Origin: Halogranum rubrum
GTDB lineage: Archaea > Halobacteriota > Halobacteria > Halobacteriales > Haloferacaceae
DNA: 64,000 bases
Direction of reading: 5' to 3'
Assembly: GCF_900114455.1 (NCBI RefSeq)
Contig: NZ_FOTC01000005.1
Coordinates: 124,001-188,000 of the forward strand
Of the stretch, positions 1 through 64,000 are shown piece after piece. Numbering within the stretch: position 1 is the stretch's first letter; each line of letters opens with the position of its first letter. The translations under genes were made by a program, and so were the position numbers. The notes under the pieces were generated by a model. That model was not told where the DNA came from. It ran no database searches and saw only the letters and a list, made by a program, of their open reading frames with translations.

Positions 1-125
1 ATGACGTCGCCGGATTCGACCGGCATCCGGGCCAGTGCGTGCTTTGCGGTGTGCCAGTGGCGGTCCTCCATCCCTCTGTCGCGGCCGTCGGCCGCCCAGG
101 CGTCGAACTCGTCGCGAACACTCAT
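1..125 (-). CDS. N-terminal fragment of a probable SAM-dependent methyltransferase
   Basis: Only the first 41 residues are inside the window; the gene continues past the left edge. The start ATG is at 125-123 on the minus strand and the product begins MSVRDEFDAWAADGRDRGME. The pattern of a short Asp/Trp-rich helix, a HWHTAK-type segment and an approach to a glycine-rich loop resembles the N-terminus of small haloarchaeal class I methyltransferases. The diagnostic GxGxG motif would lie outside the window, so the family call is inferred from N-terminal resemblance only. Confidence 0.5.
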   Translation of the reverse strand, partial: MSVRDEFDAWAADGRDRGMEDRHWHTAKHALARMPVESGDV

Positions 126-161
126 ACCGGAGGGTCGGTCGCGTCCGGTAAAACGGGTTCG

Positions 162-262
162 GAGCAGAGAGAGTAGAAAAATAGGGAGCAGAGAGTAGGA
201 GGGCAGAGAGTAGAAGCGCAGGGAGCGGAGAGTAAGAGAACGAAGAGAACAGAGAGACGGAG
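162..262. repeat. Polypurine tract with degenerate gagagtaga repeats
   Basis: About 100 bases between two divergent genes consist almost wholly of A and G on the plus strand. A loose unit of roughly 16-20 bases containing gcagagagtag is repeated about four times. No reading frame or known regulatory site is evident. Such tracts can be slippage-prone or form triplex DNA; that role is inference. Confidence 0.6.
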
Positions 263-312
263 ACGACGGCAGTGCCGAACGTCTTTTCACCGACACCGCT
301 CCTACTGCCTGC

Positions 313-762
313 ATGGTCCGTGTCGGCAGACATCGTCGGTTCAAACTCGCAGACACTGCCCAGCAGGTCGTCGGAGGGTTCCTCCTCGCCGGCCCGTTCG
401 TCGTCACCGACGAGGTGTGGGCGCTCGCTGTGGGGATGGAGTGGTACCAAGCCGTCTTGACTGCGGCAATCGTCCTCGCCATCGGCTACGGCACGCTCTA
501 CAAGGCCGACGACGACCGAGACCCGGACCGCGAAGTCGAGTTCGGAGGGATTCCGGTGCGGTTCATCTCACTAATCCTCGTCTCCTACCTCTCGGTGCTC
601 ATCCTCGCACTCTCGTTCGACGCACCCGCGACGCTCATCCCGAACCACATGGACCCGGTCGACATCACCCTCCAGACCGAGGTGTTCGTCACGCTGAAGG
701 CGATGAGCATCGGGTCGGTGTTCAGCGTCATCGGCGCGGCCACCGCCGACAGCGTGTTCTGA
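313..762 (+). CDS. DUF2391-type integral membrane protein
   Basis: The product has 149 residues and about four hydrophobic segments (roughly residues 19-30, 43-58, 82-100 and 125-147). A short acidic loop (DDDRDPDREVE) joins segments two and three. The sequence GFLLAGPFVVTDEVWALA near the N-terminus resembles the DUF2391 putative membrane protein family, whose function is unknown. The first ATG follows the polypurine tract; no clear Shine-Dalgarno is seen. It is transcribed away from the partial methyltransferase gene. Confidence 0.6.
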   Translation: MVRVGRHRRFKLADTAQQVVGGFLLAGPFVVTDEVWALAVGMEWYQAVLTAAIVLAIGYGTLYKADDDRDPDREVEFGGIPVRFISLILVSYLSVLILALSFDAPATLIPNHMDPVDITLQTEVFVTLKAMSIGSVFSVIGAATADSVF

Positions 763-866
763 CGGTTGTGTATTCTGTTTGTCACTCTCAGAAAGACCGA
801 AGCTATCGACCTCTGACCCGAGGTGTCAGCCCGCATCGTTAAGTCGGTTCGGGTGATGTGTCGGGT

Positions 867-1451
867 ATGGAATACAGCCTCGCCATCGAGAACGCCCCAG
901 AGACCATCCCGGGAGGGACTTCTCTCCTTCTCTTGCACCCAAGCATCGGCGAGACCGACCGTATCGATACCGACTTCTTCAAAACCGACACCGACGCCTT
1001 CTTCGTCATCTCCACGCGGACGACGGCGCGTGAGGTCGAACAGAAACTGGACTACTACGACGTCGACGAGTCACGAGCAGTCATTCTCGACACGCTCTCG
1101 GTCGAACGGGGTTACTCCCGTCGCAGTTCGCCGAACGTTCACTACGTCTCCTCACCCGACGATTTCGACGGTATCGTCACGCAGACGGAGGACTTCTTAC
1201 AGAGTCACGAGGGGAAACGACGCGTCAGCGTCGACTCCGTCACCGAGATGGCCTACTACGCCGACGTCGACCGCGCGTACGACGCGACGAAGCAACTCAT
1301 CGAACTGTTGAAAGAGAACGACGCCGTCGGTCTGTTCCACCTCTCGAACGAGGTCCACGAGGACGACACGGTCGACCGCTTCCGCGAACTCTTCGACGGC
1401 GTCGTGACGCTCGACGACGACGGTGCGGTCACCTACGACGACCAGCGGTAG
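867..1451 (+). CDS. Conserved haloarchaeal protein, degenerate KaiC/RecA-like fold
   Basis: The product has 194 residues from ATG 867; an in-frame ATG at 858 would add three. I prefer 867 because a gttaag AT-rich element lies about 27 bases upstream, as expected for a leaderless haloarchaeal transcript. It begins MEYSLAIENAPETIPGGTSL, where IPGG resembles the N-terminal motif of KaiC-like proteins. No Walker A lysine is visible, so ATP binding is doubtful. I recall this family as DUF7090, unchecked. It is convergent with the next gene, and the 87-base gap is a run of cgagaa-like units. Confidence 0.65.
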   Translation: MEYSLAIENAPETIPGGTSLLLLHPSIGETDRIDTDFFKTDTDAFFVISTRTTAREVEQKLDYYDVDESRAVILDTLSVERGYSRRSSPNVHYVSSPDDFDGIVTQTEDFLQSHEGKRRVSVDSVTEMAYYADVDRAYDATKQLIELLKENDAVGLFHLSNEVHEDDTVDRFRELFDGVVTLDDDGAVTYDDQR

Positions 1452-1538
1452 CGAAAACGAACACGAGAACGAGAACGAATACGAGAGCGAGAACGACAGT
1501 GGGCAACTGACCACGCCAGTCGGACGTCGACCGGTCGT

Positions 1539-2324
1539 TCACTCCTCGACGAGTTGTGCGAACGTCTTCTCTGCCCACTGAACCGCGTAGTCGGGACCGT
1601 ACTCGACGTACGCTTCCGTGTCCAGTGCAGCGAACGGAGCGGGCAAGTCGAGGTCGTGTTTGACCGCCGAGCAAGCGAACTCCGTCGCCGCCGGGAACTC
1701 TGTCTGTCCCGTCGCGACGGCACTCGGAAGGTCGGTCAGTCGTCCTTCGAGTCGTTCACCGGCATCGACCCACGCCTCGTGGAGTCGGGGCGCGTCGTCG
1801 GCCCACGTTCGGAACACCGCTCGTGTCTGGAGGCCGATCCACGCCTCGTAGAGTGCGGCAGCAATCTGATAAACGTCTGCGGGGCCGAGCGGTATCGCTC
1901 GGTCGAGGTCACGGTAGCGCTCGCCGAAGAAGGGGAGGAAGTGTTCGGGAACGTCGAGACCGAGTTGGACGAACGCCTCGGCGAACAGAAAGTCGAGAAA
2001 GCCCTCCGGCGTCCCCTCCGCACGTTTCTTCGCGATGACCGTCGGCGGCGACGTCTGTCGAGTCCAGACGACCGTTCCGTCACCGGGCATCCCGATAGTG
2101 AACGTTCCACCCGCATAGCGGACGAGCAGTGCAGGAGAGTCGTCGGGAAGCCACTCGGTCGGATACGTCGCCGGGTCGAGAGAGTCGGCGAGTAACCCGA
2201 GGTCTTCGGCCGCCGCTGGGGGGATAGTCTCGAAGTCGTTGTCGGCGTCGAGGACGAGACAGTCCGGCGCGTCAGTCGCCCGAACTGTTTCCACGTCGTC
2301 ACGGAGCGTCCGCTCTGAGAACAT
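1539..2324 (-). CDS. Conserved haloarchaeal hypothetical protein
   Basis: The product is a 261-residue, acidic, soluble protein with no signal peptide and no membrane segment. The sequence alternates short beta-like stretches (LLVRYAGGTFTIGMPGDGTVVWTR) with long helices in the C-terminal half (VYQIAAALYEAWIGLQTRAVF). I do not recognise a catalytic motif. It lies immediately upstream, with a gap of only 3 bases in coordinates, of the tiny membrane-protein gene that precedes it in transcription, so the two are probably co-transcribed leftward. I recall a family DUF7089 for this neighbourhood, unchecked. Confidence 0.6.
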   Translation of the reverse strand: MFSERTLRDDVETVRATDAPDCLVLDADNDFETIPPAAAEDLGLLADSLDPATYPTEWLPDDSPALLVRYAGGTFTIGMPGDGTVVWTRQTSPPTVIAKKRAEGTPEGFLDFLFAEAFVQLGLDVPEHFLPFFGERYRDLDRAIPLGPADVYQIAAALYEAWIGLQTRAVFRTWADDAPRLHEAWVDAGERLEGRLTDLPSAVATGQTEFPAATEFACSAVKHDLDLPAPFAALDTEAYVEYGPDYAVQWAEKTFAQLVEE

Positions 2325-2327
2325 CGC

Positions 2328-2417
2328 TCAGACGAACGCGAGGCCGAACAGGATTGCGAGACCGAGAACCGCAGATATGCCGATGGTTCCGAGTACGATT
2401 TTCGTCGCTTGGCTCAT
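2328..2417 (-). CDS. 29-residue single-pass membrane microprotein
   Basis: A short frame, MSQATKIVLGTIGISAVLGL followed by AILFGLAFV, encodes one transmembrane helix and almost nothing else. The ATG is at 2417; a longer upstream extension is possible but has a non-halophilic, Arg/Ser-rich composition and is rejected. It ends 3 bases before the start of the downstream 261-residue gene. The clean helix and tight spacing support a real microprotein. Function unknown. Confidence 0.5.
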   Translation of the reverse strand: MSQATKIVLGTIGISAVLGLAILFGLAFV

Positions 2418-2520
2418 AGTGCCACGGTGTGTCCCATCCCGCTTAAAGGCTTCAGTCCGTGACGGCGATAGCCGAGTCGATTCGAGAGATGAGATGGTCG
2501 CCAGCATCGACACTGAGCGG

Positions 2521-2614
2521 CATCAGTGGTATCGGTGGTATTGTGGTTTCGTGGTATCGGCGGCATCGTGGTGTCGGCGACATCGTGGTGTCGGCGACAT
2601 CGTGGCATCGGTGG
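2521..2614. repeat. Tandem repeat, period 17, in the intergenic region left of oapC
   Basis: The unit catcgtggtgtcggcga starts at 2564 and again at 2581 without change, then decays at 2598. Looser copies extend left to about 2521 (catcagtggtatcggtggta). The 2418-2833 gap holds this array, one origin recognition box and a purine-rich stretch (about 2700-2790), and I see no convincing gene in it. Confidence 0.75.
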
Positions 2615-2656
2615 CGTCGGTTCCATCGTCGATATTGGCGTCGTTCACCGCTCGAA

Positions 2657-2676
2657 CCCCTCCGTTTCGAGTGGAG
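2657..2676 (-). promoter_or_regulatory. Origin recognition box (ORB), distal left copy
   Basis: Read on the minus strand this is CTCCACTCGAAACGGAGGGG. It matches the archaeal ORB pattern (a TCCAC-type dyad half, GAAACG core, G string) and differs from the box at 5742 at only one position. Orc1/Cdc6 proteins bind such boxes. It lies beyond the oap genes, about 2.3 kb left of the main origin, next to the 17-base tandem array. Confidence 0.75.
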
Positions 2677-2833
2677 TCGAAGGTCAGTCGAGAACGCGAA
2701 CCATCTCCAGAGGAAGTGAAGGGGTACACGGGCGACGAAGAGAGACGAAAAGAAGCGAAGAGAGTGAAAGAACCGGGAGACTGTTCGTGGGCCGTCGCAG
2801 TCAGGTGTGTGCGTAGATGTGCGTAGGTCGCCC

Positions 2834-3670
2834 CTACTCGTCTCGACCGGTGTTCTGCCACCTATCGGGAACCTCGATGACGTACCGACCGTCTTCGCGC
2901 AGCGAGATGATGTACTCGTCACGGTCGTACAGTTCCATGAGGTTCAACTCGTACTGGCCAGGGTTGAGAATCTTGATGCTCTCGAACTGGTCGTTCAGTT
3001 CTTCACGTAGGTCCGAGAGGTCTGGTCGGTCGTCGGACTTCGGTTCGACGACGGTTCCGTCGGCGTCGGACGGTTGTTCGGGCGTGGGCCGCTGCTCTGC
3101 GGCGGATAGCTCTTCGGGTGTGACGACGTCACTCCGGGCACTCGCTTGTGCTCGGTCTTCGGTGTTCTCGATGCTGTCGACGCTGTCGATGCTGTCAGGG
3201 GTGTCGGAGCTATCGAGGTCGGCGCTCTCTCCTTCGGCCGGTCGCTCGGAAGCATCGTCGGCAGCAGAGACAGACTGCGGTTCGTCCGACGGGTCGTCAG
3301 TCGGTTCGATAGTGACGTCGTCGCTCGCGGGTGTGTCGGTCGCCTCGTCTGTCTCGTCGGGGTTCGACGTTCGGTTGCCGACCCACTCGCGAACTGACGC
3401 ACCCGCTTTCGCCGCGGTTCCGGTGACGCCACTGCGGTCGGACTGTTCGGTCCCTTCGGTCCGCTCGGTGGTCGGCTGGTCGTCGTCCGACGGCTGGCTC
3501 GGGGAGACAGCACGAGGAGTCGACGCCGATTCGGTGCTGTCGCGCTCTGTCTGCGTGGCTCGCTTCGGGCGGAACTGGAACTTGTTGCCACCGCAGTCAG
3601 GACACCCCGAAAGCATCTCTTTCGACCCATCGTCGAACGTCTTGCCGCAGTTCGTACACTGATGAGGCAT
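2834..3670 (-). CDS. oapC: OapC/ArvC zinc-ribbon protein
   Basis: The product has 278 residues. The N-terminus has a zinc ribbon with CTNC at 5-8 and CPDC at 23-26. A central region of about 160 residues is low-complexity, rich in Asp, Ser, Glu, Pro and Thr, and probably disordered. The C-terminal 70 residues form a conserved domain (LREELNDQFESIKILNPGQY onward) likely to be folded. This architecture and its place behind oapB and oapA identify the origin-associated OapC family, also called ArvC. In Haloferax the ArvA GTPase system is linked to extracellular vesicle formation. It is the last gene of the leftward oapA-oapB-oapC operon, 3 bases after oapB. Confidence 0.85.
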   Translation of the reverse strand: MPHQCTNCGKTFDDGSKEMLSGCPDCGGNKFQFRPKRATQTERDSTESASTPRAVSPSQPSDDDQPTTERTEGTEQSDRSGVTGTAAKAGASVREWVGNRTSNPDETDEATDTPASDDVTIEPTDDPSDEPQSVSAADDASERPAEGESADLDSSDTPDSIDSVDSIENTEDRAQASARSDVVTPEELSAAEQRPTPEQPSDADGTVVEPKSDDRPDLSDLREELNDQFESIKILNPGQYELNLMELYDRDEYIISLREDGRYVIEVPDRWQNTGRDE

Positions 3671-3673
3671 TGA

Positions 3674-4066
3674 CTATCTCCGAGAGACGAGCGCGCTGAT
3701 GAGGTTCTCGTCCTTGTGGAGCGTCTCGATCTGGTTTGCGGGGCCGATAACGGTCAGCTTCTTCGTCTCTTCTTTGCCCATCAACCGACCGAGGAAACTC
3801 TTGTCGCCAGTCTGTGACCGTGGATAGGTCTCGATTTCGATGCCGTTGAACTCGTCGGGACTGATCTCGTTCATCGTCACCTCGATGAGTTTCGACTCCT
3901 CGTCGGGCGAGAGTCCTTCTTCGAGGATGACGATGTTACCGTCGCGGACGGTGTCGAGGATCAGGCGAATCTTCTCCATACTGCGGAGTCCGTCCATCCG
4001 CGCACCGCTGATGAGGTCGATTTGAACACCGTCGGTGTTTGGAGTCGCTTCAGGCATGTCGGTCAC
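3674..4066 (-). CDS. oapB: OapB/ArvB, DUF2073 family protein
   Basis: The product has 130 residues and is a single DUF2073 domain: a compact alpha/beta protein with GVQIDLISGARMDGLRSMEK near the start and a conserved C-terminal LTVIGPANQIETLHKDENLI. It overlaps the end of oapA by 4 bases (ATGA type), so the two are translationally coupled. Family members are nearly always adjacent to the OapA GTPase; a partner or regulator role is inferred from this linkage. It shows no catalytic motif. Confidence 0.88.
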   Translation of the reverse strand: MTDMPEATPNTDGVQIDLISGARMDGLRSMEKIRLILDTVRDGNIVILEEGLSPDEESKLIEVTMNEISPDEFNGIEIETYPRSQTGDKSFLGRLMGKEETKKLTVIGPANQIETLHKDENLISALVSRR

Positions 4067-4704
4067 CCGAAGTACTCCGCGATTTTGTCGTACACTTCGT
4101 CCATGTTGTCTCCTTCCAGCGCTGAGAGCGGAATCGTCTCGTGCTGGGGGAAGGCGTTGGCGATACGCTGGATGTTCGAATCTTCGAGGTCGACTTTGTT
4201 CGCGAGAATCAACACCGGCAGGTCCTGGCTCTCGATGATGCCAATCAGCATAGTGTTGACCTGCGTGAACGGGTCCGTCGACGAGTCGAGCACGTAGATG
4301 ACGCCGTCGACGTCCTCACGGAGCCAGTGCATGGCTTCGGCGACACCCTCCGTGGCCTCCCGGGACCGACGGATAGCGTCGTCTTTCTCCATGTCGTGTT
4401 CGAGGAACTCGTTGTAGTCCACCTTCGTCGTCACACCCGGCGTGTCGACCACGTCGATAGTGACCGTCCGACCGTTACGTTCGATGGTGACGTTCTCCTT
4501 CCGTCGGGCACGGCGTGTTTCGTGTGGAATGTGACTCTCCGGGCCGACGGCGTCACCAGTCCAGTCGCGAGCGATACGGTTTGCGAGGGTCGTCTTTCCG
4601 GCGTTCGGCGGCCCGTAGATACCGATTCGTTTCGGTTCGCTGGCCGAGAACAGCCGGTCTGTAACCCGTGAGATACTGTCTCTAAGTTCTGTTAGCAGTC
4701 CCAT
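4063..4704 (-). CDS. oapA: OapA/ArvA, Era/Ras-like small GTPase
   Basis: The product has 213 residues. G1 is GPPNAGKT at 31-38, G3 is DTPG (about 87-90) and G4 is NKVD (about 171-174), defining a P-loop GTPase of the Era/Ras type without extra domains. The start at 4704 gives MGLLTELRDSISRVTDRLFS; a longer open frame upstream runs through origin boxes and is rejected. Family members were named origin-associated proteins for their location. The Haloferax protein (ArvA) was later reported to be needed for extracellular vesicle production. It heads the leftward oapABC operon, with its promoter inside the origin region. Confidence 0.9.
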   Translation of the reverse strand: MGLLTELRDSISRVTDRLFSASEPKRIGIYGPPNAGKTTLANRIARDWTGDAVGPESHIPHETRRARRKENVTIERNGRTVTIDVVDTPGVTTKVDYNEFLEHDMEKDDAIRRSREATEGVAEAMHWLREDVDGVIYVLDSSTDPFTQVNTMLIGIIESQDLPVLILANKVDLEDSNIQRIANAFPQHETIPLSALEGDNMDEVYDKIAEYFG

Positions 4705-5001
4705 CCATGGCCTCCCGCTCCTCCCGGTTGTCCGTTCTCGTGGAGGGGCGTATGCGGGTATAGCGTCACCGCGGTTACTTAAGTACTGCGTCAGACAATG
4801 TTCATCCTCCAGATACATGGCACGAACAGAACCCGATGACGGAGAGCGACTCGCTCCGGTCGGTCCTCTCATTCCAGGTCGACGTCTTGCGATTTCTGAA
4901 TGTATGATTCGTTGAATTGTCGGTACGGGTCGATGGAGAACTTCTCGACAGAAGGAGGACGGACGCGGTGAGTGAGAGTCAGACTCACGAGCCCACCCCC
5001 A

Positions 5002-5021
5002 CCCCTTCGTTTCGAGTGGAG
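5002..5021 (-). promoter_or_regulatory. ORB, left proximal
   Basis: The minus-strand reading is CTCCACTCGAAACGAAGGGG, followed by a G-rich extension (TGGGGGTGGG) running left to 4992. It has the full ORB core and forms an inverted pair with the box at 5200, flanking the AT-rich segment. Confidence 0.9.
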
Positions 5022-5067
5022 ACGGGGCCGAGGGTGTCCACGGTTCGTCGTCGTCGGCACCGGTGCC

Positions 5068-5165
5068 GTTAATATCCCAACCCAATCTCCCAAAATATAC
5101 TGTTCTTCTTGTGCTACGGGTTTGGTTGCACAGCCGAGTAAATAAAACCACGCCTTGTCAAAAAC
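5068..5165. other. AT-rich DNA unwinding element candidate
   Basis: The stretches gttaatatcccaacccaatc, caaaatatac and gagtaaataaaacc make this the most AT-rich part of the origin. It sits exactly between two oppositely oriented strong ORBs. Position and composition suggest the duplex unwinding element. Confidence 0.7.
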
Positions 5166-5195
5166 CTCCGAGACCACCCCCACCCCCTCTCGGAG
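5166..5195. repeat. Inverted repeat with C-rich loop beside ORB
   Basis: The arms CTCCGAGA (5166-5173) and TCTCGGAG (5188-5195) enclose a C-rich loop (ccacccccacccc). The complementary strand has G runs that could form a quadruplex. It abuts the strong ORB at 5200. Confidence 0.7.
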
Positions 5196-5199
5196 TGGG

Positions 5200-5219
5200 T
5201 TCCACCCGAAACGAAGGGG
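5200..5219 (+). promoter_or_regulatory. ORB, right proximal
   Basis: The sequence TTCCACCCGAAACGAAGGGG is followed by TGGGGGGTACCCCC, a G string that is itself a palindrome (5222-5233). It has the full ORB core. Its orientation is opposite to the box at 5002. Confidence 0.9.
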
Positions 5220-5229
5220 TGGGGGGTAC

Positions 5230-5249
5230 CCCCGAACTCTCGGGTGGAG
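5230..5249 (-). promoter_or_regulatory. Degenerate ORB facing the right proximal ORB
   Basis: The minus-strand reading is CTCCACCCGAGAGTTCGGGG. The TCCACCCGA half and the G string are kept but the GAAACG core is altered. It may be a weak Orc1 site or a decayed copy. Confidence 0.45.
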
Positions 5250-5383
5250 ACAGTAGGTCGAGACACTCGGGACCAATCACCGCGTCAGTCCCGCTCTGGT
5301 TCCTCTTCCGTACTCGACTCGTCTGACTCCCAGTCGGTGTTCGTGCCGACTTCCTCGGGCTCACGCGTATCAAGAATAAGTAA

Positions 5384-5403
5384 CCCCACCGTTTCCTGTC
5401 GAA
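5384..5403 (-). promoter_or_regulatory. Degenerate ORB
   Basis: The minus-strand reading is TTCGACAGGAAACGGTGGGG. The GGAAACGG core and the GGGG run match ORBs; the left half is changed. It lies within the origin about 180 bases right of the strong pair. Confidence 0.45.
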
Positions 5404-5545
5404 TCACTCCGCCACACTCGTAATGACTCTACTCCGACACAGTTCGACTACACCCACTCTGTAACGTCGTCGCTACTGGTCGTCCGCACCGGCGCTCACT
5501 CGACTCGTTTCTACTCATACTGATGATGTCGCCGACGAGAGTCCG

Positions 5546-5565
5546 CTCGACAAGAAACGATGGGC
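5546..5565 (+). promoter_or_regulatory. Degenerate ORB
   Basis: CTCGACAAGAAACGATGGGC keeps the GAAACG core and the CTC..ACA left half but has a shortened G run. It is a weak match by eye. Confidence 0.35.
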
Positions 5566-5741
5566 TAACCACTCCGCAGCAGGGGTGAAAACCCAGGTGA
5601 CTCGGAGAAAGGGAGAATACTTTTGTACCACCTGTTCGTCTGGTTCGTTTGCATCATCTGGACGCACCGATTCGATTTCTCGAGTCGAATATCCGGGAAC
5701 ATCGGCTCGTGATAGCTTGATATCGATGGTATCCGGTGTGT

Positions 5742-5761
5742 CTCCACACGAAACGGAGGGG
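5742..5761 (+). promoter_or_regulatory. ORB in the orc1 promoter
   Basis: The sequence CTCCACACGAAACGGAGGGG is followed by TATTGGGGG, ending about 5 bases before the orc1 ATG at 5775. It has a perfect ORB core. Because it covers the orc1 promoter or 5' end, Orc1 binding here could also repress its own gene; autoregulation is inference. Confidence 0.9.
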
Positions 5762-5774
5762 TATTGGGGGTACT

Positions 5775-7421
5775 ATGACGGAACACGAGACAGACAGGCA
5801 CACGACAGACACGACCGACAGTATGGACGAACCCGAAGAGGACGAACGCGAGGAGCAGAAAGAGGCGGGTGACGACGACGAGCAGACGGTTCGTCCGTCG
5901 GACATCGACATCCACGAGAGCATCGGAAACGATACCCTCGACGACCTCGACGTCGAGTTGGAGAACGGCGGCGGCTCGTCCACCGAGTCGACGGGGGTCG
6001 ACCTCGACGAAGTGGTCCTCGAAGAGACGAAAGACGACAGCAAGGGACTCTTCGACGACCTGCTCTCCGGCGAGCCAATCTTCGAGAACAAAGAGGTCCT
6101 CAGACCCTCCTACACACCGCACGAACTCCCGCACCGGACCGACCAGATCAACCAGATGGCGACGATTCTGGTCTCTGCGCTCCGCGGCGAGACACCGTCG
6201 AACATCCTCATCTACGGGAAGACGGGGACCGGGAAGACGGCGAGTGCGAAGTTCGTCAGCCAAGAACTCGAATCGACCTCACAGAAGTACGACGTCCCTT
6301 GCGAAGTCGAGTACATCAACTGCGAGGTGACCGACACGCAGTATCGTGTCCTCGCCCAGTTGGCGAACAAGTTCATCGAGAAGAACCACGCGCTCATCGA
6401 CGACCGACTCGACTCACTCCGTGACCTCCGGTCTACCGCTGCAGACGACTCTGAACGTCTCTCCGATACGCGCTTCGACACCGTCGACGACGTCGACGAA
6501 CGCATCGCGGACCTCGAAACCGACCGCGAGGAGATGGAGACGGTACCGATGACCGGGTGGCCGACCGACCGCGTCTACTCGACGTTCTTCGAAGCCGTCG
6601 ACTACAACGAGCGCGTCGTCGTCATCATGCTCGACGAAATCGACAAACTCGTCGAGAAGTCCGGTGACGACACGCTCTACAACCTCTCGCGGATGAACTC
6701 CGAACTCGATAACTCCCGTATCTCCATCATGGGTATCTCGAACGATCTGAAGTTCACCGACTTCCTCGACCCTCGGGTCAAGTCGAGTCTCGGCGAGGAG
6801 GAGATCGTCTTCCCGCCGTACGACGCGAATCAACTGCGAGACATCCTGCAACACCGCGCGGACATCGCGTTCAAAGGCGACGCGCTCACCGACGACGTCA
6901 TCCCGCTCTGTGCGGCGTTCGCGGCACAGGAACACGGCGACGCACGCCGCGCACTCGACCTCCTGAGGACCGCGGGAGAACTCGCCGAACGCAGTCAGGC
7001 CGACACCGTCGAGGAGGCACACGTCCGACAGGCACAGGATAAGATCGAACTCGACCGCGTCGTCGAAGTCGTCCGAACCCTCCCGACGCAGAGCAAGATT
7101 GTCCTCTTCTCTATCATCCTCCTCGAAAAGAACGGTGTCCACAACATCAACACCGGCGAAGTGTTCAACATCTACAAGCGACTCTGTGAGGAGATAGACG
7201 CCGACATCCTCACCCAACGGCGCGTCACCGACCTCATCAGCGAACTCGACATGCTCGGCATCGTCAACGCCGTCGTCGTGAGTAAGGGTCGCTACGGCCG
7301 GACGAAGGAGATCAGCCTCTCGGTTCCCATCGACGAGACGGAGGCGGTGCTCCTCTCTGACTCTCGTCTCGGCAACATCGAAGACGCCCAACCGTTCGTC
7401 CAGGCCCGATTCGACAACTGA
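5775..7421 (+). CDS. orc1: Orc1/Cdc6 replication initiator
   Basis: The product has 548 residues and is an AAA+ origin-binding protein that recognises ORBs and recruits the MCM helicase. Walker A GKTGTGKT is at 148-155, Walker B IMLDEID near 283-289 and sensor 1 (MGISND) near 316. A C-terminal winged helix with the conserved QRRVTDLISELDMLGIV segment completes the Cdc6 fold. An acidic, Asp/Glu/Thr-rich extension of about 100 residues precedes the AAA+ domain and probably is disordered. The upstream in-frame ATG at 5736 is rejected because it would translate the ORB at 5742; ATG 5775 begins MTEHETDRH. This is the origin-linked initiator. Confidence 0.96.
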   Translation: MTEHETDRHTTDTTDSMDEPEEDEREEQKEAGDDDEQTVRPSDIDIHESIGNDTLDDLDVELENGGGSSTESTGVDLDEVVLEETKDDSKGLFDDLLSGEPIFENKEVLRPSYTPHELPHRTDQINQMATILVSALRGETPSNILIYGKTGTGKTASAKFVSQELESTSQKYDVPCEVEYINCEVTDTQYRVLAQLANKFIEKNHALIDDRLDSLRDLRSTAADDSERLSDTRFDTVDDVDERIADLETDREEMETVPMTGWPTDRVYSTFFEAVDYNERVVVIMLDEIDKLVEKSGDDTLYNLSRMNSELDNSRISIMGISNDLKFTDFLDPRVKSSLGEEEIVFPPYDANQLRDILQHRADIAFKGDALTDDVIPLCAAFAAQEHGDARRALDLLRTAGELAERSQADTVEEAHVRQAQDKIELDRVVEVVRTLPTQSKIVLFSIILLEKNGVHNINTGEVFNIYKRLCEEIDADILTQRRVTDLISELDMLGIVNAVVVSKGRYGRTKEISLSVPIDETEAVLLSDSRLGNIEDAQPFVQARFDN

Positions 7422-7501
7422 CTCGCCTCATCTCTCTCCTTCTCGTCTCTTTCCGTCTTCACTCTTCCTCGACTCGAACTCGTGCCCTTCTCTCCAAGAA
7501 G

Positions 7502-8458
7502 CTACGCCGATACAGCCCCTGCGGTTCCACTCGAAGCAAGGGCCACCGACGCGTCCGCCCTCAGGGTCTCGTTCGTCGGGTCCGCATTCGCTTCACTCGG
7601 ACCGCTCGTCGCATTTGCCGCACTCGTATTCGACGCACTCACGTTCGACCCGACCAGTTCTCCACCGCCACCGGTCGTCGTCACCTCGACACCGCTTCCA
7701 GCGGATGCCGTGTCGGCAGGCGACGCGAACGCCGCCCCGGAGAAGCCGAGGCGGACCCAACCGAGATACGGGATGCGAATGCGTGCGATTCCCTGTACCC
7801 ACTCTGCGCGAACGGGCGGTGCGATGCCGTTCGCTTGGTCGTACTCGGCGTTGTTGTCGCCCTTCGTGATGAACCCGGCGTGGGGGGCCGGGCAGTAGCG
7901 GAGTTGCTGGCAGTTCTCCGCGCCGACGTAGTCCGGATTCGCCTCGTCGTACCAGTTCTCACCCTCGTCGACCCAGAAACGCGCGCGGTGGATGATGGGG
8001 GGACCGAACGAGTCGGGATTGTCGTAGATGATGACCGACCCGTACGACCCGAAGGTCCGGTAGTCCGTCTCTTGCGCTGCCTGATAGGTGACGACGCCGG
8101 TGTCTTCGTAGGCGCTGTCGGGGGCGAACCGCCCGGGTTCGGTGATGAAGATGAGGTCACCCTTCTCCATGTGTGGCTCCATGCTCCCGCTCTCGACGGC
8201 AACCATCGGCGGCCAGACGCCGCTGATGGCGAAGAGCAGTAGTCCGATGGCGACGACAGCGAGAACGCTCGTGAGCATCTCGCGGATGAACAGCAACGGG
8301 CCGCTCTGTGCGGTTCGGAACCGTGTCACGAGGCCCTCGTCGGTGTCGGAACCGAGCGTCGTCGAGGGGACGTCGCGGGTGTCGCGACTACCGGGAGAAC
8401 CGGCTGTATCGGAGGTGTCAGAATCGTCGGAGGGCGGGCGGCTATCGCCAGAACTCAT
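7502..8458 (-). CDS. sec11: Signal peptidase I, archaeal Sec11 type
   Basis: The product has 318 residues and cleaves Sec signal peptides at the outer membrane face. After a 50-residue polar N-terminus comes a membrane helix (about 61-80), then the catalytic serine motif SGSMEPHM (Ser92), the HRAR motif with His157 in place of the bacterial lysine, and KGDNN (199-203). The Ser/His arrangement is the archaeal/ER type. The final 80 residues form a Ser/Thr/Gly/Ala-rich tail with another hydrophobic stretch. It is convergent with orc1 across 80 bases that are T-rich on the plus strand, and divergent from the DP1 gene. Confidence 0.92.
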   Translation of the reverse strand: MSSGDSRPPSDDSDTSDTAGSPGSRDTRDVPSTTLGSDTDEGLVTRFRTAQSGPLLFIREMLTSVLAVVAIGLLLFAISGVWPPMVAVESGSMEPHMEKGDLIFITEPGRFAPDSAYEDTGVVTYQAAQETDYRTFGSYGSVIIYDNPDSFGPPIIHRARFWVDEGENWYDEANPDYVGAENCQQLRYCPAPHAGFITKGDNNAEYDQANGIAPPVRAEWVQGIARIRIPYLGWVRLGFSGAAFASPADTASAGSGVEVTTTGGGGELVGSNVSASNTSAANATSGPSEANADPTNETLRADASVALASSGTAGAVSA

Positions 8459-8538
8459 CGAAACGAGGTTGGGCAGGACCGGGTTTCAAGCTTCTGGGTT
8501 CCGGCATCCTTTTCTCTCCCGCGTCCACTCTCATCTCT

Positions 8539-10227
8539 GTGCCGCTTTCGACGCCGTCCAGCCTCGTGAAGGAACTCGCTCGCCGGGGATACAACGCCGA
8601 ACGAGAGGCTATCACGCTCATCGCGAACGCTGCTGATCCGGCGCTCGCACTCGAGCGGACGGTCGAACACGCTCCCGACGACGCCCTCCGCATCACCGTC
8701 GCGCACGTCCGGGCCATCCTCGACACCGACAAACTCTCTGCGGATGCCCAGACGACACCTGCCGAGATGTCTGACTCCACCCCGGAGTCGGCGCAGCCCA
8801 ACCCCTCTCCTTCGACTGGAACAGACACGTCGACGACTCACACACCCACGGAGTCGGAGACGGCGGCAGAGTCTCCAGTCGAAACAGGGGGGTCGAAGTC
8901 GTCACAGTCGCCGTCAGCCCAGTCGCCTTCGACTCAGTCGACACCGTCGCAGCCGACTTCGTCCACCCAGTCGACGCCTCGTAACTCATCGGCGTCGTCG
9001 ACGTCGACACACACTCGCACGCCGAAACCCGCCGACATCGCGAACGACATGACCGGCCAGAGTACCGGAACCGGCGAGTACAAGCAGTTCGTCACGACGT
9101 TCAAAGACCGCTACGAACGGCTGTCGAAACTACTCCGTGGGCGCGTGAACCACCGGCCGACCGAGGCCGTCCAGAAGATGCCCGGCGGCAGCGACGCCGA
9201 GATTATCGGCCTCGTCAACGACGTCCGGTCGACGGCGTCGGGCCACTGGCTCGTCGAACTGGAGGACACGACGGGGACGTTCCCGTGTCTGGTGATGAAA
9301 GACAAGAACATCGCCGAACTCGTCGACCAGATGCTGATGGACGAGTGCATCGCGGTGCAGGGGACGCTCGCCGACGACGCGGGTATCCTCTTCGTCGACA
9401 CGATTCACTTCCCGGACATTCCCCGGACACATCGCCCGAATACCGCCGACCGCCACGTGCAGGCGGCGCTCATCTCGGACGTCCACGTCGGCAGCCAGGA
9501 GTTCATGGCCGACGCGTGGAACCGCTTCACCGACTGGCTTCACACACCCGAAGCCGACCCGGTGGAGTATCTCCTCATCGCCGGCGACATGGTCGAGGGC
9601 GTCGGTATCTACCCGAATCAGGACGAAGAACTGGACATCATCGACATCTACGACCAGTACGAACGCTTCTCGGAGTACCTCAAGCAGGTGCCGGGCGACA
9701 TGGAGATCGTGATGATTCCGGGCAACCACGACGCGGTTCGTCTCGCGGAACCCCAACCCGGGTTCGACGACGAACTCCGCGACATCATGTCCGCACACGA
9801 CGCGCGCATCACGAGCAACCCCTCGACGGTCACCGTCGAGAACGTCTCTGTCCTGATGTACCACGGCGTCTCACTCGACGAGGTCATCGCCGAACTCCCG
9901 GCGGACAAAGCCAGCTACGACGAACCACACAAGGCGATGTACCAACTCTTGAAGAAACGTCACGTCGCCCCGCAGTACGGCGGGCACATGCGACTCGCAC
10001 CCGAGGAGAAAGACTACCTCGTCATCGAGGACGTCCCGGACGTCTTCCACACTGGCCACGTCCACAAACTCGGCTGGGGGAAGTACCACAACGTACTGGC
10101 CGTCAACTCCGGCTGTTGGCAGTCGCAGACCGATTTCCAGAAGAGCGTCAACATCGACCCCGACTCGGGGTACGCGCCGATTCTCGACCTCGACACCTTG
10201 GAGATGACCGTCCGAAAGTTCGCCTGA
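8539..10227 (+). CDS. polD1: DNA polymerase D (Pol II) small subunit DP1, exonuclease
   Basis: The product has 562 residues (also named polB/polA1). The C-terminal half is a calcineurin-like phosphoesterase giving 3'-5' proofreading: DVHVGS (about 314), GDMVEG (about 351), GNHD (about 395), YHGV (about 441) and GHVHK (about 506). An OB-fold region (about 215-290) precedes it. The N-terminal domain (1-75) is joined by a linker of roughly 100 residues rich in Ser, Gln, Thr and Pro with SQSPSAQSPSTQ-like repeats. I chose GTG 8539 (VPLSTPSSLVKELARRGYN); the open frame extends upstream but overlaps the divergent signal peptidase gene. DP2 lies at 60176-63709. Confidence 0.95.
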   Translation: MPLSTPSSLVKELARRGYNAEREAITLIANAADPALALERTVEHAPDDALRITVAHVRAILDTDKLSADAQTTPAEMSDSTPESAQPNPSPSTGTDTSTTHTPTESETAAESPVETGGSKSSQSPSAQSPSTQSTPSQPTSSTQSTPRNSSASSTSTHTRTPKPADIANDMTGQSTGTGEYKQFVTTFKDRYERLSKLLRGRVNHRPTEAVQKMPGGSDAEIIGLVNDVRSTASGHWLVELEDTTGTFPCLVMKDKNIAELVDQMLMDECIAVQGTLADDAGILFVDTIHFPDIPRTHRPNTADRHVQAALISDVHVGSQEFMADAWNRFTDWLHTPEADPVEYLLIAGDMVEGVGIYPNQDEELDIIDIYDQYERFSEYLKQVPGDMEIVMIPGNHDAVRLAEPQPGFDDELRDIMSAHDARITSNPSTVTVENVSVLMYHGVSLDEVIAELPADKASYDEPHKAMYQLLKKRHVAPQYGGHMRLAPEEKDYLVIEDVPDVFHTGHVHKLGWGKYHNVLAVNSGCWQSQTDFQKSVNIDPDSGYAPILDLDTLEMTVRKFA

Positions 10228-10289
10228 ACGGTCGCTCACCACTACTCGACCGCACTGCATCGTTTGAGAACCGTTCGCAGAAACTGATT

Positions 10290-10309
10290 CTCCACCGGAA
10301 ATGAGGGGG
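10290..10309 (+). promoter_or_regulatory. ORB, distal right copy
   Basis: CTCCACCGGAAATGAGGGGG, followed by a T, sits in the 96-base gap between the convergent DP1 gene and the 89-residue gene. It keeps TCCACCGGAAA and a five-base G run. It has the same orientation as the strong boxes at 5200 and 5742. Confidence 0.7.
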
Positions 10310-10323
10310 TTCTGAGAGCCGAT

Positions 10324-10593
10324 TCAGACGCCCGGAACCGTCTTACGGTACTCTTTGACCGAGTTACGAGCGGACTGTACCAACTCGCTCGCCTCGCCGT
10401 CGAGTTCCCGGCCGAGTTCGTGCAGCACGTTCATATGTCGGTCCAGTCGCCCGTGGTCCGGGTCCGCGTCACGCGTCGCCAACTCCGCGAGTTGGTTCGA
10501 CTGGTCGTAGAGCCGTTGCTGTGTCTCCTCGTCGACGAGTTCCGATGCCTCTCGAAGTGTGTCGCTCGCCTGCTGGAGTTCGTCTCGTACCAT
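10324..10593 (-). CDS. Small conserved haloarchaeal helical protein
   Basis: The product has 89 residues and is almost entirely alpha-helical and charged: MVRDELQQASDTLREASELV, then LYDQSNQLAELATRDADPDHGRL. It is possibly an antiparallel helical bundle. The start ATG at 10593 is decided by an excellent Shine-Dalgarno: the minus strand reads ccaggaggtatg. A longer upstream frame has cysteine/tryptophan-rich, non-halophilic sequence and is rejected. I recall this as DUF7553, unchecked. Function unknown. Confidence 0.7.
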   Translation of the reverse strand: MVRDELQQASDTLREASELVDEETQQRLYDQSNQLAELATRDADPDHGRLDRHMNVLHELGRELDGEASELVQSARNSVKEYRKTVPGV

Positions 10594-10802
10594 ACCTCCT
10601 GGTACGACGGTCAACCCGAAAAGTGTTCGTCGCTGGCGAAATTGTCCGGAAGTGGTGACGACGTCCGTCGATGGAGAGTCGTCGAGGTACCAGACGCCCC
10701 GTCGTTCGAACACTGAAACGAGTCCTCTTTCGCCCGCCCAAGGTACACAACACTGCCCCAAACGAGCGGGTCAAGTGCCTTCGGGTCCAACGTCAGCCAA
10801 CC

Positions 10803-12863
10803 GTGAGTGACACAGATTCCGGGCCACTCTCACCGGACCGTCCCGAGGCTGCCCGCCCGTTTCGTGTGGATGCGCCGTTCGAGCCTGCCGGCGACCAACC
10901 CGAGGCCATCGAACAACTAGCCGCGGGCTACGCAGACGGGATGAAGAAACAGACGCTACTCGGCGTCACCGGTTCCGGTAAGACCAACACCGTCTCGTGG
11001 ACCGTCGAAGAGATTCAAAAGCCGACGCTCGTCCTCGCGCACAACAAGACGCTCGCCGCACAGTTGTACGAGGAGTTCAAGAACCTCTTTCCGGACAACG
11101 CGGTGGAGTACTTCGTCTCGTACTACGACTACTACCAACCCGAGGCGTACGTCGAGCAGACGGACACCTTCATCGACAAGGACATGTCCATCAACGAGGA
11201 GATAGACCGACTCCGTCACTCGGCGACCCGGTCGCTTCTCACCCGCGACGACGTCATCGTCGTCGCGAGCGTCTCTGCTATCTACGGTCTCGGTGACCCG
11301 ACGAACTACGTCGACATGGCGATGGAACTCGAAGTCGGCGAAGACGTCGGCCGCGACGAGTTGTTGAAACGACTCGTCAACCTGAACTACGAGCGCAACG
11401 ACATCGACTTCCAGCAGGGGACGTTCAGAGTCCGCGGTGACACCGTCGAAGTCTTCCCGATGTACGGCCGCTACGCCGTCCGCATCGAGTTCTGGGGCGA
11501 CGAGATAGACCGGATGATGAAGATAGACACTCTGCAGGGCGAGGTCAAATCCGAAGAACCGGCCGTCCTCATCCACCCGGCGGAGCACTACTCCATTCCC
11601 GAGGGACTCCTCGAACGCGCCTGCACGGAGATAGAGGGGTTGATGGAGGACCGCGTGCGCTACTTCGAGCGCCAGGGTGACCTCGTCGCCGCCCAACGAA
11701 TCGAAGAGCGAACGACGTTCGACTTAGAGATGCTCAGAGAGACGGGCTACTGCTCGGGTATCGAGAACTACTCGGTTCACATGTCCAACCGCGAGTCGGG
11801 CGAGGCACCCTACACGCTGCTCGACTACTTCCCGGACGACTTCCTCACCGTCGTCGACGAATCCCACGTCACCCTGCCCCAGATAAAGGGGCAGTTCGCG
11901 GGCGACAAATCGAGGAAGGATTCGCTCGTCGAGAACGGGTTTCGGCTTCCGACTGCGTACGACAACCGCCCACTGACGTTCGAGGAGTTCCAAGAGAAGA
12001 CGGATAGAACGCTCTACGTCTCGGCGACGCCCGGCGACTACGAACGGGAACACTCCGAGCAGATCGTCGAACAGATCGTCAGACCGACGCATCTCGTCGA
12101 CCCGAAGGTCGAGATTTCGGAGGCGACGGGACAGGTCGACGACCTGATGGCCCGCATCGACGAACGCGTCGAACGCGACGAGCGCGTGCTCGTGACGACG
12201 CTCACGAAGCGGATGGCCGAGGACCTCACCGAGTACTTCGAGGAGGCCGGTGTGAACGTCGCCTACATGCACGACGAGACGGACACCCTGGAGCGTCACG
12301 AACTGATTCGCTCACTTCGCCTCGGCGACATCGACGTCCTCGTCGGTATCAACCTCCTGCGTGAAGGATTGGACATCCCCGAGGTGTCGCTCGTCGCCAT
12401 CCTCGACGCCGACCAGCAGGGGTTCCTCCGGTCGGAGACGACGCTCGTCCAGACGATGGGCCGTGCCGCCCGCAACGTCAACGGCGAAGTCGTCCTCTAC
12501 GCCGACGAGACGACGGACGCGATGGCCGCCGCCATCGACGAGACCCAACGCCGCCGGCAGATTCAGACCGAGTTCAACGAGGAACACGGCTATACACCCG
12601 AGACGATTCAGAAGGCGGTCGGCGAGATGAGTCTCCCCGGCAGTAAGACCGACACCTCCGACACCTCCGTCGACGACATCGAGACCGAAGAGGAAGCCGA
12701 GGCCAAAGTCGAACTGCTCGAAGAACGGATGAACGAGGCCGCGGGTAACTTAGAGTTCGAACTCGCCGCCGACATTCGCGACAGAATCAGAGAACTCCAG
12801 CAGGAGTTCGACCTAAACACCGCGGACCTCGGGGTCGAACCCGAGGCCGAACCGGACTTCTGA
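10803..12863 (+). CDS. uvrB: Excinuclease ABC subunit UvrB
   Basis: The product has 686 residues, the usual UvrB length. It is the damage-verifying helicase-like subunit of bacterial-type nucleotide excision repair, which haloarchaea acquired. Walker A GVTGSGKT is at 54-61, followed by [12 protein letters not shown] (beta-hairpin region) and the DESH box. Further motifs are [33 protein letters not shown] and [15 protein letters not shown]-terminal UVR domain ([20 protein letters not shown]) contacts UvrA/UvrC. Start GTG 10803 gives [15 protein letters not shown] Nudix gene follows after 2 bases, so the two are probably co-transcribed. Confidence 0.96.
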
Positions 12864-12865
12864 CC

Positions 12866-13252
12866 GTGGTGACGTTCGCGGCCGGTGGCTTGCTCGTCCG
12901 CGACGACGGCGCCGTTTGCCTCGTCCACCGACCGCGGTACGACGACTGGGCGATTCCGAAAGGGAAACTCGAACCCGGCGAGACGCTCGTCGAGGCGGCG
13001 GTGCGGGAGGTCCGAGAGGAGACGAGATGTGCGGTCGAGTGTGGCCGATACGCGGGTCGCTACCAGTACGACGCCGACGGGCCGAAAGGGGTGTTCGTCT
13101 GGCGGATGCATCTCGTCGACGAACACCCGCCCGACGCCCCGGAAGCGGGCGACGAAGTCGACGAACGCGCGTGGGTCGCTCCGAGCGATGCCCTCGACAG
13201 ACTCACCTACGCGAACGAGCGGGCGCTCGTCGAACGGGTACTGGTGGTGTGA
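12866..13252 (+). CDS. Nudix hydrolase
   Basis: The product has 128 residues. The Nudix box [20 protein letters not shown] continues to Cys55, starting at residue 33, with all Gly, Glu and Arg positions of the GX5EX7REUXEEXGU signature except the final Gly (Arg-Cys instead). An upstream WAIPKG motif is typical of diadenosine polyphosphate/MutT-like members. It starts at GTG 12866, 2 bases after uvrB. Coupling to uvrB suggests nucleotide-pool sanitation, but the substrate cannot be read from sequence. Confidence 0.9.
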
Positions 13253-13370
13253 GTTGGCTCACATTTGATTCCCGAGGTGGTGGTCGCGCTGTATAAGGAG
13301 TATTAGGAAACGACAATAATCGTGTGGTTCAGGGTCTCACACCGACGTTTTAGCCCAAGTTTTTTTACTT

Positions 13371-13595
13371 ATGCAGAATCAACTCGGTGTACCGACCGTG
13401 ACCCGCGACTCGGCGGACGAGTACGACGGACACGACTGTCACCATCCTTGTTCGATTGGAGATTGTTCCCGATTGTTCACACAGGAAAACGTGGCGGACG
13501 TGCGTGCGTGGTTCGATTCCGCTGAAACACCGGTGTACGGCGCGATGTTCTCAGTATCCTCGACACTGGATACTGTGAGTGCAACTTACAACTAG
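13371..13595 (+). CDS. Possible small Cys/His-containing protein
   Basis: A 74-residue frame beginning MQNQLGVPTVTRDSADEYDG contains a compact Cys/His cluster (HDCHHPCSIGDC) that could bind zinc. A T-rich TATA-like stretch (tttttttacttatg) lies directly upstream. Codon use is less GC-biased than in neighbours and I recognise no family. It ends 12 bases before the TauE-type gene. It could be a small regulator or a chance frame in the 355-base gap after the Nudix gene. Confidence 0.3.
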   Translation: MQNQLGVPTVTRDSADEYDGHDCHHPCSIGDCSRLFTQENVADVRAWFDSAETPVYGAMFSVSSTLDTVSATYN

Positions 13596-13607
13596 ACCTA
13601 CAGACCG

Positions 13608-14687
13608 ATGAGTTCTCAGCACAAAAGTCGCATCCAAAAGTCGTTCCTAAAGTATCAACACGTGTTCGTCCTGCTCGCTCCGGTGCTGTTCGTCACGAGC
13701 GTGTACTTTGCGGCGCCGACAGGGGACGTGGGCACGAACTACTGGCTCGAATACTGGTGGCTCTTCCCGGCGTTCCTGCTCGGGGCGACCATCGTCAACA
13801 CGGTGGGAATCAGCGGGTCGGCGCTGTTCGTCCCGTTCCTCATCTTCATCTTCCCGCTGTTCGCCCAGCCACTGCAACCGGAGACAATCGTGAAGGTGGG
13901 ACTCATCAGCGAGGCGTTCGGTCTCTCCAGTTCGTCGGTCGCGTTCATCCAGTACGGTCTCGTCGACCGTCGACTGGCGCTCACGCTCGTCGCCGGCGCG
14001 GTACCGTTCGTCGTCGGCGGGGCGCTGCTGTCGTTCATCATTCCCGAAGTCGTCTTCCACTCACTGCTCGGCGTCGCGCTGTTGGCCGCGTCGTACCTGC
14101 TGTTCAAGGCAGACCTCGGCCACGAAGGCTCCAGCGAGAGTGGCGACGAGGCCGTCGCCGCAGACGGTGGTGTCGCCGCAGACCTACCGAACGACCCCGA
14201 CAAACTCGGCCCGGCCGGTGTCGCTACCGACGCCGACGGCAACGTTACCCGTGTCGACCGTGACGGCGACGACTACCGGTACACCCGCGGTGGCTACCTC
14301 AGGCGGTTCGGCAACTACAGCATCGGTGGTATCTTCCAGGGACTCGCTGGCTTCGGTGTCGGCGAACTCGGTATCATTTCGATGCTCAGCACGAAGGTTC
14401 CCGTCCGCGTCGCTATCGGCACGAACCACATCGTCGTCGCACTCACCGCCGTGCTCGCGTCGCTCGTCCACGTCTTCGGCGGTGGACTGGTCGGTGGCCA
14501 CTCGCTGAGTCTCGCGTCGACGCCGTGGAACATGGTCGTCTTCACCGTCCCCGCGACGGTCATCGGCGGCCAGATTGCCCCGTACGTCTCGAACGCGCTG
14601 GAGACGGACACCATCAAGAACTTCGTCGGTGTCCTCTTCGCCATCATCTCCGTCGCGCTGTTCCTGATGGCCGCCGGTATCGCGTAA
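13608..14687 (+). CDS. TauE/SafE family anion permease
   Basis: The product has 359 residues and about eight membrane helices in two repeats. The first half runs FVLLAPVLFVTSVYF to about residue 160 and the second begins after a hydrophilic, Asp-rich loop (about 165-225). Both halves contain the glycine-rich family signature (NTVGISGSALFVPFLIFIFP; FQGLAGFGVGELGIISML). TauE/SafE proteins export sulfite, sulfoacetate or related small anions; the substrate here is unknown. The Asp-rich central loop is long for the family. Confidence 0.85.
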   Translation: MSSQHKSRIQKSFLKYQHVFVLLAPVLFVTSVYFAAPTGDVGTNYWLEYWWLFPAFLLGATIVNTVGISGSALFVPFLIFIFPLFAQPLQPETIVKVGLISEAFGLSSSSVAFIQYGLVDRRLALTLVAGAVPFVVGGALLSFIIPEVVFHSLLGVALLAASYLLFKADLGHEGSSESGDEAVAADGGVAADLPNDPDKLGPAGVATDADGNVTRVDRDGDDYRYTRGGYLRRFGNYSIGGIFQGLAGFGVGELGIISMLSTKVPVRVAIGTNHIVVALTAVLASLVHVFGGGLVGGHSLSLASTPWNMVVFTVPATVIGGQIAPYVSNALETDTIKNFVGVLFAIISVALFLMAAGIA

Positions 14688-14910
14688 TTCGGCGGCCTCA
14701 CCCTCTCGGTTCTCGATTTCTCGACGCTTGGCGGTCTGGTACGCCTTGGGGCACTCTAGTGATTCGGTTCCCCTTCTCGTGTGACTTCCATTCGGTCGAG
14801 AGAGCATCCCTTCGTCGGTTACTCACTGTCCACCAGCGTTGCGTCTCTCGATTCGAGGAGAGAAGGTCCGTATATTCGGTTTCGATTGTGAAGCGAAAAT
14901 TCTACTGTCT

Positions 14911-14984
14911 GGAATGCGTACGTACGACTACAATCCATTGACTGATCCCTTGCCCGGAGATCGACCGATGGATTGTGGCATTCC
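14911..14984. repeat. Nested inverted repeat in a 406-base gap
   Basis: The arms GGAATGC (14911-14917) and CAATCCAT (14931-14938) are answered by ATGGATTG (14968-14975) and GCATTCC (14978-14984). The left arms are separated by 13 bases and the right arms by 2, so the two stems are offset. The surrounding 14688-15093 gap is less GC-rich than the coding DNA, and I see no convincing gene in it. Confidence 0.55.
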
Positions 14985-15093
14985 GGTTGACGGCGCCCAC
15001 TTCGGGCGCTCGTCATCCGCTTCAGTCGTAGTCTCGCCTCGTCACCGCTGACTCGTCGAACCGTTCTGCGGACGTCGTCTCTCGCGTACTGAC

Positions 15094-15240
15094 CTACTCG
15101 GCGAGTGTCCGCACTGGAGGCCCTGTTCGTGTTTTCACTCGTTCTCTGTAGCCGCGACGAGTCTTCACCAACCAGAACAGCGACCCGACGAGGGCGATTC
15201 CGGCGACGACGAACGCGGGTGCAGTGGAGGGCGGAACCAT
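15094..15240 (-). CDS. 48-residue single-pass membrane protein
   Basis: The minus strand from ATG 15240 encodes MVPPSTAPAFVVAGIALVGS, then LFWLVKTRRGYRERV and a polar tail, ending at TAG 15094. It has one membrane helix followed by a basic stop-transfer segment. It follows another small membrane gene by about 55 bases in the same direction. Function unknown. Confidence 0.45.
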   Translation of the reverse strand: MVPPSTAPAFVVAGIALVGSLFWLVKTRRGYRERVKTRTGPPVRTLAE

Positions 15241-15295
15241 CGGTGAACGTCGTCTGTCCGCCGGTATCGACCGTTTGGCAGTTCTGGTATGCGAA

Positions 15296-15496
15296 CTACT
15301 GGTTGAGCTCTTGCTGCACGTGTCTCTCGACGTGTCGAAAGAGGAGGAGTGCGCCGACGAGTCCAGTCACCACCACGCCGAGTGTCCCGAGCAGTGTCTG
15401 GAGGAGAGCACCGACGAGGAGGACTTCGAGGAACCAGACGACTGCTCGCGTGTACCACGCCGTGTAGCCGTGGAACCACGACTGCTTGCTTGCCAT
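15296..15496 (-). CDS. 66-residue two-helix membrane protein
   Basis: The product has two hydrophobic helices, AVVWFLEVLLVGALLQTLLG and VVVTGLVGALLLF, preceded by an aromatic N-terminus (SWFHGYTAWYTR) and followed by RHVERHVQQELNQ. Codon third positions are GC-rich as in real genes. It is probably co-directional with the 48-residue gene downstream. No family recognised. Confidence 0.55.
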   Translation of the reverse strand: MASKQSWFHGYTAWYTRAVVWFLEVLLVGALLQTLLGTLGVVVTGLVGALLLFRHVERHVQQELNQ

Positions 15497-15551
15497 CGAC
15501 TACCAGACAGACCGACGACAGATATAGTTCACCCCGACGCCGTCGGTCGCC

Positions 15552-15998
15552 TCAGGTGTTTCCAGCCTCGTCGAAGTCGCCGTCTTTCTCCTTGTCGACG
15601 AGTCCTTCGCCGTCGTCGAGTTCGCCGTCGCCGTCGAAGCCGTGGTCGAGCAGTTGTTCCGTCGGCGTCGACCCCTTGTCGTCGACGTAGACGTCGGCGT
15701 GGCCCTTCTCCATCCGGAGGCCGTGCCAGTCGACGCCCCACTCGGTGAGGCGTGCGACGGTCTCTTGGGCCGCTTCCCACGGACGGGCCGTCCAGACGAT
15801 GATGGTGTGACCCTGCCGGTACTGGTAGTTGACCCACTCAACCATCTCCTCGTTCGGTTTCTCGGGTTCTTCGGTGATGTACTCCTCTTCACCCTTCGTC
15901 AGCGTCTTGTCGAAGTCGACGGCGATACGCTGCTGTTCGTCGGCCGCGAACGGTTCTTCGCCGTCGGGCATCACACCCCCGCCCTCGGTGTCGTCCAT
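15552..15998 (-). CDS. HAD-superfamily protein
   Basis: The product has 148 residues. Motif I is IAVDFDKTLT (nucleophile Asp28, acid Asp30), motif II is TIIVWTARPWEAA with the conserved Thr/Arg, and motif IV is represented by HADVYVDDKG. It is a small HAD core with a minimal cap, resembling polysaccharide-associated or 5'-nucleotidase-like phosphatases. An acidic tail (EKDGDFDEAGNT) follows. The start ATG at 15998 is used; an internal Met is at residue 10. Substrate unknown. Confidence 0.75.
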   Translation of the reverse strand: MDDTEGGGVMPDGEEPFAADEQQRIAVDFDKTLTKGEEEYITEEPEKPNEEMVEWVNYQYRQGHTIIVWTARPWEAAQETVARLTEWGVDWHGLRMEKGHADVYVDDKGSTPTEQLLDHGFDGDGELDDGEGLVDKEKDGDFDEAGNT

Positions 15999-16280
15999 CG
16001 TGTTCGCTGTTTGCCGGTGGGGTGGTTAGTCGTGTGGGCCGTCCGGTCTGTGTGACTCGTCTCTCTACTCTACGTACCCGAGAGCCTCTGCCAGAAGAAC
16101 AACTAAACTTTCAATACTCCAATTTCGATTGCCAATGTTTATGGTCTGCGCAGGGAACAGTACGGACCACGGCCGTTCAGTCGCGCCGTCGTCGGGCGGT
16201 ATTCACCGCTCACGAGGAGTGGCGACACTGTCCGACGTCTCGGTCGCGCCGAACGGACGGGAGAACGAGTCACCTCAGAC
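15999..16280. other. Divergent promoter region between the HAD gene and nrdA
   Basis: 282 bases without a gene. An AT-richer segment around 16105-16145 (aactttcaatactccaattt and gccaatgtttatgg) is the most likely TATA/BRE region for nrdA. I see no NrdR-box-like repeat. Confidence 0.45.
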
Positions 16281-18728
16281 ATGAGTCAAACCACAACAAC
16301 GCAGCGAGACCGGATACGCGCCGTCGTCGAGCGTACTCGACGCGGCTTCGAACACAGCGTCACGGACGAGTCGGTCGACCGTCTCGTTACGGACGTCGAA
16401 CGCAACCTGTACGGGGGAGCGACGCGAGCGGAGCGGTACGACGCCGTCGTCGACGCCGCCGCCGCCAGAATCGAACGCGACCCGGCGTACAAGACCGTCG
16501 CCGCCCGCGCCTTCCGCGAGCGCTACGAACACGAGGTACTCGGTGAGTACGAGGACCGTGAGCAGGCGTACAGAGACTCGCTTCGTGACCTCGTCGCCCG
16601 TGGCGTCGATGCCGACCTGCTCGACGAGCGGATGGCCGACTACGACCTCGACGCGCTCGCCGACGCACTCGTCCTCGACCGGGACGACGAACTGAACTAC
16701 CTCGCGATGGAGACGCTCTACCAGCGATACTTCCTCAAGACGAACGACGATGAGCGTCTGGAACTCCCACAGGTGTTCTGGATGCGCGTCGCCATGGGCG
16801 TCGCATTGCGCGAGGACCCCGACGAGCGCGAAGCCTACGCGAAGGAGTTCTACGACGTGCTGTCGACGCTGCGGTTCGTCCACTCGACGCCGACGCTCTT
16901 TCACGCCGGGACGACCCACCCGCAACTCTCGTCGTGCTATCTCACCACCGTCGCCGACGACCTCGACGACATCTTCCGGTCCTACCACGAACACGCCAAA
17001 CTCTCGAAGTGGTCGGGCGGCCTCGGCAACGACTGGACGAACCTCCGCGCTTCGGGGTCGCTCATCGAGTCGACTGGCGTGGAGTCGACCGGAACCGTCC
17101 CCTTCCTCAAGATTTCGAACGACGTGACGGCGGCCATCAACCGCTCGGGCAAGCGCCGCGGGGCCGCCGCTGCCTACCTCGAATGCTGGCATCTCGACTA
17201 CCCGGATTTCGTCGACCTGCGACGAAACACCGGCGACGAACGCCGACGCACCCACGACATGAACACCGCCGCGTGGATTCCCGACCTGTTCATGAAGCGC
17301 GTCGAAGCGGACGAAGCGTGGACGCTCTTCTCGCCCGACGAGGTTCCGGACCTCCACTCGACGTACGGCGAGGAGTTCGAGGAACTGTACCGCGAGTACG
17401 AACAGAAAGCCGAAGCGGGCGAACTCCGCCAGTACCGCACCGTCGACGCCGCGGACCTCTGGCGGAAGACGCTCACGCGCCTCTTCGAGACGGGTCATCC
17501 GTGGATAACGTTCAAAGACCCCGCGAACGTCCGGTCGCCGCAGGACCACGCGGGCGTCGTCAACTCCTCGAACCTCTGTACGGAGATTACGCTCAACACG
17601 AGCGACGAGGAGACGGCGGTCTGTAACCTCGGGTCGGTCAACCTCGCGAAGCACGTCGAAAGCGATGGCGACGGCATCGCCAGCGACGGTGACGGTTTCC
17701 AGCGCGAGCGACTCGCCGACACCGTCGAGACGGCGATGCGGATGCTCGACAACGTCGTCGACCTGAACTTCTACCCGACGGAGAACGCCGAACGCTCGAA
17801 CATGCGCCATCGGCCAATCGGCCTCGGCGTGATGGGCTTTCACGAGGCATTGATGCAGCAGCGCGTTCCGATGGCGAGCGACGAGGCGCTCACCGTCGCG
17901 AGCGAGATACAGGAACTCGTCGCCTACCACGCCATCTTGAACTCCTCGCGTCTCGCAGCGGAGCGAGGAAGTTACGAGAGCTACGACGGGTCGAAGTGGG
18001 ACCGCGGTCTCCTGCCGCAGGACACTCTCGACCTGCTCGAAGCCGAGCGCGGTCGGGAGATTCCGGTCGACTCCGAGGAACGCCTCGACTGGGACGCGGT
18101 CCGAGAACACGTCGCCGCCCACGGGATGCGCAACTCGAACACCATTGCCGTCGCGCCGACGGCGACCATCTCGACCATCGTGGGAACGACGCCTTCCATC
18201 GAACCCATCTACTCGAACCTCTACGTCAAGTCCAACATGTCCGGCGACTTCACCGTCGTCAACGACCACCTCGTCGCGGACCTGAAACGCGAGGGACTGT
18301 GGAGTGCAGAGACTCGCGACCGAATCAAGTACCACGACGGGTCGATACAGCAACTCGACGAGATTCCCGACGACGTGCAGGAACTGCACCGCGGCGCGTT
18401 CGAAATCGACCCACGACACCAACTTCGGCTGACTGCCCAACGCGGCGTCTGGATCGACCAGAGCCAGTCGCACAACGTCTTCTTCCCGTCGACGGACGGG
18501 TCGCTCCTCGACGACGTCTACAAGACGGCGTGGAAACTCGGCCTCAAGACGACCTACTACCTCCGGACGCTCGGCGCGAGTCAGATAGAGAAATCCACGC
18601 TCGACATGCGCGAGTACAGCGACACGCAGACGCGTGGCGATAGCGGTGTCACAGACGAAGAGTCGACCGAATCCGACGCCTGCGACCTCCCGAGCGTCGA
18701 GGACCCGACCTGCGAGTCCTGCCAATAG
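16281..18728 (+). CDS. nrdA: Class I ribonucleotide reductase large subunit
   Basis: The product has 815 residues and reduces ribonucleoside diphosphates to deoxy forms. Catalytic residues are visible: Cys219 (SSCYL), Cys433 and Glu435 (NLCTEI), Cys448 (AVCNLGSVNL), the PTATIS loop, the TTYYLRTL tyrosine pair of the radical path, and the C-terminal shuttle CESC (811-814). The N-terminus begins where an ATP-cone would be ending, and the VxKRDG-type start of that domain is missing, so dATP overall-activity control is probably absent. nrdB follows after 17 bases. Confidence 0.95.
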   Translation: MSQTTTTQRDRIRAVVERTRRGFEHSVTDESVDRLVTDVERNLYGGATRAERYDAVVDAAAARIERDPAYKTVAARAFRERYEHEVLGEYEDREQAYRDSLRDLVARGVDADLLDERMADYDLDALADALVLDRDDELNYLAMETLYQRYFLKTNDDERLELPQVFWMRVAMGVALREDPDEREAYAKEFYDVLSTLRFVHSTPTLFHAGTTHPQLSSCYLTTVADDLDDIFRSYHEHAKLSKWSGGLGNDWTNLRASGSLIESTGVESTGTVPFLKISNDVTAAINRSGKRRGAAAAYLECWHLDYPDFVDLRRNTGDERRRTHDMNTAAWIPDLFMKRVEADEAWTLFSPDEVPDLHSTYGEEFEELYREYEQKAEAGELRQYRTVDAADLWRKTLTRLFETGHPWITFKDPANVRSPQDHAGVVNSSNLCTEITLNTSDEETAVCNLGSVNLAKHVESDGDGIASDGDGFQRERLADTVETAMRMLDNVVDLNFYPTENAERSNMRHRPIGLGVMGFHEALMQQRVPMASDEALTVASEIQELVAYHAILNSSRLAAERGSYESYDGSKWDRGLLPQDTLDLLEAERGREIPVDSEERLDWDAVREHVAAHGMRNSNTIAVAPTATISTIVGTTPSIEPIYSNLYVKSNMSGDFTVVNDHLVADLKREGLWSAETRDRIKYHDGSIQQLDEIPDDVQELHRGAFEIDPRHQLRLTAQRGVWIDQSQSHNVFFPSTDGSLLDDVYKTAWKLGLKTTYYLRTLGASQIEKSTLDMREYSDTQTRGDSGVTDEESTESDACDLPSVEDPTCESCQ

Positions 18729-18745
18729 CTCCCCTCTCACCACCA

Positions 18746-19738
18746 ATGCCCATCATCAACACCGACAGCCAACACGACCCGAACAAGATTCTCCCCATCG
18801 ACTACCCGTGGGCCCGCGAGTACTACCGCGACGGCGTCGCCAACAACTGGGTCCCCGAGGAGGTGCCGATGCAGGACGACGTCAGCCAGTGGCAGAACGA
18901 CGAACTCACGCCCGAAGAGCGCCAACTCGTCGAGTGGAACCTCGGGTTCTTCTCCACCGCCGAGTCGCTGACGGCCAACAACATCGTCCTCGCCGTCTAC
19001 GACTACGTCACGGCCCCCGAATGTCGCCAGTACCTCCTCCGGCAGGCGTACGAGGAGGCGATTCACACGGACACGTTCATCTACTGCTGTGACTCACTCG
19101 GCTTCGACCCCGACTATCTCTACGGGATGTACGACCGCGTGCCCGCGATTCAGGAGAAAGACGAGTTCGTCGTCGACCTGACCCGCGCCATCGACCGCGA
19201 GGAGTTCACCATCGAGACGGACGAAGACGTTCGCGCGTTCCTCCGTGACCTCGTCGGCTTCTACGTCGTCATGGAGGGCGTGTTCTTCTACGCCGGGTTC
19301 GCGATGATGCTCGCGCTGAAACGCCGGGGCAAGATGGTCGGCGTCGGCGAGCAGTTCGCCTACATCATGCGCGACGAGTCGCTGCATCTGAACTTCGGTA
19401 TCGACCTCGTCAACACCATCCGCGAGGAGAACCCCGGCGTGTGGACAGACGAGTTCGAAGCGGAAGTCGAGTCGCTAATTCGCGAGGCAGTCGACCTCGA
19501 AGCCGCCTACGCCCGCGGAGCGTGTCCGGAGGGTATCCTCGGCATGAGCGCCGACCAGTTCGTCGAGTACGTCGAGTACGTCGCCGACCGGCGACTCCAC
19601 CAGTTGGCGATGGACGAGGTGTACGGCACCGACAACCCGTTCCCGTGGCTCTCCGAGCAGGTCGACCTGAACAAGGAGAGCAACTTCTTCGAGCGAACGG
19701 TGACCGAGTACCAGTCCGGCGGGTCGCTCGACTGGTAG
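18746..19738 (+). CDS. nrdB: Class I ribonucleotide reductase small subunit, class Ic residues
   Basis: The product has 330 residues and carries the dimetal-oxygen site that starts the radical. Ligands by motif are Glu73 (FFSTAES), Glu104 and His107 (EEAIH), Glu177 (VMEGVF), and Glu211 and His214 (DESLH). The usual radical tyrosine, four residues after the first His, is Phe111, and the usual first Asp is Glu73. This Glu plus Phe pattern is that of Chlamydia trachomatis R2, the class Ic prototype with a Mn/Fe cofactor. The C-terminal tail ends in GGSLDW. It is co-transcribed with nrdA. Confidence 0.95.
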   Translation: MPIINTDSQHDPNKILPIDYPWAREYYRDGVANNWVPEEVPMQDDVSQWQNDELTPEERQLVEWNLGFFSTAESLTANNIVLAVYDYVTAPECRQYLLRQAYEEAIHTDTFIYCCDSLGFDPDYLYGMYDRVPAIQEKDEFVVDLTRAIDREEFTIETDEDVRAFLRDLVGFYVVMEGVFFYAGFAMMLALKRRGKMVGVGEQFAYIMRDESLHLNFGIDLVNTIREENPGVWTDEFEAEVESLIREAVDLEAAYARGACPEGILGMSADQFVEYVEYVADRRLHQLAMDEVYGTDNPFPWLSEQVDLNKESNFFERTVTEYQSGGSLDW

Positions 19739-19766
19739 CGTCTCGTCTCTCTCGTTTCGAGCGTCA

Positions 19767-19776
19767 ACTATACCCG
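19767..19776 (+). promoter_or_regulatory. TATA box of the ribbon-helix-helix gene
   Basis: aactataccc lies about 25 bases upstream of the ATG at 19799, the spacing expected for a leaderless haloarchaeal transcript. Confidence 0.5.
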
Positions 19777-19798
19777 CACTCGTCTCACTCGTGTGTAT

Positions 19799-20350
19799 AT
19801 GCCTGCCGACCGCGTGACGGTCTCACTCGACGACGACACGGCAGCAGCGTTGGCGGACCTCACCGACCGAACCGGCGAGGGCCAAAGCGAGGTCATCCGT
19901 CGGGCACTCACCTTCTACGCTGCGAACTTCGACGCTGCGAGCACAGACTCCGGACCGAATCTCGCCGCCTACCACCGGATGCTCTCTGGCGGCGAGCACG
20001 TCCTACTCGACATCGACTTTCTGCACTGCTTTCTGGACCACGTCACCGACGCGAACGGCGACCCGGACCCGGAGTTCGCGGCGGCGGCCGACACCGTCTC
20101 GGACTACCACGCCCGCGAGTACGCCGACCGATTCGACAACGTCGGCGACCTGTTGGAGTGGCTCTCGTTCTGCGGGTTCCTCTCCGTCCGAGCGACGGAG
20201 GGCGACACCTACCACGTCGTCTTCCCGTCGGCCGAACTCCGGTGGTTCATGACCCGTTTCATCGAGCGAAGCGTCCGTGACCTCCCGTTCGAACTCGACG
20301 TCGAACAGAGCGTCTCGAAGGTGCTCATTACGGAACGCCGACCGACGTAA
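19799..20350 (+). CDS. Ribbon-helix-helix domain protein, likely transcription regulator
   Basis: The product has 183 residues from ATG 19799; a GTG two codons earlier is possible. Residues 3-45 (DRVTVSLDDDTAAALADLTD, then GQSEVIRRALTFYA) are a CopG-type ribbon-helix-helix DNA-binding domain. The remaining 135 residues form a haloarchaeal domain with no motif known to me, which could sense a ligand or mediate pairing. It sits alone between nrdB and the Nramp-like operon, so it may regulate either; this is inference. Confidence 0.7.
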   Translation: MPADRVTVSLDDDTAAALADLTDRTGEGQSEVIRRALTFYAANFDAASTDSGPNLAAYHRMLSGGEHVLLDIDFLHCFLDHVTDANGDPDPEFAAAADTVSDYHAREYADRFDNVGDLLEWLSFCGFLSVRATEGDTYHVVFPSAELRWFMTRFIERSVRDLPFELDVEQSVSKVLITERRPT

Positions 20351-20499
20351 CGAACACGAGTGTCTCGTCACGCGGAGCATTTTCGCATACGCGTTCACAT
20401 TCGTTCGTACGACGTGTGCATCCCGTACACACCCCGCATAACAACGCTTTAGGTCTATATTGCGTTTCGTGTGAACATGTATCACGAGAGGTGGTCGGA

Positions 20500-21708
20500 G
20501 TGGGCATCGTAGAACGACTCAGAGCTATCGGACCGGGTGCGATGGTCGCCGCCGCGTTCATCGGACCGGGGACGGTCACGACGGCGTCGGTAACGGGCGC
20601 GCAGTTCGGCTACGCGCTCATCTGGACCATCGCGTTCTCTGTCGTCGCCACCATCGTCCTACAGGAGATGAGCGCCCGACTCGGCCTCGTCACCCGCGAA
20701 GGACTCGGCGAAGCGTTACGCAATCGCTTCGACAACCAGATACTCCAGTACGTCAGCGTCGCACTCGTCGTCAGTGCCATCGGTATCGGGACTGCGGCCT
20801 ACGAGACGGGTAACATCCTCGGCGGCGCGGCGGGACTGGAGACGGTCACGGGTATTCCCGCCTCGCTGTGGGGACCGCTGATGGGTATCATCGCCGGAGC
20901 ACTCCTGTGGACCGGCAAGTACGAACTCATCGAACGGGCGCTCGTCGCGCTCGTCGCCATCATGGGTATCTCCTTCCTCATCGACGCCATCCTCATCGGC
21001 CCGGATATCGGTGCAATCGCGACCGGATTCGTTCCGACCGTCCCCGAGGGGTCGGCGTTCCTCATCACGGGTCTCGTCGGTACGACCGTCGTCGGCTACA
21101 ACCTCTTCTTGCACGCCAGCAGCGTCCAAGAGCGGTGGGCCGGTCCGGAGGACCTCGGCGAATGTCGGACCGACACCATCGCTTCCATCGTCGTCGGTGG
21201 CCTCATCACGCTCTCGATTATGATCACCGCCGCGGCCGCCTTCCCCGTCGGCACGGAGATTTCGGACGTCGGTACGATGGCCGAACAGCTCGAACCCGTC
21301 GCCGGCACGTACGCGAAAATCTTCTTCAGTATCGGTCTCTTCGCCGCTGGCTTCACCAGCGCGACGACGGCCCCGCTCGCAGGTGCCTACGCTACGGCGG
21401 GCGCACTCGGCTGGGACGACGACCTCTCGTCGACGAAGTTCCGCGCCGTCTGGATGACCATCCTCGGCGTCGGCGTCGTCTTCTCGGCCGTCGGCTTCAG
21501 CCCCGTCCAAGCAATCCTGTTCGCACAGGTCGCAAACGGCGTCCTGCTCCCCATCATCGCCCTCTTCCTCATCCTCGTCATGAACGACAGCGCGAAACTC
21601 GGCAACTACGTCAACACCACCGCACAGAACGTCCTCGGCGGACTCGTCACACTCATCGTCGTCTGGCTCGGCATCCGGAGTCTGCTCTCGCTGGCGGGGG
21701 TGTTCTGA
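20500..21708 (+). CDS. Nramp-like transporter lacking the DPGN metal motif
   Basis: The product has about 402 residues and eleven helices of the APC/Nramp fold. Canonical Nramp helix 1 has DPGN; here the aligned segment is AFIGPGTVTTAS, with Gly and Thr at the Asp and Asn positions. The helix 6 metal-binding Met-Pro-His is replaced (GTTVVGYNLFLHAS). Transport of Mn or Fe is therefore doubtful. Start GTG 20500 is chosen for the gagaggtgg element just upstream; GTG 20491 is an alternative. The stop codon abuts hyuA, with zero spacing, so it belongs to the hydantoinase-type operon and may carry its substrate. Confidence 0.8.
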   Translation: MGIVERLRAIGPGAMVAAAFIGPGTVTTASVTGAQFGYALIWTIAFSVVATIVLQEMSARLGLVTREGLGEALRNRFDNQILQYVSVALVVSAIGIGTAAYETGNILGGAAGLETVTGIPASLWGPLMGIIAGALLWTGKYELIERALVALVAIMGISFLIDAILIGPDIGAIATGFVPTVPEGSAFLITGLVGTTVVGYNLFLHASSVQERWAGPEDLGECRTDTIASIVVGGLITLSIMITAAAAFPVGTEISDVGTMAEQLEPVAGTYAKIFFSIGLFAAGFTSATTAPLAGAYATAGALGWDDDLSSTKFRAVWMTILGVGVVFSAVGFSPVQAILFAQVANGVLLPIIALFLILVMNDSAKLGNYVNTTAQNVLGGLVTLIVVWLGIRSLLSLAGVF

Positions 21709-23730
21709 ATGGACGGTGAGACGCCAGAGACGACCGTCGGCGTCGACGTCGGCGGGACGTTCACCGACGTCGTCCTGCTTCGGGACAACAGTCTCGTCAC
21801 CGCGAAGGTGCCGAGTACGGCGGACCAGAGCGTCGGCGTCATGGACGGCATCGAGAAGGCCTGCGAGAAGGCGGGCGTCGCTCCCGACACCATCGACGAC
21901 TTCGCGCACGCGATGACCGTCTCGGTCAACGCGCTCCTCGAAGAAGACGGCGCGAAGACGGCGCTCGTCACCACCGAGGGGTTCCGCGACGTACTCGAAA
22001 TCGGCCGACAGGAGCGTCCGTCGCTCTACGATTTCGACGCCGACAAACCGACGCCGCTGGTGCCGCGTCGACGACGGTTCACCGTCGACGAACGCGCCAC
22101 GCCCGAGGGCGTCACCGAATCGGTCGACGCCGACGCCCTCGACGACGTGGTGGCGTCGGTGAAGGCATCGGAGGCAGAAGCTGTCGCCGTCTGTCTCCTC
22201 CACGCCTACGCCCACCCGGAGAACGAGTCGGCCGTCGCCAGCGTCTTAGACGACGAACTCGACGTACCCGTCTCCGTCTCTCACGAGGTACTGGCGGAGT
22301 TCCGTGAGTACGAGCGCACCTCGACTACCGTCGCCGACGCCTACGTCACGCCGGCCATCGACGCCTACATCGGGCGACTGGTCGACAGAGCGGCCGACGC
22401 GGGCGTCCCCGAACCCAGCGTGATGCAGGCCAACGGCGGTATCACCGACGCGACGACAGTCAGAGAACACGCCGTCCGGACCTGCATGTCTGGGCCGGCG
22501 GCGGGTGTCGTCGGTGCTCGCGCGAGTGTCGGCGACGTCGCCGCCGACCGTGACCTCACCGGCCTCGTCACCTTCGACATGGGCGGCACCTCCAGCGACG
22601 TCAGTCTCGTCCGTGACGGCGACGTCGAACAGACGACGAACGCCGAAATCAACGGTCGACCCATCAAGACGCCGATGGTCGACGTGACGACCGTCGGCGC
22701 GGGCGGCGGGAGTAAAGGCTGGGTCGACCCTGGCGGCGCGCTCCGAATCGGTCCTGAATCCGCTGGTGCCGAACCCGGCCCGGTCTGCTACGGTCGCGGC
22801 GGCACCGTTCCGACCGTCACCGACGCGAACGTCGTCCTCGGCTACATCGGCGACAGCACCAGTCTCGGGGGCGAACTCTCCATCGACGTCGACGCCGCCC
22901 GCGACTCTCTCGCGGAACTCGCAGACGAGGCGGGACTCGACGGACCGCTCGACGCCGCACAGGGGATGTACCGCGTCGCCAACGCGACGATGACGCGCGC
23001 CATCCGCGCCGTCACGCTCGAACGCGGCTACGACCCGCGGAACTTCGGTCTCGTCGCCTTCGGCGGCGCGGGGCCGATGCACGCCGCCGCCCTCGCCGAC
23101 CGACTCGACATCGGGACGGTCGTCGCGCCGCGTGCCTGCGGCGTCCTCTCGGCGTTCGGCTTGCTCGCGGCCGACGAGAAACACGACGCCGTCCGGACGC
23201 GACGACAGTCGCTCGCCTCCGTCGACGTCGAGAACGTCGAAACCGCCTACGACGAACTGGAAGCGTCGGTTCGCGACGAGTGTAGCGACCCCGAGGCGGC
23301 CGTCGTCACCCGCCGCGCCGACCTCCGCTACGCCGGGCAGAGTTTCGAACTCACCGTGCCCGCCGACCGGCCGTTCGACCCCGAGACGGCGAAAGAGCGG
23401 TTCCACGCCGCCCACGAGAACACCTACGGCTACCGGATGGACGAGTCGGTCGACCTCGTGAACGTCCGTGCGGAGGCGGTGGTAGAACGGCCCGACCCCT
23501 CGGTCTCCTACGACGCACCTGGCGACGCCGTCGTCGACGAACGCGAAGCGCACTTCGCCGACGGGTCGTACGCGACGACTATCTACGACCGTGAACGTCT
23601 CCCGCCCGGTGAGACCGTGTCCGGGCCGGCAGTGCTCGAACAGGACGAGAGCACCGTCGTCGTCCCGCCAGCGTGGGAGGCGACCGTGCGGGTCGATGGG
23701 TCGCTCGTCCTCACGGAGGTGACGGCATGA
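21709..23730 (+). CDS. hyuA: Hydantoinase/5-oxoprolinase subunit A
   Basis: The product has 673 residues. The N-terminal actin/ASKHA phosphate-binding loop is VGVDVGGTFTDVVLL (8-22). The middle domain holds VTFDMGGTSSDVSLV and VDVTTVGAGGGSKGWVDPGG, the ATPase core, followed by FGLVAFGGAGPMHAAALAD and a C-terminal domain of the Hydantoinase_A family. With HyuB it forms an ATP-dependent amidohydrolase acting on 5-oxoproline, N-methylhydantoin or similar cyclic amides. Which of these cannot be read here. It overlaps hyuB by 4 bases (ATGA). Confidence 0.92.
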   Translation: MDGETPETTVGVDVGGTFTDVVLLRDNSLVTAKVPSTADQSVGVMDGIEKACEKAGVAPDTIDDFAHAMTVSVNALLEEDGAKTALVTTEGFRDVLEIGRQERPSLYDFDADKPTPLVPRRRRFTVDERATPEGVTESVDADALDDVVASVKASEAEAVAVCLLHAYAHPENESAVASVLDDELDVPVSVSHEVLAEFREYERTSTTVADAYVTPAIDAYIGRLVDRAADAGVPEPSVMQANGGITDATTVREHAVRTCMSGPAAGVVGARASVGDVAADRDLTGLVTFDMGGTSSDVSLVRDGDVEQTTNAEINGRPIKTPMVDVTTVGAGGGSKGWVDPGGALRIGPESAGAEPGPVCYGRGGTVPTVTDANVVLGYIGDSTSLGGELSIDVDAARDSLAELADEAGLDGPLDAAQGMYRVANATMTRAIRAVTLERGYDPRNFGLVAFGGAGPMHAAALADRLDIGTVVAPRACGVLSAFGLLAADEKHDAVRTRRQSLASVDVENVETAYDELEASVRDECSDPEAAVVTRRADLRYAGQSFELTVPADRPFDPETAKERFHAAHENTYGYRMDESVDLVNVRAEAVVERPDPSVSYDAPGDAVVDEREAHFADGSYATTIYDRERLPPGETVSGPAVLEQDESTVVVPPAWEATVRVDGSLVLTEVTA

Positions 23731-25382
23731 GCGAGACGGACGTCGACGCCGTGACGCTGGAAATCCTCCGCAACCAGTTGGAGAGCGTCGCCGAAGAGAT
23801 GGGCCAAGTGCTCATCACCGGGTCGTACTCGCCGAACATCAAGGAGCGACAGGACTGCTCGACGGCCCTCTTCGACGCCGAGGGGCGGATGATTGCCCAA
23901 GCCGAACACATCCCGGTCCACCTCGGGGCGATGCCGGAAGCCGTCGACGCGGTGAGAGAGCGAGACCCGAAACCGGGCGACGTGTTCGTCCTGAACGACC
24001 CGTTCGACGGCGGGACACATCTGCCCGACGTGACGCTCGTCTCGCCGCTCGCGCCAGAAGAAGAAATCGTCGGCTACGCGGTCTCGCGCGCCCACCACGC
24101 CGACGTCGGCGGGATGACACCCGGCAGTATGCCCGCCGGTGCACGCGAAATCTATCAGGAGGGCCTGCGTCTGCCGCCGACCCGACTCGTCGCCGGCGGC
24201 GACGTCGTCGAGGACGTGATGGCACTCATCCTCGCGAACGTCCGGACGCCCGACGAGCGCCGTGCGGACCTCCGCGCCCAAATCGCGGCAAACGAGCGAG
24301 CAGAAGAGCGACTCGGTGACCTCATCGACGAACACGGCGAGTTGGTGCTCGACGCGTTCGACGCGGTCATCGACTACTCCCGAGAACGCATCGCGAGCGA
24401 GATTCGTGACCTCCCCGACGGGACGTACACCGCCCGCGACGTGCTCGAAGGCGACGGCGTCCTCGAACACGAGTCGGGTGTCGACCCCGAGAGCGTCGAG
24501 ATTCCCATCGAGACGTCCGTCACCGTCGACGGCGACGAGATTCTCGTCGACTTCGAGGGCACGGCCGACCAAGTACCGGGGAATCTCAACGCGCCACTGG
24601 CCGTCGCGAAGAGCGCCGTCTACTTCGTCGTCCGATGCGTGACCGACCCGGAGATTCCGCCGAACCAGGGCTGTTACGACCCGGTGACGCTCCGGGTTCC
24701 GGAAGGCTCCTTACTGAACCCCGAACTTCCCGCCGCCGTCGTCGGCGGCAACGTCGAGACCAGTCAACGCGTCACCGACGTCGTCCTCGCGGCCTTCGGC
24801 GAGGCGGTGCCGAACCGCGTCCCGGCCGGAGGCCAGGGGACGATGAACAACCTCATCGTCGGCAGTCGCACGGGCTCTTTCACCTACTACGAGACCATCG
24901 GCGGCGGGTTCGGTGCGCGGCCGACGAAAGACGGGATGGACGGCGTACAGGTCGGCATGACCAACACGCTCAACACACCCGTCGAAGCACTCGAAACGGC
25001 CTACCCGCTCCACGTCGAACGCTACGGCTTGCGGCCGAACAGCGGCGGCGACGGCCGGTTCCGCGGCGGTCTCGGTCTCGAACGCTCGGTCACCGTCCAA
25101 GAGGACGCGACCGTCTCGCTGTTGACCGAACGGCGGCGCATCCCGCCTGCAGGTCTGGCTGGCGGCAAAGACGGCGCAGTCGGTCGAAATCTCGTCGACG
25201 GCGAACCCGTCGCCGCGAAGACGTCCGTCGACGTCGACGCCGGAACGACGGTCACGGTGCTCACGCCCGGCGGCGGCGGTCACGGCGACCCGGCCGAGCG
25301 AGACCCGGAACTGCGAGAACGGGACCGACTGGACGAGAAGGTCGAGGAGGCCCAAGAGGGCGAGACGGTGGACGATGTCTGA
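23727..25382 (+). CDS. hyuB: Hydantoinase/5-oxoprolinase subunit B
   Basis: The product has 551 residues, a full-length Hydantoinase_B protein: DAVTLEILRNQLESVAEEMG at the start, then ERQDCSTALFD, FVLNDPFDGGTHLPDVTLV, HHADVGGMTPGSMP and a C-terminal LTPGGGGHGDP. Start ATG 23727 overlaps the hyuA stop. The acidic tail overlaps the racemase-like gene by 8 bases, so three enzymes are translationally coupled. Confidence 0.92.
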   Translation: MSETDVDAVTLEILRNQLESVAEEMGQVLITGSYSPNIKERQDCSTALFDAEGRMIAQAEHIPVHLGAMPEAVDAVRERDPKPGDVFVLNDPFDGGTHLPDVTLVSPLAPEEEIVGYAVSRAHHADVGGMTPGSMPAGAREIYQEGLRLPPTRLVAGGDVVEDVMALILANVRTPDERRADLRAQIAANERAEERLGDLIDEHGELVLDAFDAVIDYSRERIASEIRDLPDGTYTARDVLEGDGVLEHESGVDPESVEIPIETSVTVDGDEILVDFEGTADQVPGNLNAPLAVAKSAVYFVVRCVTDPEIPPNQGCYDPVTLRVPEGSLLNPELPAAVVGGNVETSQRVTDVVLAAFGEAVPNRVPAGGQGTMNNLIVGSRTGSFTYYETIGGGFGARPTKDGMDGVQVGMTNTLNTPVEALETAYPLHVERYGLRPNSGGDGRFRGGLGLERSVTVQEDATVSLLTERRRIPPAGLAGGKDGAVGRNLVDGEPVAAKTSVDVDAGTTVTVLTPGGGGHGDPAERDPELRERDRLDEKVEEAQEGETVDDV

Positions 25383-26124
25383 CTTCGCCGACCCGACGGC
25401 CGACGGCGACCGACTGAAACTCGGCGTCGTCGTCCCCTCGTCGAACACGACGGTCGAACCGGAGTTCGCCCACTGGGTTTCGAACGCGTCGGTCCACGCG
25501 GCCCGGATGCGCCTCGTCGACGTGACCGTCGACGGACTCGACACGATGGCCGACGACGCGGTGGCCGCGGCCGAGCGACTCGCGGACGCCGACGTCGACG
25601 CCGTCGCCTACGCCTGCACGACGGGCAGTCTCGTCCACGGCCACGGCTTCGACGCCGAGTTAGAAGACCGACTCGGCGACGCCGCGGGCGTCCCCGCGGT
25701 GGCGACGGCGCTGTCGGTTCGTCGGCTCTTCGACGCCCTCGACACGTCTCGCGTCGCCGTGGCGACGCCGTACATCGACGAGTTGAACGAACGCGAACGC
25801 TCGTACCTCGACGAATCGGGGTTCGACGTCGCCTGTCTCGACGGTCGCGGCATCGAGCGAAACACCGACATCGGGAGACTCACTCCCGCAGACGCCCGCG
25901 AACAGGCGCTCGCAGTATTGGAAACGGCACCCGACGTCGACACGCTGTTCGTCTCGTGTACGAACTACCCGACGCTCGCAGTCGTCGACGAGTTAGCAGA
26001 ACGCGGCGTGTCGGTCGTCACGAGCAACCTCGCGACGCTCTGGGACCTCTCGCGTGTGACGGGTCTCGACACTGACGCGTTACCTGGCGACCTGCCGTCG
26101 CCGTCGTCGCCGACGCTGGACTGA
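25375..26124 (+). CDS. Asp/Glu racemase superfamily protein, maleate isomerase-like
   Basis: The product has 249 residues. Two cysteines in the superfamily's catalytic positions are visible: AYACTTGSL (about Cys82) and LFVSCTNYPT (about Cys198), with an N-terminal LGVVVPSSNTTVEPEF motif typical of maleate cis-trans isomerase and arylmalonate decarboxylase relatives. In this operon it could racemise a hydantoin, an amino acid or an oxoproline-type substrate before or after HyuAB. It is convergent with the SPFH gene across 19 bases. Confidence 0.82.
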   Translation: MSDFADPTADGDRLKLGVVVPSSNTTVEPEFAHWVSNASVHAARMRLVDVTVDGLDTMADDAVAAAERLADADVDAVAYACTTGSLVHGHGFDAELEDRLGDAAGVPAVATALSVRRLFDALDTSRVAVATPYIDELNERERSYLDESGFDVACLDGRGIERNTDIGRLTPADAREQALAVLETAPDVDTLFVSCTNYPTLAVVDELAERGVSVVTSNLATLWDLSRVTGLDTDALPGDLPSPSSPTLD

Positions 26125-26143
26125 ACACGACGAGAAAAGACCG

Positions 26144-27274
26144 CTACTGTTCGACTTCGCGGTCGAACGCGTCGAGGTTCTCCACGTCCGGCCGGTCGCC
26201 GTCTTCGGTCTCCAGTCCGTCGGCGATGTCGTCGATGTCGTCCAGTCCGAGCAGTTCGCGGGTCTCCTCGTCGAACGCCTTCGAGTCGAGTCCCGCGTTC
26301 TCTTGGACGTCGCTGCCGGTCAGCGCTTTGCCGTAGCGACCGACCAAGGAGGTCAGTTCCTGCGGCAGCACGAACGTCGTCGACTCGCCTTGGCCGATTT
26401 TCGTCAGCGTCTCCATCCCCTTGTCGATAATCGCTCGCTCGCCCATCGACTGGGCGGATTTCGCTCGCAAGACGGTCGAGATAGCGTCACCTTGCGCTTC
26501 GAGAATCTGCGCTTGTTTCTCACCCTGCGCGCGGATGATGCTCGACTGTTTCTCCCCTTCGGCGGATTCGACGGCGCTCCGACGTTCACCTTGGGCTTCG
26601 AGAATCATCGCGCGGCGACGCCGCTCGGCGGAGGACTGCTGTTCCATCGCGTTCTCGACGTCGGCGCTGGGTTTCACCTCGCGCACTTCGACGCTCTCGA
26701 CGCGGACGCCCCACTCGTCGGTCGGTTCGTCTAACTGATTGTGGATTCGACTGTTTATCTCGGTTCGGCGACTCAGCGTCTCGTCGAGTTCCATACTGCC
26801 GAGGACGGCCCGGAGCGTCGTCTGGGCGAGGTAGGAGACGGCGTTCTGGTAGTCTTCGACTTCGAGGAAGGCCTTCTTCGGGTCGACGACTTTGATGTAG
26901 ACGACGGCGTCGGCGACGACGGGCGAGTTGTCCTCGGTGATTGCCTCCTGCCGAGGAACGTTGAGCGTCTGCGTCCGCATGTCGAACGAGTAGGTCTGTG
27001 AGACGAACGGTGGGACGAGGTTGAACCCCGGTTCGAGCAGTTTGCGGTACTCGCCGAACACCGTCAGCGTGCGCTTTTCGTACGCTTGGACGAGTTCGAC
27101 GGCGCTGACGACTGCCGCGACGGCGAGGAGGACGAGGAGGAGGCCGACGACGGCGACGGGCGGGAGGAACGTGAGGGCGAACAGGCCGACGAGCACGAGC
27201 GTGACGGCGAGAATCGTGTTCGTCGGGAGCCCTCGCGCACTCAGGCGGCCGAGGAAGCGGAAGACACTAGCCAT
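26144..27274 (-). CDS. SPFH/stomatin-like membrane protein
   Basis: The product has 376 residues. Two hydrophobic helices (about 21-41 and 43-62) anchor an SPFH/band-7 domain (ELVQAYEKRTLTVFGEYRKL to SVEVREVKPSADVENAMEQQ). A long coiled coil with AQGE/AEGE repeats (MILEAQGERRSAVESAEGEK, IIRAQGEKQAQILEAQGDA) follows, then an acidic tail. Such proteins oligomerise into membrane scaffolds, often with an NfeD-type protease partner; none is adjacent here. Confidence 0.9.
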   Translation of the reverse strand: MASVFRFLGRLSARGLPTNTILAVTLVLVGLFALTFLPPVAVVGLLLVLLAVAAVVSAVELVQAYEKRTLTVFGEYRKLLEPGFNLVPPFVSQTYSFDMRTQTLNVPRQEAITEDNSPVVADAVVYIKVVDPKKAFLEVEDYQNAVSYLAQTTLRAVLGSMELDETLSRRTEINSRIHNQLDEPTDEWGVRVESVEVREVKPSADVENAMEQQSSAERRRRAMILEAQGERRSAVESAEGEKQSSIIRAQGEKQAQILEAQGDAISTVLRAKSAQSMGERAIIDKGMETLTKIGQGESTTFVLPQELTSLVGRYGKALTGSDVQENAGLDSKAFDEETRELLGLDDIDDIADGLETEDGDRPDVENLDAFDREVEQ

Positions 27275-27378
27275 GTTCTCGCGTTTATCGGGCGGGTAGT
27301 TACCTCTTTCTCCGTCGACAGCTCTTTTTCGAGCCTCCCAGCAGTGCGTTTTTGTAGGACTCGGTCGATTCGACGACC

Positions 27379-27564
27379 ATGCGCGCCGAAGTAGACGTCG
27401 AAGATTTGCTGAAAATCGTCCTCGTGTTGGTCGTCGTGTGGCTCGCCCTCGAAATCGTCGGTGAGGTGCTCGGCTTGCTCGCCGGGCTTCTCGGGCCGCT
27501 CCGCCCGCTCTTGGGCATTCTCATCGTCGTCCTCATCGTGCTCTGGTTCACCGACCGACTCTGA
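27379..27564 (+). CDS. 61-residue two-helix membrane protein
   Basis: After a charged start (MRAEVDVEDLLK) two hydrophobic helices follow, IVLVLVVVWLALEIVGEVLG and LLGILIVVLIVLWF, ending in TDRL. It is divergent from the SPFH gene, sharing a 104-base promoter region. I recall it as DUF7554, unchecked. Possibly linked to membrane scaffolding through its neighbour, which is inference only. Confidence 0.7.
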   Translation: MRAEVDVEDLLKIVLVLVVVWLALEIVGEVLGLLAGLLGPLRPLLGILIVVLIVLWFTDRL

Positions 27565-27611
27565 CGTTACGGAACACGACGCTTTTCTTCTGGTCTCCTG
27601 AATCTGTCTCT

Positions 27612-28106
27612 GTGTACAGCCTGAACGTTCCCGTTCCGGGCGGTGTCCGGCGACTCGCCAGCGAGTTACATCCGCGACTCACGGCGTTCGACACGGTTCG
27701 GGACCGCCACACGCTCGTCGCGAAACGTCTCGGCGACGACTCGCTCGACAGACACCGTGAACGGCTTCGTCTCCCGCTTCGCGACGTTTCGCCCTTCGAG
27801 GCTCGCGTGACGGGAATCGACTTCTTCGAGCGTCCGACGAAGGGAAGCGCTCCGGTCGTCTACCTCGTCGTCGAGAGTCCCGGTCTCTTCGCGCTTCACG
27901 ACCGACTCTGCGAGGAGTTCGGTTCCATCGACGGACTCGAAGGCGACGACTACGTTCCACACGTCACGCTCGCACGTGGTGGGACACTCGAAGACGCCGA
28001 AGCGCTCGCCGCCCTCGATATCGACCCGGTCACGTGGACCGTCTCCACGCTCGACCTCTGGAACGGGAAGTTTCGCGAGTCAGCGGCGACGCTTCGGCTT
28101 CGATAA
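27612..28106 (+). CDS. 2'-5' RNA ligase / cyclic phosphodiesterase-like protein
   Basis: The product has 164 residues of the 2H phosphoesterase fold, which needs two HxT/S motifs. The second is clear (YVPHVTLARGG); the first is RHTLVAKRL, where His is followed by Thr-Leu, a near match. The start GTG at 27612 gives VYSLNVPVPGGVRRLASELH, resembling the LigT N-terminus. These enzymes act on 2',3'-cyclic phosphates or 2'-5' linkages in RNA ends. It is convergent with the P450 gene. Confidence 0.8.
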   Translation: MYSLNVPVPGGVRRLASELHPRLTAFDTVRDRHTLVAKRLGDDSLDRHRERLRLPLRDVSPFEARVTGIDFFERPTKGSAPVVYLVVESPGLFALHDRLCEEFGSIDGLEGDDYVPHVTLARGGTLEDAEALAALDIDPVTWTVSTLDLWNGKFRESAATLRLR

Positions 28107-28141
28107 CCGCGCTACCGTTCTACCACCGTCGCTCTATCGTT

Positions 28142-29515
28142 CTATCTCGACCGAAGCCGCATCGCCATCGGTTCGCGGGGGTGCATCGTCAGCGACCCGC
28201 GAAGCGAGAACGGTTCGTCGCGGGTGTAGTCGAGTTCGAACTGCTGGGCGACGGTGCCGACGATGAGTTTCGCCTCCAGCATCGAGAACTGTTTGCCGAT
28301 GCAGTGGCGCGGGCCGCCGCCGAACGGGAAGTACGAGAACCGCGGGCGCTGGTTCCGTCGGTCGGGGAGCCACCGGTCCGGGTCGAACGTCTCGGGGTCG
28401 TCGTACCACCGCGGTGACCGGTGGACGACCCACTGCGGGAGCATCACGCCGGACCCCTCGGGAACGCGGTAGCCGCCGAGTCTGACGTCGACTCTCGGCT
28501 CGCGAAACATCGTGTACACCGGCGGGTAGAGCCGCATCGTCTCGTGGAGTACCCGGTCGGTGTAGGTCATCTGACGGGCGTCCGCCGCCGCCGGCGTCTC
28601 ACCGCCGAGTACCTCGTCGACTTCCTGTTGGACCTTCGCCTCTACATCGGGGTGTTGGGAGAGGAGGTACCAAAAGTACGTGAGCGTGAGCGCCGTCGTG
28701 TCGTGACCCGCCAGCAGCATCGTCATCATCTCGTCTCGGAGTTGCTGGTCCGTCTGTTCACCGCGCTGTTGGGCGCGGAGGATGATAGAGAGGAGGTCCA
28801 TCGGCGGGTCGTCGACCGCGTCGGCACTGCGGCGGCCATCGTGGTCGGACGCTCCGAACTCGCTCCCGCGACGCTCGGCGACGATGTCGTCGATGACGCG
28901 CTCGATGGTCTCGATTGCTCCCTTGTAGTCGCGGTTCTCCCGTGTCGGTGCCCAGTCGGGAACGATGACGCGGAGGGGGTCCGGTTCGAACCGTGCGCCG
29001 AGCGGTTCGAGGTTCTCCTGCACCGTTCGGATGCGTTCTTCGTCCAACGACGCGCCGAGCATGGCGTCGACGATGATGCGGACGGTCAATCGAGCCATCT
29101 CCAACTGGATGTCGACGAGGTCACCGTCCTGCCAGTCGTCGAGCATCGCAGTCGTCTTCTCGCTCATCATCCCACCGAGCGTGGCGATTCGCGCCGGGTT
29201 GAACGCCGGTTGGGCGAGTTCGCGCTGTTTCCGCCACTCCGCGCCGTCGCTGAGGAGGAGTCCGTCCCCGAGCAAGTCGCCCATCGCGTCGTCTTGGAAC
29301 CGGGGCTTGCGGAACTTCGCGTCCTCGCTGACCAAGACGCGTTCGATGTCCTCGGGGTTGGTGAGCATGTAGACCGGCATCGGCCCGAGGTCGAATTTGA
29401 CGACGTCGCCGTAGGCCTCCGCACAGGCCGTCATGAAGGAGAAGGGGTCCTTCGAGTACTGCCCGCTGTTTCCGAAGACCGGGACGCCCTTCGGTCCCGG
29501 CGGTTGGATACTCAT
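28142..29515 (-). CDS. Cytochrome P450
   Basis: The product has 457 residues, a full-length soluble P450. The I-helix oxygen-activation motif is AGHDTT (about 268-273), the K-helix ExxR is ETMR, the PERF-like segment is FDPDRWLP, and the heme loop is FGGGPRHCIGK with Cys405 as the iron ligand. There is no membrane anchor. Related to CYP families common in haloarchaea and bacteria that hydroxylate lipids or terpenoids; the substrate is not deducible. No ferredoxin or reductase gene is adjacent. Confidence 0.95.
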   Translation of the reverse strand: MSIQPPGPKGVPVFGNSGQYSKDPFSFMTACAEAYGDVVKFDLGPMPVYMLTNPEDIERVLVSEDAKFRKPRFQDDAMGDLLGDGLLLSDGAEWRKQRELAQPAFNPARIATLGGMMSEKTTAMLDDWQDGDLVDIQLEMARLTVRIIVDAMLGASLDEERIRTVQENLEPLGARFEPDPLRVIVPDWAPTRENRDYKGAIETIERVIDDIVAERRGSEFGASDHDGRRSADAVDDPPMDLLSIILRAQQRGEQTDQQLRDEMMTMLLAGHDTTALTLTYFWYLLSQHPDVEAKVQQEVDEVLGGETPAAADARQMTYTDRVLHETMRLYPPVYTMFREPRVDVRLGGYRVPEGSGVMLPQWVVHRSPRWYDDPETFDPDRWLPDRRNQRPRFSYFPFGGGPRHCIGKQFSMLEAKLIVGTVAQQFELDYTRDEPFSLRGSLTMHPREPMAMRLRSR

Positions 29516-29808
29516 ACATCCAGTTGGGGTGGAGAGGGATGAATGACTCGCCTACGAACGCGCTTGCTGGTAGTGCGGTGGGTGTCGGTTCGTCTTCTAG
29601 AGACTCTTTCTGTACCGCCAGACAGAATGCGGTACACATTGGTTCGTGTGCTCTCTCAGAGTTGCTAGAAGTGCCGTGCTGAATAGAGGGCGCTGGTCGG
29701 CCATGAAAAAACTCAGCAGTGTCCATCGTCCGAAGTGGCAGATAACGGCAAGAAAGATGGTAGCAGCTAGCTCACTTTATTTTCGTCAGACCCGTATAGA
29801 CTACCACA
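29516..29808. other. Gap with possible mobile-element debris
   Basis: 293 bases upstream of the P450 gene and of the tiny zinc-finger gene. Its G+C is visibly lower than the surroundings. TGCTGAATA occurs at 29677-29685 and again on the far side of the zinc-finger gene at 30023-30031. No transposase fragment is recognised. Confidence 0.35.
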
Positions 29809-29961
29809 ATGGAACAGCAACATTCGGAGATCTGCAAGCGGTGCGGTGGCCCAACGGGGCCAGACGAGATCGTAACGCACCAGTCTCCGTCCGATTCGCT
29901 CGTCGTCTCCGAATGTGCTCAGTGTGGATCGATTGTTAGTATCGGCGGCCATCAGTGGTGA
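29809..29961 (+). CDS. 50-residue zinc-finger microprotein
   Basis: The product is MEQQHSEICKRCGGPTGPDE and onward to CAQCG and SIGGHQW. Two CxxC knuckles (CKRC at 9-12, CAQC at 36-39) form one treble-clef or zinc-ribbon site. Haloarchaea encode many such one-domain zinc-finger microproteins, several acting in regulation. A TATA-like cccgtatag lies about 20 bases upstream, consistent with a leaderless transcript. Codons are less GC-biased than the neighbours. Function unknown. Confidence 0.7.
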   Translation: MEQQHSEICKRCGGPTGPDEIVTHQSPSDSLVVSECAQCGSIVSIGGHQW

Positions 29962-30163
29962 ACTCAACGTCTTACTGAACCGGAGATTCAGACCGTCAGC
30001 TCTGATTAGACCCTGTTCGTGGTGCTGAATACACCCTCTCTCTTCAGCACACACAGTCCAGTAGGGAGGCGAGTTGTGATGTTAGTAGGTACGACATTTC
30101 TATCCGTCAGCAGTGACTACAGTTCGCGTACCTCGAAAGCCCACGCGCTCGGTTGAGAGTCTC

Positions 30164-32353
30164 TCACGGCGTCGGCGGCGGCCCGTCGTACGCGTCGTGG
30201 TCGGTGTAGAAGTTCATCATCGCGAACTTGAGTTTGTCCGGCCCGATGTCGAGCAGTTCCTCACGCTCCTCCGGTGGGAACGAGTCGCGGACGCTGTACT
30301 TCCCCATGTCGGCGTCGGTGTACCGCTTGTCGAGCAGGACGCGCACCCCGAAGTCGTCTGGGGACCGAATGACCCGCCCGAGCGCCTGCCGAGTCTTGCG
30401 AATCGTCGGAATCTCGACGGCGTAGCGCCACCCGGCCTCGCGGGAGCGCTCCGAGTAGACGCGGTCGTAGGCGGCTTGGACGGCCTCCATCCGCTCGGAG
30501 AGGTGTGGGTAGGGGACGCCGACGACGGCGACGGTCCGGGCGTCGTCACCGTCGAAGCTCACGCCCTCCGCCAGCGTTCCCCACAGGGAGGTGAACAGCG
30601 CGCCGTTCTCGCTCGCGACGAACCCCTGTCTGAGGTCTTCGGTGGGTGTGCCCGATTCATCGAGGAAGAACTCCGTGTGTCTGTCGCCGTCGGTCAGCCC
30701 TCGACCCCCGCCGAGGCGTTCGTAGTACCGGCGCGCCTCCGAGTAGGAGGGGAAGAAGAGCAGTGTGTTCCCCGGGGTGAAGCGCACGACGTCGCGGAGC
30801 GTCGCGGTGATTATCTCCTGCGTATCGCGTTCGCCGCGTTCGCTGGCGAACAGCGCCGGTCCCTCGACGGCGTAGGTCCGGCGGTTCTCTTCGGGGTACT
30901 CCAGTCCGTAGGCCAGCGTGGCGACGTCTTCGAGGCCGAGGACGTCCTCGGTCACGTCGAAGGGGCGGATGGTCGCACTCATCAGGACGCTGGCGTAGAC
31001 TTCGTCGAAGAGCTCTTTCGTCACTTCCCGCGGGATGCAGGTGTAGAGCTCCGCACGGCCGTAAATCTCCTCGGTGCCGCCGTCGCGACGGACCGAACAC
31101 ATCGGATGCTGACCGAGTTTGTTCCCGTCGCTCATCCACGAGTCGATGAACGCCGCGGCCTGCTGGGTCTGACACTCTTTTCGCGTCGTCGTCTCGCCGT
31201 CTTTGTACGCCTGTTCGTACTCCTCGTCGAGCGACTTCCCCAACTGGAGGGCGAGTTCGACTTCCGCGTCGATGCCGCGGCCCTCGTACGCGTCCAGAAA
31301 GGCCATCGTCAGGTCGTCGCGGCGGTCGTCGTTGGCGATGGCGACGTCGTACCAGTTCTCACCCACGTCGTCGCGGTCAGAGGAGCGCAGGTTCTCCTCG
31401 TAGGTCGACTTGAGCGCCCGGTAGAACGCGCCGACGACGTTCCGGGCGTGTTCCGCTCGCGAGTCGTCGACGTCGTCGAGTTCGTTGAGTGCGCTCTCCA
31501 GGGTGTTCTCGGTCAGTGTGCGAGTCGCGTGGTCCCGCGCGGCCGCCTCGATGTTGTGCGCCTCGTCGAAGACGGTGATGACGTCGTCGGGGTCACGGTC
31601 CAACCACCGGAAGAACTGCTCGCGAATCATCGGGTCCAGGAGGTGGTGGTAGTTACAGACCACGAGGTCGACGCCCTCCATCCCCTCTTTCAGCAACTCG
31701 TAGCCGCAGTAGCCCTGTTCCTCCGCGTATTCGTAGACGTCGTCGGGCGTGCGGACGTCCTCGAACAGCCACCCGAAGAACTCGTCGGTGTCGTCGACGA
31801 GGTTGTTGTAGTAGTACTCACAGACGTTGCCGTCTTCCATCTCATCGAGGTCCTGTTCGATGGCGTCGAGTTCGTCCATCACGGCGCTTCGGGCGTCGGC
31901 CGCGCCGTCCTCGCCGCTGCGCATCCTGTCTAGCAGGGCTTGCTCGCGCTGTTTCAACTCGGCTTTGTCGGCGCGTTTCTCGACGACACTTCGAGTCGTA
32001 TCGCGGAGCGTCTGACACTCCTGATAGCCGACGTCGATGTGGCACATCGACGCCTTGCCTTTGAACACCACCGCGCGAATCGGCTTCTGTTGGGTGATGG
32101 CGCGGGCGTCTTCGACGAACTGGCGCATCTGCTGGTGGACGTTCGTCGTGATGACGACTGTCTTGTCGTGTTCGCGAGCGTAGTCGAGTGCCGGGACGAG
32201 TGCGGAGAGCGTCTTGCCCGTCCCGGGTGCCCCTTCGAGGAGGACGTCCTGCTGCCGTGCCAGCGAGTTGGCGATGCGGTCCATCGCCTCCTCCTGGTTC
32301 GGATAGGGCTCGTCGTACGGGAAGAAGCGGAGATGTCCGGTCGATTCAGCCAC
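30164..32353 (-). CDS. XPD/Rad3-like iron-sulfur DNA helicase
   Basis: The product has 729 residues of superfamily 2. Walker A GAPGTGKT is at 41-48 and the DEAH box at 263-266. Four cysteines between them (104, 113, 178 and 216) are placed as the 4Fe-4S ligands of XPD-family helicases. C-terminal helicase motifs include FTSLWGTLAEGVSFDGDD and RQALGRVIRSPDDFG. A 5'-3' DNA helicase role in repair or recombination is expected from the family. The long charged insert between Cys113 and Cys178 (about 64 residues) may be a lineage feature. Confidence 0.92.
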   Translation of the reverse strand: MAESTGHLRFFPYDEPYPNQEEAMDRIANSLARQQDVLLEGAPGTGKTLSALVPALDYAREHDKTVVITTNVHQQMRQFVEDARAITQQKPIRAVVFKGKASMCHIDVGYQECQTLRDTTRSVVEKRADKAELKQREQALLDRMRSGEDGAADARSAVMDELDAIEQDLDEMEDGNVCEYYYNNLVDDTDEFFGWLFEDVRTPDDVYEYAEEQGYCGYELLKEGMEGVDLVVCNYHHLLDPMIREQFFRWLDRDPDDVITVFDEAHNIEAAARDHATRTLTENTLESALNELDDVDDSRAEHARNVVGAFYRALKSTYEENLRSSDRDDVGENWYDVAIANDDRRDDLTMAFLDAYEGRGIDAEVELALQLGKSLDEEYEQAYKDGETTTRKECQTQQAAAFIDSWMSDGNKLGQHPMCSVRRDGGTEEIYGRAELYTCIPREVTKELFDEVYASVLMSATIRPFDVTEDVLGLEDVATLAYGLEYPEENRRTYAVEGPALFASERGERDTQEIITATLRDVVRFTPGNTLLFFPSYSEARRYYERLGGGRGLTDGDRHTEFFLDESGTPTEDLRQGFVASENGALFTSLWGTLAEGVSFDGDDARTVAVVGVPYPHLSERMEAVQAAYDRVYSERSREAGWRYAVEIPTIRKTRQALGRVIRSPDDFGVRVLLDKRYTDADMGKYSVRDSFPPEEREELLDIGPDKLKFAMMNFYTDHDAYDGPPPTP

Positions 32354-32532
32354 TACGTGGCCTTGGTCGTCATCGGGTTAAAACACTCGGGAACCGGGGT
32401 AGGTTGTGTCGGTCCGACCCCGCTTCGAACGGGTACAGTACGCGCGTAGGCGACATGAAGCTATGTCCTCGGTGCGTCGTCGACGCCTCGCCGACGTAGC
32501 GTTTTGCTCACCTCTGCGAAATCTGTAGTAGC

Positions 32533-32997
32533 ATGTCAACAGAGACCACGACAGCGACGGTCGGTGTAACCGAGAACAGCACGTGGAAGGGTGGTGTCGG
32601 TGCGGGCCTCGTCGGCGGAGCAGTCATGGGCGTCATGCTCACGACGATGATGACACCCGTCATCGAAGTCGCGATTCCCGCGATGTACGGCCTCTCGGGT
32701 GGGGCCGCAGGCTGGTTCATCCACATGAGTCACTCGGCGATTCTCGGCGTCGTCTTCGCCGGTCTCGCCAACGCCGCCGGCGTCGGGACGAACCTCCCCA
32801 GAAGCGTCGGACTCGGCGTCGTCTACGGCGCGATTCTGTGGGTCGTCCTCGCCGCGCTGGTGATGCCAATCTGGCTCTCGGCGGTCGGCTTTGCCGGTGC
32901 GCCGCCGCTGCCGAACTTCAACCCGACGAGCCTCGTCGGCCACCTCGTGTACGGTGGGGTCGTAGGCGCAGTGTTCCCGTTCGTGCGAGAACTGTAA
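32533..32997 (+). CDS. Four-helix membrane protein of unknown function
   Basis: The product has 154 residues. A 20-residue polar start is followed by about four glycine/alanine-rich helices: GAGLVGGAVMGVMLTTMMTP, AAGWFIHMSHSAILGVVFAG, GLGVVYGAILWVVLAALVMP and LVGHLVYGGVVGAVFPF. The conserved HMSH and GHLVYG motifs suggest a YagU/DUF1440-like or histidine-containing membrane family; this is a weak guess. It stands alone between divergent or co-directional genes. Confidence 0.65.
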   Translation: MSTETTTATVGVTENSTWKGGVGAGLVGGAVMGVMLTTMMTPVIEVAIPAMYGLSGGAAGWFIHMSHSAILGVVFAGLANAAGVGTNLPRSVGLGVVYGAILWVVLAALVMPIWLSAVGFAGAPPLPNFNPTSLVGHLVYGGVVGAVFPFVREL

Positions 32998-33083
32998 ATC
33001 GAGTGAACGCGGGAGAGTGATCTGTTTCACTTTCACTCTACTTGGCTGACGTTTTTGCAGCTCCCACGAGTCGGTCGATACCC

Positions 33084-34175
33084 ATGGATCCCCGCGTCAG
33101 AACTCACGCCGAACTCCTCGTCGACCACTGCACCGACGTCACCGCCGACGACAACGTCCTCATCAGAGCCCCGACTCCCGCCGAAGAGCTAGTCGTTGCA
33201 CTCTACGAAGTGCTCGGAGAGCGCGGGGCGCGGCCGACGACCCACTGGCGGAACCCCCGCACTGGCCGTGCGTACGCGAGAGCGATGGACGACGACGACT
33301 TCCGCACGAGAGACCACGAACTCGCCGCGATGAAGGAGACAGACGTCGTGATTCTCGTCGGTGGCGCGACGAATACGGCCGAGACGAGCGACGTCGACCC
33401 CACGAAGGCGACGGCGTCCAGTCGTGCCCGCCAGCCGATTCTCGAAGAACGTCTCGACACCAGATGGGTCATCACACAGCATCCGACCGCTGCCGCCGCA
33501 CAGCAGGCCGAGATGAGCACCGCGGCGTGGTGTGACTTCGTCTACGACGCCGTAAACAGAGACTGGGACCAACAACGCGAGTTCCAGCAACAGTTGGCCG
33601 ACCTGCTCGATTCGGCCGACGAAGTCCGTCTCGTGAGCGGCGAGACGACGGACCTCCGATTGGACGTCGACGGGATGCGCGCTGGCAACGACGACGCAGA
33701 ATACAACCTCCCCGGTGGTGAGGTGTACACCTCTCCCGTTCCCGACGGAGTCGAGGGAGAGGTGACGTTCGACCTTCCACTCCGTCGAAACGGCCGAGAT
33801 ATCGAGGACGCACGCCTGGTCTTCGAAGACGGTGTCGTCGTCGACTACGCTGCACGCCGTGGTGAGGAGGTACTAGCGAGTGTTCTCGACACCGACGACG
33901 GTGCGCGCCGACTTGGCGAACTCGGCATCGGGATGAATCGCGGTATCGACCGCATCACGCACACGCTCTTGTTCGACGAGAAGATGGGCGACACGGTCCA
34001 TCTGGCCCTCGGAAACGCGCTCGAAGAGTGCGTTCCCGACAATCATGCGTTCAACCGAAGCGCGGCGCACGTCGACATGCTCGTCGACATGAGCCACGAC
34101 GCGCGAATCGAATTCGATGGCGACGTCGTCCAGCGGAACGGTGTCTTTCGGTTCGAGGACGGGTTCGAAGAATAG
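33084..34175 (+). CDS. M29-family aminopeptidase
   Basis: The product has 363 residues from ATG 33084 (MDPRVRTHAELLVDHCTDVT). M29 metallopeptidase signatures are visible: NLPGGEVYTSP (metal Glu), MNRGIDRITHTLLFDEKMGD followed by TVHLALGNA, and HVDMLVDM near the C-terminus with the His/Asp metal ligands. These are dimetal aminopeptidases of broad specificity (thermophilic aminopeptidase T type). An upstream ATG at 33042 is rejected because it adds residues unlike the family start. It is convergent with argF. Confidence 0.9.
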   Translation: MDPRVRTHAELLVDHCTDVTADDNVLIRAPTPAEELVVALYEVLGERGARPTTHWRNPRTGRAYARAMDDDDFRTRDHELAAMKETDVVILVGGATNTAETSDVDPTKATASSRARQPILEERLDTRWVITQHPTAAAAQQAEMSTAAWCDFVYDAVNRDWDQQREFQQQLADLLDSADEVRLVSGETTDLRLDVDGMRAGNDDAEYNLPGGEVYTSPVPDGVEGEVTFDLPLRRNGRDIEDARLVFEDGVVVDYAARRGEEVLASVLDTDDGARRLGELGIGMNRGIDRITHTLLFDEKMGDTVHLALGNALEECVPDNHAFNRSAAHVDMLVDMSHDARIEFDGDVVQRNGVFRFEDGFEE

Positions 34176-34209
34176 ACCGAGAGTCCGAGACGATGCTCGA
34201 GTCGCGGCG

Positions 34210-35106
34210 TTACTCCACCAGTTCGACCAAGAGACCCTTCTGGGCGTGAAGCCGATTCTCCGCTTGGTCCCACACCAATACGCGGTCCGACTCCAACACG
34301 TCGTCGGTAATCTCCTCGCCGCGGTGTGCTGGCAGACAGTGCATCACCATGGCGTCCGTCTCGCTCAGGAGGTCCATGTTGACCTGATAGCCGTCGAAGG
34401 CGTCGAGTTTCTCCTCGCGCTTATCCTCTTGGCCCATGCTGACCCAGACGTCCGTATACAGAACGTCCGCGTCGGCGACCGCTTCTTTCGGTGACTCCAC
34501 CACTTCGGGTGCGTCGCCTAACTCGGCGGCGCGTTCCAACACGGCGTCGCTCATCTCGTAGCCCGGTGGCGTACAGACCGTGAGGTCGATGCCGGCGAGC
34601 GCACAGCCGAGCACGAACGACTGGCCGACGTTGTTGCCGTCGCCGACCCACGTCGCCTGCACGTCGTCGAACCCGCCGAACGCTTCCTTGATAGTCAGCA
34701 GGTCGGCGAGCGTCTGGCAGGGATGCGCCTCGTCGGTCAGGCCGTTGACGACCGGGACGTCGGCGTAGTTCGCGATTTCGAGCAGGTCGGCGTGGTCGAA
34801 CAGCCGAACCATCACCACGTCGACGTAGCGCGAGAGCACACGCGAGGTGTCTTTCAGCGGTTCGCCGTGGCCCAGTTGGATGTCCTCTGGCCCGAGGAAG
34901 ATGGCGTGTCCTCCCAACTGTGTCATCCCCGTCTCGAAGGAGATGCGCGTCCGTGTCGACGGCTTCTCGAACAGCATCCCGAGCGTCTGTTGGGACAACT
35001 GGGTCGTGTCTTCGCCGGACTTCAGCGCCGAAGCACGGTCGAGCACCGTCTTCACGTCTTCCGGTGAGAGGTCGTCGATGTCGACGAGGTGGTCGATGTC
35101 GAGCAT
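34210..35106 (-). CDS. argF: Ornithine carbamoyltransferase
   Basis: The product has 298 residues and makes citrulline from ornithine and carbamoyl phosphate. STRTR (50-54) binds carbamoyl phosphate, HPCQ (128-131) is the second carbamoyl motif, and HCLPAHRG binds ornithine; SMGQEDKREE (SMG loop) is also present. It is the last gene of the leftward arginine operon. Its ATG overlaps the lysK stop by one base (TGATG). Confidence 0.97.
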   Translation of the reverse strand: MLDIDHLVDIDDLSPEDVKTVLDRASALKSGEDTTQLSQQTLGMLFEKPSTRTRISFETGMTQLGGHAIFLGPEDIQLGHGEPLKDTSRVLSRYVDVVMVRLFDHADLLEIANYADVPVVNGLTDEAHPCQTLADLLTIKEAFGGFDDVQATWVGDGNNVGQSFVLGCALAGIDLTVCTPPGYEMSDAVLERAAELGDAPEVVESPKEAVADADVLYTDVWVSMGQEDKREEKLDAFDGYQVNMDLLSETDAMVMHCLPAHRGEEITDDVLESDRVLVWDQAENRLHAQKGLLVELVE

Positions 35107-36212
35107 CAGTCCTCGCCTCCCTCTTCGTCCGTACCACCGAGACGTTCACAGACCGAGACGAGCACGTCGATAGACGTGTCGTACTCGTCGAGCGGGAGAT
35201 GTTCGTTGGGCGCGTGGTCGAGGTCCGAATTGCCCGGACCGTAGGTGACCATCGGGCAGTCCCACACCTTCGCGAAGACGTTCATGTCGCTCGTGCCGGT
35301 CTTCCGGAGGAGGCGGGGGTCGCCGCCTGCCTGCCGGATGGCGACGCGGAACGCGCGGCCGACGTCTGTGCGTGGACTCATCATGACGGGTGGCACGTCG
35401 TCGTACCAACGGACCGTCCCGCCGTTGAGTTTCGAGTCGGCCATCTCCTGTACCTCGTCGGTTGTCATCTCCGGCGGGACGCGGAACTGCACGTCCATCG
35501 TCGACTCGACGGAGAGACCGTCGTCGGTCGTCCCACCGGCCATCTTGACCGGCTTGCAGGTGACGCGCTCGAAGACGGGCGTCCACTCGTCCGCCTCGAA
35601 CTCGTCTTCGACCGCTCGCCACCAGTCGAGGGCGTCCTGAATCGCGTTGTTCTCCGGCCGAGAGGTGTGGCCGGACTCGCTCGTGGCGACGTAGGTTCCC
35701 GCGAGCAGACCACGGTAGCCGAGAGTGATACCCTCCCAGCCACTCGGTTCGCCGTTGACGACCGCGCCGGGTTCGGCGCGGCCCTCTTCGACGACGTGGA
35801 GTGCGCCGCGGGAGTCGAGTTCCTCGCCAACAACTCCAATAAAGCTCATGCCGGTCTCGACGGCGGCGACGGCCATCGCCGCCAGCGGTCCGGTGGCGTC
35901 GACGCTGCCGCGACCCCACAGCGATTCGCCAGCGTCTTCCTCGCCGTCTTTGACTTCGACGGGAATGTCGCCGGGGACAGTGTCGATGTGAGACGTCAAG
36001 AGGACGCGGTCGTCTGCGGGCGCACGGACGTTGCCGACGTCGTCGACCCACACCTCGCGGTCGTGGGCCTCGAAGAAGTCGACGAGTATCTGTGCGGCCG
36101 CTTCCTCCTCACCCGAAGGTGAGGGCGTCGAGACGAGGTCGAACAGCAGTTGGCGTGCTTCAGAGTCGAGTGCGGCAATCGTCTGTTCTGTCATCTTTCC
36201 CATACTGCTCAT
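35106..36212 (-). CDS. lysK: LysW-ornithine/lysine carboxypeptidase
   Basis: The product has 368 residues, an M20 metallopeptidase releasing ornithine (or lysine) from the LysW carrier. Metal and catalytic motifs include LLTSHIDTVPGD (HxD), GRGSVDATGPLAAM (Asp) and FIGVVGEELDSRGA (EE). The first ATG (36212) overlaps argD by 4 bases; a later Met at residue 7 (MTEQTIAALD) is an alternative start. The presence of lysW and argX in the locus argues for a carrier-linked substrate rather than free N-acetylornithine. Confidence 0.92.
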   Translation of the reverse strand: MSSMGKMTEQTIAALDSEARQLLFDLVSTPSPSGEEEAAAQILVDFFEAHDREVWVDDVGNVRAPADDRVLLTSHIDTVPGDIPVEVKDGEEDAGESLWGRGSVDATGPLAAMAVAAVETGMSFIGVVGEELDSRGALHVVEEGRAEPGAVVNGEPSGWEGITLGYRGLLAGTYVATSESGHTSRPENNAIQDALDWWRAVEDEFEADEWTPVFERVTCKPVKMAGGTTDDGLSVESTMDVQFRVPPEMTTDEVQEMADSKLNGGTVRWYDDVPPVMMSPRTDVGRAFRVAIRQAGGDPRLLRKTGTSDMNVFAKVWDCPMVTYGPGNSDLDHAPNEHLPLDEYDTSIDVLVSVCERLGGTDEEGGED

Positions 36213-37348
36213 TGCAGGACCTCTGTCAGCGCGTCTGTCATGCGGTCGGCGTGGCTCTCGTCGACGACGAGCGGCGGCAAGAGCCGAAGGACGGACCGAC
36301 CCGCAGGCAGCGCGAGAATCCCGTGGTTGAGCGCGAGATGCTTCAGCAGGCGGTTCGCGCCGCGCTTGACCTCGATGCCGACCATCAGCCCCTGTCCGCG
36401 CACGTCGCGGACGGGCAGGTCGTGTTCTTCGCTCGCTGCCTGGATGTTCTCCATCAGGTACGACCCGAGGTCACCGGCGTGGCCCGGTAAGTCCTCTTCG
36501 ACCAACACGTCGAGCGTCGCGTTCGCCGCCGCACAGGGGACGGGACCGCCGGAGAACGTCGACCCGTGGTCACCGAAGTCCTCGGTCAGCCAGTCCGCAC
36601 AGAGCGTCGCACCCATGGGGAGGCCGTTGGCGATACCCTTCGCCGTCGTGAGCATGTCCGGGACGACGCCGGCCTGTTCGCAGGCCCAGAGCGTTCCCGT
36701 CCGGCCCATGCCGGTCTGAATCTCGTCGAAGACGAGCGCCGCGCCCGCGTCTTCGGTTACGTCGCGAGCGTGTTCCAGATACTCTACTGTCGCGGGGTGG
36801 ATGCCGCCCTCGCCTTGGACGGGTTCGAGGAAGACGGCGGCCGTCTCGTCGTCGACGGCGTCCGCCAACTCCTCGCTGTCGCCGTAGGTGACGAACTCGA
36901 TGTCGCCAGCCAGCGGTTCGTAGGGCGCTTTGTACTTCTGTTTCCACGTCATCGCCAGCGCGCCCATCGTCCGACCGTGGAAACTGCGCTTGGTGGCGAC
37001 GATTTTGGAGTTCCCTGTCGAGGCGCGGGCGAACTTCATCGCCGCCTCGTTGGCCTCGGTCCCCGAATTACAGAGCCAGACGTTCTCCAAGTCGCCGGGT
37101 GCGAGGGCCGCGAGTTTCTCGTACAACTCGGTACGGACCTCGACCGGGTAGGACGCCTGCACGTAGGTCAGCTTCTCCGCTTGCTGCTGAATCGCCTCGG
37201 TGACTTTCGGGTGGGAGTGGCCGAGTGGCGTGACGGCGTAGTTTGCCCCCATGTCGAGGTATTCAGTGCCATCGTCGGCGTAGAGGTACGGCCCCTCGCC
37301 GGACTCGATTTGGATGGGTTTCTCGTTGAAGACGAACCCACCGCTCAT
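36209..37348 (-). CDS. argD: LysW-semialdehyde aminotransferase
   Basis: The product has 379 residues, a PLP-dependent class III aminotransferase. LVFDEIQTGMGRTG contains the PLP-contacting Asp, TTAKGIANGLPMGA contains the Schiff-base Lys, and NSGTEANEAAMKFARA is the phosphate-binding region. It converts carrier-bound glutamate semialdehyde to ornithine. It overlaps both argB (4 bases) and lysK (4 bases). Confidence 0.95.
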   Translation of the reverse strand: MSGGFVFNEKPIQIESGEGPYLYADDGTEYLDMGANYAVTPLGHSHPKVTEAIQQQAEKLTYVQASYPVEVRTELYEKLAALAPGDLENVWLCNSGTEANEAAMKFARASTGNSKIVATKRSFHGRTMGALAMTWKQKYKAPYEPLAGDIEFVTYGDSEELADAVDDETAAVFLEPVQGEGGIHPATVEYLEHARDVTEDAGAALVFDEIQTGMGRTGTLWACEQAGVVPDMLTTAKGIANGLPMGATLCADWLTEDFGDHGSTFSGGPVPCAAANATLDVLVEEDLPGHAGDLGSYLMENIQAASEEHDLPVRDVRGQGLMVGIEVKRGANRLLKHLALNHGILALPAGRSVLRLLPPLVVDESHADRMTDALTEVLQ

Positions 37349-38301
37349 TTGGCCACCTCCTCGGCTTCGACGGTGTCACCCAGTACGCCGGGTTCGACGT
37401 GCGTCCCGCCGCCGTTGAGCGCCGTCGTGATGGGGTCGCGGACGTTGGCGTCGGCGACGATGACCTTCGCGGCCCCGCCTTCCAGCGCCTCGGTGGCCGC
37501 CATTACTTTCTTCGTCATGAAGCCCTCGGCGGCGTTCTTCACCGCTTCAAACTCCGCTGGCGTCGCCGCCGACGCGATGAGCGACTCGGGGTCGTCGATG
37601 TCTTCGTACACGCCTTCGACGTCGGTGAGGACGACGAGTTCCGCGCCGAGTGCGCCTGCGATGGCCGCGGCGGCGCGGTCGGCGTCGGCGTTGACCGGCA
37701 CGCCGTCGTCTGCGAGCATCGGAACGGTCGCCACGGGCGTGTAGCCGCCGTCGAGCAGCGTTTCCAGGAGTTGCGTATTGACGTCGGTAATCTTGCCCGA
37801 GTGGTCGCCGCGCTTGATCTTCTTCTTTCCGTCCTCGACGACGCGGACGGCGGACTTGCGTTTACCCGTGAGGAGACCGCCGTCGACGCCGGAGAGACCG
37901 AGCGCGTCGACGCCTGCGCCACGCAGCGTCGCGGTGAGTTCCGTGTTCAACTTGCCGGGCATCACCATCGTGAACACCTCCATCGTGCGCTCGTCGGTGA
38001 AGCGTCCCGAGACACCCGAGGGCGTCTCGACGTAGGTCGGTTCCTCGCCGAGTTCCTCCAGCGTCTCGTCGACGGCTGTCGAACCGCCGTGGACGACGAC
38101 GACCTTGCGGCCGTTGGCGACGAGATGCGCGATGTCCTGCACCGCACCTTCCGGTTCGACGGCGCGGGCGCCGCCGATTTTCACGACGACTGGCGGCTCT
38201 CGCGGCTCGCCTCCGTCCGTGTAGAGGCAGTCGCTGGCCGATGCGTCGATGAGGTCGTCGTGAGCGGCGAGGAGTTCCTCGCGCGTGTATCCGTTGGTCA
38301 T
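37345..38301 (-). CDS. argB: LysW-glutamate kinase (acetylglutamate kinase family)
   Basis: The product has 318 residues of the amino acid kinase fold. VVVKIGGARAVEPEG and VVVVHGGSTAVDE are the nucleotide and substrate glycine loops. VTNADADRAAAAIAGALGAE-type sequence (here VPVNADADRAAAAIAGALGA) and LTDVEGVY complete the family pattern. It is longer than typical ArgB owing to an N-terminal extension of about 35 residues. It phosphorylates carrier-bound glutamate. Confidence 0.94.
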   Translation of the reverse strand: MTNGYTREELLAAHDDLIDASASDCLYTDGGEPREPPVVVKIGGARAVEPEGAVQDIAHLVANGRKVVVVHGGSTAVDETLEELGEEPTYVETPSGVSGRFTDERTMEVFTMVMPGKLNTELTATLRGAGVDALGLSGVDGGLLTGKRKSAVRVVEDGKKKIKRGDHSGKITDVNTQLLETLLDGGYTPVATVPMLADDGVPVNADADRAAAAIAGALGAELVVLTDVEGVYEDIDDPESLIASAATPAEFEAVKNAAEGFMTKKVMAATEALEGGAAKVIVADANVRDPITTALNGGGTHVEPGVLGDTVEAEEVAK

Positions 38302-38325
38302 TGGTGTTCGAGTTCGCTATCTTCG

Positions 38326-39369
38326 TTAGGGTGCTCCAATGGGGTGGAACCCCGCGAAGTCTAACCCTGCTGTCTCTTCGAGGCCGAGCGCGACGTTGGC
38401 GGCGTGAACCGCCTGCCCGGCCGAGCCTTTCATCATGTTGTCGATGGCCGAGAAGACCACGAGGCGTTTGTTCGACGGGTCGACTTCGAAGCCGACTTCG
38501 CCGAAGTTCGTCCCGGCGACGGCCTTCGGTTCGGGGTAGCGATAGACGCCACCGCCGCCCGCGACCATCCGCATGAACGGTTCGTCCTCGTAGCTCTCAC
38601 GATATGCCCCCCACATGTCGCCCTTCGAGACGGGACCGTCGGGGAAGACGTGACACGTCGCCGATGCGCCGCGAACCATGTCCACGGCGTGGACGGTAAA
38701 GGAGACGTCGAGTCCGAGGAACTGTTCTATCTCCGCTTCGTGACGGTGGCCGGTCGGCGCGTACGGGCGGACGACACCCGAGCGCTCGGCGTGACTCGAT
38801 GCCTTGCCACCGCTCGCGCCGCCTTCCGACGACCCGACCTTCACGTCGACGACGACCTGTTCGTCGCCTTCCAAAATTCCGGCGTCGAACAGCGGTTTCA
38901 GGCCGAGAATCGTCGCCGTCGCGTTACAGCCACCCGACGCGATGAGGTCCGCACCGGGCAGGTTCTCGCGGTTAATCTCGGGCAGTGCGTACTCCGACTT
39001 CTCCAGATATTCGGGACACGTGTGGCCGTCGTACCACTCGTCGTACTGTTCCTCCGAGTTCAGACGGAAGTCCGCCGAGAGGTCGACGACGGTGTCTGCG
39101 GCGTCTTGGAACGTGTCGATGTGCTGCATCGAGACGCCGTGCGGCGTCGCAGCAAAGAGCACGTCGACCGATTCGAGGTCCGTGGGGTCACTGAACCGCA
39201 CGTCGAGGTGGCGGAGGTTCGGGTGGACCGACCCGAGTGTCTTCTTGTCGTACTCGCGGGACGTCGCCTGCGCAATCTCGAACTCGGGATGAGTGTCCAA
39301 GAGGCGGAGCAGTTCGCCGCCCGTGAAGCCGGAGCCACCGACGACGGCGGCCGAGAGCGTATTCGTCAC
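38326..39369 (-). CDS. argC: LysW-glutamyl-phosphate reductase
   Basis: The product has 347 residues. The N-terminal NADP loop is VVGGSGFTGGELLRLL and the catalytic cysteine is in ASGGCNATATILGLKP. GSSEGGASGGKASSHAERSG and the HRHEAEIEQFLG substrate-binding His motif are family features. It reduces the carrier-bound acyl phosphate to the semialdehyde. It overlaps argX by 4 bases. Confidence 0.95.
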   Translation of the reverse strand: MTNTLSAAVVGGSGFTGGELLRLLDTHPEFEIAQATSREYDKKTLGSVHPNLRHLDVRFSDPTDLESVDVLFAATPHGVSMQHIDTFQDAADTVVDLSADFRLNSEEQYDEWYDGHTCPEYLEKSEYALPEINRENLPGADLIASGGCNATATILGLKPLFDAGILEGDEQVVVDVKVGSSEGGASGGKASSHAERSGVVRPYAPTGHRHEAEIEQFLGLDVSFTVHAVDMVRGASATCHVFPDGPVSKGDMWGAYRESYEDEPFMRMVAGGGGVYRYPEPKAVAGTNFGEVGFEVDPSNKRLVVFSAIDNMMKGSAGQAVHAANVALGLEETAGLDFAGFHPIGAP

Positions 39370-40295
39370 GCCGACACCTCCGCTTCCTTATCGGCCGATT
39401 CGGCGGCCTTCGATTCGAGCCAGTCGACTACCTTTCCAGGAACGTCGACGTCGTCGCCGACGGCGTCGTTCAGCGCCTTGAACTCGACGGTGTGGTTGAC
39501 CTCGTGAACGGTGTAGTCAACGCCAGACTCCGTCTGGCTGGCCTCCGACTTATCGTCGGAGACGACTCCCGTCTCCATGAGGTCGACACCGAGCAGACCG
39601 CCGCCGACGGCGGCGCTCGCTTTCTCGACGAGTTCGAGTGCGCGGTCGTCGAGTTCGAACGGTTCGACCGTCGCGCCCTTCGCGGCGTTGGTCAGCCAGT
39701 GGTCCGACGAGCGGACCATCGCGGCGACCGGTTCGCCGTCAGTCGCCAAGACGCGAATGTCGCGGCCCGGTTTCTCGACGAACTCCTGGATGTAGAACAC
39801 CTTGTGCTCGTAGTGTCCGAGTGTGGCTTTGTGTTCGAGAATCGCCTCGGCGGCGCTCTCGGAGTCTATCTTAGCCATCAGGCGGCCCCACGACCCGACG
39901 ACGGGTTTCAGCACACAGGGGTAGCCGAACTTCTCTATCGACTGCATTGCGCTCTCCTTGGTGAACGTGACGTCCGTCTTGGGGGTCGGGACGCCCGCCT
40001 TAGCGAGCGCGAGGCTGTTCTTGGCTTTGTCCGCACAGACGTCGGCCGTCTCGGGGCCGTTGACGACGGTGACACCGTAGGCGTCGAGGAACTGCGTCGC
40101 GTAGAGCGACCGCGAGGTCGACAGACAGCGGTCGACGACGATGTCCAACCCTTCGACCGGTGCCGTCGTTCCGTCGAGGCTGAACTGGTGTTTGCGGACG
40201 TCTATCTTCGTGACCTCGTGGCCGCGGTCGCGAAGCTCCGAGAGGAGAAGCTTCTCGTCTTTGCGGATACGGGAGTAGAGGATGCCGACCTTCAC
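39366..40295 (-). CDS. argX: Glutamate-LysW ligase
   Basis: The product has 309 residues, an ATP-grasp ligase of the RimK/LysX group, joining glutamate to the C-terminal Glu of LysW. FGYPCVLKPVVGSWGRLMAK is the ATP-binding lysine/Gly loop; YIQEFVEKPGRDIRVLATDG and GGGLLGVDLMETG provide Mg/ATP residues. An insertion (about 265-280, DDKSEASQTES) is acidic. The start is set by ggaggtg: it overlaps the first GTG (40304) but stands 5 bases before the GTG at 40295, which begins MKVGILYSRIRK. Confidence 0.94.
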   Translation of the reverse strand: MKVGILYSRIRKDEKLLLSELRDRGHEVTKIDVRKHQFSLDGTTAPVEGLDIVVDRCLSTSRSLYATQFLDAYGVTVVNGPETADVCADKAKNSLALAKAGVPTPKTDVTFTKESAMQSIEKFGYPCVLKPVVGSWGRLMAKIDSESAAEAILEHKATLGHYEHKVFYIQEFVEKPGRDIRVLATDGEPVAAMVRSSDHWLTNAAKGATVEPFELDDRALELVEKASAAVGGGLLGVDLMETGVVSDDKSEASQTESGVDYTVHEVNHTVEFKALNDAVGDDVDVPGKVVDWLESKAAESADKEAEVSA

Positions 40296-40352
40296 GCCGA
40301 CCACCTCCGGTCGACGCGAGTCAGCCGACGCTGGGAGTTCGTACCGTGCAAT

Positions 40353-40523
40353 TTACTCCCCCCAGTCCTCTTCGAGCTCCGGGGCTCGGTCGAGGACTGG
40401 CGGGTTGACGTCGATGACTTCGAGCTCCGCACCACAGGTTCCGCAGTCGATGATCTCTCCTGTCTCCAGGTCGTCCGAGAGGGCGACGTCGCCCCCACAT
40501 TCGACGCATTCTGCTTCGGTCAT
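40353..40523 (-). CDS. lysW: LysW amino-group carrier protein
   Basis: The product has 56 residues. Two zinc knuckles (CVECGG at 6-11, CGTCGA about 27-32) form a zinc ribbon, and the chain ends in the hallmark EDWGE, whose terminal Glu accepts the substrate amino group as an isopeptide. The gene is easily missed because of its size. It starts the lysW-argX-argC-argB-argD-lysK-argF transcript and lies 57 bases before argX. Confidence 0.95.
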   Translation of the reverse strand: MTEAECVECGGDVALSDDLETGEIIDCGTCGAELEVIDVNPPVLDRAPELEEDWGE

Positions 40524-40574
40524 TGTGTACCCCAGCGTTCGCCGTTCGGTACCATAAACCCATCGAAGTTATCA

Positions 40575-40590
40575 AAATAATTATAGAAAG
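40575..40590 (-). promoter_or_regulatory. Promoter of the lysW-argX operon
   Basis: The minus-strand sequence tttctataattattttgat is a strong TATA candidate about 55 bases before the lysW ATG, leaving a short leader. Confidence 0.55.
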
Positions 40591-40635
40591 TACAGGCTTC
40601 GCTACGGGTGTGTAGGAGGGTTCCAAACGTCGTGT

Positions 40636-40658
40636 CTGAATTAAATATCGGAATTCAG
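40636..40658. promoter_or_regulatory. AT-rich inverted repeat, operator candidate
   Basis: CTGAATT (40636-40642) and AATTCAG (40652-40658) are perfect arms with a 9-base spacer, about 50 bases upstream of the lysW TATA candidate. It is a possible regulator site for the arginine operon; the regulator is not identified. Confidence 0.45.
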
Positions 40659-40670
40659 ATAGTATTAGTT

Positions 40671-40686
40671 GTCCCCGAACGGGGAC
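40671..40686 (-). terminator. Hairpin between argH and lysW
   Basis: The sequence gtccccgaacggggac is a 6-base-pair stem with a 4-base loop. It follows argH by about 80 bases in the direction of transcription and precedes AT-rich sequence, so it may end or attenuate argGH transcription. The rest of the 244-base gap holds the lysW promoter and no gene. Confidence 0.45.
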
Positions 40687-40767
40687 GGTCGTCGTCGTGG
40701 TGGCCGCGGGCGCGGTTCCACGACGACGCTCCGTCGGGGCCGTCGCCGACGCTGTCGAACGAGTTGC

Positions 40768-42231
40768 TCAGTCATAGCGCGTCACCTCTGTCGCTAACTG
40801 CTCGTCGGCCGCGGCGAGAGCGTCACGGCGAGTCGCGAGCGCCGCCGTATCGGCGTCGAGTGCCGAGACGACCGCGTCGAGGTCGTCTGCGACCGCAGAC
40901 GGCGCGGGACCGCCCTGCGAGTCGCGGGACGCGACGCTCTGGGTCGGGTCGAGCGCGGCCTCGACGGCGTCGCGGTTCACGTACTCCCATAGCGACGCCC
41001 CTAATACCTCCTCTGCGACCGCGTCAAGTGTTGCGACGGTCGGATTCTCCCCGTTGGCCTCTGCGGCCGCTTCGGCGACCATCTCGTGGGCCGTCCGGAA
41101 CGGCAGTCCGGCCATCGCCAGCAGGTCGGCGACACCGGTCGCCGTCGAGAAGCCATCTGCGGCCTCGGCGGCGAGGAGTTCGGTGTTCCACGTCGCCGTC
41201 GCCACCGCACCGCCGGCGACGTCCGTCGCGTTCCCCACGGCGTCGACGGCGTCGAAGGCGTGGCCGTGTGCGCGCTGCAAGTCACGGTTGTACGCACGCG
41301 GGAGTCCCTTGAGCGTCGTCAAGAGCCCCGTCAACCCGCCGACGGCGTCGCCCGCGGTTCCGCGAACGAGTTCCAGCGTGTCGGGGTTCTTCTTCTGGGG
41401 CATGATGGAGGACGTAGAGGAGTAGTCGTCGTCGAGGTCGACGTACCCCTTGTTGGCGAAGATTATGATGTCCTCCGCCAACCCCGACAGGGTCGTGGCG
41501 TACGTCGCCAGCGCCGATAGGGTCTCCGCGAGGAAGTCGCGTGCTGCAGAGGCGTCCATCGAGTTCGACATGACCGAGTCGAAGCCGAGAAGTTCGGCCG
41601 TGCGCTCGCGGTCCACGTCGAACGGCGTCCCCGCGAACGCCGCCGCACCGAGCGGCGACTGGTTGATGCGGTCGTACGCGTCGAGCAGGCGCGCGGTGTC
41701 GCGGGCGACTGCGGCCTCGTACGAGAGCAGATAGTGTGCGACGGTGGTCGGTTGCGCTGGCTGAAGATGTGTGTAGCCGGGCATCACCGTCTCGGTGTGT
41801 TTCTCTGCCACGCTCACCAGCGCCTCGCGGAGCGCGATGGTGTTTTCGACGACGCCGAGTACGTCCTCGCGGAGACGGTAGCGGATGCAGGTCGCCACCT
41901 CGTCGTTGCGCGAGCGGGCGGTGTGCATCTTTCCACCGTCGGCACCCATCCGGTCGATGACGGCCGACTCGATGGCTTCGTGGACGTCTTCGCCGTCCGG
42001 AAGTGCGCCGTGGCCTGCCGACTCGACGTCGTCGAGTGCGGCCAGAATCTCGCCTACAGTGTCGTCGTCGACGATGTCCTGCTCGGCGAGCATCACCACG
42101 TGGGCGCGGTCGACGGCGAGGTCCGCCTGGAAGATTCGTTCGTCGGCCGCGAGGCTAGAGAGGAACCCCCGCGCGGGGCCGCCGCTGAAGCGGTCGCGGC
42201 GGACGACACCTTCGGAGGGGTCCTCGCTCAT
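40768..42231 (-). CDS. argH: Argininosuccinate lyase
   Basis: The product has 487 residues of the fumarase/aspartase superfamily. The signature SSIMPQKKNPDTLEL holds the catalytic serine loop; MHTARSRNDEVATCIR and TVMPGYTHLQPAQPTTVAHY are the other conserved regions. It cleaves argininosuccinate to arginine and fumarate, the last step. It follows argG after 3 bases in the same direction. Confidence 0.97.
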   Translation of the reverse strand: MSEDPSEGVVRRDRFSGGPARGFLSSLAADERIFQADLAVDRAHVVMLAEQDIVDDDTVGEILAALDDVESAGHGALPDGEDVHEAIESAVIDRMGADGGKMHTARSRNDEVATCIRYRLREDVLGVVENTIALREALVSVAEKHTETVMPGYTHLQPAQPTTVAHYLLSYEAAVARDTARLLDAYDRINQSPLGAAAFAGTPFDVDRERTAELLGFDSVMSNSMDASAARDFLAETLSALATYATTLSGLAEDIIIFANKGYVDLDDDYSSTSSIMPQKKNPDTLELVRGTAGDAVGGLTGLLTTLKGLPRAYNRDLQRAHGHAFDAVDAVGNATDVAGGAVATATWNTELLAAEAADGFSTATGVADLLAMAGLPFRTAHEMVAEAAAEANGENPTVATLDAVAEEVLGASLWEYVNRDAVEAALDPTQSVASRDSQGGPAPSAVADDLDAVVSALDADTAALATRRDALAAADEQLATEVTRYD

Positions 42232-42234
42232 CGG

Positions 42235-43470
42235 TTACTCCTCGCTCTCTTCGCCGCCGTCTGCGGCCAACTCGGGCTTCTCGACCGCTTCGGCGACGTC
42301 GTTGGCGAGGCGGCCCTGGAACCCGTGGTACTTGGCGACGCCGGTGGCGTCTTCCTGCGTGATGTCGCCGACCGTCTTCGTGTTGAAGGAGGCGACTTCC
42401 TCGGAGTAGACCGAGTACTCGGACTCGCGGGCGACAGGACGGCACTGGCCACCCTGCAGTTTGACCGTCACGCTTCCGGTGACTTTCTTCTGCGTCTCAC
42501 CGATGAACCCTTCGAGGGACTTCACGAGCGGTGCGTCGACGAGACCCTGATAGCCCTTCTCGGCCCACTGGTTGTCGACCTGCGTCTTGAAGTCGCGCTC
42601 CTCTTTCGTGAGGACGAGTTGTTCGAGGCCTTCGTGGGCGGTGAGAAGCACCGTCGCCGCGGGGTGTTCGTAGTTCTCGCGGACCTTCAGCCCGAGCATG
42701 CGGTCTTCCATCATGTCGGTGCGGCCGACGCCGAACGTTCCGGCGAGGTCGTTGAGGTGTTCGATGAGGTCGGTGGGGTCCATCTCTTCGCCGTCGACGG
42801 CGACGGGATAGCCGTCGTCGAACTCGATTTCGACCAGTGCCGGTTCGCTCGCGTTGGCTGGGTCGTCGGTCCACTCGTAGATGTCCTCCGGCGGAATGTA
42901 ACTCGGGTCTTCGAGTTGGCCGCCCTCGATGGAGCGACTCCAGAGGTTCGTGTCGATGCTCCAGATACCGTCGTTACCCGCCTGAACTGGCAGGTTCTTC
43001 TCGTCGGCGTACTGCTTCTCCCACTCGCGGGTGAGACCCATCTCGCGGACGGGGGCGATGACCGTCAGGTCGGAGGTACGCCAGACGGCCTCGAAGCGAA
43101 GTTGGTCGTTTCCTTTGCCCGTACAGCCGTGAGCGATGGCGTCGCAGTTCTCCTCTTCGGCGACGTCGAGAATCGCGTTGGCGATGATGGGGCGGGCGAG
43201 CGCCGTCCCGAGTGGGTAGCCCTGATACGTCGCGTTCGCGCGAACCGAGTCGAAACAGAGTTCGGCGAACTCGTCTTTGGCGTCGACGACGTGGATGTCG
43301 AGTCCGTGGGCGTCGGCCGTCTCTTTGGCCTCTTCGAACTCCGACTCGGGCTGGCCGACGTCAACGGTGACGCCGACGACTTCGTCGTAACCGTACTCTT
43401 CTTTGAGAAGGGAAACGCAAACTGTCGTGTCGAGTCCTCCGCTGAATGCGAGTGCGACGCGCTTTGTCAT
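42235..43470 (-). CDS. argG: Argininosuccinate synthase
   Basis: The product has 411 residues. The N-terminal PP-loop VALAFSGGLDTTVCVSLL binds ATP; AHGCTGKGNDQLRFE and GQPESEFEEAKE are family motifs. It condenses citrulline and aspartate. An acidic C-terminal tail (AADGGEESEE) is typical of halophiles. It is the first gene of the whole arginine locus. Confidence 0.97.
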   Translation of the reverse strand: MTKRVALAFSGGLDTTVCVSLLKEEYGYDEVVGVTVDVGQPESEFEEAKETADAHGLDIHVVDAKDEFAELCFDSVRANATYQGYPLGTALARPIIANAILDVAEEENCDAIAHGCTGKGNDQLRFEAVWRTSDLTVIAPVREMGLTREWEKQYADEKNLPVQAGNDGIWSIDTNLWSRSIEGGQLEDPSYIPPEDIYEWTDDPANASEPALVEIEFDDGYPVAVDGEEMDPTDLIEHLNDLAGTFGVGRTDMMEDRMLGLKVRENYEHPAATVLLTAHEGLEQLVLTKEERDFKTQVDNQWAEKGYQGLVDAPLVKSLEGFIGETQKKVTGSVTVKLQGGQCRPVARESEYSVYSEEVASFNTKTVGDITQEDATGVAKYHGFQGRLANDVAEAVEKPELAADGGEESEE

Positions 43471-43493
43471 GTACTACACTCTCCCGCTTTGAG

Positions 43494-43525
43494 GGTATTA
43501 AATTCTTGGTTTCATAATTTTGAAA
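43494..43525 (-). promoter_or_regulatory. argG promoter with palindrome
   Basis: The minus-strand gaatttaatacc (43494-43505) is a TATA box about 27-35 bases before the argG ATG, suggesting a leaderless transcript. Just upstream is the palindrome TTTCATAATTTTGAAA (43510-43525; arms TTTCA and TGAAA), well placed for a repressor or activator. Confidence 0.6.
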
Positions 43526-43774
43526 TAAAGTCTCAGAGATGTCTATAGACGATACGAAGGCTTGTGAGTCTGTAGTTTGGAACTCGACTGTCGGGGGAGA
43601 GATAGTAGTGGGCCTAAAGGGCCCGTCGTCGGACTCGTCGCGGTCGGAGAAGGAGAGACGCGGCGCTCACGAGCGTGTGAGCGTCGGTCGGACGAGTCTC
43701 CACCATTACTGGAGCATTGTCTATGCGGGCTATTAAACGCTTTCGGGGCGGCAATGGTTACGTTCAGCCCGTTG
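43526..43774. other. Gap between argG promoter and lipoprotein gene
   Basis: About 250 bases. GGGCC (43610-43614) and GGCCC (43620-43624) form a small hairpin that could end the leftward lipoprotein transcript. A 65-codon plus-strand frame (43539-43736) resembles no family and has unusual composition, so it is not called. Confidence 0.5.
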
Positions 43775-44290
43775 TCAGGGCTCGACCAGTCGGAATCTGA
43801 CGGGACGAGTCGACACCGACCGTAGCTGCACGGCGTACCAGCCCGAGCGCGTCGGCGGCCCATATCCGAAGTGCTCGGTGAGTTCCGCCAGCGACCACTG
43901 TTCGGTCTCGGCGGGTTCGACGTCGACGAAGCCGCTCCCGATACTCTCTCGCTTCCACCGATACCACTCGTCGCCGGTCCACGACCAGAGGCGCCACGAG
44001 TAGGGGTTGAATCGGAGGCTCTCGTCGGTGTCGTTGCGAACGGTGAACTGCACCGTCGTCGCGTAGCCGTCGGTGGCCTCGACTGTCCTCGTCGACACAC
44101 TGAGTGGGACGACCGTCTCGTCACCGGTCGGTTCCGCTGGTGAGGGTGGCGGGGTCGTCCCCGGGTTCGTCTCGACGGGTGGGTGAGCTATCTCGTCCGG
44201 GTTCGACCCCGTCGACGAGGTACAGCCACTGAGACCGACGAGTCCAGCCAGGCTACCTCCGCCGGCAGCGAGGAGGGCACGGCGGCGCAT
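43775..44290 (-). CDS. Secreted lipoprotein of unknown function
   Basis: The product has 171 residues. The N-terminus MRRRALLAAGGGSLAGLVGL ends in the lipobox LSGC (Cys23) after an Arg-rich Tat-like start, so it is likely exported and lipid-anchored. A Pro/Thr-rich linker (about 35-55) leads to a beta-rich domain (TTVQFTVRNDTDESLRFNPY and WYAVQLRSVSTRPVRFRLVE) of immunoglobulin-like type. Function not recognised. Confidence 0.75.
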   Translation of the reverse strand: MRRRALLAAGGGSLAGLVGLSGCTSSTGSNPDEIAHPPVETNPGTTPPPSPAEPTGDETVVPLSVSTRTVEATDGYATTVQFTVRNDTDESLRFNPYSWRLWSWTGDEWYRWKRESIGSGFVDVEPAETEQWSLAELTEHFGYGPPTRSGWYAVQLRSVSTRPVRFRLVEP

Positions 44291-44331
44291 ACGCTCGCTC
44301 TTCCGCCCCCGACGTCAAAAGTCCTCTCCGG

Positions 44332-45519
44332 TCAACTCGTCGACCCGCGCCGCAGGATGACCGCTTCGAGTTGGTCGGCGTACTGCATCAACACCGACCC
44401 GAGTACGCTCATGACGAGGACGTAGCCGACCGCGAACGCCGGAATCACCTGCGTCATCACCTCGGTCGTCCCCGCGGCAGCGGTCGCTGCGATGATGAGC
44501 GAGAACTCCCCACGCGTGACCATCGTCACACCTGTTCGGAACGACCGCCGTTCGTCCAGCCCGAACTGTCGTGCGCCGTAGTAGCCGCTCACTACCTTCG
44601 CCGGCGCGGTCAGGACGACGGCGATTGCCAGGAGGCCGATCACGTCGAGGACGACTGCCGGGTCCGTACCGAGGCCGATCCAGACGAAGAACACTGCCGC
44701 GAACACGTCGCGGACGGGTGTCAGCAGGTCCTCGATGCGCTCTTTGTGGTCCGTCGAAGAGAACCCCATCCCGACGAAGAACGCTGCGACTGCTTCGCTG
44801 ACGCCCAACGCGAGCGCGAGTGCTGCGACGGGGACGGCGATGCCGAGCACCCGAAGGACGAACAGTTCGCCGCCGTCGACGTCGAGGAGACGCTCGAACC
44901 ACTGCTCGCCGTAGTACACCGCGACGACGAGGACGAGCAGGAACCCCATCGCGACGCCGACGTTCGTCGCCGTCTCTTGCAGTCCGCTCCCCCCAGCGAC
45001 GAGCGACGCCACGATGGCGAGATAGACGGCGATGACGAGGTCCTCGAAGACGAGGATGCCGAGAATCGGTTCGCTCTCGGGGTTGGCGATCCAGCCGAGG
45101 TCGATGAGCGACTTCGTGATTATCGCCGACGAGGAGATGTAGACGATACCGCCGAGGAGGAGCGACTCGACGAGCGACCACCCGAGCACCAACCCGAGGA
45201 CGATGCCGACCGGGAGGTTGATGACGATGTCGATGACGCCCGCACTCGTGATGCGTTGTCTGGTCGAGAGCAGACGGTCGATGCTGAACTCCAGTCCGAG
45301 AAAGAACAGCAACAGGATGATACCTAACTCTCCGAGGACGGTCGTCAACTCACCTGACTCGACGTACAGTAGGTCGAACGCGCCGGCGACGTTCGGCCCG
45401 AGAACGATACCGATAACGACGTAGACCGGGATGACCGACAGGCCGATACGGGCCGCGATGACCCCCGCGACGGCCACGCCGAAAAACAGCAGTCCGATCT
45501 GTGAGAGCCCTGCCGCCAT
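44332..45519 (-). CDS. Cation:proton antiporter, CPA2 family (KhtU-like)
   Basis: The product has 395 residues and about 12 helices. Typical CPA2 motifs are LLFFLGLEFSIDRLL, SSSAIITKSLIDLGW, GILVFEDLVIAVYLAI (the conserved ED of the ion site) and MVTRGEFSLIIAATAA. There is no attached RCK domain; the separate gene upstream supplies it. The start overlaps that gene by one base. By analogy with Bacillus KhtTU the pair would export potassium in exchange for protons. Confidence 0.9.
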   Translation of the reverse strand: MAAGLSQIGLLFFGVAVAGVIAARIGLSVIPVYVVIGIVLGPNVAGAFDLLYVESGELTTVLGELGIILLLFFLGLEFSIDRLLSTRQRITSAGVIDIVINLPVGIVLGLVLGWSLVESLLLGGIVYISSSAIITKSLIDLGWIANPESEPILGILVFEDLVIAVYLAIVASLVAGGSGLQETATNVGVAMGFLLVLVVAVYYGEQWFERLLDVDGGELFVLRVLGIAVPVAALALALGVSEAVAAFFVGMGFSSTDHKERIEDLLTPVRDVFAAVFFVWIGLGTDPAVVLDVIGLLAIAVVLTAPAKVVSGYYGARQFGLDERRSFRTGVTMVTRGEFSLIIAATAAAGTTEVMTQVIPAFAVGYVLVMSVLGSVLMQYADQLEAVILRRGSTS

Positions 45520-46010
45520 CAGTCCTCGTTACCAGTAACGTGGCCGACGAACGACCGGCAGGCGTCTTTCTGCCCGAGCACGACGAGCGTGTCGCCCGAC
45601 TCGATGCTGGTGTCGGCAGCGGGGCTCGGAATCGTCTCGTCGCCTCGCTGGATGGCGATGATAGAGATGCCGTACTTCTGACGGATGTTTGCCCCCGCCA
45701 GCGTCACGCCGACGAGCGGCGACTCGGGAGCGACGTCGATCCACTCGATGACGACGTTACCCGCCAGGAGCGTCTCGATACGGTCGGTCTTGACGGGCTG
45801 GAAGTACGCTCCTTCGAGAATCGTCCCGACCTGCCGAGCGAGTTTGTCCGACAGTTCGAACAGCTTCTCCGAGTCGGCATCTTCCGAGGGTCGTCGATAC
45901 ACCTCCCGTTTTCCGGCGTGGTGTGTGACGACGACCAACCGCGAGCCATCGTCGAGTTCTATCTCGTGTTTCTTTCCGACGCCGGGGAGGTCACTCTCGT
46001 AGACGGTCAT
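45519..46010 (-). CDS. KhtT-like regulatory subunit with TrkA-C domain
   Basis: The product has 163 residues. The N-terminal half (MTVYESDLPGVGKKHEIELD) matches the KhtT-type start, and the C-terminal half is a TrkA-C domain (IEWIDVAPESPLVGVTLAGA, RQKYGISIIAIQRGDETIPS, GDTLVVLGQ) that binds a nucleotide or ligand. It is encoded directly upstream of the antiporter and likely gates it. Confidence 0.9.
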   Translation of the reverse strand: MTVYESDLPGVGKKHEIELDDGSRLVVVTHHAGKREVYRRPSEDADSEKLFELSDKLARQVGTILEGAYFQPVKTDRIETLLAGNVVIEWIDVAPESPLVGVTLAGANIRQKYGISIIAIQRGDETIPSPAADTSIESGDTLVVLGQKDACRSFVGHVTGNED

Positions 46011-46076
46011 AGTCGATGCTACTCGAAGGTACCTAATAAGGATAGGCCTGCCGTCAGCCGATTCGTCGCTCCGGAC

Positions 46077-46664
46077 TCAGCCGAACAGCGCCAGTACGAC
46101 CCAGATACCGACTGCCGCCGCGGGTGGAATCGAGAGGTTGTCGTCGACGACGTACCCCGCGATGACGGGTTTGAGTCCGTCGGCGAGTGTCGCCCCGAGT
46201 GCACCCAACCCCGCGGCGGCGACGGCGACGGGAAACGACGCCTGTGGGTCGACGAACGGCCACGCCAACGCGAAGCAGACGCCGAACATGACGAGTAGGA
46301 CACCGGCCTGTTTGCCCGTGCTGGCGTCGTTCGACCCGAGGACACCACTGATGGGGTCGCCGATAGTGAGCATCAACATCCCGGGGATGGCGACGTACGG
46401 TTCGAACACCCAGGCGACGGCGGTCATACTGAAGAAGTACAGCGCGTAGCCTGCCGGGTTGTCCTGTTCGTACTCGCGGGTGAGTTCGCGGTAGATCCAC
46501 CAGTCGAGACCCACTTGCAGGCGTATGAATTCGAGCACAGCAACGACGACTGAGCCGACGACGAGCAGGATACCTAACTGCTCCCACGTCACCCAGCCCA
46601 GCAGGTAGAGCGCCGGGAGCGCCGTACCGCTGACGTGGACGAGTCGCCGGCCGATTTCGCTCAC
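46077..46664 (-). CDS. Polyprenol/diacylglycerol kinase-like membrane protein
   Basis: The product has 195 residues and about seven helices. LTIGDPISGVLGSNDASTGK and the C-terminal VVDDNLSIPPAAAVGIW are hallmarks of the Sec59/Dgk1/phytol kinase (CTP-dependent) family. Possible roles are phosphorylation of dolichol for N-glycosylation or of isoprenoid alcohols salvaged from lipids. It overlaps glyS by 4 bases, so it is translated with it. Confidence 0.82.
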   Translation of the reverse strand: MSEIGRRLVHVSGTALPALYLLGWVTWEQLGILLVVGSVVVAVLEFIRLQVGLDWWIYRELTREYEQDNPAGYALYFFSMTAVAWVFEPYVAIPGMLMLTIGDPISGVLGSNDASTGKQAGVLLVMFGVCFALAWPFVDPQASFPVAVAAAGLGALGATLADGLKPVIAGYVVDDNLSIPPAAAVGIWVVLALFG

Positions 46665-48445
46665 GCGTCGTCGGAGTCTACCGCTTCGTAGTCTTCGCGG
46701 AGGGCGTCGAACGGCTTTGCACCGCTCCGAACGGCCACCAGTTCTTCCACCAGCACGTCGACCGGGAGTCGAAGCTGTGCCGTCGAGTCGCGTTCGCGGA
46801 GCGTCACCGTGTCGGGGCCGTCGCCTTCGAGGCCCTCGTAGTCGACGGTGACACAGAACGGCGTACCGACCTCGTCCTGTCGCCGGTAGCGACGGCCGAT
46901 GTTACCCGACTCGTCGTAGGCGACGGACAGGCCGACGTCGCGAAGGGCGTCGACGATGTCGTGTGCCTGCTCGGTCAACTCCTCGGCGTTACTCAAGAGC
47001 GGGAACACACCGACGGACGTGGGGGCGATAGTCGGGTCGAGTTGGAGGAACGACCGCGCTTCGTCGGCGACTTCGTCTTTCGCGTACGCGTGCGCGATAA
47101 CGGTATATACCGTGCGGTCGACACCGAACGAGGGTTCGACTACGTGCGGCGTGATGTGTTCGCCGGACTCGGTCTGCTCCTCGACGCTGAAGTTCGCGAG
47201 GTCGGTGTCGACGGTGACCTCGTCGCCGTCCACCTCGACGGTGACCTCGTCGCTGTCGAAGGCGTCCGGATTCCGGTCGGCGAGGTCCTGTAGCGCCTCG
47301 GCGACGGCCATCGCCTGCCCGCCGAACTCCGGACCGAGTGCGCTCATGTCGGGGTCGACGACGGCGCGCTCGACCGTCTTCGGGTCGTCGTACTGCTGGA
47401 AGACGGTGAACGAGTCGTCGCCGTACTCCTCGTGTTTCGAGAGGTCGTAGTCGCCGCGGTAGGCGAAGCCGGCGATTTCGACCCAGTCGCCTCCTAACTC
47501 CGATTCGGCGTCCCAACAGTCGCTCGCGTAGTGGGCACGCTCACCGGGGAGATGCTGACGGAACCGGAAGCGGTCCATGTCGACACCGACCGACTCGTAC
47601 CAGCCCTGTGCGACGCCGAGGAAGTAGGCGACCCAGTCGCTGGCGATGATGCCGTCGTCGACGGCGTCACCGATGGTGGTCTCGATGTACTCTACCGACT
47701 CTTTCTCCTGTTCGGTTGCCGGATAGAGGACGACTTCGACGTCACGGACGTCCTCCAGCGGCGGTTCGTCGGATTCGGGGTCGATGAACTGCTCTAACTC
47801 TGCCTGCGTGAACTCGCGGGTCCGGACGATGCCTTTCCGCGGGCTAATCTCGTTGCGATAGGCACGACCGACCTGCGTGATGCCGAACGGGAGTTGGTTC
47901 CGCGCGTACTCCTTCAGGCGCGGGAACTCGACGAAGATACCCTGTGCCGTCTCCGGACGGAGGTAACCGGGGTGACCGTTGCCGGGACCGATCGACGTCT
48001 CGAACATGAGGTTGAAGTCCACGACGTCCTGACCGGCCAGCGGCGCGCCACAGTTCGGACACTCCAACTCGTGTTCGGCGATGAGTTCCTCGACTTCGGC
48101 AATCGGCAGCGACTCGGCCTCTTCGATGTCCGTGTTGTCCTCGATGAGGTGGTCCGCACGATGGGACTCGCCGCACTCGGCACACTCGACGAGCATGTCG
48201 TCGAAGCCGTCGAGGTGACCCGACGCCTCGAAGACGGGTTCGGGCATGATGGTTGGCGCCTCTATCTCCTCGTTGCCGAGTCTGGTCGTGAACTGCTCGC
48301 GCCACGACGACTCGACGTTACGCTTCAACGCCGCACCCTCGGGACCGAACGTGTAGAACCCGGCGACGCCGCCGTAGGCCTCAGAAGACCCAAAGAAAAA
48401 GCCACGGCGTTTGGCGAGTTCGGTGAGTTTCTCTGCGTTCGTCAC
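46661..48445 (-). CDS. glyS: Glycyl-tRNA synthetase, class II alpha2 type
   Basis: The product has 594 residues. Class II motif 2 (VGRAYRNEISPRKGIVRTREFTQAE, given in part), GYLRPETAQGIFVEF, and the C-terminal anticodon domain (APTSVGVFPLLSNAEELTEQ, GRRYRRQDEVGTPFCVTVDY) identify archaeal/eukaryal-type GlyRS. A zinc-like CAEC...CPNC insertion (about 87-135) is kept. It charges tRNA-Gly. The next rightward gap (48446-48615) shows no gene. Confidence 0.96.
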   Translation of the reverse strand: MTNAEKLTELAKRRGFFFGSSEAYGGVAGFYTFGPEGAALKRNVESSWREQFTTRLGNEEIEAPTIMPEPVFEASGHLDGFDDMLVECAECGESHRADHLIEDNTDIEEAESLPIAEVEELIAEHELECPNCGAPLAGQDVVDFNLMFETSIGPGNGHPGYLRPETAQGIFVEFPRLKEYARNQLPFGITQVGRAYRNEISPRKGIVRTREFTQAELEQFIDPESDEPPLEDVRDVEVVLYPATEQEKESVEYIETTIGDAVDDGIIASDWVAYFLGVAQGWYESVGVDMDRFRFRQHLPGERAHYASDCWDAESELGGDWVEIAGFAYRGDYDLSKHEEYGDDSFTVFQQYDDPKTVERAVVDPDMSALGPEFGGQAMAVAEALQDLADRNPDAFDSDEVTVEVDGDEVTVDTDLANFSVEEQTESGEHITPHVVEPSFGVDRTVYTVIAHAYAKDEVADEARSFLQLDPTIAPTSVGVFPLLSNAEELTEQAHDIVDALRDVGLSVAYDESGNIGRRYRRQDEVGTPFCVTVDYEGLEGDGPDTVTLRERDSTAQLRLPVDVLVEELVAVRSGAKPFDALREDYEAVDSDDA

Positions 48446-48615
48446 GCCTCACACCTCGTGTTCGTTCGCGCGGTTGTGCGACGGCTTGGCCGCGACCGTT
48501 CGCGACTCGCGTCCCGTCGTTCGTCTCTCATGTACGCCTCTATACCGACGAGTGGTTTAAATACAGCGACACGGGGTCTCTCTCGGACGAGTCACCGAAT
48601 CGCCGAGTCATCGAA

Positions 48616-50127
48616 TCACCGGCGTCGCTGGTTTCGGCGATTGAACGGCGAGAGCGACTGCTCTTGGGCGCCCGTCGCCTCGGAGGGGGAACGTTGGTGT
48701 TGCACTGTCGTCGCGAACGTCGGCGTCCCCCCGTCGCCGACGTCTACGTACCCCATCTCACGGAGTGAGAACACGAGGTCGGTAATCGTACACCACTCTT
48801 GGTCCAAGAGTGGCTTGCCGTTCTCGGTGTATCGTGCGGACGCCCGGTTCAACTCGTCGAGACCGAACGTCGACTCGTCGAGCGTTTCGACGATGCGCTC
48901 TATCCGCTTTGCCTTCGGACTCTCGAACTCGTCGCGCCGTTCGTCGACGAGTCGCACCATATCTCGGTACGTCTTCTGGCCGGTCCGTTCAGGGCTCCGC
49001 ACCTCCCGAACGTGCGCCATCACTCGTCTGTTCTCTGCAACCGCCTCTTCCCAGTGTTCGGCGGCCCAGACGGCGCGCGCTTCGAGTTCGTCTACCGGGG
49101 CGACGAGTTTGCTGTCTCGCGGGACGCAGTCGTAAATCCACGGTTCGTCACGGAGCACGAGTACTTGCCCGCTCGCGGCCTGTTCGAACCACGTCCGAGC
49201 GAGCGTGTCGTACTCCGTCGCACAGATGGCCATATCGCCCTTGCGGAGCATCTCTTCGTACAAATCTCGCGGTGCTTCCGGGTGGGCCTCGACCCACTCC
49301 AGTGCTTGATACTTCGCGGGGATGGTGTCCATACTCGTCAGGAGGGTCCGGATGCCGAGACGTTCGTACAGCGTCGCGGCGATGTCCATCACGAGTTCAC
49401 CGTGTTTCTTCTCCCATCCGGACCCGGCGACGTGGAGCCATCGGGGTTGCGAAGCGTACGCCTCGTCGAACGCGGAGAAGTCGATTGGGCTGTCGGTCAC
49501 GACCGACGTGTCGAGCGCCTCCGCCAGCACCGACTGCTGGAGGAACTGCTGACCGTAGACCGGCATCTCGTCGGCATCGAGTCGAGCCTTGAACCATCGG
49601 CCGTCGGAGAAGGCCGCCTCTGCTACCTCCAGTTTCCGGTGGTAGTCGATACGATGGCCGTCACTCGGATACTTGAACGGGACCATCAGGTCGTGGACGT
49701 TTGCGATGACCGCAAACGGGTTCGGGTCGCCGGCCCGATGCCCCGAGAGAAACAACAGCCATCGATAGAGGACGGTTCGTCCTTCTCGAAGTTGGTCGAC
49801 GACGATGTCGACGTAGCCCAACTCGTCGTAGATTCGACGTTTGAGCGCTAACAGTTGGTCCTCGGTGTAGCCGTTCCCGGTGAACAGATAGCTGAACTCT
49901 GTGTCGCCCATGAACTGGTCTGCTTCGATGAGCGTGACTCGCTCTCGGTCCGCGAGCACGTAGTCCCGTTCGTAGTTCGCGTCGCCCCGATGGGGGAGCA
50001 ACCAGTAGACGTGCAGCGTCTCATCGTATTCGAGCCACTGCTCGACCCACGTCACGGCGTCGTTGACCGTCGCGTTAGCGCTCACGTCGCCTGGACGATA
50101 TAACTCTGGAATGATGAGTACACGCAT
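48616..50127 (-). CDS. Large haloarchaeal protein, possibly glycosyltransferase-like
   Basis: The product has 503 residues from ATG 50127 (MRVLIIPELYRPGDVSANAT); an upstream Met would add 16 residues of poor composition. The N-terminal RVLIIPELY...WVEQWLEYDE and the middle PRWLHVAGSGWEKKHGELVM followed by an AICATEYDTLARTWFEQAAS segment resemble a GT-B type fold in which the second half binds a nucleotide sugar. The C-terminal 100 residues are basic, with a possible winged-helix segment (CTITDLVFSLREMGYVDVGD). No family is firmly recognised. Confidence 0.5.
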   Translation of the reverse strand: MRVLIIPELYRPGDVSANATVNDAVTWVEQWLEYDETLHVYWLLPHRGDANYERDYVLADRERVTLIEADQFMGDTEFSYLFTGNGYTEDQLLALKRRIYDELGYVDIVVDQLREGRTVLYRWLLFLSGHRAGDPNPFAVIANVHDLMVPFKYPSDGHRIDYHRKLEVAEAAFSDGRWFKARLDADEMPVYGQQFLQQSVLAEALDTSVVTDSPIDFSAFDEAYASQPRWLHVAGSGWEKKHGELVMDIAATLYERLGIRTLLTSMDTIPAKYQALEWVEAHPEAPRDLYEEMLRKGDMAICATEYDTLARTWFEQAASGQVLVLRDEPWIYDCVPRDSKLVAPVDELEARAVWAAEHWEEAVAENRRVMAHVREVRSPERTGQKTYRDMVRLVDERRDEFESPKAKRIERIVETLDESTFGLDELNRASARYTENGKPLLDQEWCTITDLVFSLREMGYVDVGDGGTPTFATTVQHQRSPSEATGAQEQSLSPFNRRNQRRR

Positions 50128-50302
50128 AGTGAGCCTGGGGTTGTCTTTCGAAGATGACGCCAGTCTCCGTATCAACCATTTTGGCCCACTATTGGTAACT
50201 CTCTATCACAGCACTGTCTCGCCACGACTGAGTCTCTGTGCGTCTCGACTCCGACCGACGAGGCTCTCGTCCGAGTGGGTCGTCCCGCCGTCGACGTCTT
50301 CC

Positions 50303-51163
50303 TTACAGCGCTGCCAGTAGATTCACGTCGCGGACGACGCCGACGAGCGAATCACCGCTGACCAGCGGAATCTGTTCGATGTCGTTCGAGATGAGCATCT
50401 GTGCGGCCTCCTTCGCAGACTTCTTGCGGGAGATAGTGACCACGTCGTCGCTCATGAACTCGTGGACCGGTTCGTTCGGAAGTTCGACGTTCCGCGTCGG
50501 GAGATAGCGGTTGCCGACGGCTTTGATGCCTTCCCACATCCACTCGTCGTCCTCGTCGGCGAGACTCTCGCCGGTGTCGTCTTCGCCTTCGACGACGCGG
50601 GCGACGTCGATGATGTCGACTTCGGTGAGGATGCCGGCCATTCGGCCGTCGTCGTCGAGTGCGATGGCGTAGGGGACGTTCGCGTAGAAGATTTCGCGTT
50701 CGGCGACGGTCAGCGGCGTCCCGACGTAGGTCGCGTTGACGTCGGTCGCTGCGAGTTCGCCGACGGCCGTCTCGCCGTCGATGTCGCCACGAGCGATGGC
50801 GCGAACCACGTCGGTGACGGTGACGATACCCTTCAGTTCCGGGACGTCGCCGCTCTCGTCGACGACGGGGACTCGACGAGCACCCTCGCTGGCCATCATC
50901 CGGGCGGCGTCTTCGAGGCTGGTGTCGGCCGTCGTCGTCGGCACCTCGCGCATCAAGATGGCGAGTTGGTCTTCGTCTGGATGTTCGATGAGGTCGTCGC
51001 GGGAGATGAGACCGCGGTACTCCTCGCCGTCGTCGGTCGATTTCACGACGGGGACAGAGGAAAATCCGCGCTCTTGGAGGTACTCTAACACGTCGTCACG
51101 GGTACCGGGAAGTTCGACAGTGACGACCTCCGAGCGGGGCGTCATCGCGTCGGCTACGTTCAT
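50303..51163 (-). CDS. Four-CBS-domain protein
   Basis: The product has 286 residues built of four CBS units, two Bateman modules. DAMTPRSEVVTVELPGTRDD starts the first, VREVPTTTADTS-type sequence (here LMREVPTTTADTSLEDAARM) the second, and HEFMSDDVVTISRKKSAKEA the last. Such proteins bind adenosyl nucleotides or SAM as sensors. No catalytic domain is attached, so it may act on a partner protein. Confidence 0.9.
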   Translation of the reverse strand: MNVADAMTPRSEVVTVELPGTRDDVLEYLQERGFSSVPVVKSTDDGEEYRGLISRDDLIEHPDEDQLAILMREVPTTTADTSLEDAARMMASEGARRVPVVDESGDVPELKGIVTVTDVVRAIARGDIDGETAVGELAATDVNATYVGTPLTVAEREIFYANVPYAIALDDDGRMAGILTEVDIIDVARVVEGEDDTGESLADEDDEWMWEGIKAVGNRYLPTRNVELPNEPVHEFMSDDVVTISRKKSAKEAAQMLISNDIEQIPLVSGDSLVGVVRDVNLLAAL

Positions 51164-51234
51164 ATACCCTGCGTACAGTCCGCCGCCTCTTGTACTCTAC
51201 GAAGGGGTGCGACCGTGGGACAGGGAGGAAGAAC

Positions 51235-51786
51235 TCAGTTGCCGCCGGTGACCCAGTTCTCGATCCGGTCGGCGTGCGGGAAGAACTTCGAGTAGTCGTC
51301 GTGTTCGAACGACCCGAGATGGGTCTTGTCGAGCGTCTGGACGTGCGTGTACATCTTCTCTTCGCGCTTTGCGGCCTTGACACAGCCAGGAGCGTGACGG
51401 AGTTCGTACGACCCGGCGATGAGGATAGCTGCCTGCTTCTCGGGGTCCGAGAGGACGGTGAGAACGAACTCACGACCCTCGACTTCGTTTCGGAACACTT
51501 CGTACTGCGGGAACGCGCCCTCCTCGAACAGTTCGGCGAACTCCTCGGCTTTGTTGTTCGGGACGACGTGGGTCAGACCGAAACGGTCGTTGTCGCCCGA
51601 CGACGGGTTCTCCGGTGCGGTGTGGCCGGCGGCGATGGTGACGGTCTGCCACCCCTCCGCTTCGAGTTCCTCGGCCATCGTGTCCATCTCGTCGAGTGTG
51701 GCTTGCCAGGCGTTCTTTCCGACTTCCGCACTGCCAGCGAGGCTCTCGGCGTAGTCCGGTTTGTCTCCCTCGGTGGTGTTTGGCAT
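51235..51786 (-). CDS. Conserved haloarchaeal protein
   Basis: The product has 183 residues from the second Met (MPNTTEGDKPDYAESLAGSA). It is very acidic, soluble, with no membrane segment. Conserved-looking blocks are GWQTVTIAAGHTAPENPSSG, FGLTHVVPNNKAEEF and a His/Cys-containing ELRHAPGCVKAAKREEKMYT. I recall this as DUF7529, unchecked. Function unknown. The gene is single, preceded by a short promoter gap. Confidence 0.65.
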   Translation of the reverse strand: MPNTTEGDKPDYAESLAGSAEVGKNAWQATLDEMDTMAEELEAEGWQTVTIAAGHTAPENPSSGDNDRFGLTHVVPNNKAEEFAELFEEGAFPQYEVFRNEVEGREFVLTVLSDPEKQAAILIAGSYELRHAPGCVKAAKREEKMYTHVQTLDKTHLGSFEHDDYSKFFPHADRIENWVTGGN

Positions 51787-51865
51787 ACTCACTCTTCGAC
51801 GATGGATGCGGTAAAACGTGTCGAACTCTCAAAAACGCATTTCAGTCACACGCCAGCGCTCGGTC

Positions 51866-52261
51866 TCACACACTGCCGACACCGAACACGAACTCCATCG
51901 CCGCCGAGGTTCCGAGGACGAACAGACTGGCGACGAACAGTTTCGCCCCCGTCGACAGTCGGTCTCTCGACGAGACGCGATACGTCTGGGGAATCGCTCG
52001 TTCGGCGAGTCGTTGGAGTCCTTTCGGCGTGTCTCTACGCGTGTCGCCGTCGTCGTCTTTCCACGGCTTCACCGGTTGGAGACTGAACGCACCGTAGCCG
52101 AACATGGCGAACCCCACGAAGAAGAGCAGATGCTTCGTCCCGACGAAGCCGCGTCCGAAGAGGAGGCTCACTACCGTCGACACGACGAACAGCACCGCCG
52201 TCATGACGACTGCGTAGATGAGCGTGTCGAGCGCTTGGAGGCCGCGTCGTCGGCTGTTCAT
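51866..52261 (-). CDS. Small membrane protein
   Basis: The product has 131 residues and about three helices: LIYAVVMTAVLFVVSTVVSL, HLLFFVGFAMFGYGAFSL and LFVASLFVLGTSAAMEFVFG. A charged loop (KPWKDDDGDTRRDTPKG) lies between the second and third. It starts 5 bases after dppF in the same direction, so it may be expressed at the end of the dpp transcript. I recall DUF7555, unchecked. Confidence 0.65.
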   Translation of the reverse strand: MNSRRRGLQALDTLIYAVVMTAVLFVVSTVVSLLFGRGFVGTKHLLFFVGFAMFGYGAFSLQPVKPWKDDDGDTRRDTPKGLQRLAERAIPQTYRVSSRDRLSTGAKLFVASLFVLGTSAAMEFVFGVGSV

Positions 52262-52266
52262 CGAAG

Positions 52267-53601
52267 CTATCGGGTGAGCTGTTGTTCGTAGACGGTCTTC
52301 GGCTCGTCGTGTTCACCTTTGTGTCGGTGACAGAGACTCACACGACCCGTGTCGCCGACGACGTGGTGTTCTGGCTGTTCGACGTCGCACTCGCTGCCGA
52401 ACTCTTCGAGCAGATACTGGCGGGCCTCGTCGTCTTTGGTCGCCTGCACGTACTGCTCGACTTCGTCGATGTGCGTCTGGATACGCGGCGGCACGTCGAC
52501 GTCGCCGAACAGTTCCTGGTGAATCTCGTTGATGTCGGAGAACCGCGTCTCCATCCCGAGCAGTTCCCGCGCACGGTCCGAGAGCGACTTCTCGGCACGC
52601 GAACGCTCGCGGAGGACTTCTCGGAGAATTTCGATGCGCAGCCACAACTCGTCGTCGAGGTCACGGTACTCCTCGGGGCGAATCTTCACCGGACAGCGCG
52701 TACTGAACGGACAGCCCTGCGGCGGGTCGCGCGGGCTCGGCGGCGTCCCGCGGAGCGTAATGCGGTCACGGTTGGCTGTCGGGTCCGGTTCCGGAATCGC
52801 CGACAGCAGCGCGTGGGTGTAGGGGTTCGCCGGGTCGTCGAACAGCGCCTCGGTCGGACCGAGTTCCATGATGTTACCGAGATACATCACGGCGACGCGG
52901 TCACAGATGTGCTGGACGACAGAGAGGTCGTGGGCGATGAACAGGTACGTGAGGCCGAACTCCTCTTGGAGGTCTTCGAGGAGGTTCAGAATCTTCGCCT
53001 GCACACTCACGTCGAGCGCCGAGACGGGTTCGTCGAGCACGATGAACTCCGGTTCGAGCGCGAGCGCACGAGCGATGCCGATACGCTGGCGTTGGCCGCC
53101 GGAGAACTGGTGGGGGTAGCGGTAGTAGTGCTCGGGTCGAAGCCCGACCGTGTCGAGCAGTTCTTTGACCTTCTGGCGGCGGTCTCGCGGCGACTCGATG
53201 TCGTGGACGTCGAGCGGTTCTTGGATGATCTCACCGATGGTCATCCGGTCGTTGAGACTCGACTCGGGGTCCTGAAAGACCATCTGGGAGTTCCGACGCC
53301 ACTCTTTGAGCTCTGCACCCGAGATAGTCGTCGCGTCGGTGCCGTCGAACAGCACCTCGCCGTCGGTGGCTTCTTCGAGTTGGATGAGCGTCCGGCCGAG
53401 CGTCGACTTCCCACAGCCGGATTCGCCGACGAGACCCAACGTCTCGCCGCGGTTGATGTCGAAACTGACGCCGTCGACTGCCTTCACTGGCTGTCCACCG
53501 AAGAGACCGCTACCCTCGTAGTACTTCTTGAGGTTGCGGATCTGTACGAGCGGCTCACCGGATTGCGAACTCGTCGATTGCATACTCGCTTGGTTGCTCA
53601 T
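52267..53601 (-). CDS. dppF: Dipeptide-type ABC transporter ATPase (DppF-like), extended
   Basis: The product has 444 residues. Walker A is GESGCGKST, the signature is [17 protein letters not shown], and Walker B is [13 protein letters not shown]. The oligopeptide C-terminal motif begins (CPFSTRCP) but its second half ([20 protein letters not shown]) is displaced by an insertion of about 130 helical, charged residues. Start ATG 53601 overlaps dppD by 4 bases; the longer upstream frame is rejected. With DppD it powers peptide import. Confidence 0.92.
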
Positions 53602-54674
53602 TGGTCGGCACCTCCCGTCGAACGGGATTCGTGGTATGCGACGGCCTCCGCCTGCGAACGGTCTTCGGGGTAGAGGAGACACGCCGCCGTGTGGTCGTGT
53701 GTGTTCTCGTCGACCGGGACGGACACCGGATGAACCTGCTCACACTCGTCGAACGCCTTCGGACATCGCGGTGCGAACCGACAGTACGTCGGTTGCTCGT
53801 TCGGTGTCGGGACGTCGCCTTCGATAGTCCACAGCCGTTCACCCTGGTCGTGGGTGCCCGGGATAGACCGGAGAAGCCCCTCCGTGTAGGGGTGTTTCGG
53901 CGTGCCGAACAGGTCGACAGCCGAGGCCGTCTCGACGACTTCGCCGGCGTACATCACGTTGACGCGGTCGGCGATCTCGGCGATGACGCCCATGTCGTGC
54001 GTGATGAACATGATGGCGAGGTCTCGCTCCTCCTGTAAGTCGTTGAGGAGTTCGAGAATCTGCGCCTGAATCGTGACGTCGAGTGCCGTCGTCGGTTCGT
54101 CACAGATGAGGAGTTCGGGGTCACACGCCAGTGCCATCGCGATGACGGCCCGCTGGCGCATCCCACCGGAGAACTGGTGGGGGTACTCGCGAATCCGCCG
54201 TCCAGCGTCGGGGATGCCGACGGCTTCGAGGAGTTCGATGGCTTCCTCGGTGGCCTCTTGTCCCGTGAGACCCTGGTGGAGTCGCAGCGACTCTTTGATC
54301 TGGTTGCCGACGGTGTACACCGGGTTCAGCGACGTCAGCGGGTCCTGGAAGACCATCGCGATACCGTTCCCGCGAATCTTCCGCCACTGTTTCTGCGTCT
54401 TGCCGACGAGGTTCTCGCCTTTGAACTCGATGCTCCCGTTCTCGATACGACCGGGGCTCTCGACGAGTCCCATGATGGAGCGGGCGGTCACCGACTTCCC
54501 GGAACCTGACTCGCCGACGATGCCGACGGTCTCACCGGGATAGATGTCGAAGCTGATGCCGTCGACGGCGCGGATGACCTCCTTGTCCGTGTAGAAGACG
54601 GTCCGGAGGTCCTGAATCGACAAGATTGGCTCTTCGCCGCTGCGGTCGCGTGTCGTCGTAGTCTGTGAACTCAT
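53598..54674 (-). CDS. dppD: Dipeptide-type ABC transporter ATPase (DppD-like)
   Basis: The product has 358 residues. Walker [11 protein letters not shown], signature [17 protein letters not shown], and Walker [14 protein letters not shown] are complete. The C-terminal oligo_HPY zone [19 protein letters not shown] is compact, unlike that of the partner DppF. A polar tail of about 30 residues follows. The start overlaps dppC by 4 bases. Confidence 0.95.
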
Positions 54675-56137
54675 GCGCCGGACCCTCCTGCCATCGCTTC
54701 GGTGTTCTCGCCTTCGCCAGTCTTACTCTTCGGGTCGATAGCGTCGCGGATGCCGTCACCCAGTGCGTTGAACCCCGTCACGATGAGCGTGATGAGGAGA
54801 CCGGGGATGAGCGAGATGTGCCACGAGGCACTCGCGACGTAAGGCTGCCCGTCGGAGATGATGCGGCCCCACTCGGGCGTCGGCGGGTTGATGCCGAGAC
54901 CGAGGAACGACAGGCCGGCGACGGCGATGATGATGCCGCCGAGACTCATCGAGGTGTAGACGAGCATGTACCCGATGACGTACGGGGCCATGTGCTTCTC
55001 CATGATGACGAACGGTTTCTGTCCGAAACTCTTCGCGGCGTCGATCCACTCTTGTTCTGCGGTCTGGAGTGCCGGACCACGGATGGCCCGCCAGAGGAAC
55101 GGCCACTGCGTCAGGACGAAGATGCCGATCATCAACAGCGCCCCGTCGTAGAGTTCGGCGAACCACGTCCCTTGGAAGACGACCATCACGAGGATGAGAA
55201 TCATCAAGATGGGGAGCGCCTGAATCGAGTCAGAGGTCAGGATGACGATGAGGTCGGAGAGTCCCTTGTAGTAGGACGTGATCATCGCCAGTGCGAGTGC
55301 GATGATACCTGCGGCACCCATCGACGCCAGACCGATGCTCAGCGAGACCCTCGCACCGGTCGCCATGTTCGTAAAGAGGTCCTTCCCGTTGGTCGTCGTG
55401 CCGAACGGGTGGAACCGATTGTAGTCGTCGTACGTCCACGGCCCGAAGTTCTCACTTGCGGTCCCTTGTGACCCGGACCCGAGGTTCGCTTCACCGACGG
55501 TGATTTCGGCGACTTCGCCGTTCGACGTCCCGACCTCACCGTCCCAGTACTGGACACTGTTCGAGTAGGGGTCGAGGATGTTCGCCTCCACCGTCGTCGG
55601 CCCGAGTGCGGGTGCGAAGATGGCCATGACGAGGAAGAGGAATACGATGACGAAGCCGAACTGTCCCCACGTGTGACCGCGGAGTCGGTCGACGACGTCG
55701 TCACGCGGCGTCCAATCGGCGTAACGGTAGTAGCGTCGGAAGCGGGTGTAGCCGTTCCACGCCCACGCGAACACGAGTGCGGCGTAGACGTACACCAAGA
55801 TGGTGCGGACGAGCCACGCGTACTTCGGTTCCAGACCGAGGAAGGTCGCTTCCCAGCCCTGTCCGTTCCAGTAGCCCTGATTCGGGATGACGTCGCGCGA
55901 GAGCAACGTCGGGATACTCTTGACGAACGCTTCCAGCGCGTTCACTGCACCGATACCGGGGTTCCCCGGAATCAGGTTCACGATGAGGCTCAACAGGTCG
56001 ACGAAGACGCCGACGAGTGCGCCGAACTCCATGGCGATGAGGAGTGCGCCGGCGAGGAGCCACACGAGTGCCGGTCGGGGGTTCTCGCTGATTCGCTGTC
56101 TGAGCGGTACCTCTTCGGTTTGTTGTGTGTTACTCAT
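54671..56137 (-). CDS. dppC: Dipeptide-type ABC transporter permease (DppC-like), enlarged
   Basis: The product has 488 residues against about 300 for usual DppC. The C-terminal 220 residues are the BPD_transp_1 domain with the EAA loop (IDAAKSFGQKPFVIMEKHMA). Extra N-terminal material has two or three more membrane helices (LVWLLAGALLIAMEFGALVG and RTILVYVYAALVFAWAW). A hydrophilic external loop of about 80 residues rich in Gly, Asn, Ser and Thr (LDPYSNSVQYWDGEVGTSNG and onward) precedes the core. It pairs with DppB. Confidence 0.93.
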   Translation of the reverse strand: MSNTQQTEEVPLRQRISENPRPALVWLLAGALLIAMEFGALVGVFVDLLSLIVNLIPGNPGIGAVNALEAFVKSIPTLLSRDVIPNQGYWNGQGWEATFLGLEPKYAWLVRTILVYVYAALVFAWAWNGYTRFRRYYRYADWTPRDDVVDRLRGHTWGQFGFVIVFLFLVMAIFAPALGPTTVEANILDPYSNSVQYWDGEVGTSNGEVAEITVGEANLGSGSQGTASENFGPWTYDDYNRFHPFGTTTNGKDLFTNMATGARVSLSIGLASMGAAGIIALALAMITSYYKGLSDLIVILTSDSIQALPILMILILVMVVFQGTWFAELYDGALLMIGIFVLTQWPFLWRAIRGPALQTAEQEWIDAAKSFGQKPFVIMEKHMAPYVIGYMLVYTSMSLGGIIIAVAGLSFLGLGINPPTPEWGRIISDGQPYVASASWHISLIPGLLITLIVTGFNALGDGIRDAIDPKSKTGEGENTEAMAGGSGA

Positions 56138-56140
56138 TGG

Positions 56141-57187
56141 TTAGCTCTGGTCGTAGCCGACGCGGGGGTCGATGATCGTGTACAGGAAGTCCTGTAGGAT
56201 GTTCGTTCCCACCAAGATGAGGATGAAGATGAACATGAGCGACCCCACGAGTGGGAGGTCACCCTGGATGGCCGCCTGGAAGAACAGCCAGCCGAGTCCG
56301 TTGATCGCGAACACCGTCTCGACGAGGACGGACCCGCCGATGAGCAGGAACGCCTCGCCGGTGATGATGGGGACGAGCGGAATGAGTGCGTTCCGGAAGA
56401 CGTGCTTCCAGACGATGGTTCGGTTCGAGACGCCTTTCGCACGGGCGGTCTCGACGTAGTTCGAGTTGATGGTCTCGAGCACTGCGGTTCGGCCGATACG
56501 CATCTCGTTGCCCATCGACGAGGAACCGAGGACGATTGCCGCGGGTGCGATCTGTTTGATCGCACCGATCAACTGCGGCCACGTGTCTCCCGGATTCGTG
56601 AGAAGTGCGAGCGGTTCGGACATGAACGCCAGCGACGGCGGCGTCACGACGTTCGTCTGAACGAGCCAACTCGACCACTCGAAGCCGAAGAGGAGGTCTT
56701 CGGACTGCGAGAGAACGCTCACGAAGATAATCGCGAGCCAGAAGTTCGGCATCGCCCGCCAGACGATACCACCGAAGGATGCGGTGTAGTCACTGAACGT
56801 GTTGGGGTTCAGCCCAGCGTAGAAGCCGAGCGGAATCCCGACGAACAGTGCGATGAGCACCGACCAGAAGCCGAGCCAGATGGTTCGCGGGGCGTGTATC
56901 AGGATAAGTTCGTAGGCAGTACGTCCGGGGCCGATGACCCACGAGTTACCGAGGTCGAAGGTGAACAACTGAAAGAGGAAGTCGAAGTACTGTTGCCATA
57001 GCGGTTGGGTGAGTCCGAGTTGCTCACGTATACGGTCGTACGCGGCGGGGTCTCCCGTCGGTCCCAGAATGGCCGCTGCGGGGTCGAGCGGGCCAAGTCT
57101 GATGATCATGAACGTGACGGTCGTCCCGAACAGCACCACGGGAATCGACAGCAGTATCCGCCGGAGGAAATACTGCCACCGACTCAT
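56141..57187 (-). CDS. dppB: Dipeptide-type ABC transporter permease (DppB-like)
   Basis: The product has 348 residues and about six helices. FLRRILLSIPVVLFGTTVTF is the DppB N-terminal helix, and the cytoplasmic EAA motif is NYVETARAKGVSNRTIVWKH. The C-terminus ends in FLYTIIDPRVGYDQS, the conserved DPR segment of this permease family. It is separated from dppA by a 185-base gap with a hairpin, and from dppC by 3 bases. Confidence 0.95.
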   Translation of the reverse strand: MSRWQYFLRRILLSIPVVLFGTTVTFMIIRLGPLDPAAAILGPTGDPAAYDRIREQLGLTQPLWQQYFDFLFQLFTFDLGNSWVIGPGRTAYELILIHAPRTIWLGFWSVLIALFVGIPLGFYAGLNPNTFSDYTASFGGIVWRAMPNFWLAIIFVSVLSQSEDLLFGFEWSSWLVQTNVVTPPSLAFMSEPLALLTNPGDTWPQLIGAIKQIAPAAIVLGSSSMGNEMRIGRTAVLETINSNYVETARAKGVSNRTIVWKHVFRNALIPLVPIITGEAFLLIGGSVLVETVFAINGLGWLFFQAAIQGDLPLVGSLMFIFILILVGTNILQDFLYTIIDPRVGYDQS

Positions 57188-57338
57188 GGAACGACCCTCT
57201 GTTGTGCCATACCACAGGTCATACTATGCGTTTGTTTTCGAATCGTCATGGTTATGTCTTCCGTTTTGCTTCGTGCAACCTTTGCCCATACTTTTCAGTA
57301 AACGGGGCCGTATGCGGTCTCTAATCGCCGAATCGTCT

Positions 57339-57365
57339 AAAAAATGGTCGCTAGACCAACGGTCT
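57339..57365 (-). terminator. Attenuating terminator between dppA and dppB
   Basis: agacc (57353-57357) and ggtct (57361-57365) form a stem with loop aac, and in the minus direction a T run (A run at 57339-57344 on the plus strand) follows within 10 bases. It sits just after the dppA stop, so it likely lets the binding protein be made in excess of the permeases. Confidence 0.6.
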
Positions 57366-57372
57366 TTTTATA

Positions 57373-59232
57373 TTATTTGTTCCGCTCGCTGAGCGTCGCC
57401 TCGTTGTACATCTGGCGACTCGGGCCCATGCCACCGTGTGGTGCCACGTCGAGCCAGTCGTACCAGAAGCGCTCGCCGAGCGAGTGGTAGATCGGCAGGA
57501 AACCGACGTCTTCCCAGTTCGCTTCCTCGATTTGGACGTAGGCTTCCGCACGTGCGCTCGCTGCCGAGTCCGTCGGTGCGAGGTTCTCCGAGACCGTCGT
57601 CCAGGCGTCTGATGCTGCCTGTGCCTCGCTGCCCGTCTCCGAGCTCCAGTTGATGTAGGAGGTCGGGGCCGGCTGCGAGGTGTCGGTTTGCGGCGGGTTG
57701 AGCAGCTGGAGGAAGTTGTCCGCTGCGGGCCAGTCAGCGATCCAGCCCAGCGTGTAGACTTCCATGTTGCCGTTGCGACCGCGCTTGAGCAGCGTCGAGA
57801 AGGGTGCCTTCTCGATGCTCATGTCGATGTGCGCCGACTGCAGCTGGTCGCGCAGAATCTTCGCCATGTCTTCCCAGGTCGTCGACTGGTACTGGGTCCA
57901 CTGAACTTCGTACATGTTGTCGGGACCGTAGCCAGCCTCTTCCATGACCTGACGGGCCTGGTCGAGCTGCGACTCGTTGTATCCGTACGGGTAGCTGCCT
58001 TCGGCGTGGCTGGTGTACTCCTGTGCTCCGCCCGGGTAGATGGACGGCGGCGTGAAGTGGTACGCAGGCTCGCCACGGCTCTTGAAGACTTCCTGAACCA
58101 TCGTCTGCTGGTTCAGCGCGTAGGCGAACGCCTGGCGAACCGGCTTCGGGACGGCTTCCATGTTGAAGCCGATGTAGTAGGCCGAAATCTCGGGGACGGA
58201 CATGTAGTTGGCCGTCTTTCCGTTCCGCATCGGACCGTACGTACCGATGCTGCGACCTTCGTCGTCCTCCGACTCGATGGAGATGTTGTCGGCGTTGTAC
58301 TCCGAGGACGGAATCGCGATGATGTCGGCGTTACCGTTCTGACCGTAGTTGAACAGTGCCTGGGTGTCCTCGATGATCTGCCAGTGGATACCCTCGGTCT
58401 TGGCGACCGTACCGTAGTAGTCCTCGTACTTGCTGACTTCGACGGACGTTCCCTTCTCCCACGATTCGAACTTGTAGGGGCCACAGCCGACCGGGTTGTT
58501 GGCGAACTGGTTGTACTCCATCTCGCCTTCGAACCCTTCGACGTCGCCGACGATGCCTTCCGGAACCGCCGCGAAGGAGGTGTAGGCGAGCATCTCGAGG
58601 GAGGCGTGGAACGCCTGTGCGAGCGTGATTTCGAGGGTCTTCTCGTCGACAGCCTCGACGCCGAGGGTGCCGGGCTTGTAGACTTCCGACTCTTCGCCGT
58701 CTTGGGTCACTGTCTCGGTCTCGTGGGCGACGCCCAGCGAGTCGAGGATGAAGTAGGACCGACGGCTGTTGTCGGACGCTGCGAGGCGCTCGAACGAGTA
58801 GACGAAGTCGCTCGCCGTGAGGTCCTTACCGTTGTGGAACGTCGCGTCGTTGAGCGTGAACGTGTAGGTCTTGTAGTCGTCGGAGACTTCGTACTCCGAG
58901 GCGAGAAGTTGCTCGACCGTTGCCTCACCGTCCGGGTACATCATCAGCGCGTCGTACGTCTGCTGAATGACTACCCCACCCGCGGTACCCGTGTTGGCGA
59001 CGGGGTCGAGGGTCTCGATAGAGGAGTTGGTGAGCTGAATGTAGTTCTCTTTGACGTCGCGGTCGGAGCCACCGCCAGTGCTCCCGTTACCGCTCTGGTT
59101 TCCGCTACCGCCATCTGCTGGCGTCTCCTCGTCGTCGTTACCACCGGTACATCCGGCGATGGCGACGGCCGAGGCTGCACCACCCGTCGCTTGCAGGAAG
59201 CGACGGCGTGAAAGGCTGTTATTGTCTGTCAT
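57373..59232 (-). CDS. dppA: Peptide-type ABC transporter substrate-binding lipoprotein
   Basis: The product has 619 residues. The twin-arginine signal SLSRRRFLQATGG with lipobox IAGC (Cys28) directs Tat export and lipid anchoring, as for most haloarchaeal binding proteins. A Gly/Ser/Asp-rich linker (29-58) precedes the SBP_bac_5 domain (NYIQLTNSSIETLDPVANTG; FTLNDATFHNGKDLTASDFV). The start has a strong Shine-Dalgarno (aaggaggag, 59237-59245). Substrate could be di- or oligopeptides; the family also binds nickel or sugars. Confidence 0.94.
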   Translation of the reverse strand: MTDNNSLSRRRFLQATGGAASAVAIAGCTGGNDDEETPADGGSGNQSGNGSTGGGSDRDVKENYIQLTNSSIETLDPVANTGTAGGVVIQQTYDALMMYPDGEATVEQLLASEYEVSDDYKTYTFTLNDATFHNGKDLTASDFVYSFERLAASDNSRRSYFILDSLGVAHETETVTQDGEESEVYKPGTLGVEAVDEKTLEITLAQAFHASLEMLAYTSFAAVPEGIVGDVEGFEGEMEYNQFANNPVGCGPYKFESWEKGTSVEVSKYEDYYGTVAKTEGIHWQIIEDTQALFNYGQNGNADIIAIPSSEYNADNISIESEDDEGRSIGTYGPMRNGKTANYMSVPEISAYYIGFNMEAVPKPVRQAFAYALNQQTMVQEVFKSRGEPAYHFTPPSIYPGGAQEYTSHAEGSYPYGYNESQLDQARQVMEEAGYGPDNMYEVQWTQYQSTTWEDMAKILRDQLQSAHIDMSIEKAPFSTLLKRGRNGNMEVYTLGWIADWPAADNFLQLLNPPQTDTSQPAPTSYINWSSETGSEAQAASDAWTTVSENLAPTDSAASARAEAYVQIEEANWEDVGFLPIYHSLGERFWYDWLDVAPHGGMGPSRQMYNEATLSERNK

Positions 59233-59236
59233 CCCA

Positions 59237-59245
59237 CTCCTCCTT
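59237..59245 (-). promoter_or_regulatory. Shine-Dalgarno of dppA
   Basis: The minus strand reads aaggaggag, 4 bases before the dppA ATG. This is a strong match to the 16S anti-SD, notable because many haloarchaeal genes here lack one. A TATA-like taaattta lies at about 59261-59268. Confidence 0.7.
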
Positions 59246-59430
59246 TTTGATGGGTCCGGATAAATTTACCGTATTCACACGATAGTCCGTAATACTTCCA
59301 ATGTGTCCTCTTTCCGTGGTTCGGTACACCATACCCAACCACTCATTGCTCCCGAAGTAAGAACCCGTCGTAGGCTAAAATCGTCGCTTCACTCATAATC
59401 CAGAGACAATTCTGCCTGAATTTCGACGCG

Positions 59431-59438
59431 TTTATATG
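59431..59438 (+). promoter_or_regulatory. TATA box of the 54-residue gene
   Basis: tttatatg lies 23-30 bases before the ATG at 59461, the ideal placement for a leaderless transcript. Confidence 0.7.
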
Positions 59439-59460
59439 GTTGTGATAGTGAGTAACATAC

Positions 59461-59625
59461 ATGGCGACAGACACGACTGCCATCGACGTGTCGGCTCCCG
59501 AGGTCATGGCCTCGGTGGACTCCACTTCCGCATCGGCGGAGTTCATTATCGCCGATATTACCTGCGACAACGCGTGGGTGTCGGTCCGGGCCGACGACGC
59601 GCCGTTGCTCGACGACTGGCGGTAG
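59461..59625 (+). CDS. 54-residue conserved haloarchaeal protein
   Basis: The product is MATDTTAIDVSAPEVMASVD, then FIIADITCDNAWVSVRADDA, ending PLLDDWR. The block EVMASxDxxxxxxxFIIADITCDxAW is, as I recall, typical of a small haloarchaeal family (DUF7556, unchecked). The TATA box at 59431 and strong halophilic codon use support it. It is divergent from dppA. Function unknown. Confidence 0.75.
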   Translation: MATDTTAIDVSAPEVMASVDSTSASAEFIIADITCDNAWVSVRADDAPLLDDWR

Positions 59626-59742
59626 TCGACGAGTCGCCACGTTCTCCGTTTTACTCACCCCGTCGAGCGACTGCACTCTCCTGTCTCCGATGTAGTAGCT
59701 CAAACGGTAGGATTTTTGTCGCCGTCTCCCGTCGCTCGGGCT

Positions 59743-60162
59743 ATGAACTACCGGGAAGTCACTGCGAGTCGTGAGTTCGTCGCCCGACTCGAACACGGTG
59801 CGGACTGGCGCGAGGAGATCGAGGAGTTCGCTGCCCGCGAAGGCATCGATTCCGCGTGGTTCACCGCCATGGGCGCCGTCCAAGACGCCGACGTCTGGTT
59901 CTACGACCAAGACGACCAAGAGTACCAGTCGGTGACGTTCGAGGAACCGCTCGAAGTCGCCTCTTGCGTCGGCAACGTCTCGCTACTCGACGGTGAGCAC
60001 TTCGCTCACACACACGTCGTGCTCTCGCGTCGCAGCGGGCAGGCACTCGCTGGCCACCTCAACGCCGCCACCGTCTTCGCCGGCGAACTCCACCTCCGCG
60101 CGTTCGACGAGCCGCTGGAACGCGAACACGACGACGTGACCGACCTCGACCTGTGGCTGTGA
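59743..60162 (+). CDS. PPC/DUF296 domain protein
   Basis: The product has 139 residues from ATG 59743. It is a single PPC (DUF296) domain: MNYREVTASREFVARLEHGA, SAWFTAMGAVQDADVWFYD, FAHTHVVLSRRSGQALAGHL and ATVFAGELHLRAF. Metal-type histidines are at 89, 91 and 105. In plants this domain sits behind AT-hooks in DNA-binding proteins; stand-alone archaeal copies form trimers of unknown role. It ends 13 bases before the DP2 gene and is probably co-transcribed. Confidence 0.88.
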   Translation: MNYREVTASREFVARLEHGADWREEIEEFAAREGIDSAWFTAMGAVQDADVWFYDQDDQEYQSVTFEEPLEVASCVGNVSLLDGEHFAHTHVVLSRRSGQALAGHLNAATVFAGELHLRAFDEPLEREHDDVTDLDLWL

Positions 60163-60175
60163 GTCGCCCCAGCCT

Positions 60176-63100
60176 ATGAGACCAGCAGACGAACGCTACT
60201 TCGCCCGCATCGAAGGCCGACTGGACGAGGCGTTCGAACGCGCCGAGGCGGCCCGCGAACAGGGTTACGACCCGGCGACCGAAATCGAGATTCCGGTCGC
60301 CAAAGACATGGCCGACCGCGTCGAGAACATCCTCGGGATACCCGGCGTCGCCGAACGCGTCCGCGAACTCGAAGGCGAGATGTCCCGCGAAGAGGCTGCT
60401 CTCGAACTCGTCACCGACTTCGTCGAGGGAAGCGTCGGTGACTACGACACCGACGCCGGGAAGGTCGAAGGTGCAGTCCGAACTGCCGTCGCCCTCCTCA
60501 CCGAGGGCGTCGTCGCCGCTCCCATCGAGGGTATCGACCGCGTCGAAATCCTCCAGAACGACGACGGCACCGAGTTCGTCAACGTCTACTACGCCGGGCC
60601 GATTCGCTCGGCGGGTGGGACCGCACAGGCGCTCTCCGTGCTCGTCGCCGACTACGCCCGGTCCCTCCTGGGCATCGACGAGTACAAGGCCAGAACCGAC
60701 GAGGTCGAACGCTACGCCGAGGAAGTCGCGCTCTACGACAAAGAGACGGGACTCCAGTACTCGCCGAAGGACAAGGAGACGAAGTTCATCGCCGAGCACA
60801 TGCCCATCATGCTCGACGGCGAGGCGACGGGCGACGAAGAGGTCTCGGGATTCCGTGACCTCGAACGCGTCGACACCAACAGCGCCCGCGGAGGGATGTG
60901 TCTCGTCATGGCCGAGGGTATCGCCCTGAAAGCGCCGAAGATTCAGCGCTACACCCGCCAACTCGACGAAGTCGACTGGCCGTGGCTCCAAGACCTCATC
61001 GACGGTACGTACTACGATAGCGACGGTGGCGACGAAGCGGACGCAGACTCCGACGATAGCGAGGAAGCCGACGCCGACGCAGACGAAGTCGAGGGCGACG
61101 ACGACCTCGAACCCGACGAACCACAGGGACCCCCCCGCGTCGAACCCGCGACGAAGTACCTCCGGGACCTCATCGCCGGCCGCCCGGTCTTCGGGCATCC
61201 CAGCGAAGCGGGCGGGTTCCGACTCCGCTACGGTCGCGCCCGAAACCACGGCTTTGCGACGGCGGGCGTCCACCCGGCGACGATGCACCTCGTCGACGAC
61301 TTCCTCGCGACGGGCACGCAGATAAAGACCGAACGACCCGGCAAAGCCGGCGGGGTCATCCCCGTCGACTCCATCGAAGGGCCGACGGTCCGTCTCGCCA
61401 ACGGCGACGTCCGCCGCATCGACGACCCCGAGACGGCGCTCGAACTCCGAAACGGCGTCGAGAAGATTCTGGACCTCGGCGAGTATCTCGTCAACTACGG
61501 CGAGTTCGTCGAGAACAACCATCCGCTCGCCCCGGCGTCCTACACCCACGAGTGGTGGCTACAGGACCTCGAACACGCCGGTGTCGACGTACAGGCGATG
61601 GAAGACGACCCCCACATCGACCTCGAACAGCCAGATATCGAGGAGGCACTGGAGTGGGCCGACGAGTACGACGCGCCGCTCCATCCGGCGTACACCTACC
61701 TCTGGCACGACATCACGGTCGAGCAGTTCGAGATGCTGGCCGACGCTGTCGCCGCCGGCGACGTCGTCGAGGGCGTCCTCGCCATCGAACACACCGAGAC
61801 GACACGGACGGCGCTCGAAGCGATTCTCCTCCCGCACTCACAGACGCCGGACGCGCTTCGTATCCCGGAGTGGCGGCCGTTCGTCCGAACGCTCGGTCTC
61901 TCTGACGGTCTGCAAAAGGAGTGGGACGACCTCTCCGAGTCGGCCCGCGCGTGGGACGACGGGAACAACGCGATGAAGGCTATCGAGGAAGTCGCTCCCT
62001 TCACCGTCCAAGAGCGTGCGCCGACCCGAATCGGCGCGCGGATGGGTCGCCCGGAGAAGTCCGAGAGTCGTGACCTCTCTCCCGCGGTTCACACGCTCTT
62101 TCCCATCAGCGAGGCCGGCGGCAGTCAGCGCAACGTCGCCGACGCCGCCCGCCTGATGAACGACAAGGGCCAACGCGGCGTGATGGACCTCCTCATCGGT
62201 GCTCGCGAGTGCACCGACTGCGGACACCACACGTACAAGACGAAATGCACCGAGTGCGGCGGCCACACCGAACCACGCTTCGTCTGCGAAGAGTGCGACA
62301 TCGAGGCCGAACCCGACGAGTCGGGCCGCGTCGAGTGTCCCCGGTGTGAACGCGAAATCGAGAGCCTCGAGTGGCAGACCGTCGACCTGAACAGCGAGTT
62401 CCACTCGGCGATGGAGACGGTCGGCGAGCGCGAAGCCTCGTTCAAGATTCTGAAAGGTGTGAAGGGGCTCACCTCGGCACACAAGACTCCCGAGGCAATC
62501 GAGAAAGGCGTCCTCCGCGCGAAGAACGGCGTCACCGCGTTCAAAGACGGCACCGTCCGATACGACATGACGGACCTCCCCGTCACGTCGGTCCGCCCCG
62601 ACGAACTCGACGTCACCGCCGACCACTTCCGGCAACTCGGCTACGAGGAGGACATCGACGGCGAACCCCTCAGGTTCGACGACCAGTTGGTCGAACTCAA
62701 AGTCCAAGACATCGTCCTCTCGGACGGCGCGGCCGAACACATGCTCAAGACGGCCGACTTCGTCGACGACTTACTGGAGAAGTTCTACGACCTCCCACCC
62801 TTCTACGAGGTCAACGAACGCGACGACCTCATCGGTGAACTGGTCTTCGGGATGGCTCCGCACACGTCGGCGGCGACGGTCGGGAGAGTCGTAGGATTCA
62901 CTAGCGCTGCTGTCGGATACGCACATCCTTACTTTCATGCAGCAAAACGAAGAAATTGTGACGGCGACGAGGACTGCGTCATGCTCCTCATGGACGGTCT
63001 GTTGAACTTCTCGAAGGAGTTCCTCCCCGACAAGCGCGGCGGGAAGATGGACGCGCCGCTCGTGATGTCCTCGCGTATCGACCCCTCGGAAATCGACGAC

Positions 63101-63709
63101 GAGGCGCACAACATGGACATCGTCCGGCAGTATCCGCGCGAGTTCTACGAGGCGACGAGAGAGATGGCCGACCCCGGCGATGTCGAGGACATCGTCACCA
63201 TCGCGGAGGACAACCTCGGCACCGACTTGGAGTACACCGGGTTCGACCACACCCACGACACGACGAACATCGCGCTCGGCCCGGACCTCTCGGCGTACAA
63301 GACGCTCGGGTCGATGATGGACAAGATGGACGCCCAGTTGCTTCTCTCACGCAAACTCCGCGCCGTCGACGAGACGGACGTCGCCGAACGCGTCATCGAG
63401 GGGCACTTCCTGCCGGACCTCATCGGGAACCTCCGGGCGTTCTCCCGACAGGAGACGCGGTGTCTCGACTGCGGCGAGAAGTACCGACGGATGCCGCTGA
63501 CCGGCGACTGCCGCGAGTGCGGTGGGCGCGTGAACCTGACCGTCCATCAGGGGTCGGTGAACAAGTACATGGACGTCGCCATCGAGGTGGCCGAGGAGTT
63601 CGGCTGTCGCGAGTACACGAAACAGCGACTCGCGATTCTCGAACGTTCGTTGGAGAGCGTGTTCGAAAACGACAAGAACAAACAGTCCGGTATCGCGGAC
63701 TTCATGTAG
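60176..63709 (+). CDS. polD2: DNA polymerase D (Pol II) large subunit DP2
   Basis: The product has 1177 residues (also polC/polA2), the catalytic subunit of the replicative D-family polymerase. Catalytic DGD is at 929-931 within KRRNCDGDEDCVMLL. A zinc module CTDC...CTEC...CEEC...CPRC lies near 679-732 and a second CLDC...CREC near 1096-1117. An Asp/Glu-rich insert (about 283-318) is a halophile feature. No intein is present at the usual site before Cys928. Codons for residues 904-928 are strikingly AT-rich compared with the rest. The C-terminal NKQSGIADF is the likely PCNA-interacting tail. Confidence 0.97.
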   Translation: MRPADERYFARIEGRLDEAFERAEAAREQGYDPATEIEIPVAKDMADRVENILGIPGVAERVRELEGEMSREEAALELVTDFVEGSVGDYDTDAGKVEGAVRTAVALLTEGVVAAPIEGIDRVEILQNDDGTEFVNVYYAGPIRSAGGTAQALSVLVADYARSLLGIDEYKARTDEVERYAEEVALYDKETGLQYSPKDKETKFIAEHMPIMLDGEATGDEEVSGFRDLERVDTNSARGGMCLVMAEGIALKAPKIQRYTRQLDEVDWPWLQDLIDGTYYDSDGGDEADADSDDSEEADADADEVEGDDDLEPDEPQGPPRVEPATKYLRDLIAGRPVFGHPSEAGGFRLRYGRARNHGFATAGVHPATMHLVDDFLATGTQIKTERPGKAGGVIPVDSIEGPTVRLANGDVRRIDDPETALELRNGVEKILDLGEYLVNYGEFVENNHPLAPASYTHEWWLQDLEHAGVDVQAMEDDPHIDLEQPDIEEALEWADEYDAPLHPAYTYLWHDITVEQFEMLADAVAAGDVVEGVLAIEHTETTRTALEAILLPHSQTPDALRIPEWRPFVRTLGLSDGLQKEWDDLSESARAWDDGNNAMKAIEEVAPFTVQERAPTRIGARMGRPEKSESRDLSPAVHTLFPISEAGGSQRNVADAARLMNDKGQRGVMDLLIGARECTDCGHHTYKTKCTECGGHTEPRFVCEECDIEAEPDESGRVECPRCEREIESLEWQTVDLNSEFHSAMETVGEREASFKILKGVKGLTSAHKTPEAIEKGVLRAKNGVTAFKDGTVRYDMTDLPVTSVRPDELDVTADHFRQLGYEEDIDGEPLRFDDQLVELKVQDIVLSDGAAEHMLKTADFVDDLLEKFYDLPPFYEVNERDDLIGELVFGMAPHTSAATVGRVVGFTSAAVGYAHPYFHAAKRRNCDGDEDCVMLLMDGLLNFSKEFLPDKRGGKMDAPLVMSSRIDPSEIDDEAHNMDIVRQYPREFYEATREMADPGDVEDIVTIAEDNLGTDLEYTGFDHTHDTTNIALGPDLSAYKTLGSMMDKMDAQLLLSRKLRAVDETDVAERVIEGHFLPDLIGNLRAFSRQETRCLDCGEKYRRMPLTGDCRECGGRVNLTVHQGSVNKYMDVAIEVAEEFGCREYTKQRLAILERSLESVFENDKNKQSGIADFM
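63671..63709 (+). repeat. Direct repeat copy 1: 3' end of polD2
   Basis: These 39 bases encode the last residues DKNKQSGIADFM and stop. A second copy differing at two bases lies at 63789-63827. Confidence 0.9.
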
Positions 63710-63740
63710 AGCTTAGCACCTGCTGTTTTTTTGGTCCAGA

Positions 63741-63781
63741 CTTTTCGAGCCGAGTGGTGTGTCCACTCGGCGATGAAAAAG
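63741..63781. terminator. Long inverted repeat after polD2
   Basis: GCCGAGTGG (63749-63757), loop tgtgt and CCACTCGGC (63763-63771) form a perfect 9-base-pair stem, extended by cttttc on the left and gaaaaag on the right. A T7 run precedes it (63725-63731). It could be the polD2 terminator or the core of a small inserted element. Confidence 0.65.
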
Positions 63782-63788
63782 GTGGAAC

Positions 63789-63827
63789 GAGAAGAACAAA
63801 CAGTCCGGTATCGCGGACTTCGTGTAG
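63789..63827 (+). repeat. Direct repeat copy 2: duplicated polD2 3' end
   Basis: 37 of 39 bases equal the end of polD2; it would read EKNKQSGIADFV and stop. Copy 2 begins 118 bases after copy 1 begins and is not part of a gene. Confidence 0.9.
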
Positions 63828-63911
63828 CGCGTTCGGATTTCCAAGGGCTGCCTCGCCGTCTGAACCAGTCGTACCGCGATTTATCTCCTTGGCACGCGTA
63901 CACATACGTCT

Positions 63912-64000
63912 ATGAGCCAAGAATCGACCAAGGTGACCGTGGGAACGACCGTCTACACCGAGGCAGGCGAACCAATCGGGACCATCCGCGGACTCGGCGA
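63912..64000 (+). CDS. N-terminus of a small haloarchaeal protein, possibly rubredoxin-like
   Basis: Only the first 29 residues are inside the window, beginning MSQESTKVTVGTTVYTEAGE and continuing PIGTIRGLG. The pattern of a short PRC-barrel-like beta start resembles haloarchaeal proteins that end in a rubredoxin-type zinc ribbon (I recall DUF7130, unchecked). The cysteine part would lie beyond the right edge. A tttatc AT-rich element lies about 30 bases upstream. Confidence 0.5.
   Translation, partial: MSQESTKVTVGTTVYTEAGEPIGTIRGLG

Follow-up and report, generated by a model that had tools for sequence, protein, structure and literature searches.

An Nramp-fold transporter without metal-ligand side chains in a haloarchaeal HyuA-HyuB operon: a candidate importer of 5-oxoproline

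The window analysed here is a stretch of 64,000 nucleotides from Halogranum rubrum (assembly GCF_900114455.1, contig NZ_FOTC01000005.1, positions 124,001 to 188,000). It contains the following genes, with positions counted from the first nucleotide of the window:

19793–20350, + strand: ribbon-helix-helix (RHH) protein, 185 aa, conserved in its C-terminal part (PF01402, 37.2 bits)
20500–21708, + strand: Nramp-fold transporter without metal ligands (GPGT/VVGYN), assigned by PF01566 (328.6 bits), motifs, clade and AlphaFold2 model
21709–23730, + strand: HyuA, ATP-binding subunit of an ATP-dependent lactamase of the oxoprolinase/hydantoinase family (PF05378, PF01968, PF19278)
23727–25382, + strand: HyuB, metal-dependent hydrolase subunit (PF02538, 683.8 bits)
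25375–26124, + strand: AMDase/maleate-isomerase-family protein (PF17645, 134.1 bits)

The transporter gene starts with GTG and stops at 21706–21708. Read from the sequence, the ATG of hyuA is the base right after this stop (21709), the ATG of hyuB (23727) gives a 4 bp overlap with hyuA, whose stop ends at 23730, and the AMDase-like gene overlaps the end of hyuB (25382) by 8 bp. These positions confirm the gap-free junction and the two overlaps reported in a preliminary description of the locus, which called the transporter "fused" into the operon; the term holds in the sense of joining one operon, but no gene fusion is present in the window. HyuA/HyuB adjoins the transporter, which lies directly upstream, in 36 of the 38 other haloarchaeal genomes that carry it and in the window itself, and this recurrence in 37 of 39 genomes excludes a chance operon.

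The transporter is a member of the Pfam family PF01566 (Nramp, cut-off 29.8 bits), and databases label it as a manganese importer. Its helix 1 reads AAAFIGPGTVTTAS, where GPGT replaces DPGN, and its helix 6 reads GTTVVGYNLFLHAS, where VGYN replaces the MPH site; the alignment bears out both substitutions as first described. The fold is common to canonical Nramp/MntH/SLC11 proteins such as Deinococcus Nramp (DraNramp), but in the window protein D56 is replaced by G, N59 by T, M230 by V, H232 by Y and the helix 3 residue E134 by N, in DraNramp numbering. Three canonical Slc11/Nramp features, DPGN, MPH and the helix 3 Glu (here Asn), are all absent. The metal-ligand side chains are exchanged for neutral residues throughout the clade of this protein, and Val198 is kept in 45/45 clade rows; the motif classes were defined by the motif itself, so that invariance at these columns is partly a matter of definition, but, independently of that definition, the clade in the tree contains no row of another motif class. 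The recurrence of the GPGT-type motif across the clade rules out that the protein is a DPGN transporter whose sequence contains a local error. The AlphaFold2 model (pLDDT 85.8, pTM 0.86) has helix breaks at 20–21 and 196–197, and its best fold match is the outward-open DraNramp structure 6d91 (Z 48.8, 387 residues, rmsd 2.6, 26% identity), with AdiC at a Z of about 29. As modelled, the protein has the LeuT/APC fold, a ten-helix inverted repeat in which helices 1 and 6 are broken.

HyuA carries the motifs DVGGTFTD and DMGGTS, and HyuB aligns Asp, His, Asp and His with the four metal ligands of CapB, listed in the caprolactamase paper as Asp41, His99, Asp102 and His124 (PMC8453981). With the four domains PF05378, PF01968, PF19278 and PF02538 and conserved DxGGTxTD, DxGGT and D-H-D-H motifs, the pair is an ATP-dependent lactamase, sharing its two-subunit make-up and its phosphate and metal motifs with CapAB, OPLAH-type 5-oxoprolinases and ATP-dependent hydantoinases. 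It differs from CapAB in scoring below the NCBIfam equivalog cut-offs (490.1 of 1000 bits for CapA and 263.4 of 1000 for CapB). The best PDB matches of HyuA are 7hk5, labelled N-methylhydantoinase (462.5 bits), and the caprolactamase CapA, 6yra (354.2 bits), while haloarchaeal HyuA and HyuB (locus L156) compare at 31% and 37% with the fused HyuAB of Bacteroidales. HyuA/HyuB being nearer to these two matches than to the Bacteroidales fusion, the sequence does not name the lactam. Nor did the HyuA residues Lys40 and Asn269 of the caprolactamase paper indicate which ring is opened, as Lys40 was off the chain count and position 269 uninformative. The other HyuB of the genome adjoins an isochorismatase-like hydrolase, recognised by eye.

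The last gene of the operon, first described as racemase-like, proved not to be a classical racemase: its product far exceeds the PF17645 cut-off of 25.9 bits (arylmalonate decarboxylase/maleate isomerase family) and, at 27.4 bits, falls below the cut-off of 31 for PF01177 (Asp/Glu racemase). Cysteines C81 and C195 are both kept in 50 of 54 aligned homologues, and the gene occurs at 23 of the 38 other haloarchaeal loci. A homologue of the RHH gene lies upstream of the transporter at 35 of these 38 loci; at L304 such a gene precedes HyuAB and no transporter, and at L070 the transporter and no HyuAB. The RHH gene belongs to the conserved module, which its product probably regulates.

In the phylogenetic analysis, the window transporter falls within one clade of 45 rows (SH-aLRT 99), apart from the DPGN metal transporters and hosted by Halobacteria, Bacteroidota, Bacillota and Gammaproteobacteria. 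Near-identical rows were collapsed in the trees, and the motif table holds Nramp ORFs longer than 330 aa. The scan of genome contigs took the best 80 matches. The haloarchaeal sample comprises all 38 window-type matches from other genomes plus 21 other regions, two of them paralogues from the window's own genome; all 14 gammaproteobacterial places were included, and 14 of the 84 listed Bacilli matches, fragments or low-scoring and mostly YcsG-like by score, were left out. Wider locus counts join a contig set and a genome set that overlap in species, and so lack independence; for the haloarchaeal counts, only the genome sample was used. The tree agrees with the earlier expectation that DPGN-less sequences with 5-oxoprolinase or HyuAB neighbours cluster across phyla, and the grouping with DPGN transporters that was to count against it does not appear. 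The haloarchaeal HyuAB-linked rows (100/99) join Bacillota PxpABC-linked rows (97/94) and are nested within PxpABC-linked bacteria.

Bacterial loci of the clade, picked irrespective of their neighbours, gave the same type of linkage: 31 of 37 precede a 5-oxoprolinase-type enzyme, either PxpABC (27 loci) or a fused HyuA-HyuB (4 loci, 19–21 bp downstream of the transporter). A pxpA or pxpB gene lies at most 300 bp downstream in 26/37, assignments for which one representative scored above the NCBIfam cut-offs. At locus L136, pxpA follows a gene for D-glutamate cyclase (PF07286), which was also recognised by eye at L144. By comparison, a 5-oxoprolinase-type neighbour within 300 bp was found for none of 44 DPGN Nramps and none of 18 NRMT-like proteins. 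The transporter is linked in operons to two unrelated 5-oxoprolinase-type enzymes, and the pxp and hyu neighbour states require at least two swaps: two changes are needed on the careful tree, and a single change suffices in 0% of 200 bootstrap trees. Such swaps under one transporter suggest that the enzymes have the same substrate, 5-oxoproline being the most likely one, and the pairing of a single transporter clade with two unrelated enzymes is evidence independent of either phenotype claimed for related proteins.

We therefore favour, with a probability of roughly 0.65, that this operon serves for the uptake and ring opening of 5-oxoproline (pyroglutamate), or else of a very similar lactam that likewise derives from glutamate; for the clade as a whole, the gene neighbourhoods make 5-oxoproline or a related compound derived from glutamate the probable import substrate. 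The Nramp-fold protein would import an organic solute by LeuT-type alternating access, and what was once the metal site, flanked by the broken helices 1 and 6, may form a small neutral pocket (Gly22, Thr25, Thr27, Val198 and Tyr200). HyuA would then phosphorylate the lactam using ATP, and the metal centre of HyuB would hydrolyse the phosphorylated lactam to glutamate. The two-cysteine AMDase-like protein might supply the right stereoisomer, possibly as a racemase or isomerase with the lactam, or the product formed from it, as substrate, and the RHH protein would regulate the cassette. Substrate, transport direction and coupling ion are inferred, as are the functions given here to the AMDase-like and RHH genes. 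In the literature we found no transport assay on any clade member, and in the open-access literature no paper tying this clade to 5-oxoproline; an earlier mention is possible.

It is unlikely, in our view, that the haloarchaeal transporter imports another cyclic amide (a hydantoin, N-methylhydantoin, lactam or imide), its bacterial relatives having diverged to 5-oxoproline. The PDB matches of HyuA point that way, members of the HyuA/HyuB family between them open many rings (PMC8453981), and the AMDase-like gene was not seen in the bacterial pxp clusters when these were screened with the window protein. Against this, PxpABC-linked bacteria surround the haloarchaeal rows in the tree, and hydantoin catabolism requires the carbamoylase HyuC (PMC8453981), while no carbamoylase is found among the window genes scanned. 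A hydantoin operon is made less likely by both observations, and 5-oxoproline is favoured over hydantoins because of them.

How widely the enzymes occur also bears on the 5-oxoproline reading. HyuB is present in 136 of 145 Halobacteria genomes, whether or not they carry the transporter, as would suit a universal damage product. Counting against the reading, one genome of the same genus (G081) keeps HyuAB and the AMDase-like gene at a site where the transporter is missing, which shows the enzyme to be independent of the transporter. PxpA occurs in 17 of the 145 genomes, 7 of which also carry a window-type transporter (compared by hand), so mutual exclusion of the two is not seen; no Nramp was seen within about 1.5 kb of the 17 pxpA genes. 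Among 99 Bacteroidia genomes, 7 have pxpA, adjoining a window-clade transporter in 2 (one being the seed genome, G149) and a YcsG-type transporter in 1; in the other 4, no transporter was found beside pxpA within the stretch examined. We consider it very improbable that the linkage is loose, the transporter being an exporter or an unrelated amino-acid carrier co-regulated with nitrogen-catabolic lactamases by happenstance. The transporter does occur without HyuAB at L070 and L071, which also counts against the favoured reading, it forms with the RHH gene a cassette separable from HyuAB (L070, L293), and in one Bacilli subclade it is paired with an arginase-family enzyme instead; but in most loci the enzyme genes follow it directly, and the two independent enzyme swaps likewise speak for a functional link.

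Somewhat less probable than import of another amide is that the transporter still carries a divalent metal (Mn2+ or Mg2+) to supply the operon's metalloenzymes, a case that has been made for MntG/YcsG of B. subtilis and MumT of A. baumannii, which are operon-linked Nramp-fold proteins (PMC10448178, PMC5050338). Overexpression of YcsG (Pspac-ycsG) raises cellular Mn2+ in B. subtilis and MntR binds the operon promoter (PMC10448178), and the delta-mumT strain is lower in Mn2+ and was complemented (PMC5050338); these published claims count against the 5-oxoproline reading, although the two proteins need not belong to the window clade. HyuB keeps its four-ligand metal site, and HyuB and ureohydrolases are metalloenzymes, so that the gene neighbourhoods are also compatible with a role in supplying metal. 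In addition, EleNRMT, an Nramp-related protein without DPGN, is a known Mg2+ transporter (PMC12873925). On the other hand, neutral residues replace all side-chain ligands across the clade, the DPGN Nramps, true metal carriers, never occur in such operons among the 44 surveyed, and the partner switches are between unrelated enzymes sharing the substrate. NRMT proteins resemble the window protein in belonging to PF01566 without the transition-metal motif, and the window model matches 7qji with a Z of 38.2; NRMT-like rows, however, form their own clade and retain Asp in helix 1 (mostly as DAG, with mostly PW in helix 6), whereas the window protein lies outside that clade and has Gly22. Only 1 of the 59 Nramp proteins examined at haloarchaeal genome loci has both DPGN and MPH, which makes haloarchaeal "Mn2+ transporter" labels mostly unsafe.

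The preliminary description had placed YcsG in the same DPGN-less, cyclic-amide-importing sub-branch of the Nramp fold; the sub-branch and its enzyme neighbours are recovered, but YcsG does not belong to it. What we take to be the YcsG-type clade, assigned by gene order rather than by a named sequence, and in which PxpT is placed solely by its 50% identity to YcsG, is separate (10 rows, SH-aLRT 100 against 99, motif GP[GA]F/VGGY). With 18–22% identity to its rows, the window transporter is ruled out as a member, although a joint clade is not rejected by the AU test (p 0.36). A PDB sequence search with a YcsG-type protein gave 10ky as sole match; 9a52, a YcsG-FabL model, was matched by fold from the window model and does not name the YcsG-type clade.

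The two clades nevertheless share the PF01566 fold, an operon with a 5-oxoprolinase-type enzyme, the absence of DPGN and the residues Gly22, Thr27, Gly104, Tyr200, Asn346 and Gly347; the partner is HyuAB in the window and PxpABC for YcsG/PxpT. On tree and gene order, the window clade is a second 5-oxoprolinase-linked Nramp branch, distinct from YcsG/PxpT. PxpT of C. glutamicum, of the YcsG type and 50% identical to YcsG, is needed for growth on 5-oxoproline, by deletion and complementation (PMC13274462). There is an open dispute between YcsG as a Mn2+ importer (2023; PMC10448178) and its relative PxpT as a 5-oxoproline importer (2026; PMC13274462). Should import of an organic solute hold for YcsG/PxpT too, the Mn2+ assignments of operon-linked Nramp-related proteins would need re-testing.

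Finally, the window clade matches by its motifs, rather than by shared accessions, the Slc11 "orphan outgroup" of Cellier (2022, 2023). Its published substitutions are helix 3 Y-x3-N and helix 6 V/Y (PMC10606218), and a companion paper presents it as the sequences nearest to Slc11, without Mn and proton features (PMC9606685). The window motifs AAYETGN and VVGY fit this pattern, some haloarchaeal members having F instead of Y in helix 3. A clade that was previously a nameless outgroup in Nramp phylogenies thereby gains a testable substrate. We tentatively suggest that this sister group of Slc11 may be a family that carries organic solutes derived from glutamate, above all 5-oxoproline, and that, if YcsG/PxpT are likewise such carriers, the metal-transporting Nramps could have arisen from an organic-solute carrier.

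The transporter gene opens a tightly packed operon in the 4.57 Mb haloarchaeal genome, preceded by a gene for a ribbon-helix-helix (RHH) protein and ending with a member of the arylmalonate decarboxylase (AMDase) family:

19793-20350, + strand: RHH gene, just 5′ of the transporter gene
20500-21708, + strand: Nramp-fold transporter gene, GTG start (PF01566, 328.6 bits)
21709-23730, + strand: hyuA, beginning immediately after the transporter stop codon
23727-25382, + strand: hyuB, ATG at 23727, 4 bp overlap with hyuA
25375-26124, + strand: AMDase-family gene, 8 bp overlap with hyuB

One flank is occupied by ribonucleotide reductase genes, and past the other end lies an SPFH/Band-7 gene on the opposite strand. 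The NCBIfam matches of the transporter are exclusively Mn2+/divalent-metal Nramp models, one of them matched above its cut-off. Aligned with DraNramp, DPGN of helix 1 is replaced by GPGT, VMPH of helix 6 by VVGY, and the Glu of helix 3 by Asn. These alignments and the gene coordinates confirm the initial observation of an Nramp-fold gene without the metal motif in a hyuA-hyuB operon. All 45 deduplicated rows of this motif class have Gly22, Thr25, Val198 and Tyr200, partly by definition because rows were classed by motif, while the comparison DPGN rows, the canonical metal transporters, carry Asp and Asn in 18/18 and Met and His in 17/18 cases. An AlphaFold2 model built from a 36-sequence alignment (A2; pLDDT 85.8, pTM 0.86) keeps helices 1 and 6 broken and finds its best structural match in outward-open DraNramp (6d91; 387 residues, rmsd 2.6, Z 48.8). 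The replacements and the model match together indicate a predicted Nramp fold lacking the Nramp metal ligands.

The preliminary description had proposed a tree and a survey of neighbouring genes, and both bore out its expectation. In a 115-row tree the DPGN-less, window-type sequences form one group (SH-aLRT 99), apart from the DPGN, NRMT-like (Mg2+-transporter type) and YcsG-type groups and with 0 rows of any other motif class, and genes for 5-oxoprolinase (pxp) or HyuAB stand beside this clade across phyla. Oceanobacillus and Marinifilum are among the bacterial sources of clade members. On the other hand, no pxp/Hyu-type gene was found within 300 bp of the DPGN (0/44) or NRMT-like rows (0/18), two DPGN rows having HyuA about 2.4 kb away. 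Bacterial relatives were collected by a profile scan of the genome contig collection with a haloarchaeal alignment (A1), from the transporter sequence alone and ignoring neighbours. Among the best 80 loci, 37 are bacterial members of the clade: pxpA or pxpB follows directly downstream within 300 bp on the same strand in 26, a HyuA-HyuB fusion lies 19-21 bp downstream in 4 (1252 aa; one of 866 aa, cut by the contig end), and one (L136) has pxpA past a D-glutamate-cyclase gene. The remaining 6 have neither downstream, two of them in sequences that stop 5 bp (L153) and 1.2 kb (L135) after the transporter gene. In a representative cluster (L138), PxpA exceeds its NCBIfam subfamily cut-off and PxpB its equivalog cut-off; PxpC is over the cut-off of a broader family model and under that of the PxpC equivalog.

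The D-glutamate cyclase family gene of L136 (PF07286, by scan) and a similar one, by eye, in the pxp cluster of L144 hint at a place for 5-oxo-D-proline in the pathway. A Bacilli subclade (L155, L169, L253, and L252, the same place as L203) has no pxp or Hyu genes, and its transporter adjoins an arginase-family ureohydrolase (PF00491), which in L155 scores 209 bits and falls under the agmatinase and formimidoylglutamase cut-offs; L253 has a glutamate-dehydrogenase-like gene nearby (by eye). Members of this subclade may transport formiminoglutamate or a guanidino acid.

In a careful tree built from 48 rows of the clade and 6 outgroup rows, the haloarchaeal HyuAB-linked rows (100/99) group with Bacillota PxpABC-linked rows (97/94), and the Bacteroidales fused-HyuAB rows (100/100) fall inside a PxpABC-linked clade (100/98). 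On this tree, 2 switches between pxp and hyu neighbours are required, and a single switch is possible in 0% of 200 bootstrap trees; therefore, the transporter branch has paired at least twice with an enzyme different from its relatives' partner. PxpABC is described as an oxoprolinase class separate from the CapAB/HyuAB/OPLAH type (PMC8453981), and what the two have in common is the kind of reaction. The case for a substrate-type rather than a metal-type link rests mainly on these swaps. Speaking against an organic substrate are the Mn2+ phenotypes reported for YcsG (PMC10448178) and MumT (PMC5050338). For B. subtilis, the authors consider earlier 5-oxoproline data possibly affected by polar effects (PMC10448178); the C. 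glutamicum study reports in-frame deletion and complementation, its authors still allowing for metal transport by PxpT (PMC13274462).

PF01566 proteins occur in 88 of 145 Halobacteria-class genomes, and the window type in 39 of these 88, our own included. The locus set comprised all 38 other window-type loci and another 21 haloarchaeal regions with an Nramp gene. Of the 38, 36 carry HyuA and HyuB on the transporter's strand and no more than 300 bp from it (exceptions L070 and L071), 35 have an RHH gene upstream of the transporter, and 23 contain the AMDase-like gene. Haloferax species such as H. gibbonsii and H. mucosum (L096, L102) are among the carriers of the RHH-transporter-hyuA-hyuB operon. 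HyuB is found in 136/145 genomes, and a genome of the same genus (G081) has an intact nrdB-HyuA-HyuB-AMDase order that lacks the RHH and transporter genes; therefore, HyuAB is near-universal in Halobacteria, and the transporter with its putative regulator is an optional cassette. This combination suits a metabolite arising in every cell and sometimes worth importing, as 5-oxoproline is described to be (PMC13274462). At the same site the pair is missing from the same-genus genome (L293); L070 has it without HyuAB, and in L304 the RHH gene alone lies 5′ of HyuAB.

Among the 59 Nramp proteins of the haloarchaeal loci L033-L092, DPGN and MPH are confined to that of L033; the rest divide into several motif groups, all devoid of metal ligands, which makes the label 'Mn2+ transporter' doubtful for Halobacteria. 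The window genome itself has 3 PF01566 proteins, none with DPGN (0/3): its two paralogues carry GSGS/ALWPNF (L003/L074, with an adjoining TauE/SafE-like gene, by eye) and GPAT/VHITLV (L002/L073) instead of DPGN/MPH.

HyuA and HyuB possess their family's phosphate motifs and four metal ligands but score far under the caprolactamase equivalog cut-offs; their sequence does not point to a particular substrate. Three findings favour 5-oxoproline: most bacterial members have PxpABC partners; the window genes that were scanned include no carbamoylase, described as needed after hydantoin opening (PMC8453981); and the second HyuB of the same genome (L292, C6:563383-564939) adjoins an isochorismatase-like hydrolase (by eye), as a hydantoinase might. 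The setting of this second HyuAB might be more hydantoinase-like than that of the window operon. In the AMDase-like protein, C81 and C195 are both present in 50/54 homologues. Within its superfamily, such a cysteine pair is typical of racemases and isomerases with a two-base mechanism, and our guess is a racemase acting on 5-oxoproline or glutamate.

Another clade is marked by GP[GA]F and VGGY motifs, has pxpA/B/C alongside in 11/12 rows and is taken here as the putative YcsG type from its gene order; its identity with the window protein is 18-22%. PxpT is reported to be 50% identical to YcsG (PMC13274462), so the experimental 5-oxoproline evidence concerns this clade and not that of the window. 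An AU test did not reject the two as a single clade (p 0.36), a result weakened by long branches. In Bacteroidia both transporter types adjoin pxpA in different genomes, the YcsG type in L313 and the window type in L314 and L317, so both clades serve PxpABC within one class.

The earlier proposal, that a DPGN-less Nramp sub-branch imports 5-oxoproline, a hydantoin or a similar cyclic amide rather than metal, is thus supported by neighbours and tree in its organic-substrate part, and is sharpened to 5-oxoproline and to a branch separate from the YcsG type. A 2026 preprint (PMC12873925) describes Nramp-related proteins as surrounding the metal transporters in a paraphyletic arrangement, and Cellier describes the nearest Slc11 outgroup as an orphan type with Y-x3-N in helix 3 and V/Y substitutions in helix 6 (PMC10606218, PMC9606685). 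Both substitutions are found in the window clade (AAYETGN, VVGY), which is probably this orphan sister group of Slc11. Its members are most likely putative 5-oxoproline importers, and we infer a second 5-oxoprolinase-linked Nramp-fold branch, which shares this link and fold with YcsG/PxpT but forms a separate clade with different motifs.

Follow-up and report, generated by a model that had tools for sequence, protein, structure and literature searches.

A low-GC codon patch at the empty pol-IIa intein site of a haloarchaeal polD2 gene, with a history different from that of its flanks

How does a short run of low-GC codons come to lie exactly where relatives carry an intein, in a gene that itself has none, and what does it record of the history of that site? 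The question arises in a 64,000-nucleotide stretch of DNA, termed here the window, from the genome of a haloarchaeon (G000; 4.57 Mb in 17 contigs). On its plus strand, positions 60176..63709 encode the large subunit of DNA polymerase II (DP2), 1177 amino acids, the gene being polD2. The product is full-length DP2 according to the NCBIfam models TIGR00354 (1440 bits, cut-off 702) and PRK14714 (1996 bits, cut-off 1791), with PRK04023 likewise far over its cut-off, and there is no insert at either of the gene's two intein sites.

The patch and the two empty intein sites

The patch comprises codons 904-928 (62885..62959, plus strand). Only six of these 25 codons end in G or C, where ∼21 would be expected, while 24 of the 25 codons that follow directly do so; a recount confirmed both figures, which a preliminary description of this DNA had given. 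Its estimate of about 45 percent G+C was also borne out (45.3%, beside 66.7% in the preceding and 58.7% in the succeeding 75 nt). This is the lowest 25-codon window in the gene (1178 codons, GC3 0.834), and a minimum of six or fewer was reached in 0 of 100,000 position shuffles and in 0 of 20,000 same-amino-acid codon shuffles (smallest 8, median 15), which excludes chance. The edges are sharp, so that a wider low-GC segment, of which the patch might have been a part, is ruled out. The encoded peptide, RVVGFTSAAVGYAHPYFHAAKRRNC, is the family norm. Three of the low-GC codons, CAT917, TTT920 and AAA924, are majority codons across haloarchaea, contrary to the usual bias. Codons downstream of the intein site are normal in the window allele, and among 88 haloarchaeal genes it is the window gene that has the deepest GC3 deficit upstream.

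The inteins of relatives begin CFHP and Cys928 comes directly after the insert, which places the empty insertion point at the N927/C928 boundary (N927|C928; 62956..62957). The preliminary description had the patch stop at this Asn-Cys junction; its tie to the insertion site holds, but one codon, TGT928, runs past. Among 114 haloarchaeal genes, 47 have an insert at this boundary and 67 are empty. Splicing domain models match the inteins of relatives at this position, and that of Haloprofundus marisrubri (491 aa) has both splicing domains and LAGLIDADG_3. In the window's own genus, G001 (L117) carries at the codon-927 site a mini-intein of 181 aa that has no homing endonuclease domain and ends in Gln. 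A second empty site lies approximately at codons 955-958 (63038..63049, plus strand), as judged from inserts of 1.55-1.63 kb near codon 956 in five genomes of the family. In all five, G160 (L337), G497 (L342), G559 (L349), G062 (L346) and G332 (L359), both sites are occupied, ∼28 codons apart.

Going by their frequency, the codon-927 site would be pol-IIa and the codon-956 site pol-IIb of Soucy et al. 2014 (PMC4071816). In that survey pol-IIa is the commonest allele in Halobacteria, with 75 entries, many of them mini-inteins. The gene is the same, and the relatives' inteins found here lie at one fixed point. Our allele, by contrast, is empty and our findings concern the host flank, a subject that the survey does not seem to treat.

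A haplotype shared between genera

In a search of 392 genomes of the order, the patch came closest at the nucleotide level to G226, from another genus of the same family (92% over 90 nt), with G002 from the window's own genus next (85%); nothing nearer than G226 was found among 170 genomes of the family. The genus of G226, g5, is by inference Haloprofundus. G226 has a GC3 of 0.87 and no intein, so the nearest match is not the low-GC intein carrier that the preliminary description had led one to expect. Window and G226 have 19 of the 25 patch codons in common (0.76), and window and G002, also intein-free, 14 (0.56); the intein-bearing G001, of the window's genus, is identical in only 0.24. All four sampled congeners of G226 (G086, G094, G151 and G208) carry full-length pol-IIa inteins of 1473-1530 nt and spell the patch region with high-GC codons; their codon identity with G226 is 0.28-0.52 in codons 904-928 and 0.79-0.83 in codons 850-903. 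CCT918 is rare, occurring in 2 of 112 other genes (G002 and G318, both empty), as are ACT909 (4 of 112) and AGA926 (7 of 112). The tract shared with G226 and discordant with the genus phylogeny, as judged from codon comparison, tree, AU tests and quartets, spans at the least codons 906-927 (62891..62956, plus strand); this is a minimal extent, the compared alleles being nearly identical at its right side.

In a tree of the 75-nt patch from 33 family members, the window, G226, G002 and G318, all of them empty, group together with support of 98/99. AU tests on the patch reject monophyly both of g5 (p 0.033) and of the window's genus, g1 (p 0.0043). Both genera are recovered from control alignments (the 75 nt just upstream, and 1170 nt), which in turn reject a grouping of window with G226 (AU p 0.031 and 0.00013, respectively). 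For the quartet of window, G001, G226 and G086, the patch holds 13 sites that follow intein status and 0 that follow genus, against 25 and 282, respectively, outside it (Fisher p 1e-13); quartets with the other three congeners of G226 give Fisher p 2e-10 to 4e-9. By this test of its phylogeny against that of its flanks, the patch behaves as a locally exchanged, recombinant haplotype, with a history different from theirs. To this extent the earlier interpretation is supported.

The first of two explanations offered in that description was co-conversion: an intein and its flanks came from a low-GC, intein-bearing donor, and the intein was later lost precisely. A possible donor type exists in G225 (L122; GC3 0.64), which has a 543-nt mini-intein and a patch identity of 0.60, compared with ∼0.5 elsewhere. 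Against this, the intein-free G226 is the better match at 0.76 and shares the rare codons, its intein-bearing congeners are high in GC just there, and the 392 order and 170 family genomes hold no closer low-GC intein-bearing match. Searches of IMG/VR (with a degenerate pattern) and of plasmids for the patch gave no match. We regard such a donor as distinctly unlikely. The same synonymous codons in relatives that never carried inteins had been named as evidence against that account, and they do occur in part, in the intein-free G002 and G226; for G226, 'never carried' is not claimable, because all four of its congeners bear the intein.

The class-wide trough and other intein sites

The patch lies in a region, about codons 899-957 (62870..63046, plus strand), that shows a GC3 trough and synonymous hyperdivergence throughout the class, in analyses of 83 to 114 haloarchaeal genes; the window patch is therefore the extreme of a general feature. 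Over 83 mapped genes, mean GC3 goes from 0.875 down to 0.67 around the insertion point, lower than anywhere else in the gene, and synonymous codon identity drops there too (z -3 to -4.8). With 114 genes (67 empty and 47 intein-bearing, the exons of the latter mapped separately), both dips have sharp limits, some 28 codons before and 29 codons after the site, and the GC3 deficit is about twice as deep in empty as in intein-bearing alleles. The correlation of flank GC3 with genome GC3 is 0.14-0.4 in the trough and ∼0.6-0.8 in neighbouring windows, a weakening compatible with several mechanisms. A search of open-access full text found no description of such a trough.

The trough is absent from the DP2 genes of 40 other Halobacteriota that have no insert, nearly all of which encode the HAAKRRNCDGDED peptide; in eight high-GC3 non-haloarchaeal species the values are 0.80 and 0.85 beside a base of 0.78. 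Since the same peptide goes without a dip outside the haloarchaea, selection on the protein fails to explain the patch, as the preliminary description had argued.

Two further intein sites also have dips (MCM loci L132-L161 and L370-L389; PolB loci L162-L191 and L390-L406). In mcm, the deepest amino-acid-corrected GC3 dip and the lowest synonymous identity fall at the MCM-a site (K333|S334), in codons ∼323-343, whether or not an intein is present. In polB, the deepest GC3 dip, codons ∼640-664, is at the motif C intein site (YGD|TDS) near codon 654. Both are narrower than the pol-IIa trough, at about ±10 codons, and neither is deeper in empty genes: the MCM-a trough is equally deep or deeper in intein-bearing ones, and the PolB-654 dip about equal in the two. 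The predicted effect of intein status was absent or ran in the wrong direction at MCM-a, MCM-d, PolB-654 and PolB-606.

No dip was seen at the five further sites checked (MCM 361, 399 and 413; PolB 520 and 606), at the motif A and motif B intein sites of PolB, or at the Walker A motif of AtpA, which corresponds structurally to the MCM-a site, and the minimum in ValS, -0.06, is no match for these dips. By these controls the trough goes with some homing sites and not with catalytic motifs in general. The dip scans left out gene starts, because GC3 is low there (AtpA, an ABC binding protein); residues 1-35 of the PolB open reading frame were left out as a probable over-long start, and control genes from the 5-kb flanks were dropped, being mostly decoy frames. 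Elsewhere in the window, an open reading frame on the minus strand (4063-5151; GC3 0.64) has one 25-codon stretch with five G/C endings. Its product is a small GTP-binding protein (MMR_HSR1) whose N-terminal extension is long and odd; the frame may be a foreign gene or have a wrong start.

Each of the three troughs is close to a catalytic motif, as would be the case under codon- or RNA-level selection linked to such motifs. We consider this, taken together with chance, highly improbable: non-haloarchaeal DP2 genes with the same peptide have no trough, nor do the Walker A motif of AtpA and motifs A and B of PolB, and a conserved element would reduce synonymous divergence, not raise it.

Repeated endonuclease cutting followed by error-prone, AT-biased repair would account for the raised synonymous divergence in the troughs at pol-IIa, MCM-a and PolB-654, and also for the lack of any trough in the low-GC3 host L005; the patch would then be an extreme mutational scar. 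Such a scar leaves unexplained why two genera have 19 of 25 codons in common, and the trough is found as well in intein-bearing alleles, which should escape cutting. Strand asymmetry, a sign of resected single strands, showed no clear pattern, A and T endings both rising upstream. As an account of the patch we think this unlikely, although the troughs may owe something to AT-biased repair or to a further process linked to homing.

Intein status and a proposed exchange of empty sites

The patch is also associated with intein status. Among 44 family genomes, the cross-genus identity residual in codons 904-927, relative to what kinship predicts, is +0.041 for intein-bearing pairs, -0.051 for empty pairs and -0.024 for mixed pairs. 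Label shuffles reached this contrast in 2 of 2000 trials, and in 34 of 2000 for codons 928-957; none of 11 control windows gave fewer than 196 of 2000. These shuffles of intein status ignore kinship, so the contrast is support and not proof. Close to the site, in codons -3 to +8, the 114 haloarchaeal genes resemble one another more where they bear an intein than where they are empty. Flank-intein co-similarity among 25 inteins gave a partial correlation of 0.22, within the control range of -0.22 to 0.29, and Haloferax species with and without the intein showed no clear difference; in H. gibbonsii and H. prahovense the insert measures 1485 nt.

The patch might instead be an old native haplotype, kept by the window and G226 and in part by G002 and G318, with homing having overwritten the flanks of their intein-bearing sisters by co-conversion; neither transfer nor resistance would be needed. 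The cross-genus likeness of intein-bearing flanks does exceed expectation, G001 and G094, both intein-bearing, being 0.93 alike in codons 928-957 compared with ∼0.73 over the gene, and the class-wide trough makes a low-GC native flank plausible. This history nonetheless seems doubtful to us, since homing must then have overwritten all four Haloprofundus congeners up to roughly one common left-hand limit, CCT918 and mostly also ACT909 are missing from other empty genera, and cross-genus pairs of empty alleles are less alike, not more.

We lean, with modest confidence, towards the patch being a pol-IIa empty-site haplotype that was exchanged between haloarchaeal genera and shaped by homing. In intein-bearing alleles of the family, one type of flank, high in GC and unusually alike across genera, tends to adjoin N927|C928; donor flanks copied in with the intein at invasion would produce this likeness. 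Empty alleles have other, synonymously recoded flanks, and would persist where these are unlike the target. The window and G226 alleles would be one recoded haplotype by descent, and the simplest account has G226 acquire the patch by recombination with an empty allele like that of the window, an event that either removed its intein or kept one out. This would agree with a homing cycle proposed earlier, in which an intein is lost precisely when its allele recombines with an intein-free one (PMC1654191). That homing was the cause, that recoding lowers it, and in which direction transfer ran, we infer. A recoded empty site with putative resistance, the second option of the preliminary description, fits better than co-conversion from a low-GC donor.

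Recoding plausibly weakens both recognition by the homing endonuclease and the homologous repair (strand exchange) that copies the intein. A patch of 75 nt is longer than recognition by itself would call for, since the target of a LAGLIDADG endonuclease is usually much shorter. At the polB site of Haloferax volcanii, homing falls from 90% to 20% as flanking homology is shortened from 850 to 250 bp and is 27% with a changed site, and single synonymous changes are tolerated (PMC3024317); resistance would thus need many changes, and the patch has many. Resistance is no general account of the troughs, because MCM-a and PolB-654 lack a stronger dip in empty alleles.

There is a likeness to the co-conversion described at MCM-d (PMC10643990), where flank differences follow intein status and cross genus borders. 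There, however, a single amino acid beside the site, proline to serine, is changed in invaded alleles, whereas in polD2 a synonymous haplotype of 66-75 nt lies on empty ones. The model of Barzel et al. 2011 (PMC3229294) includes a less susceptible empty allele, X', to which the recoded empty polD2 site would correspond, its lower susceptibility being putative. Evasion is costly to the host in that model, the site being conserved and encoding an essential motif; the change in polD2, unlike what is assumed there, is synonymous.

More broadly, and tentatively, haloarchaea may escape inteins through synonymous recoding: protein-neutral 'immune' haplotypes would arise at much-used sites, leaving a class-wide trough of low-GC, fast-changing codons, and recombination would carry them from genus to genus, so that the intein is cured or excluded. 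In models of the homing cycle, mutation of the homing site is taken to be difficult for the host (PMC3229294), and a synonymous haplotype bears on that assumption. If shaped by homing, the cross-genus empty-site haplotype and the class-wide trough would together be a natural record of the persistence of empty sites, one that could be read from any collection of genomes and put to the test in Haloferax, for which homing assays exist.
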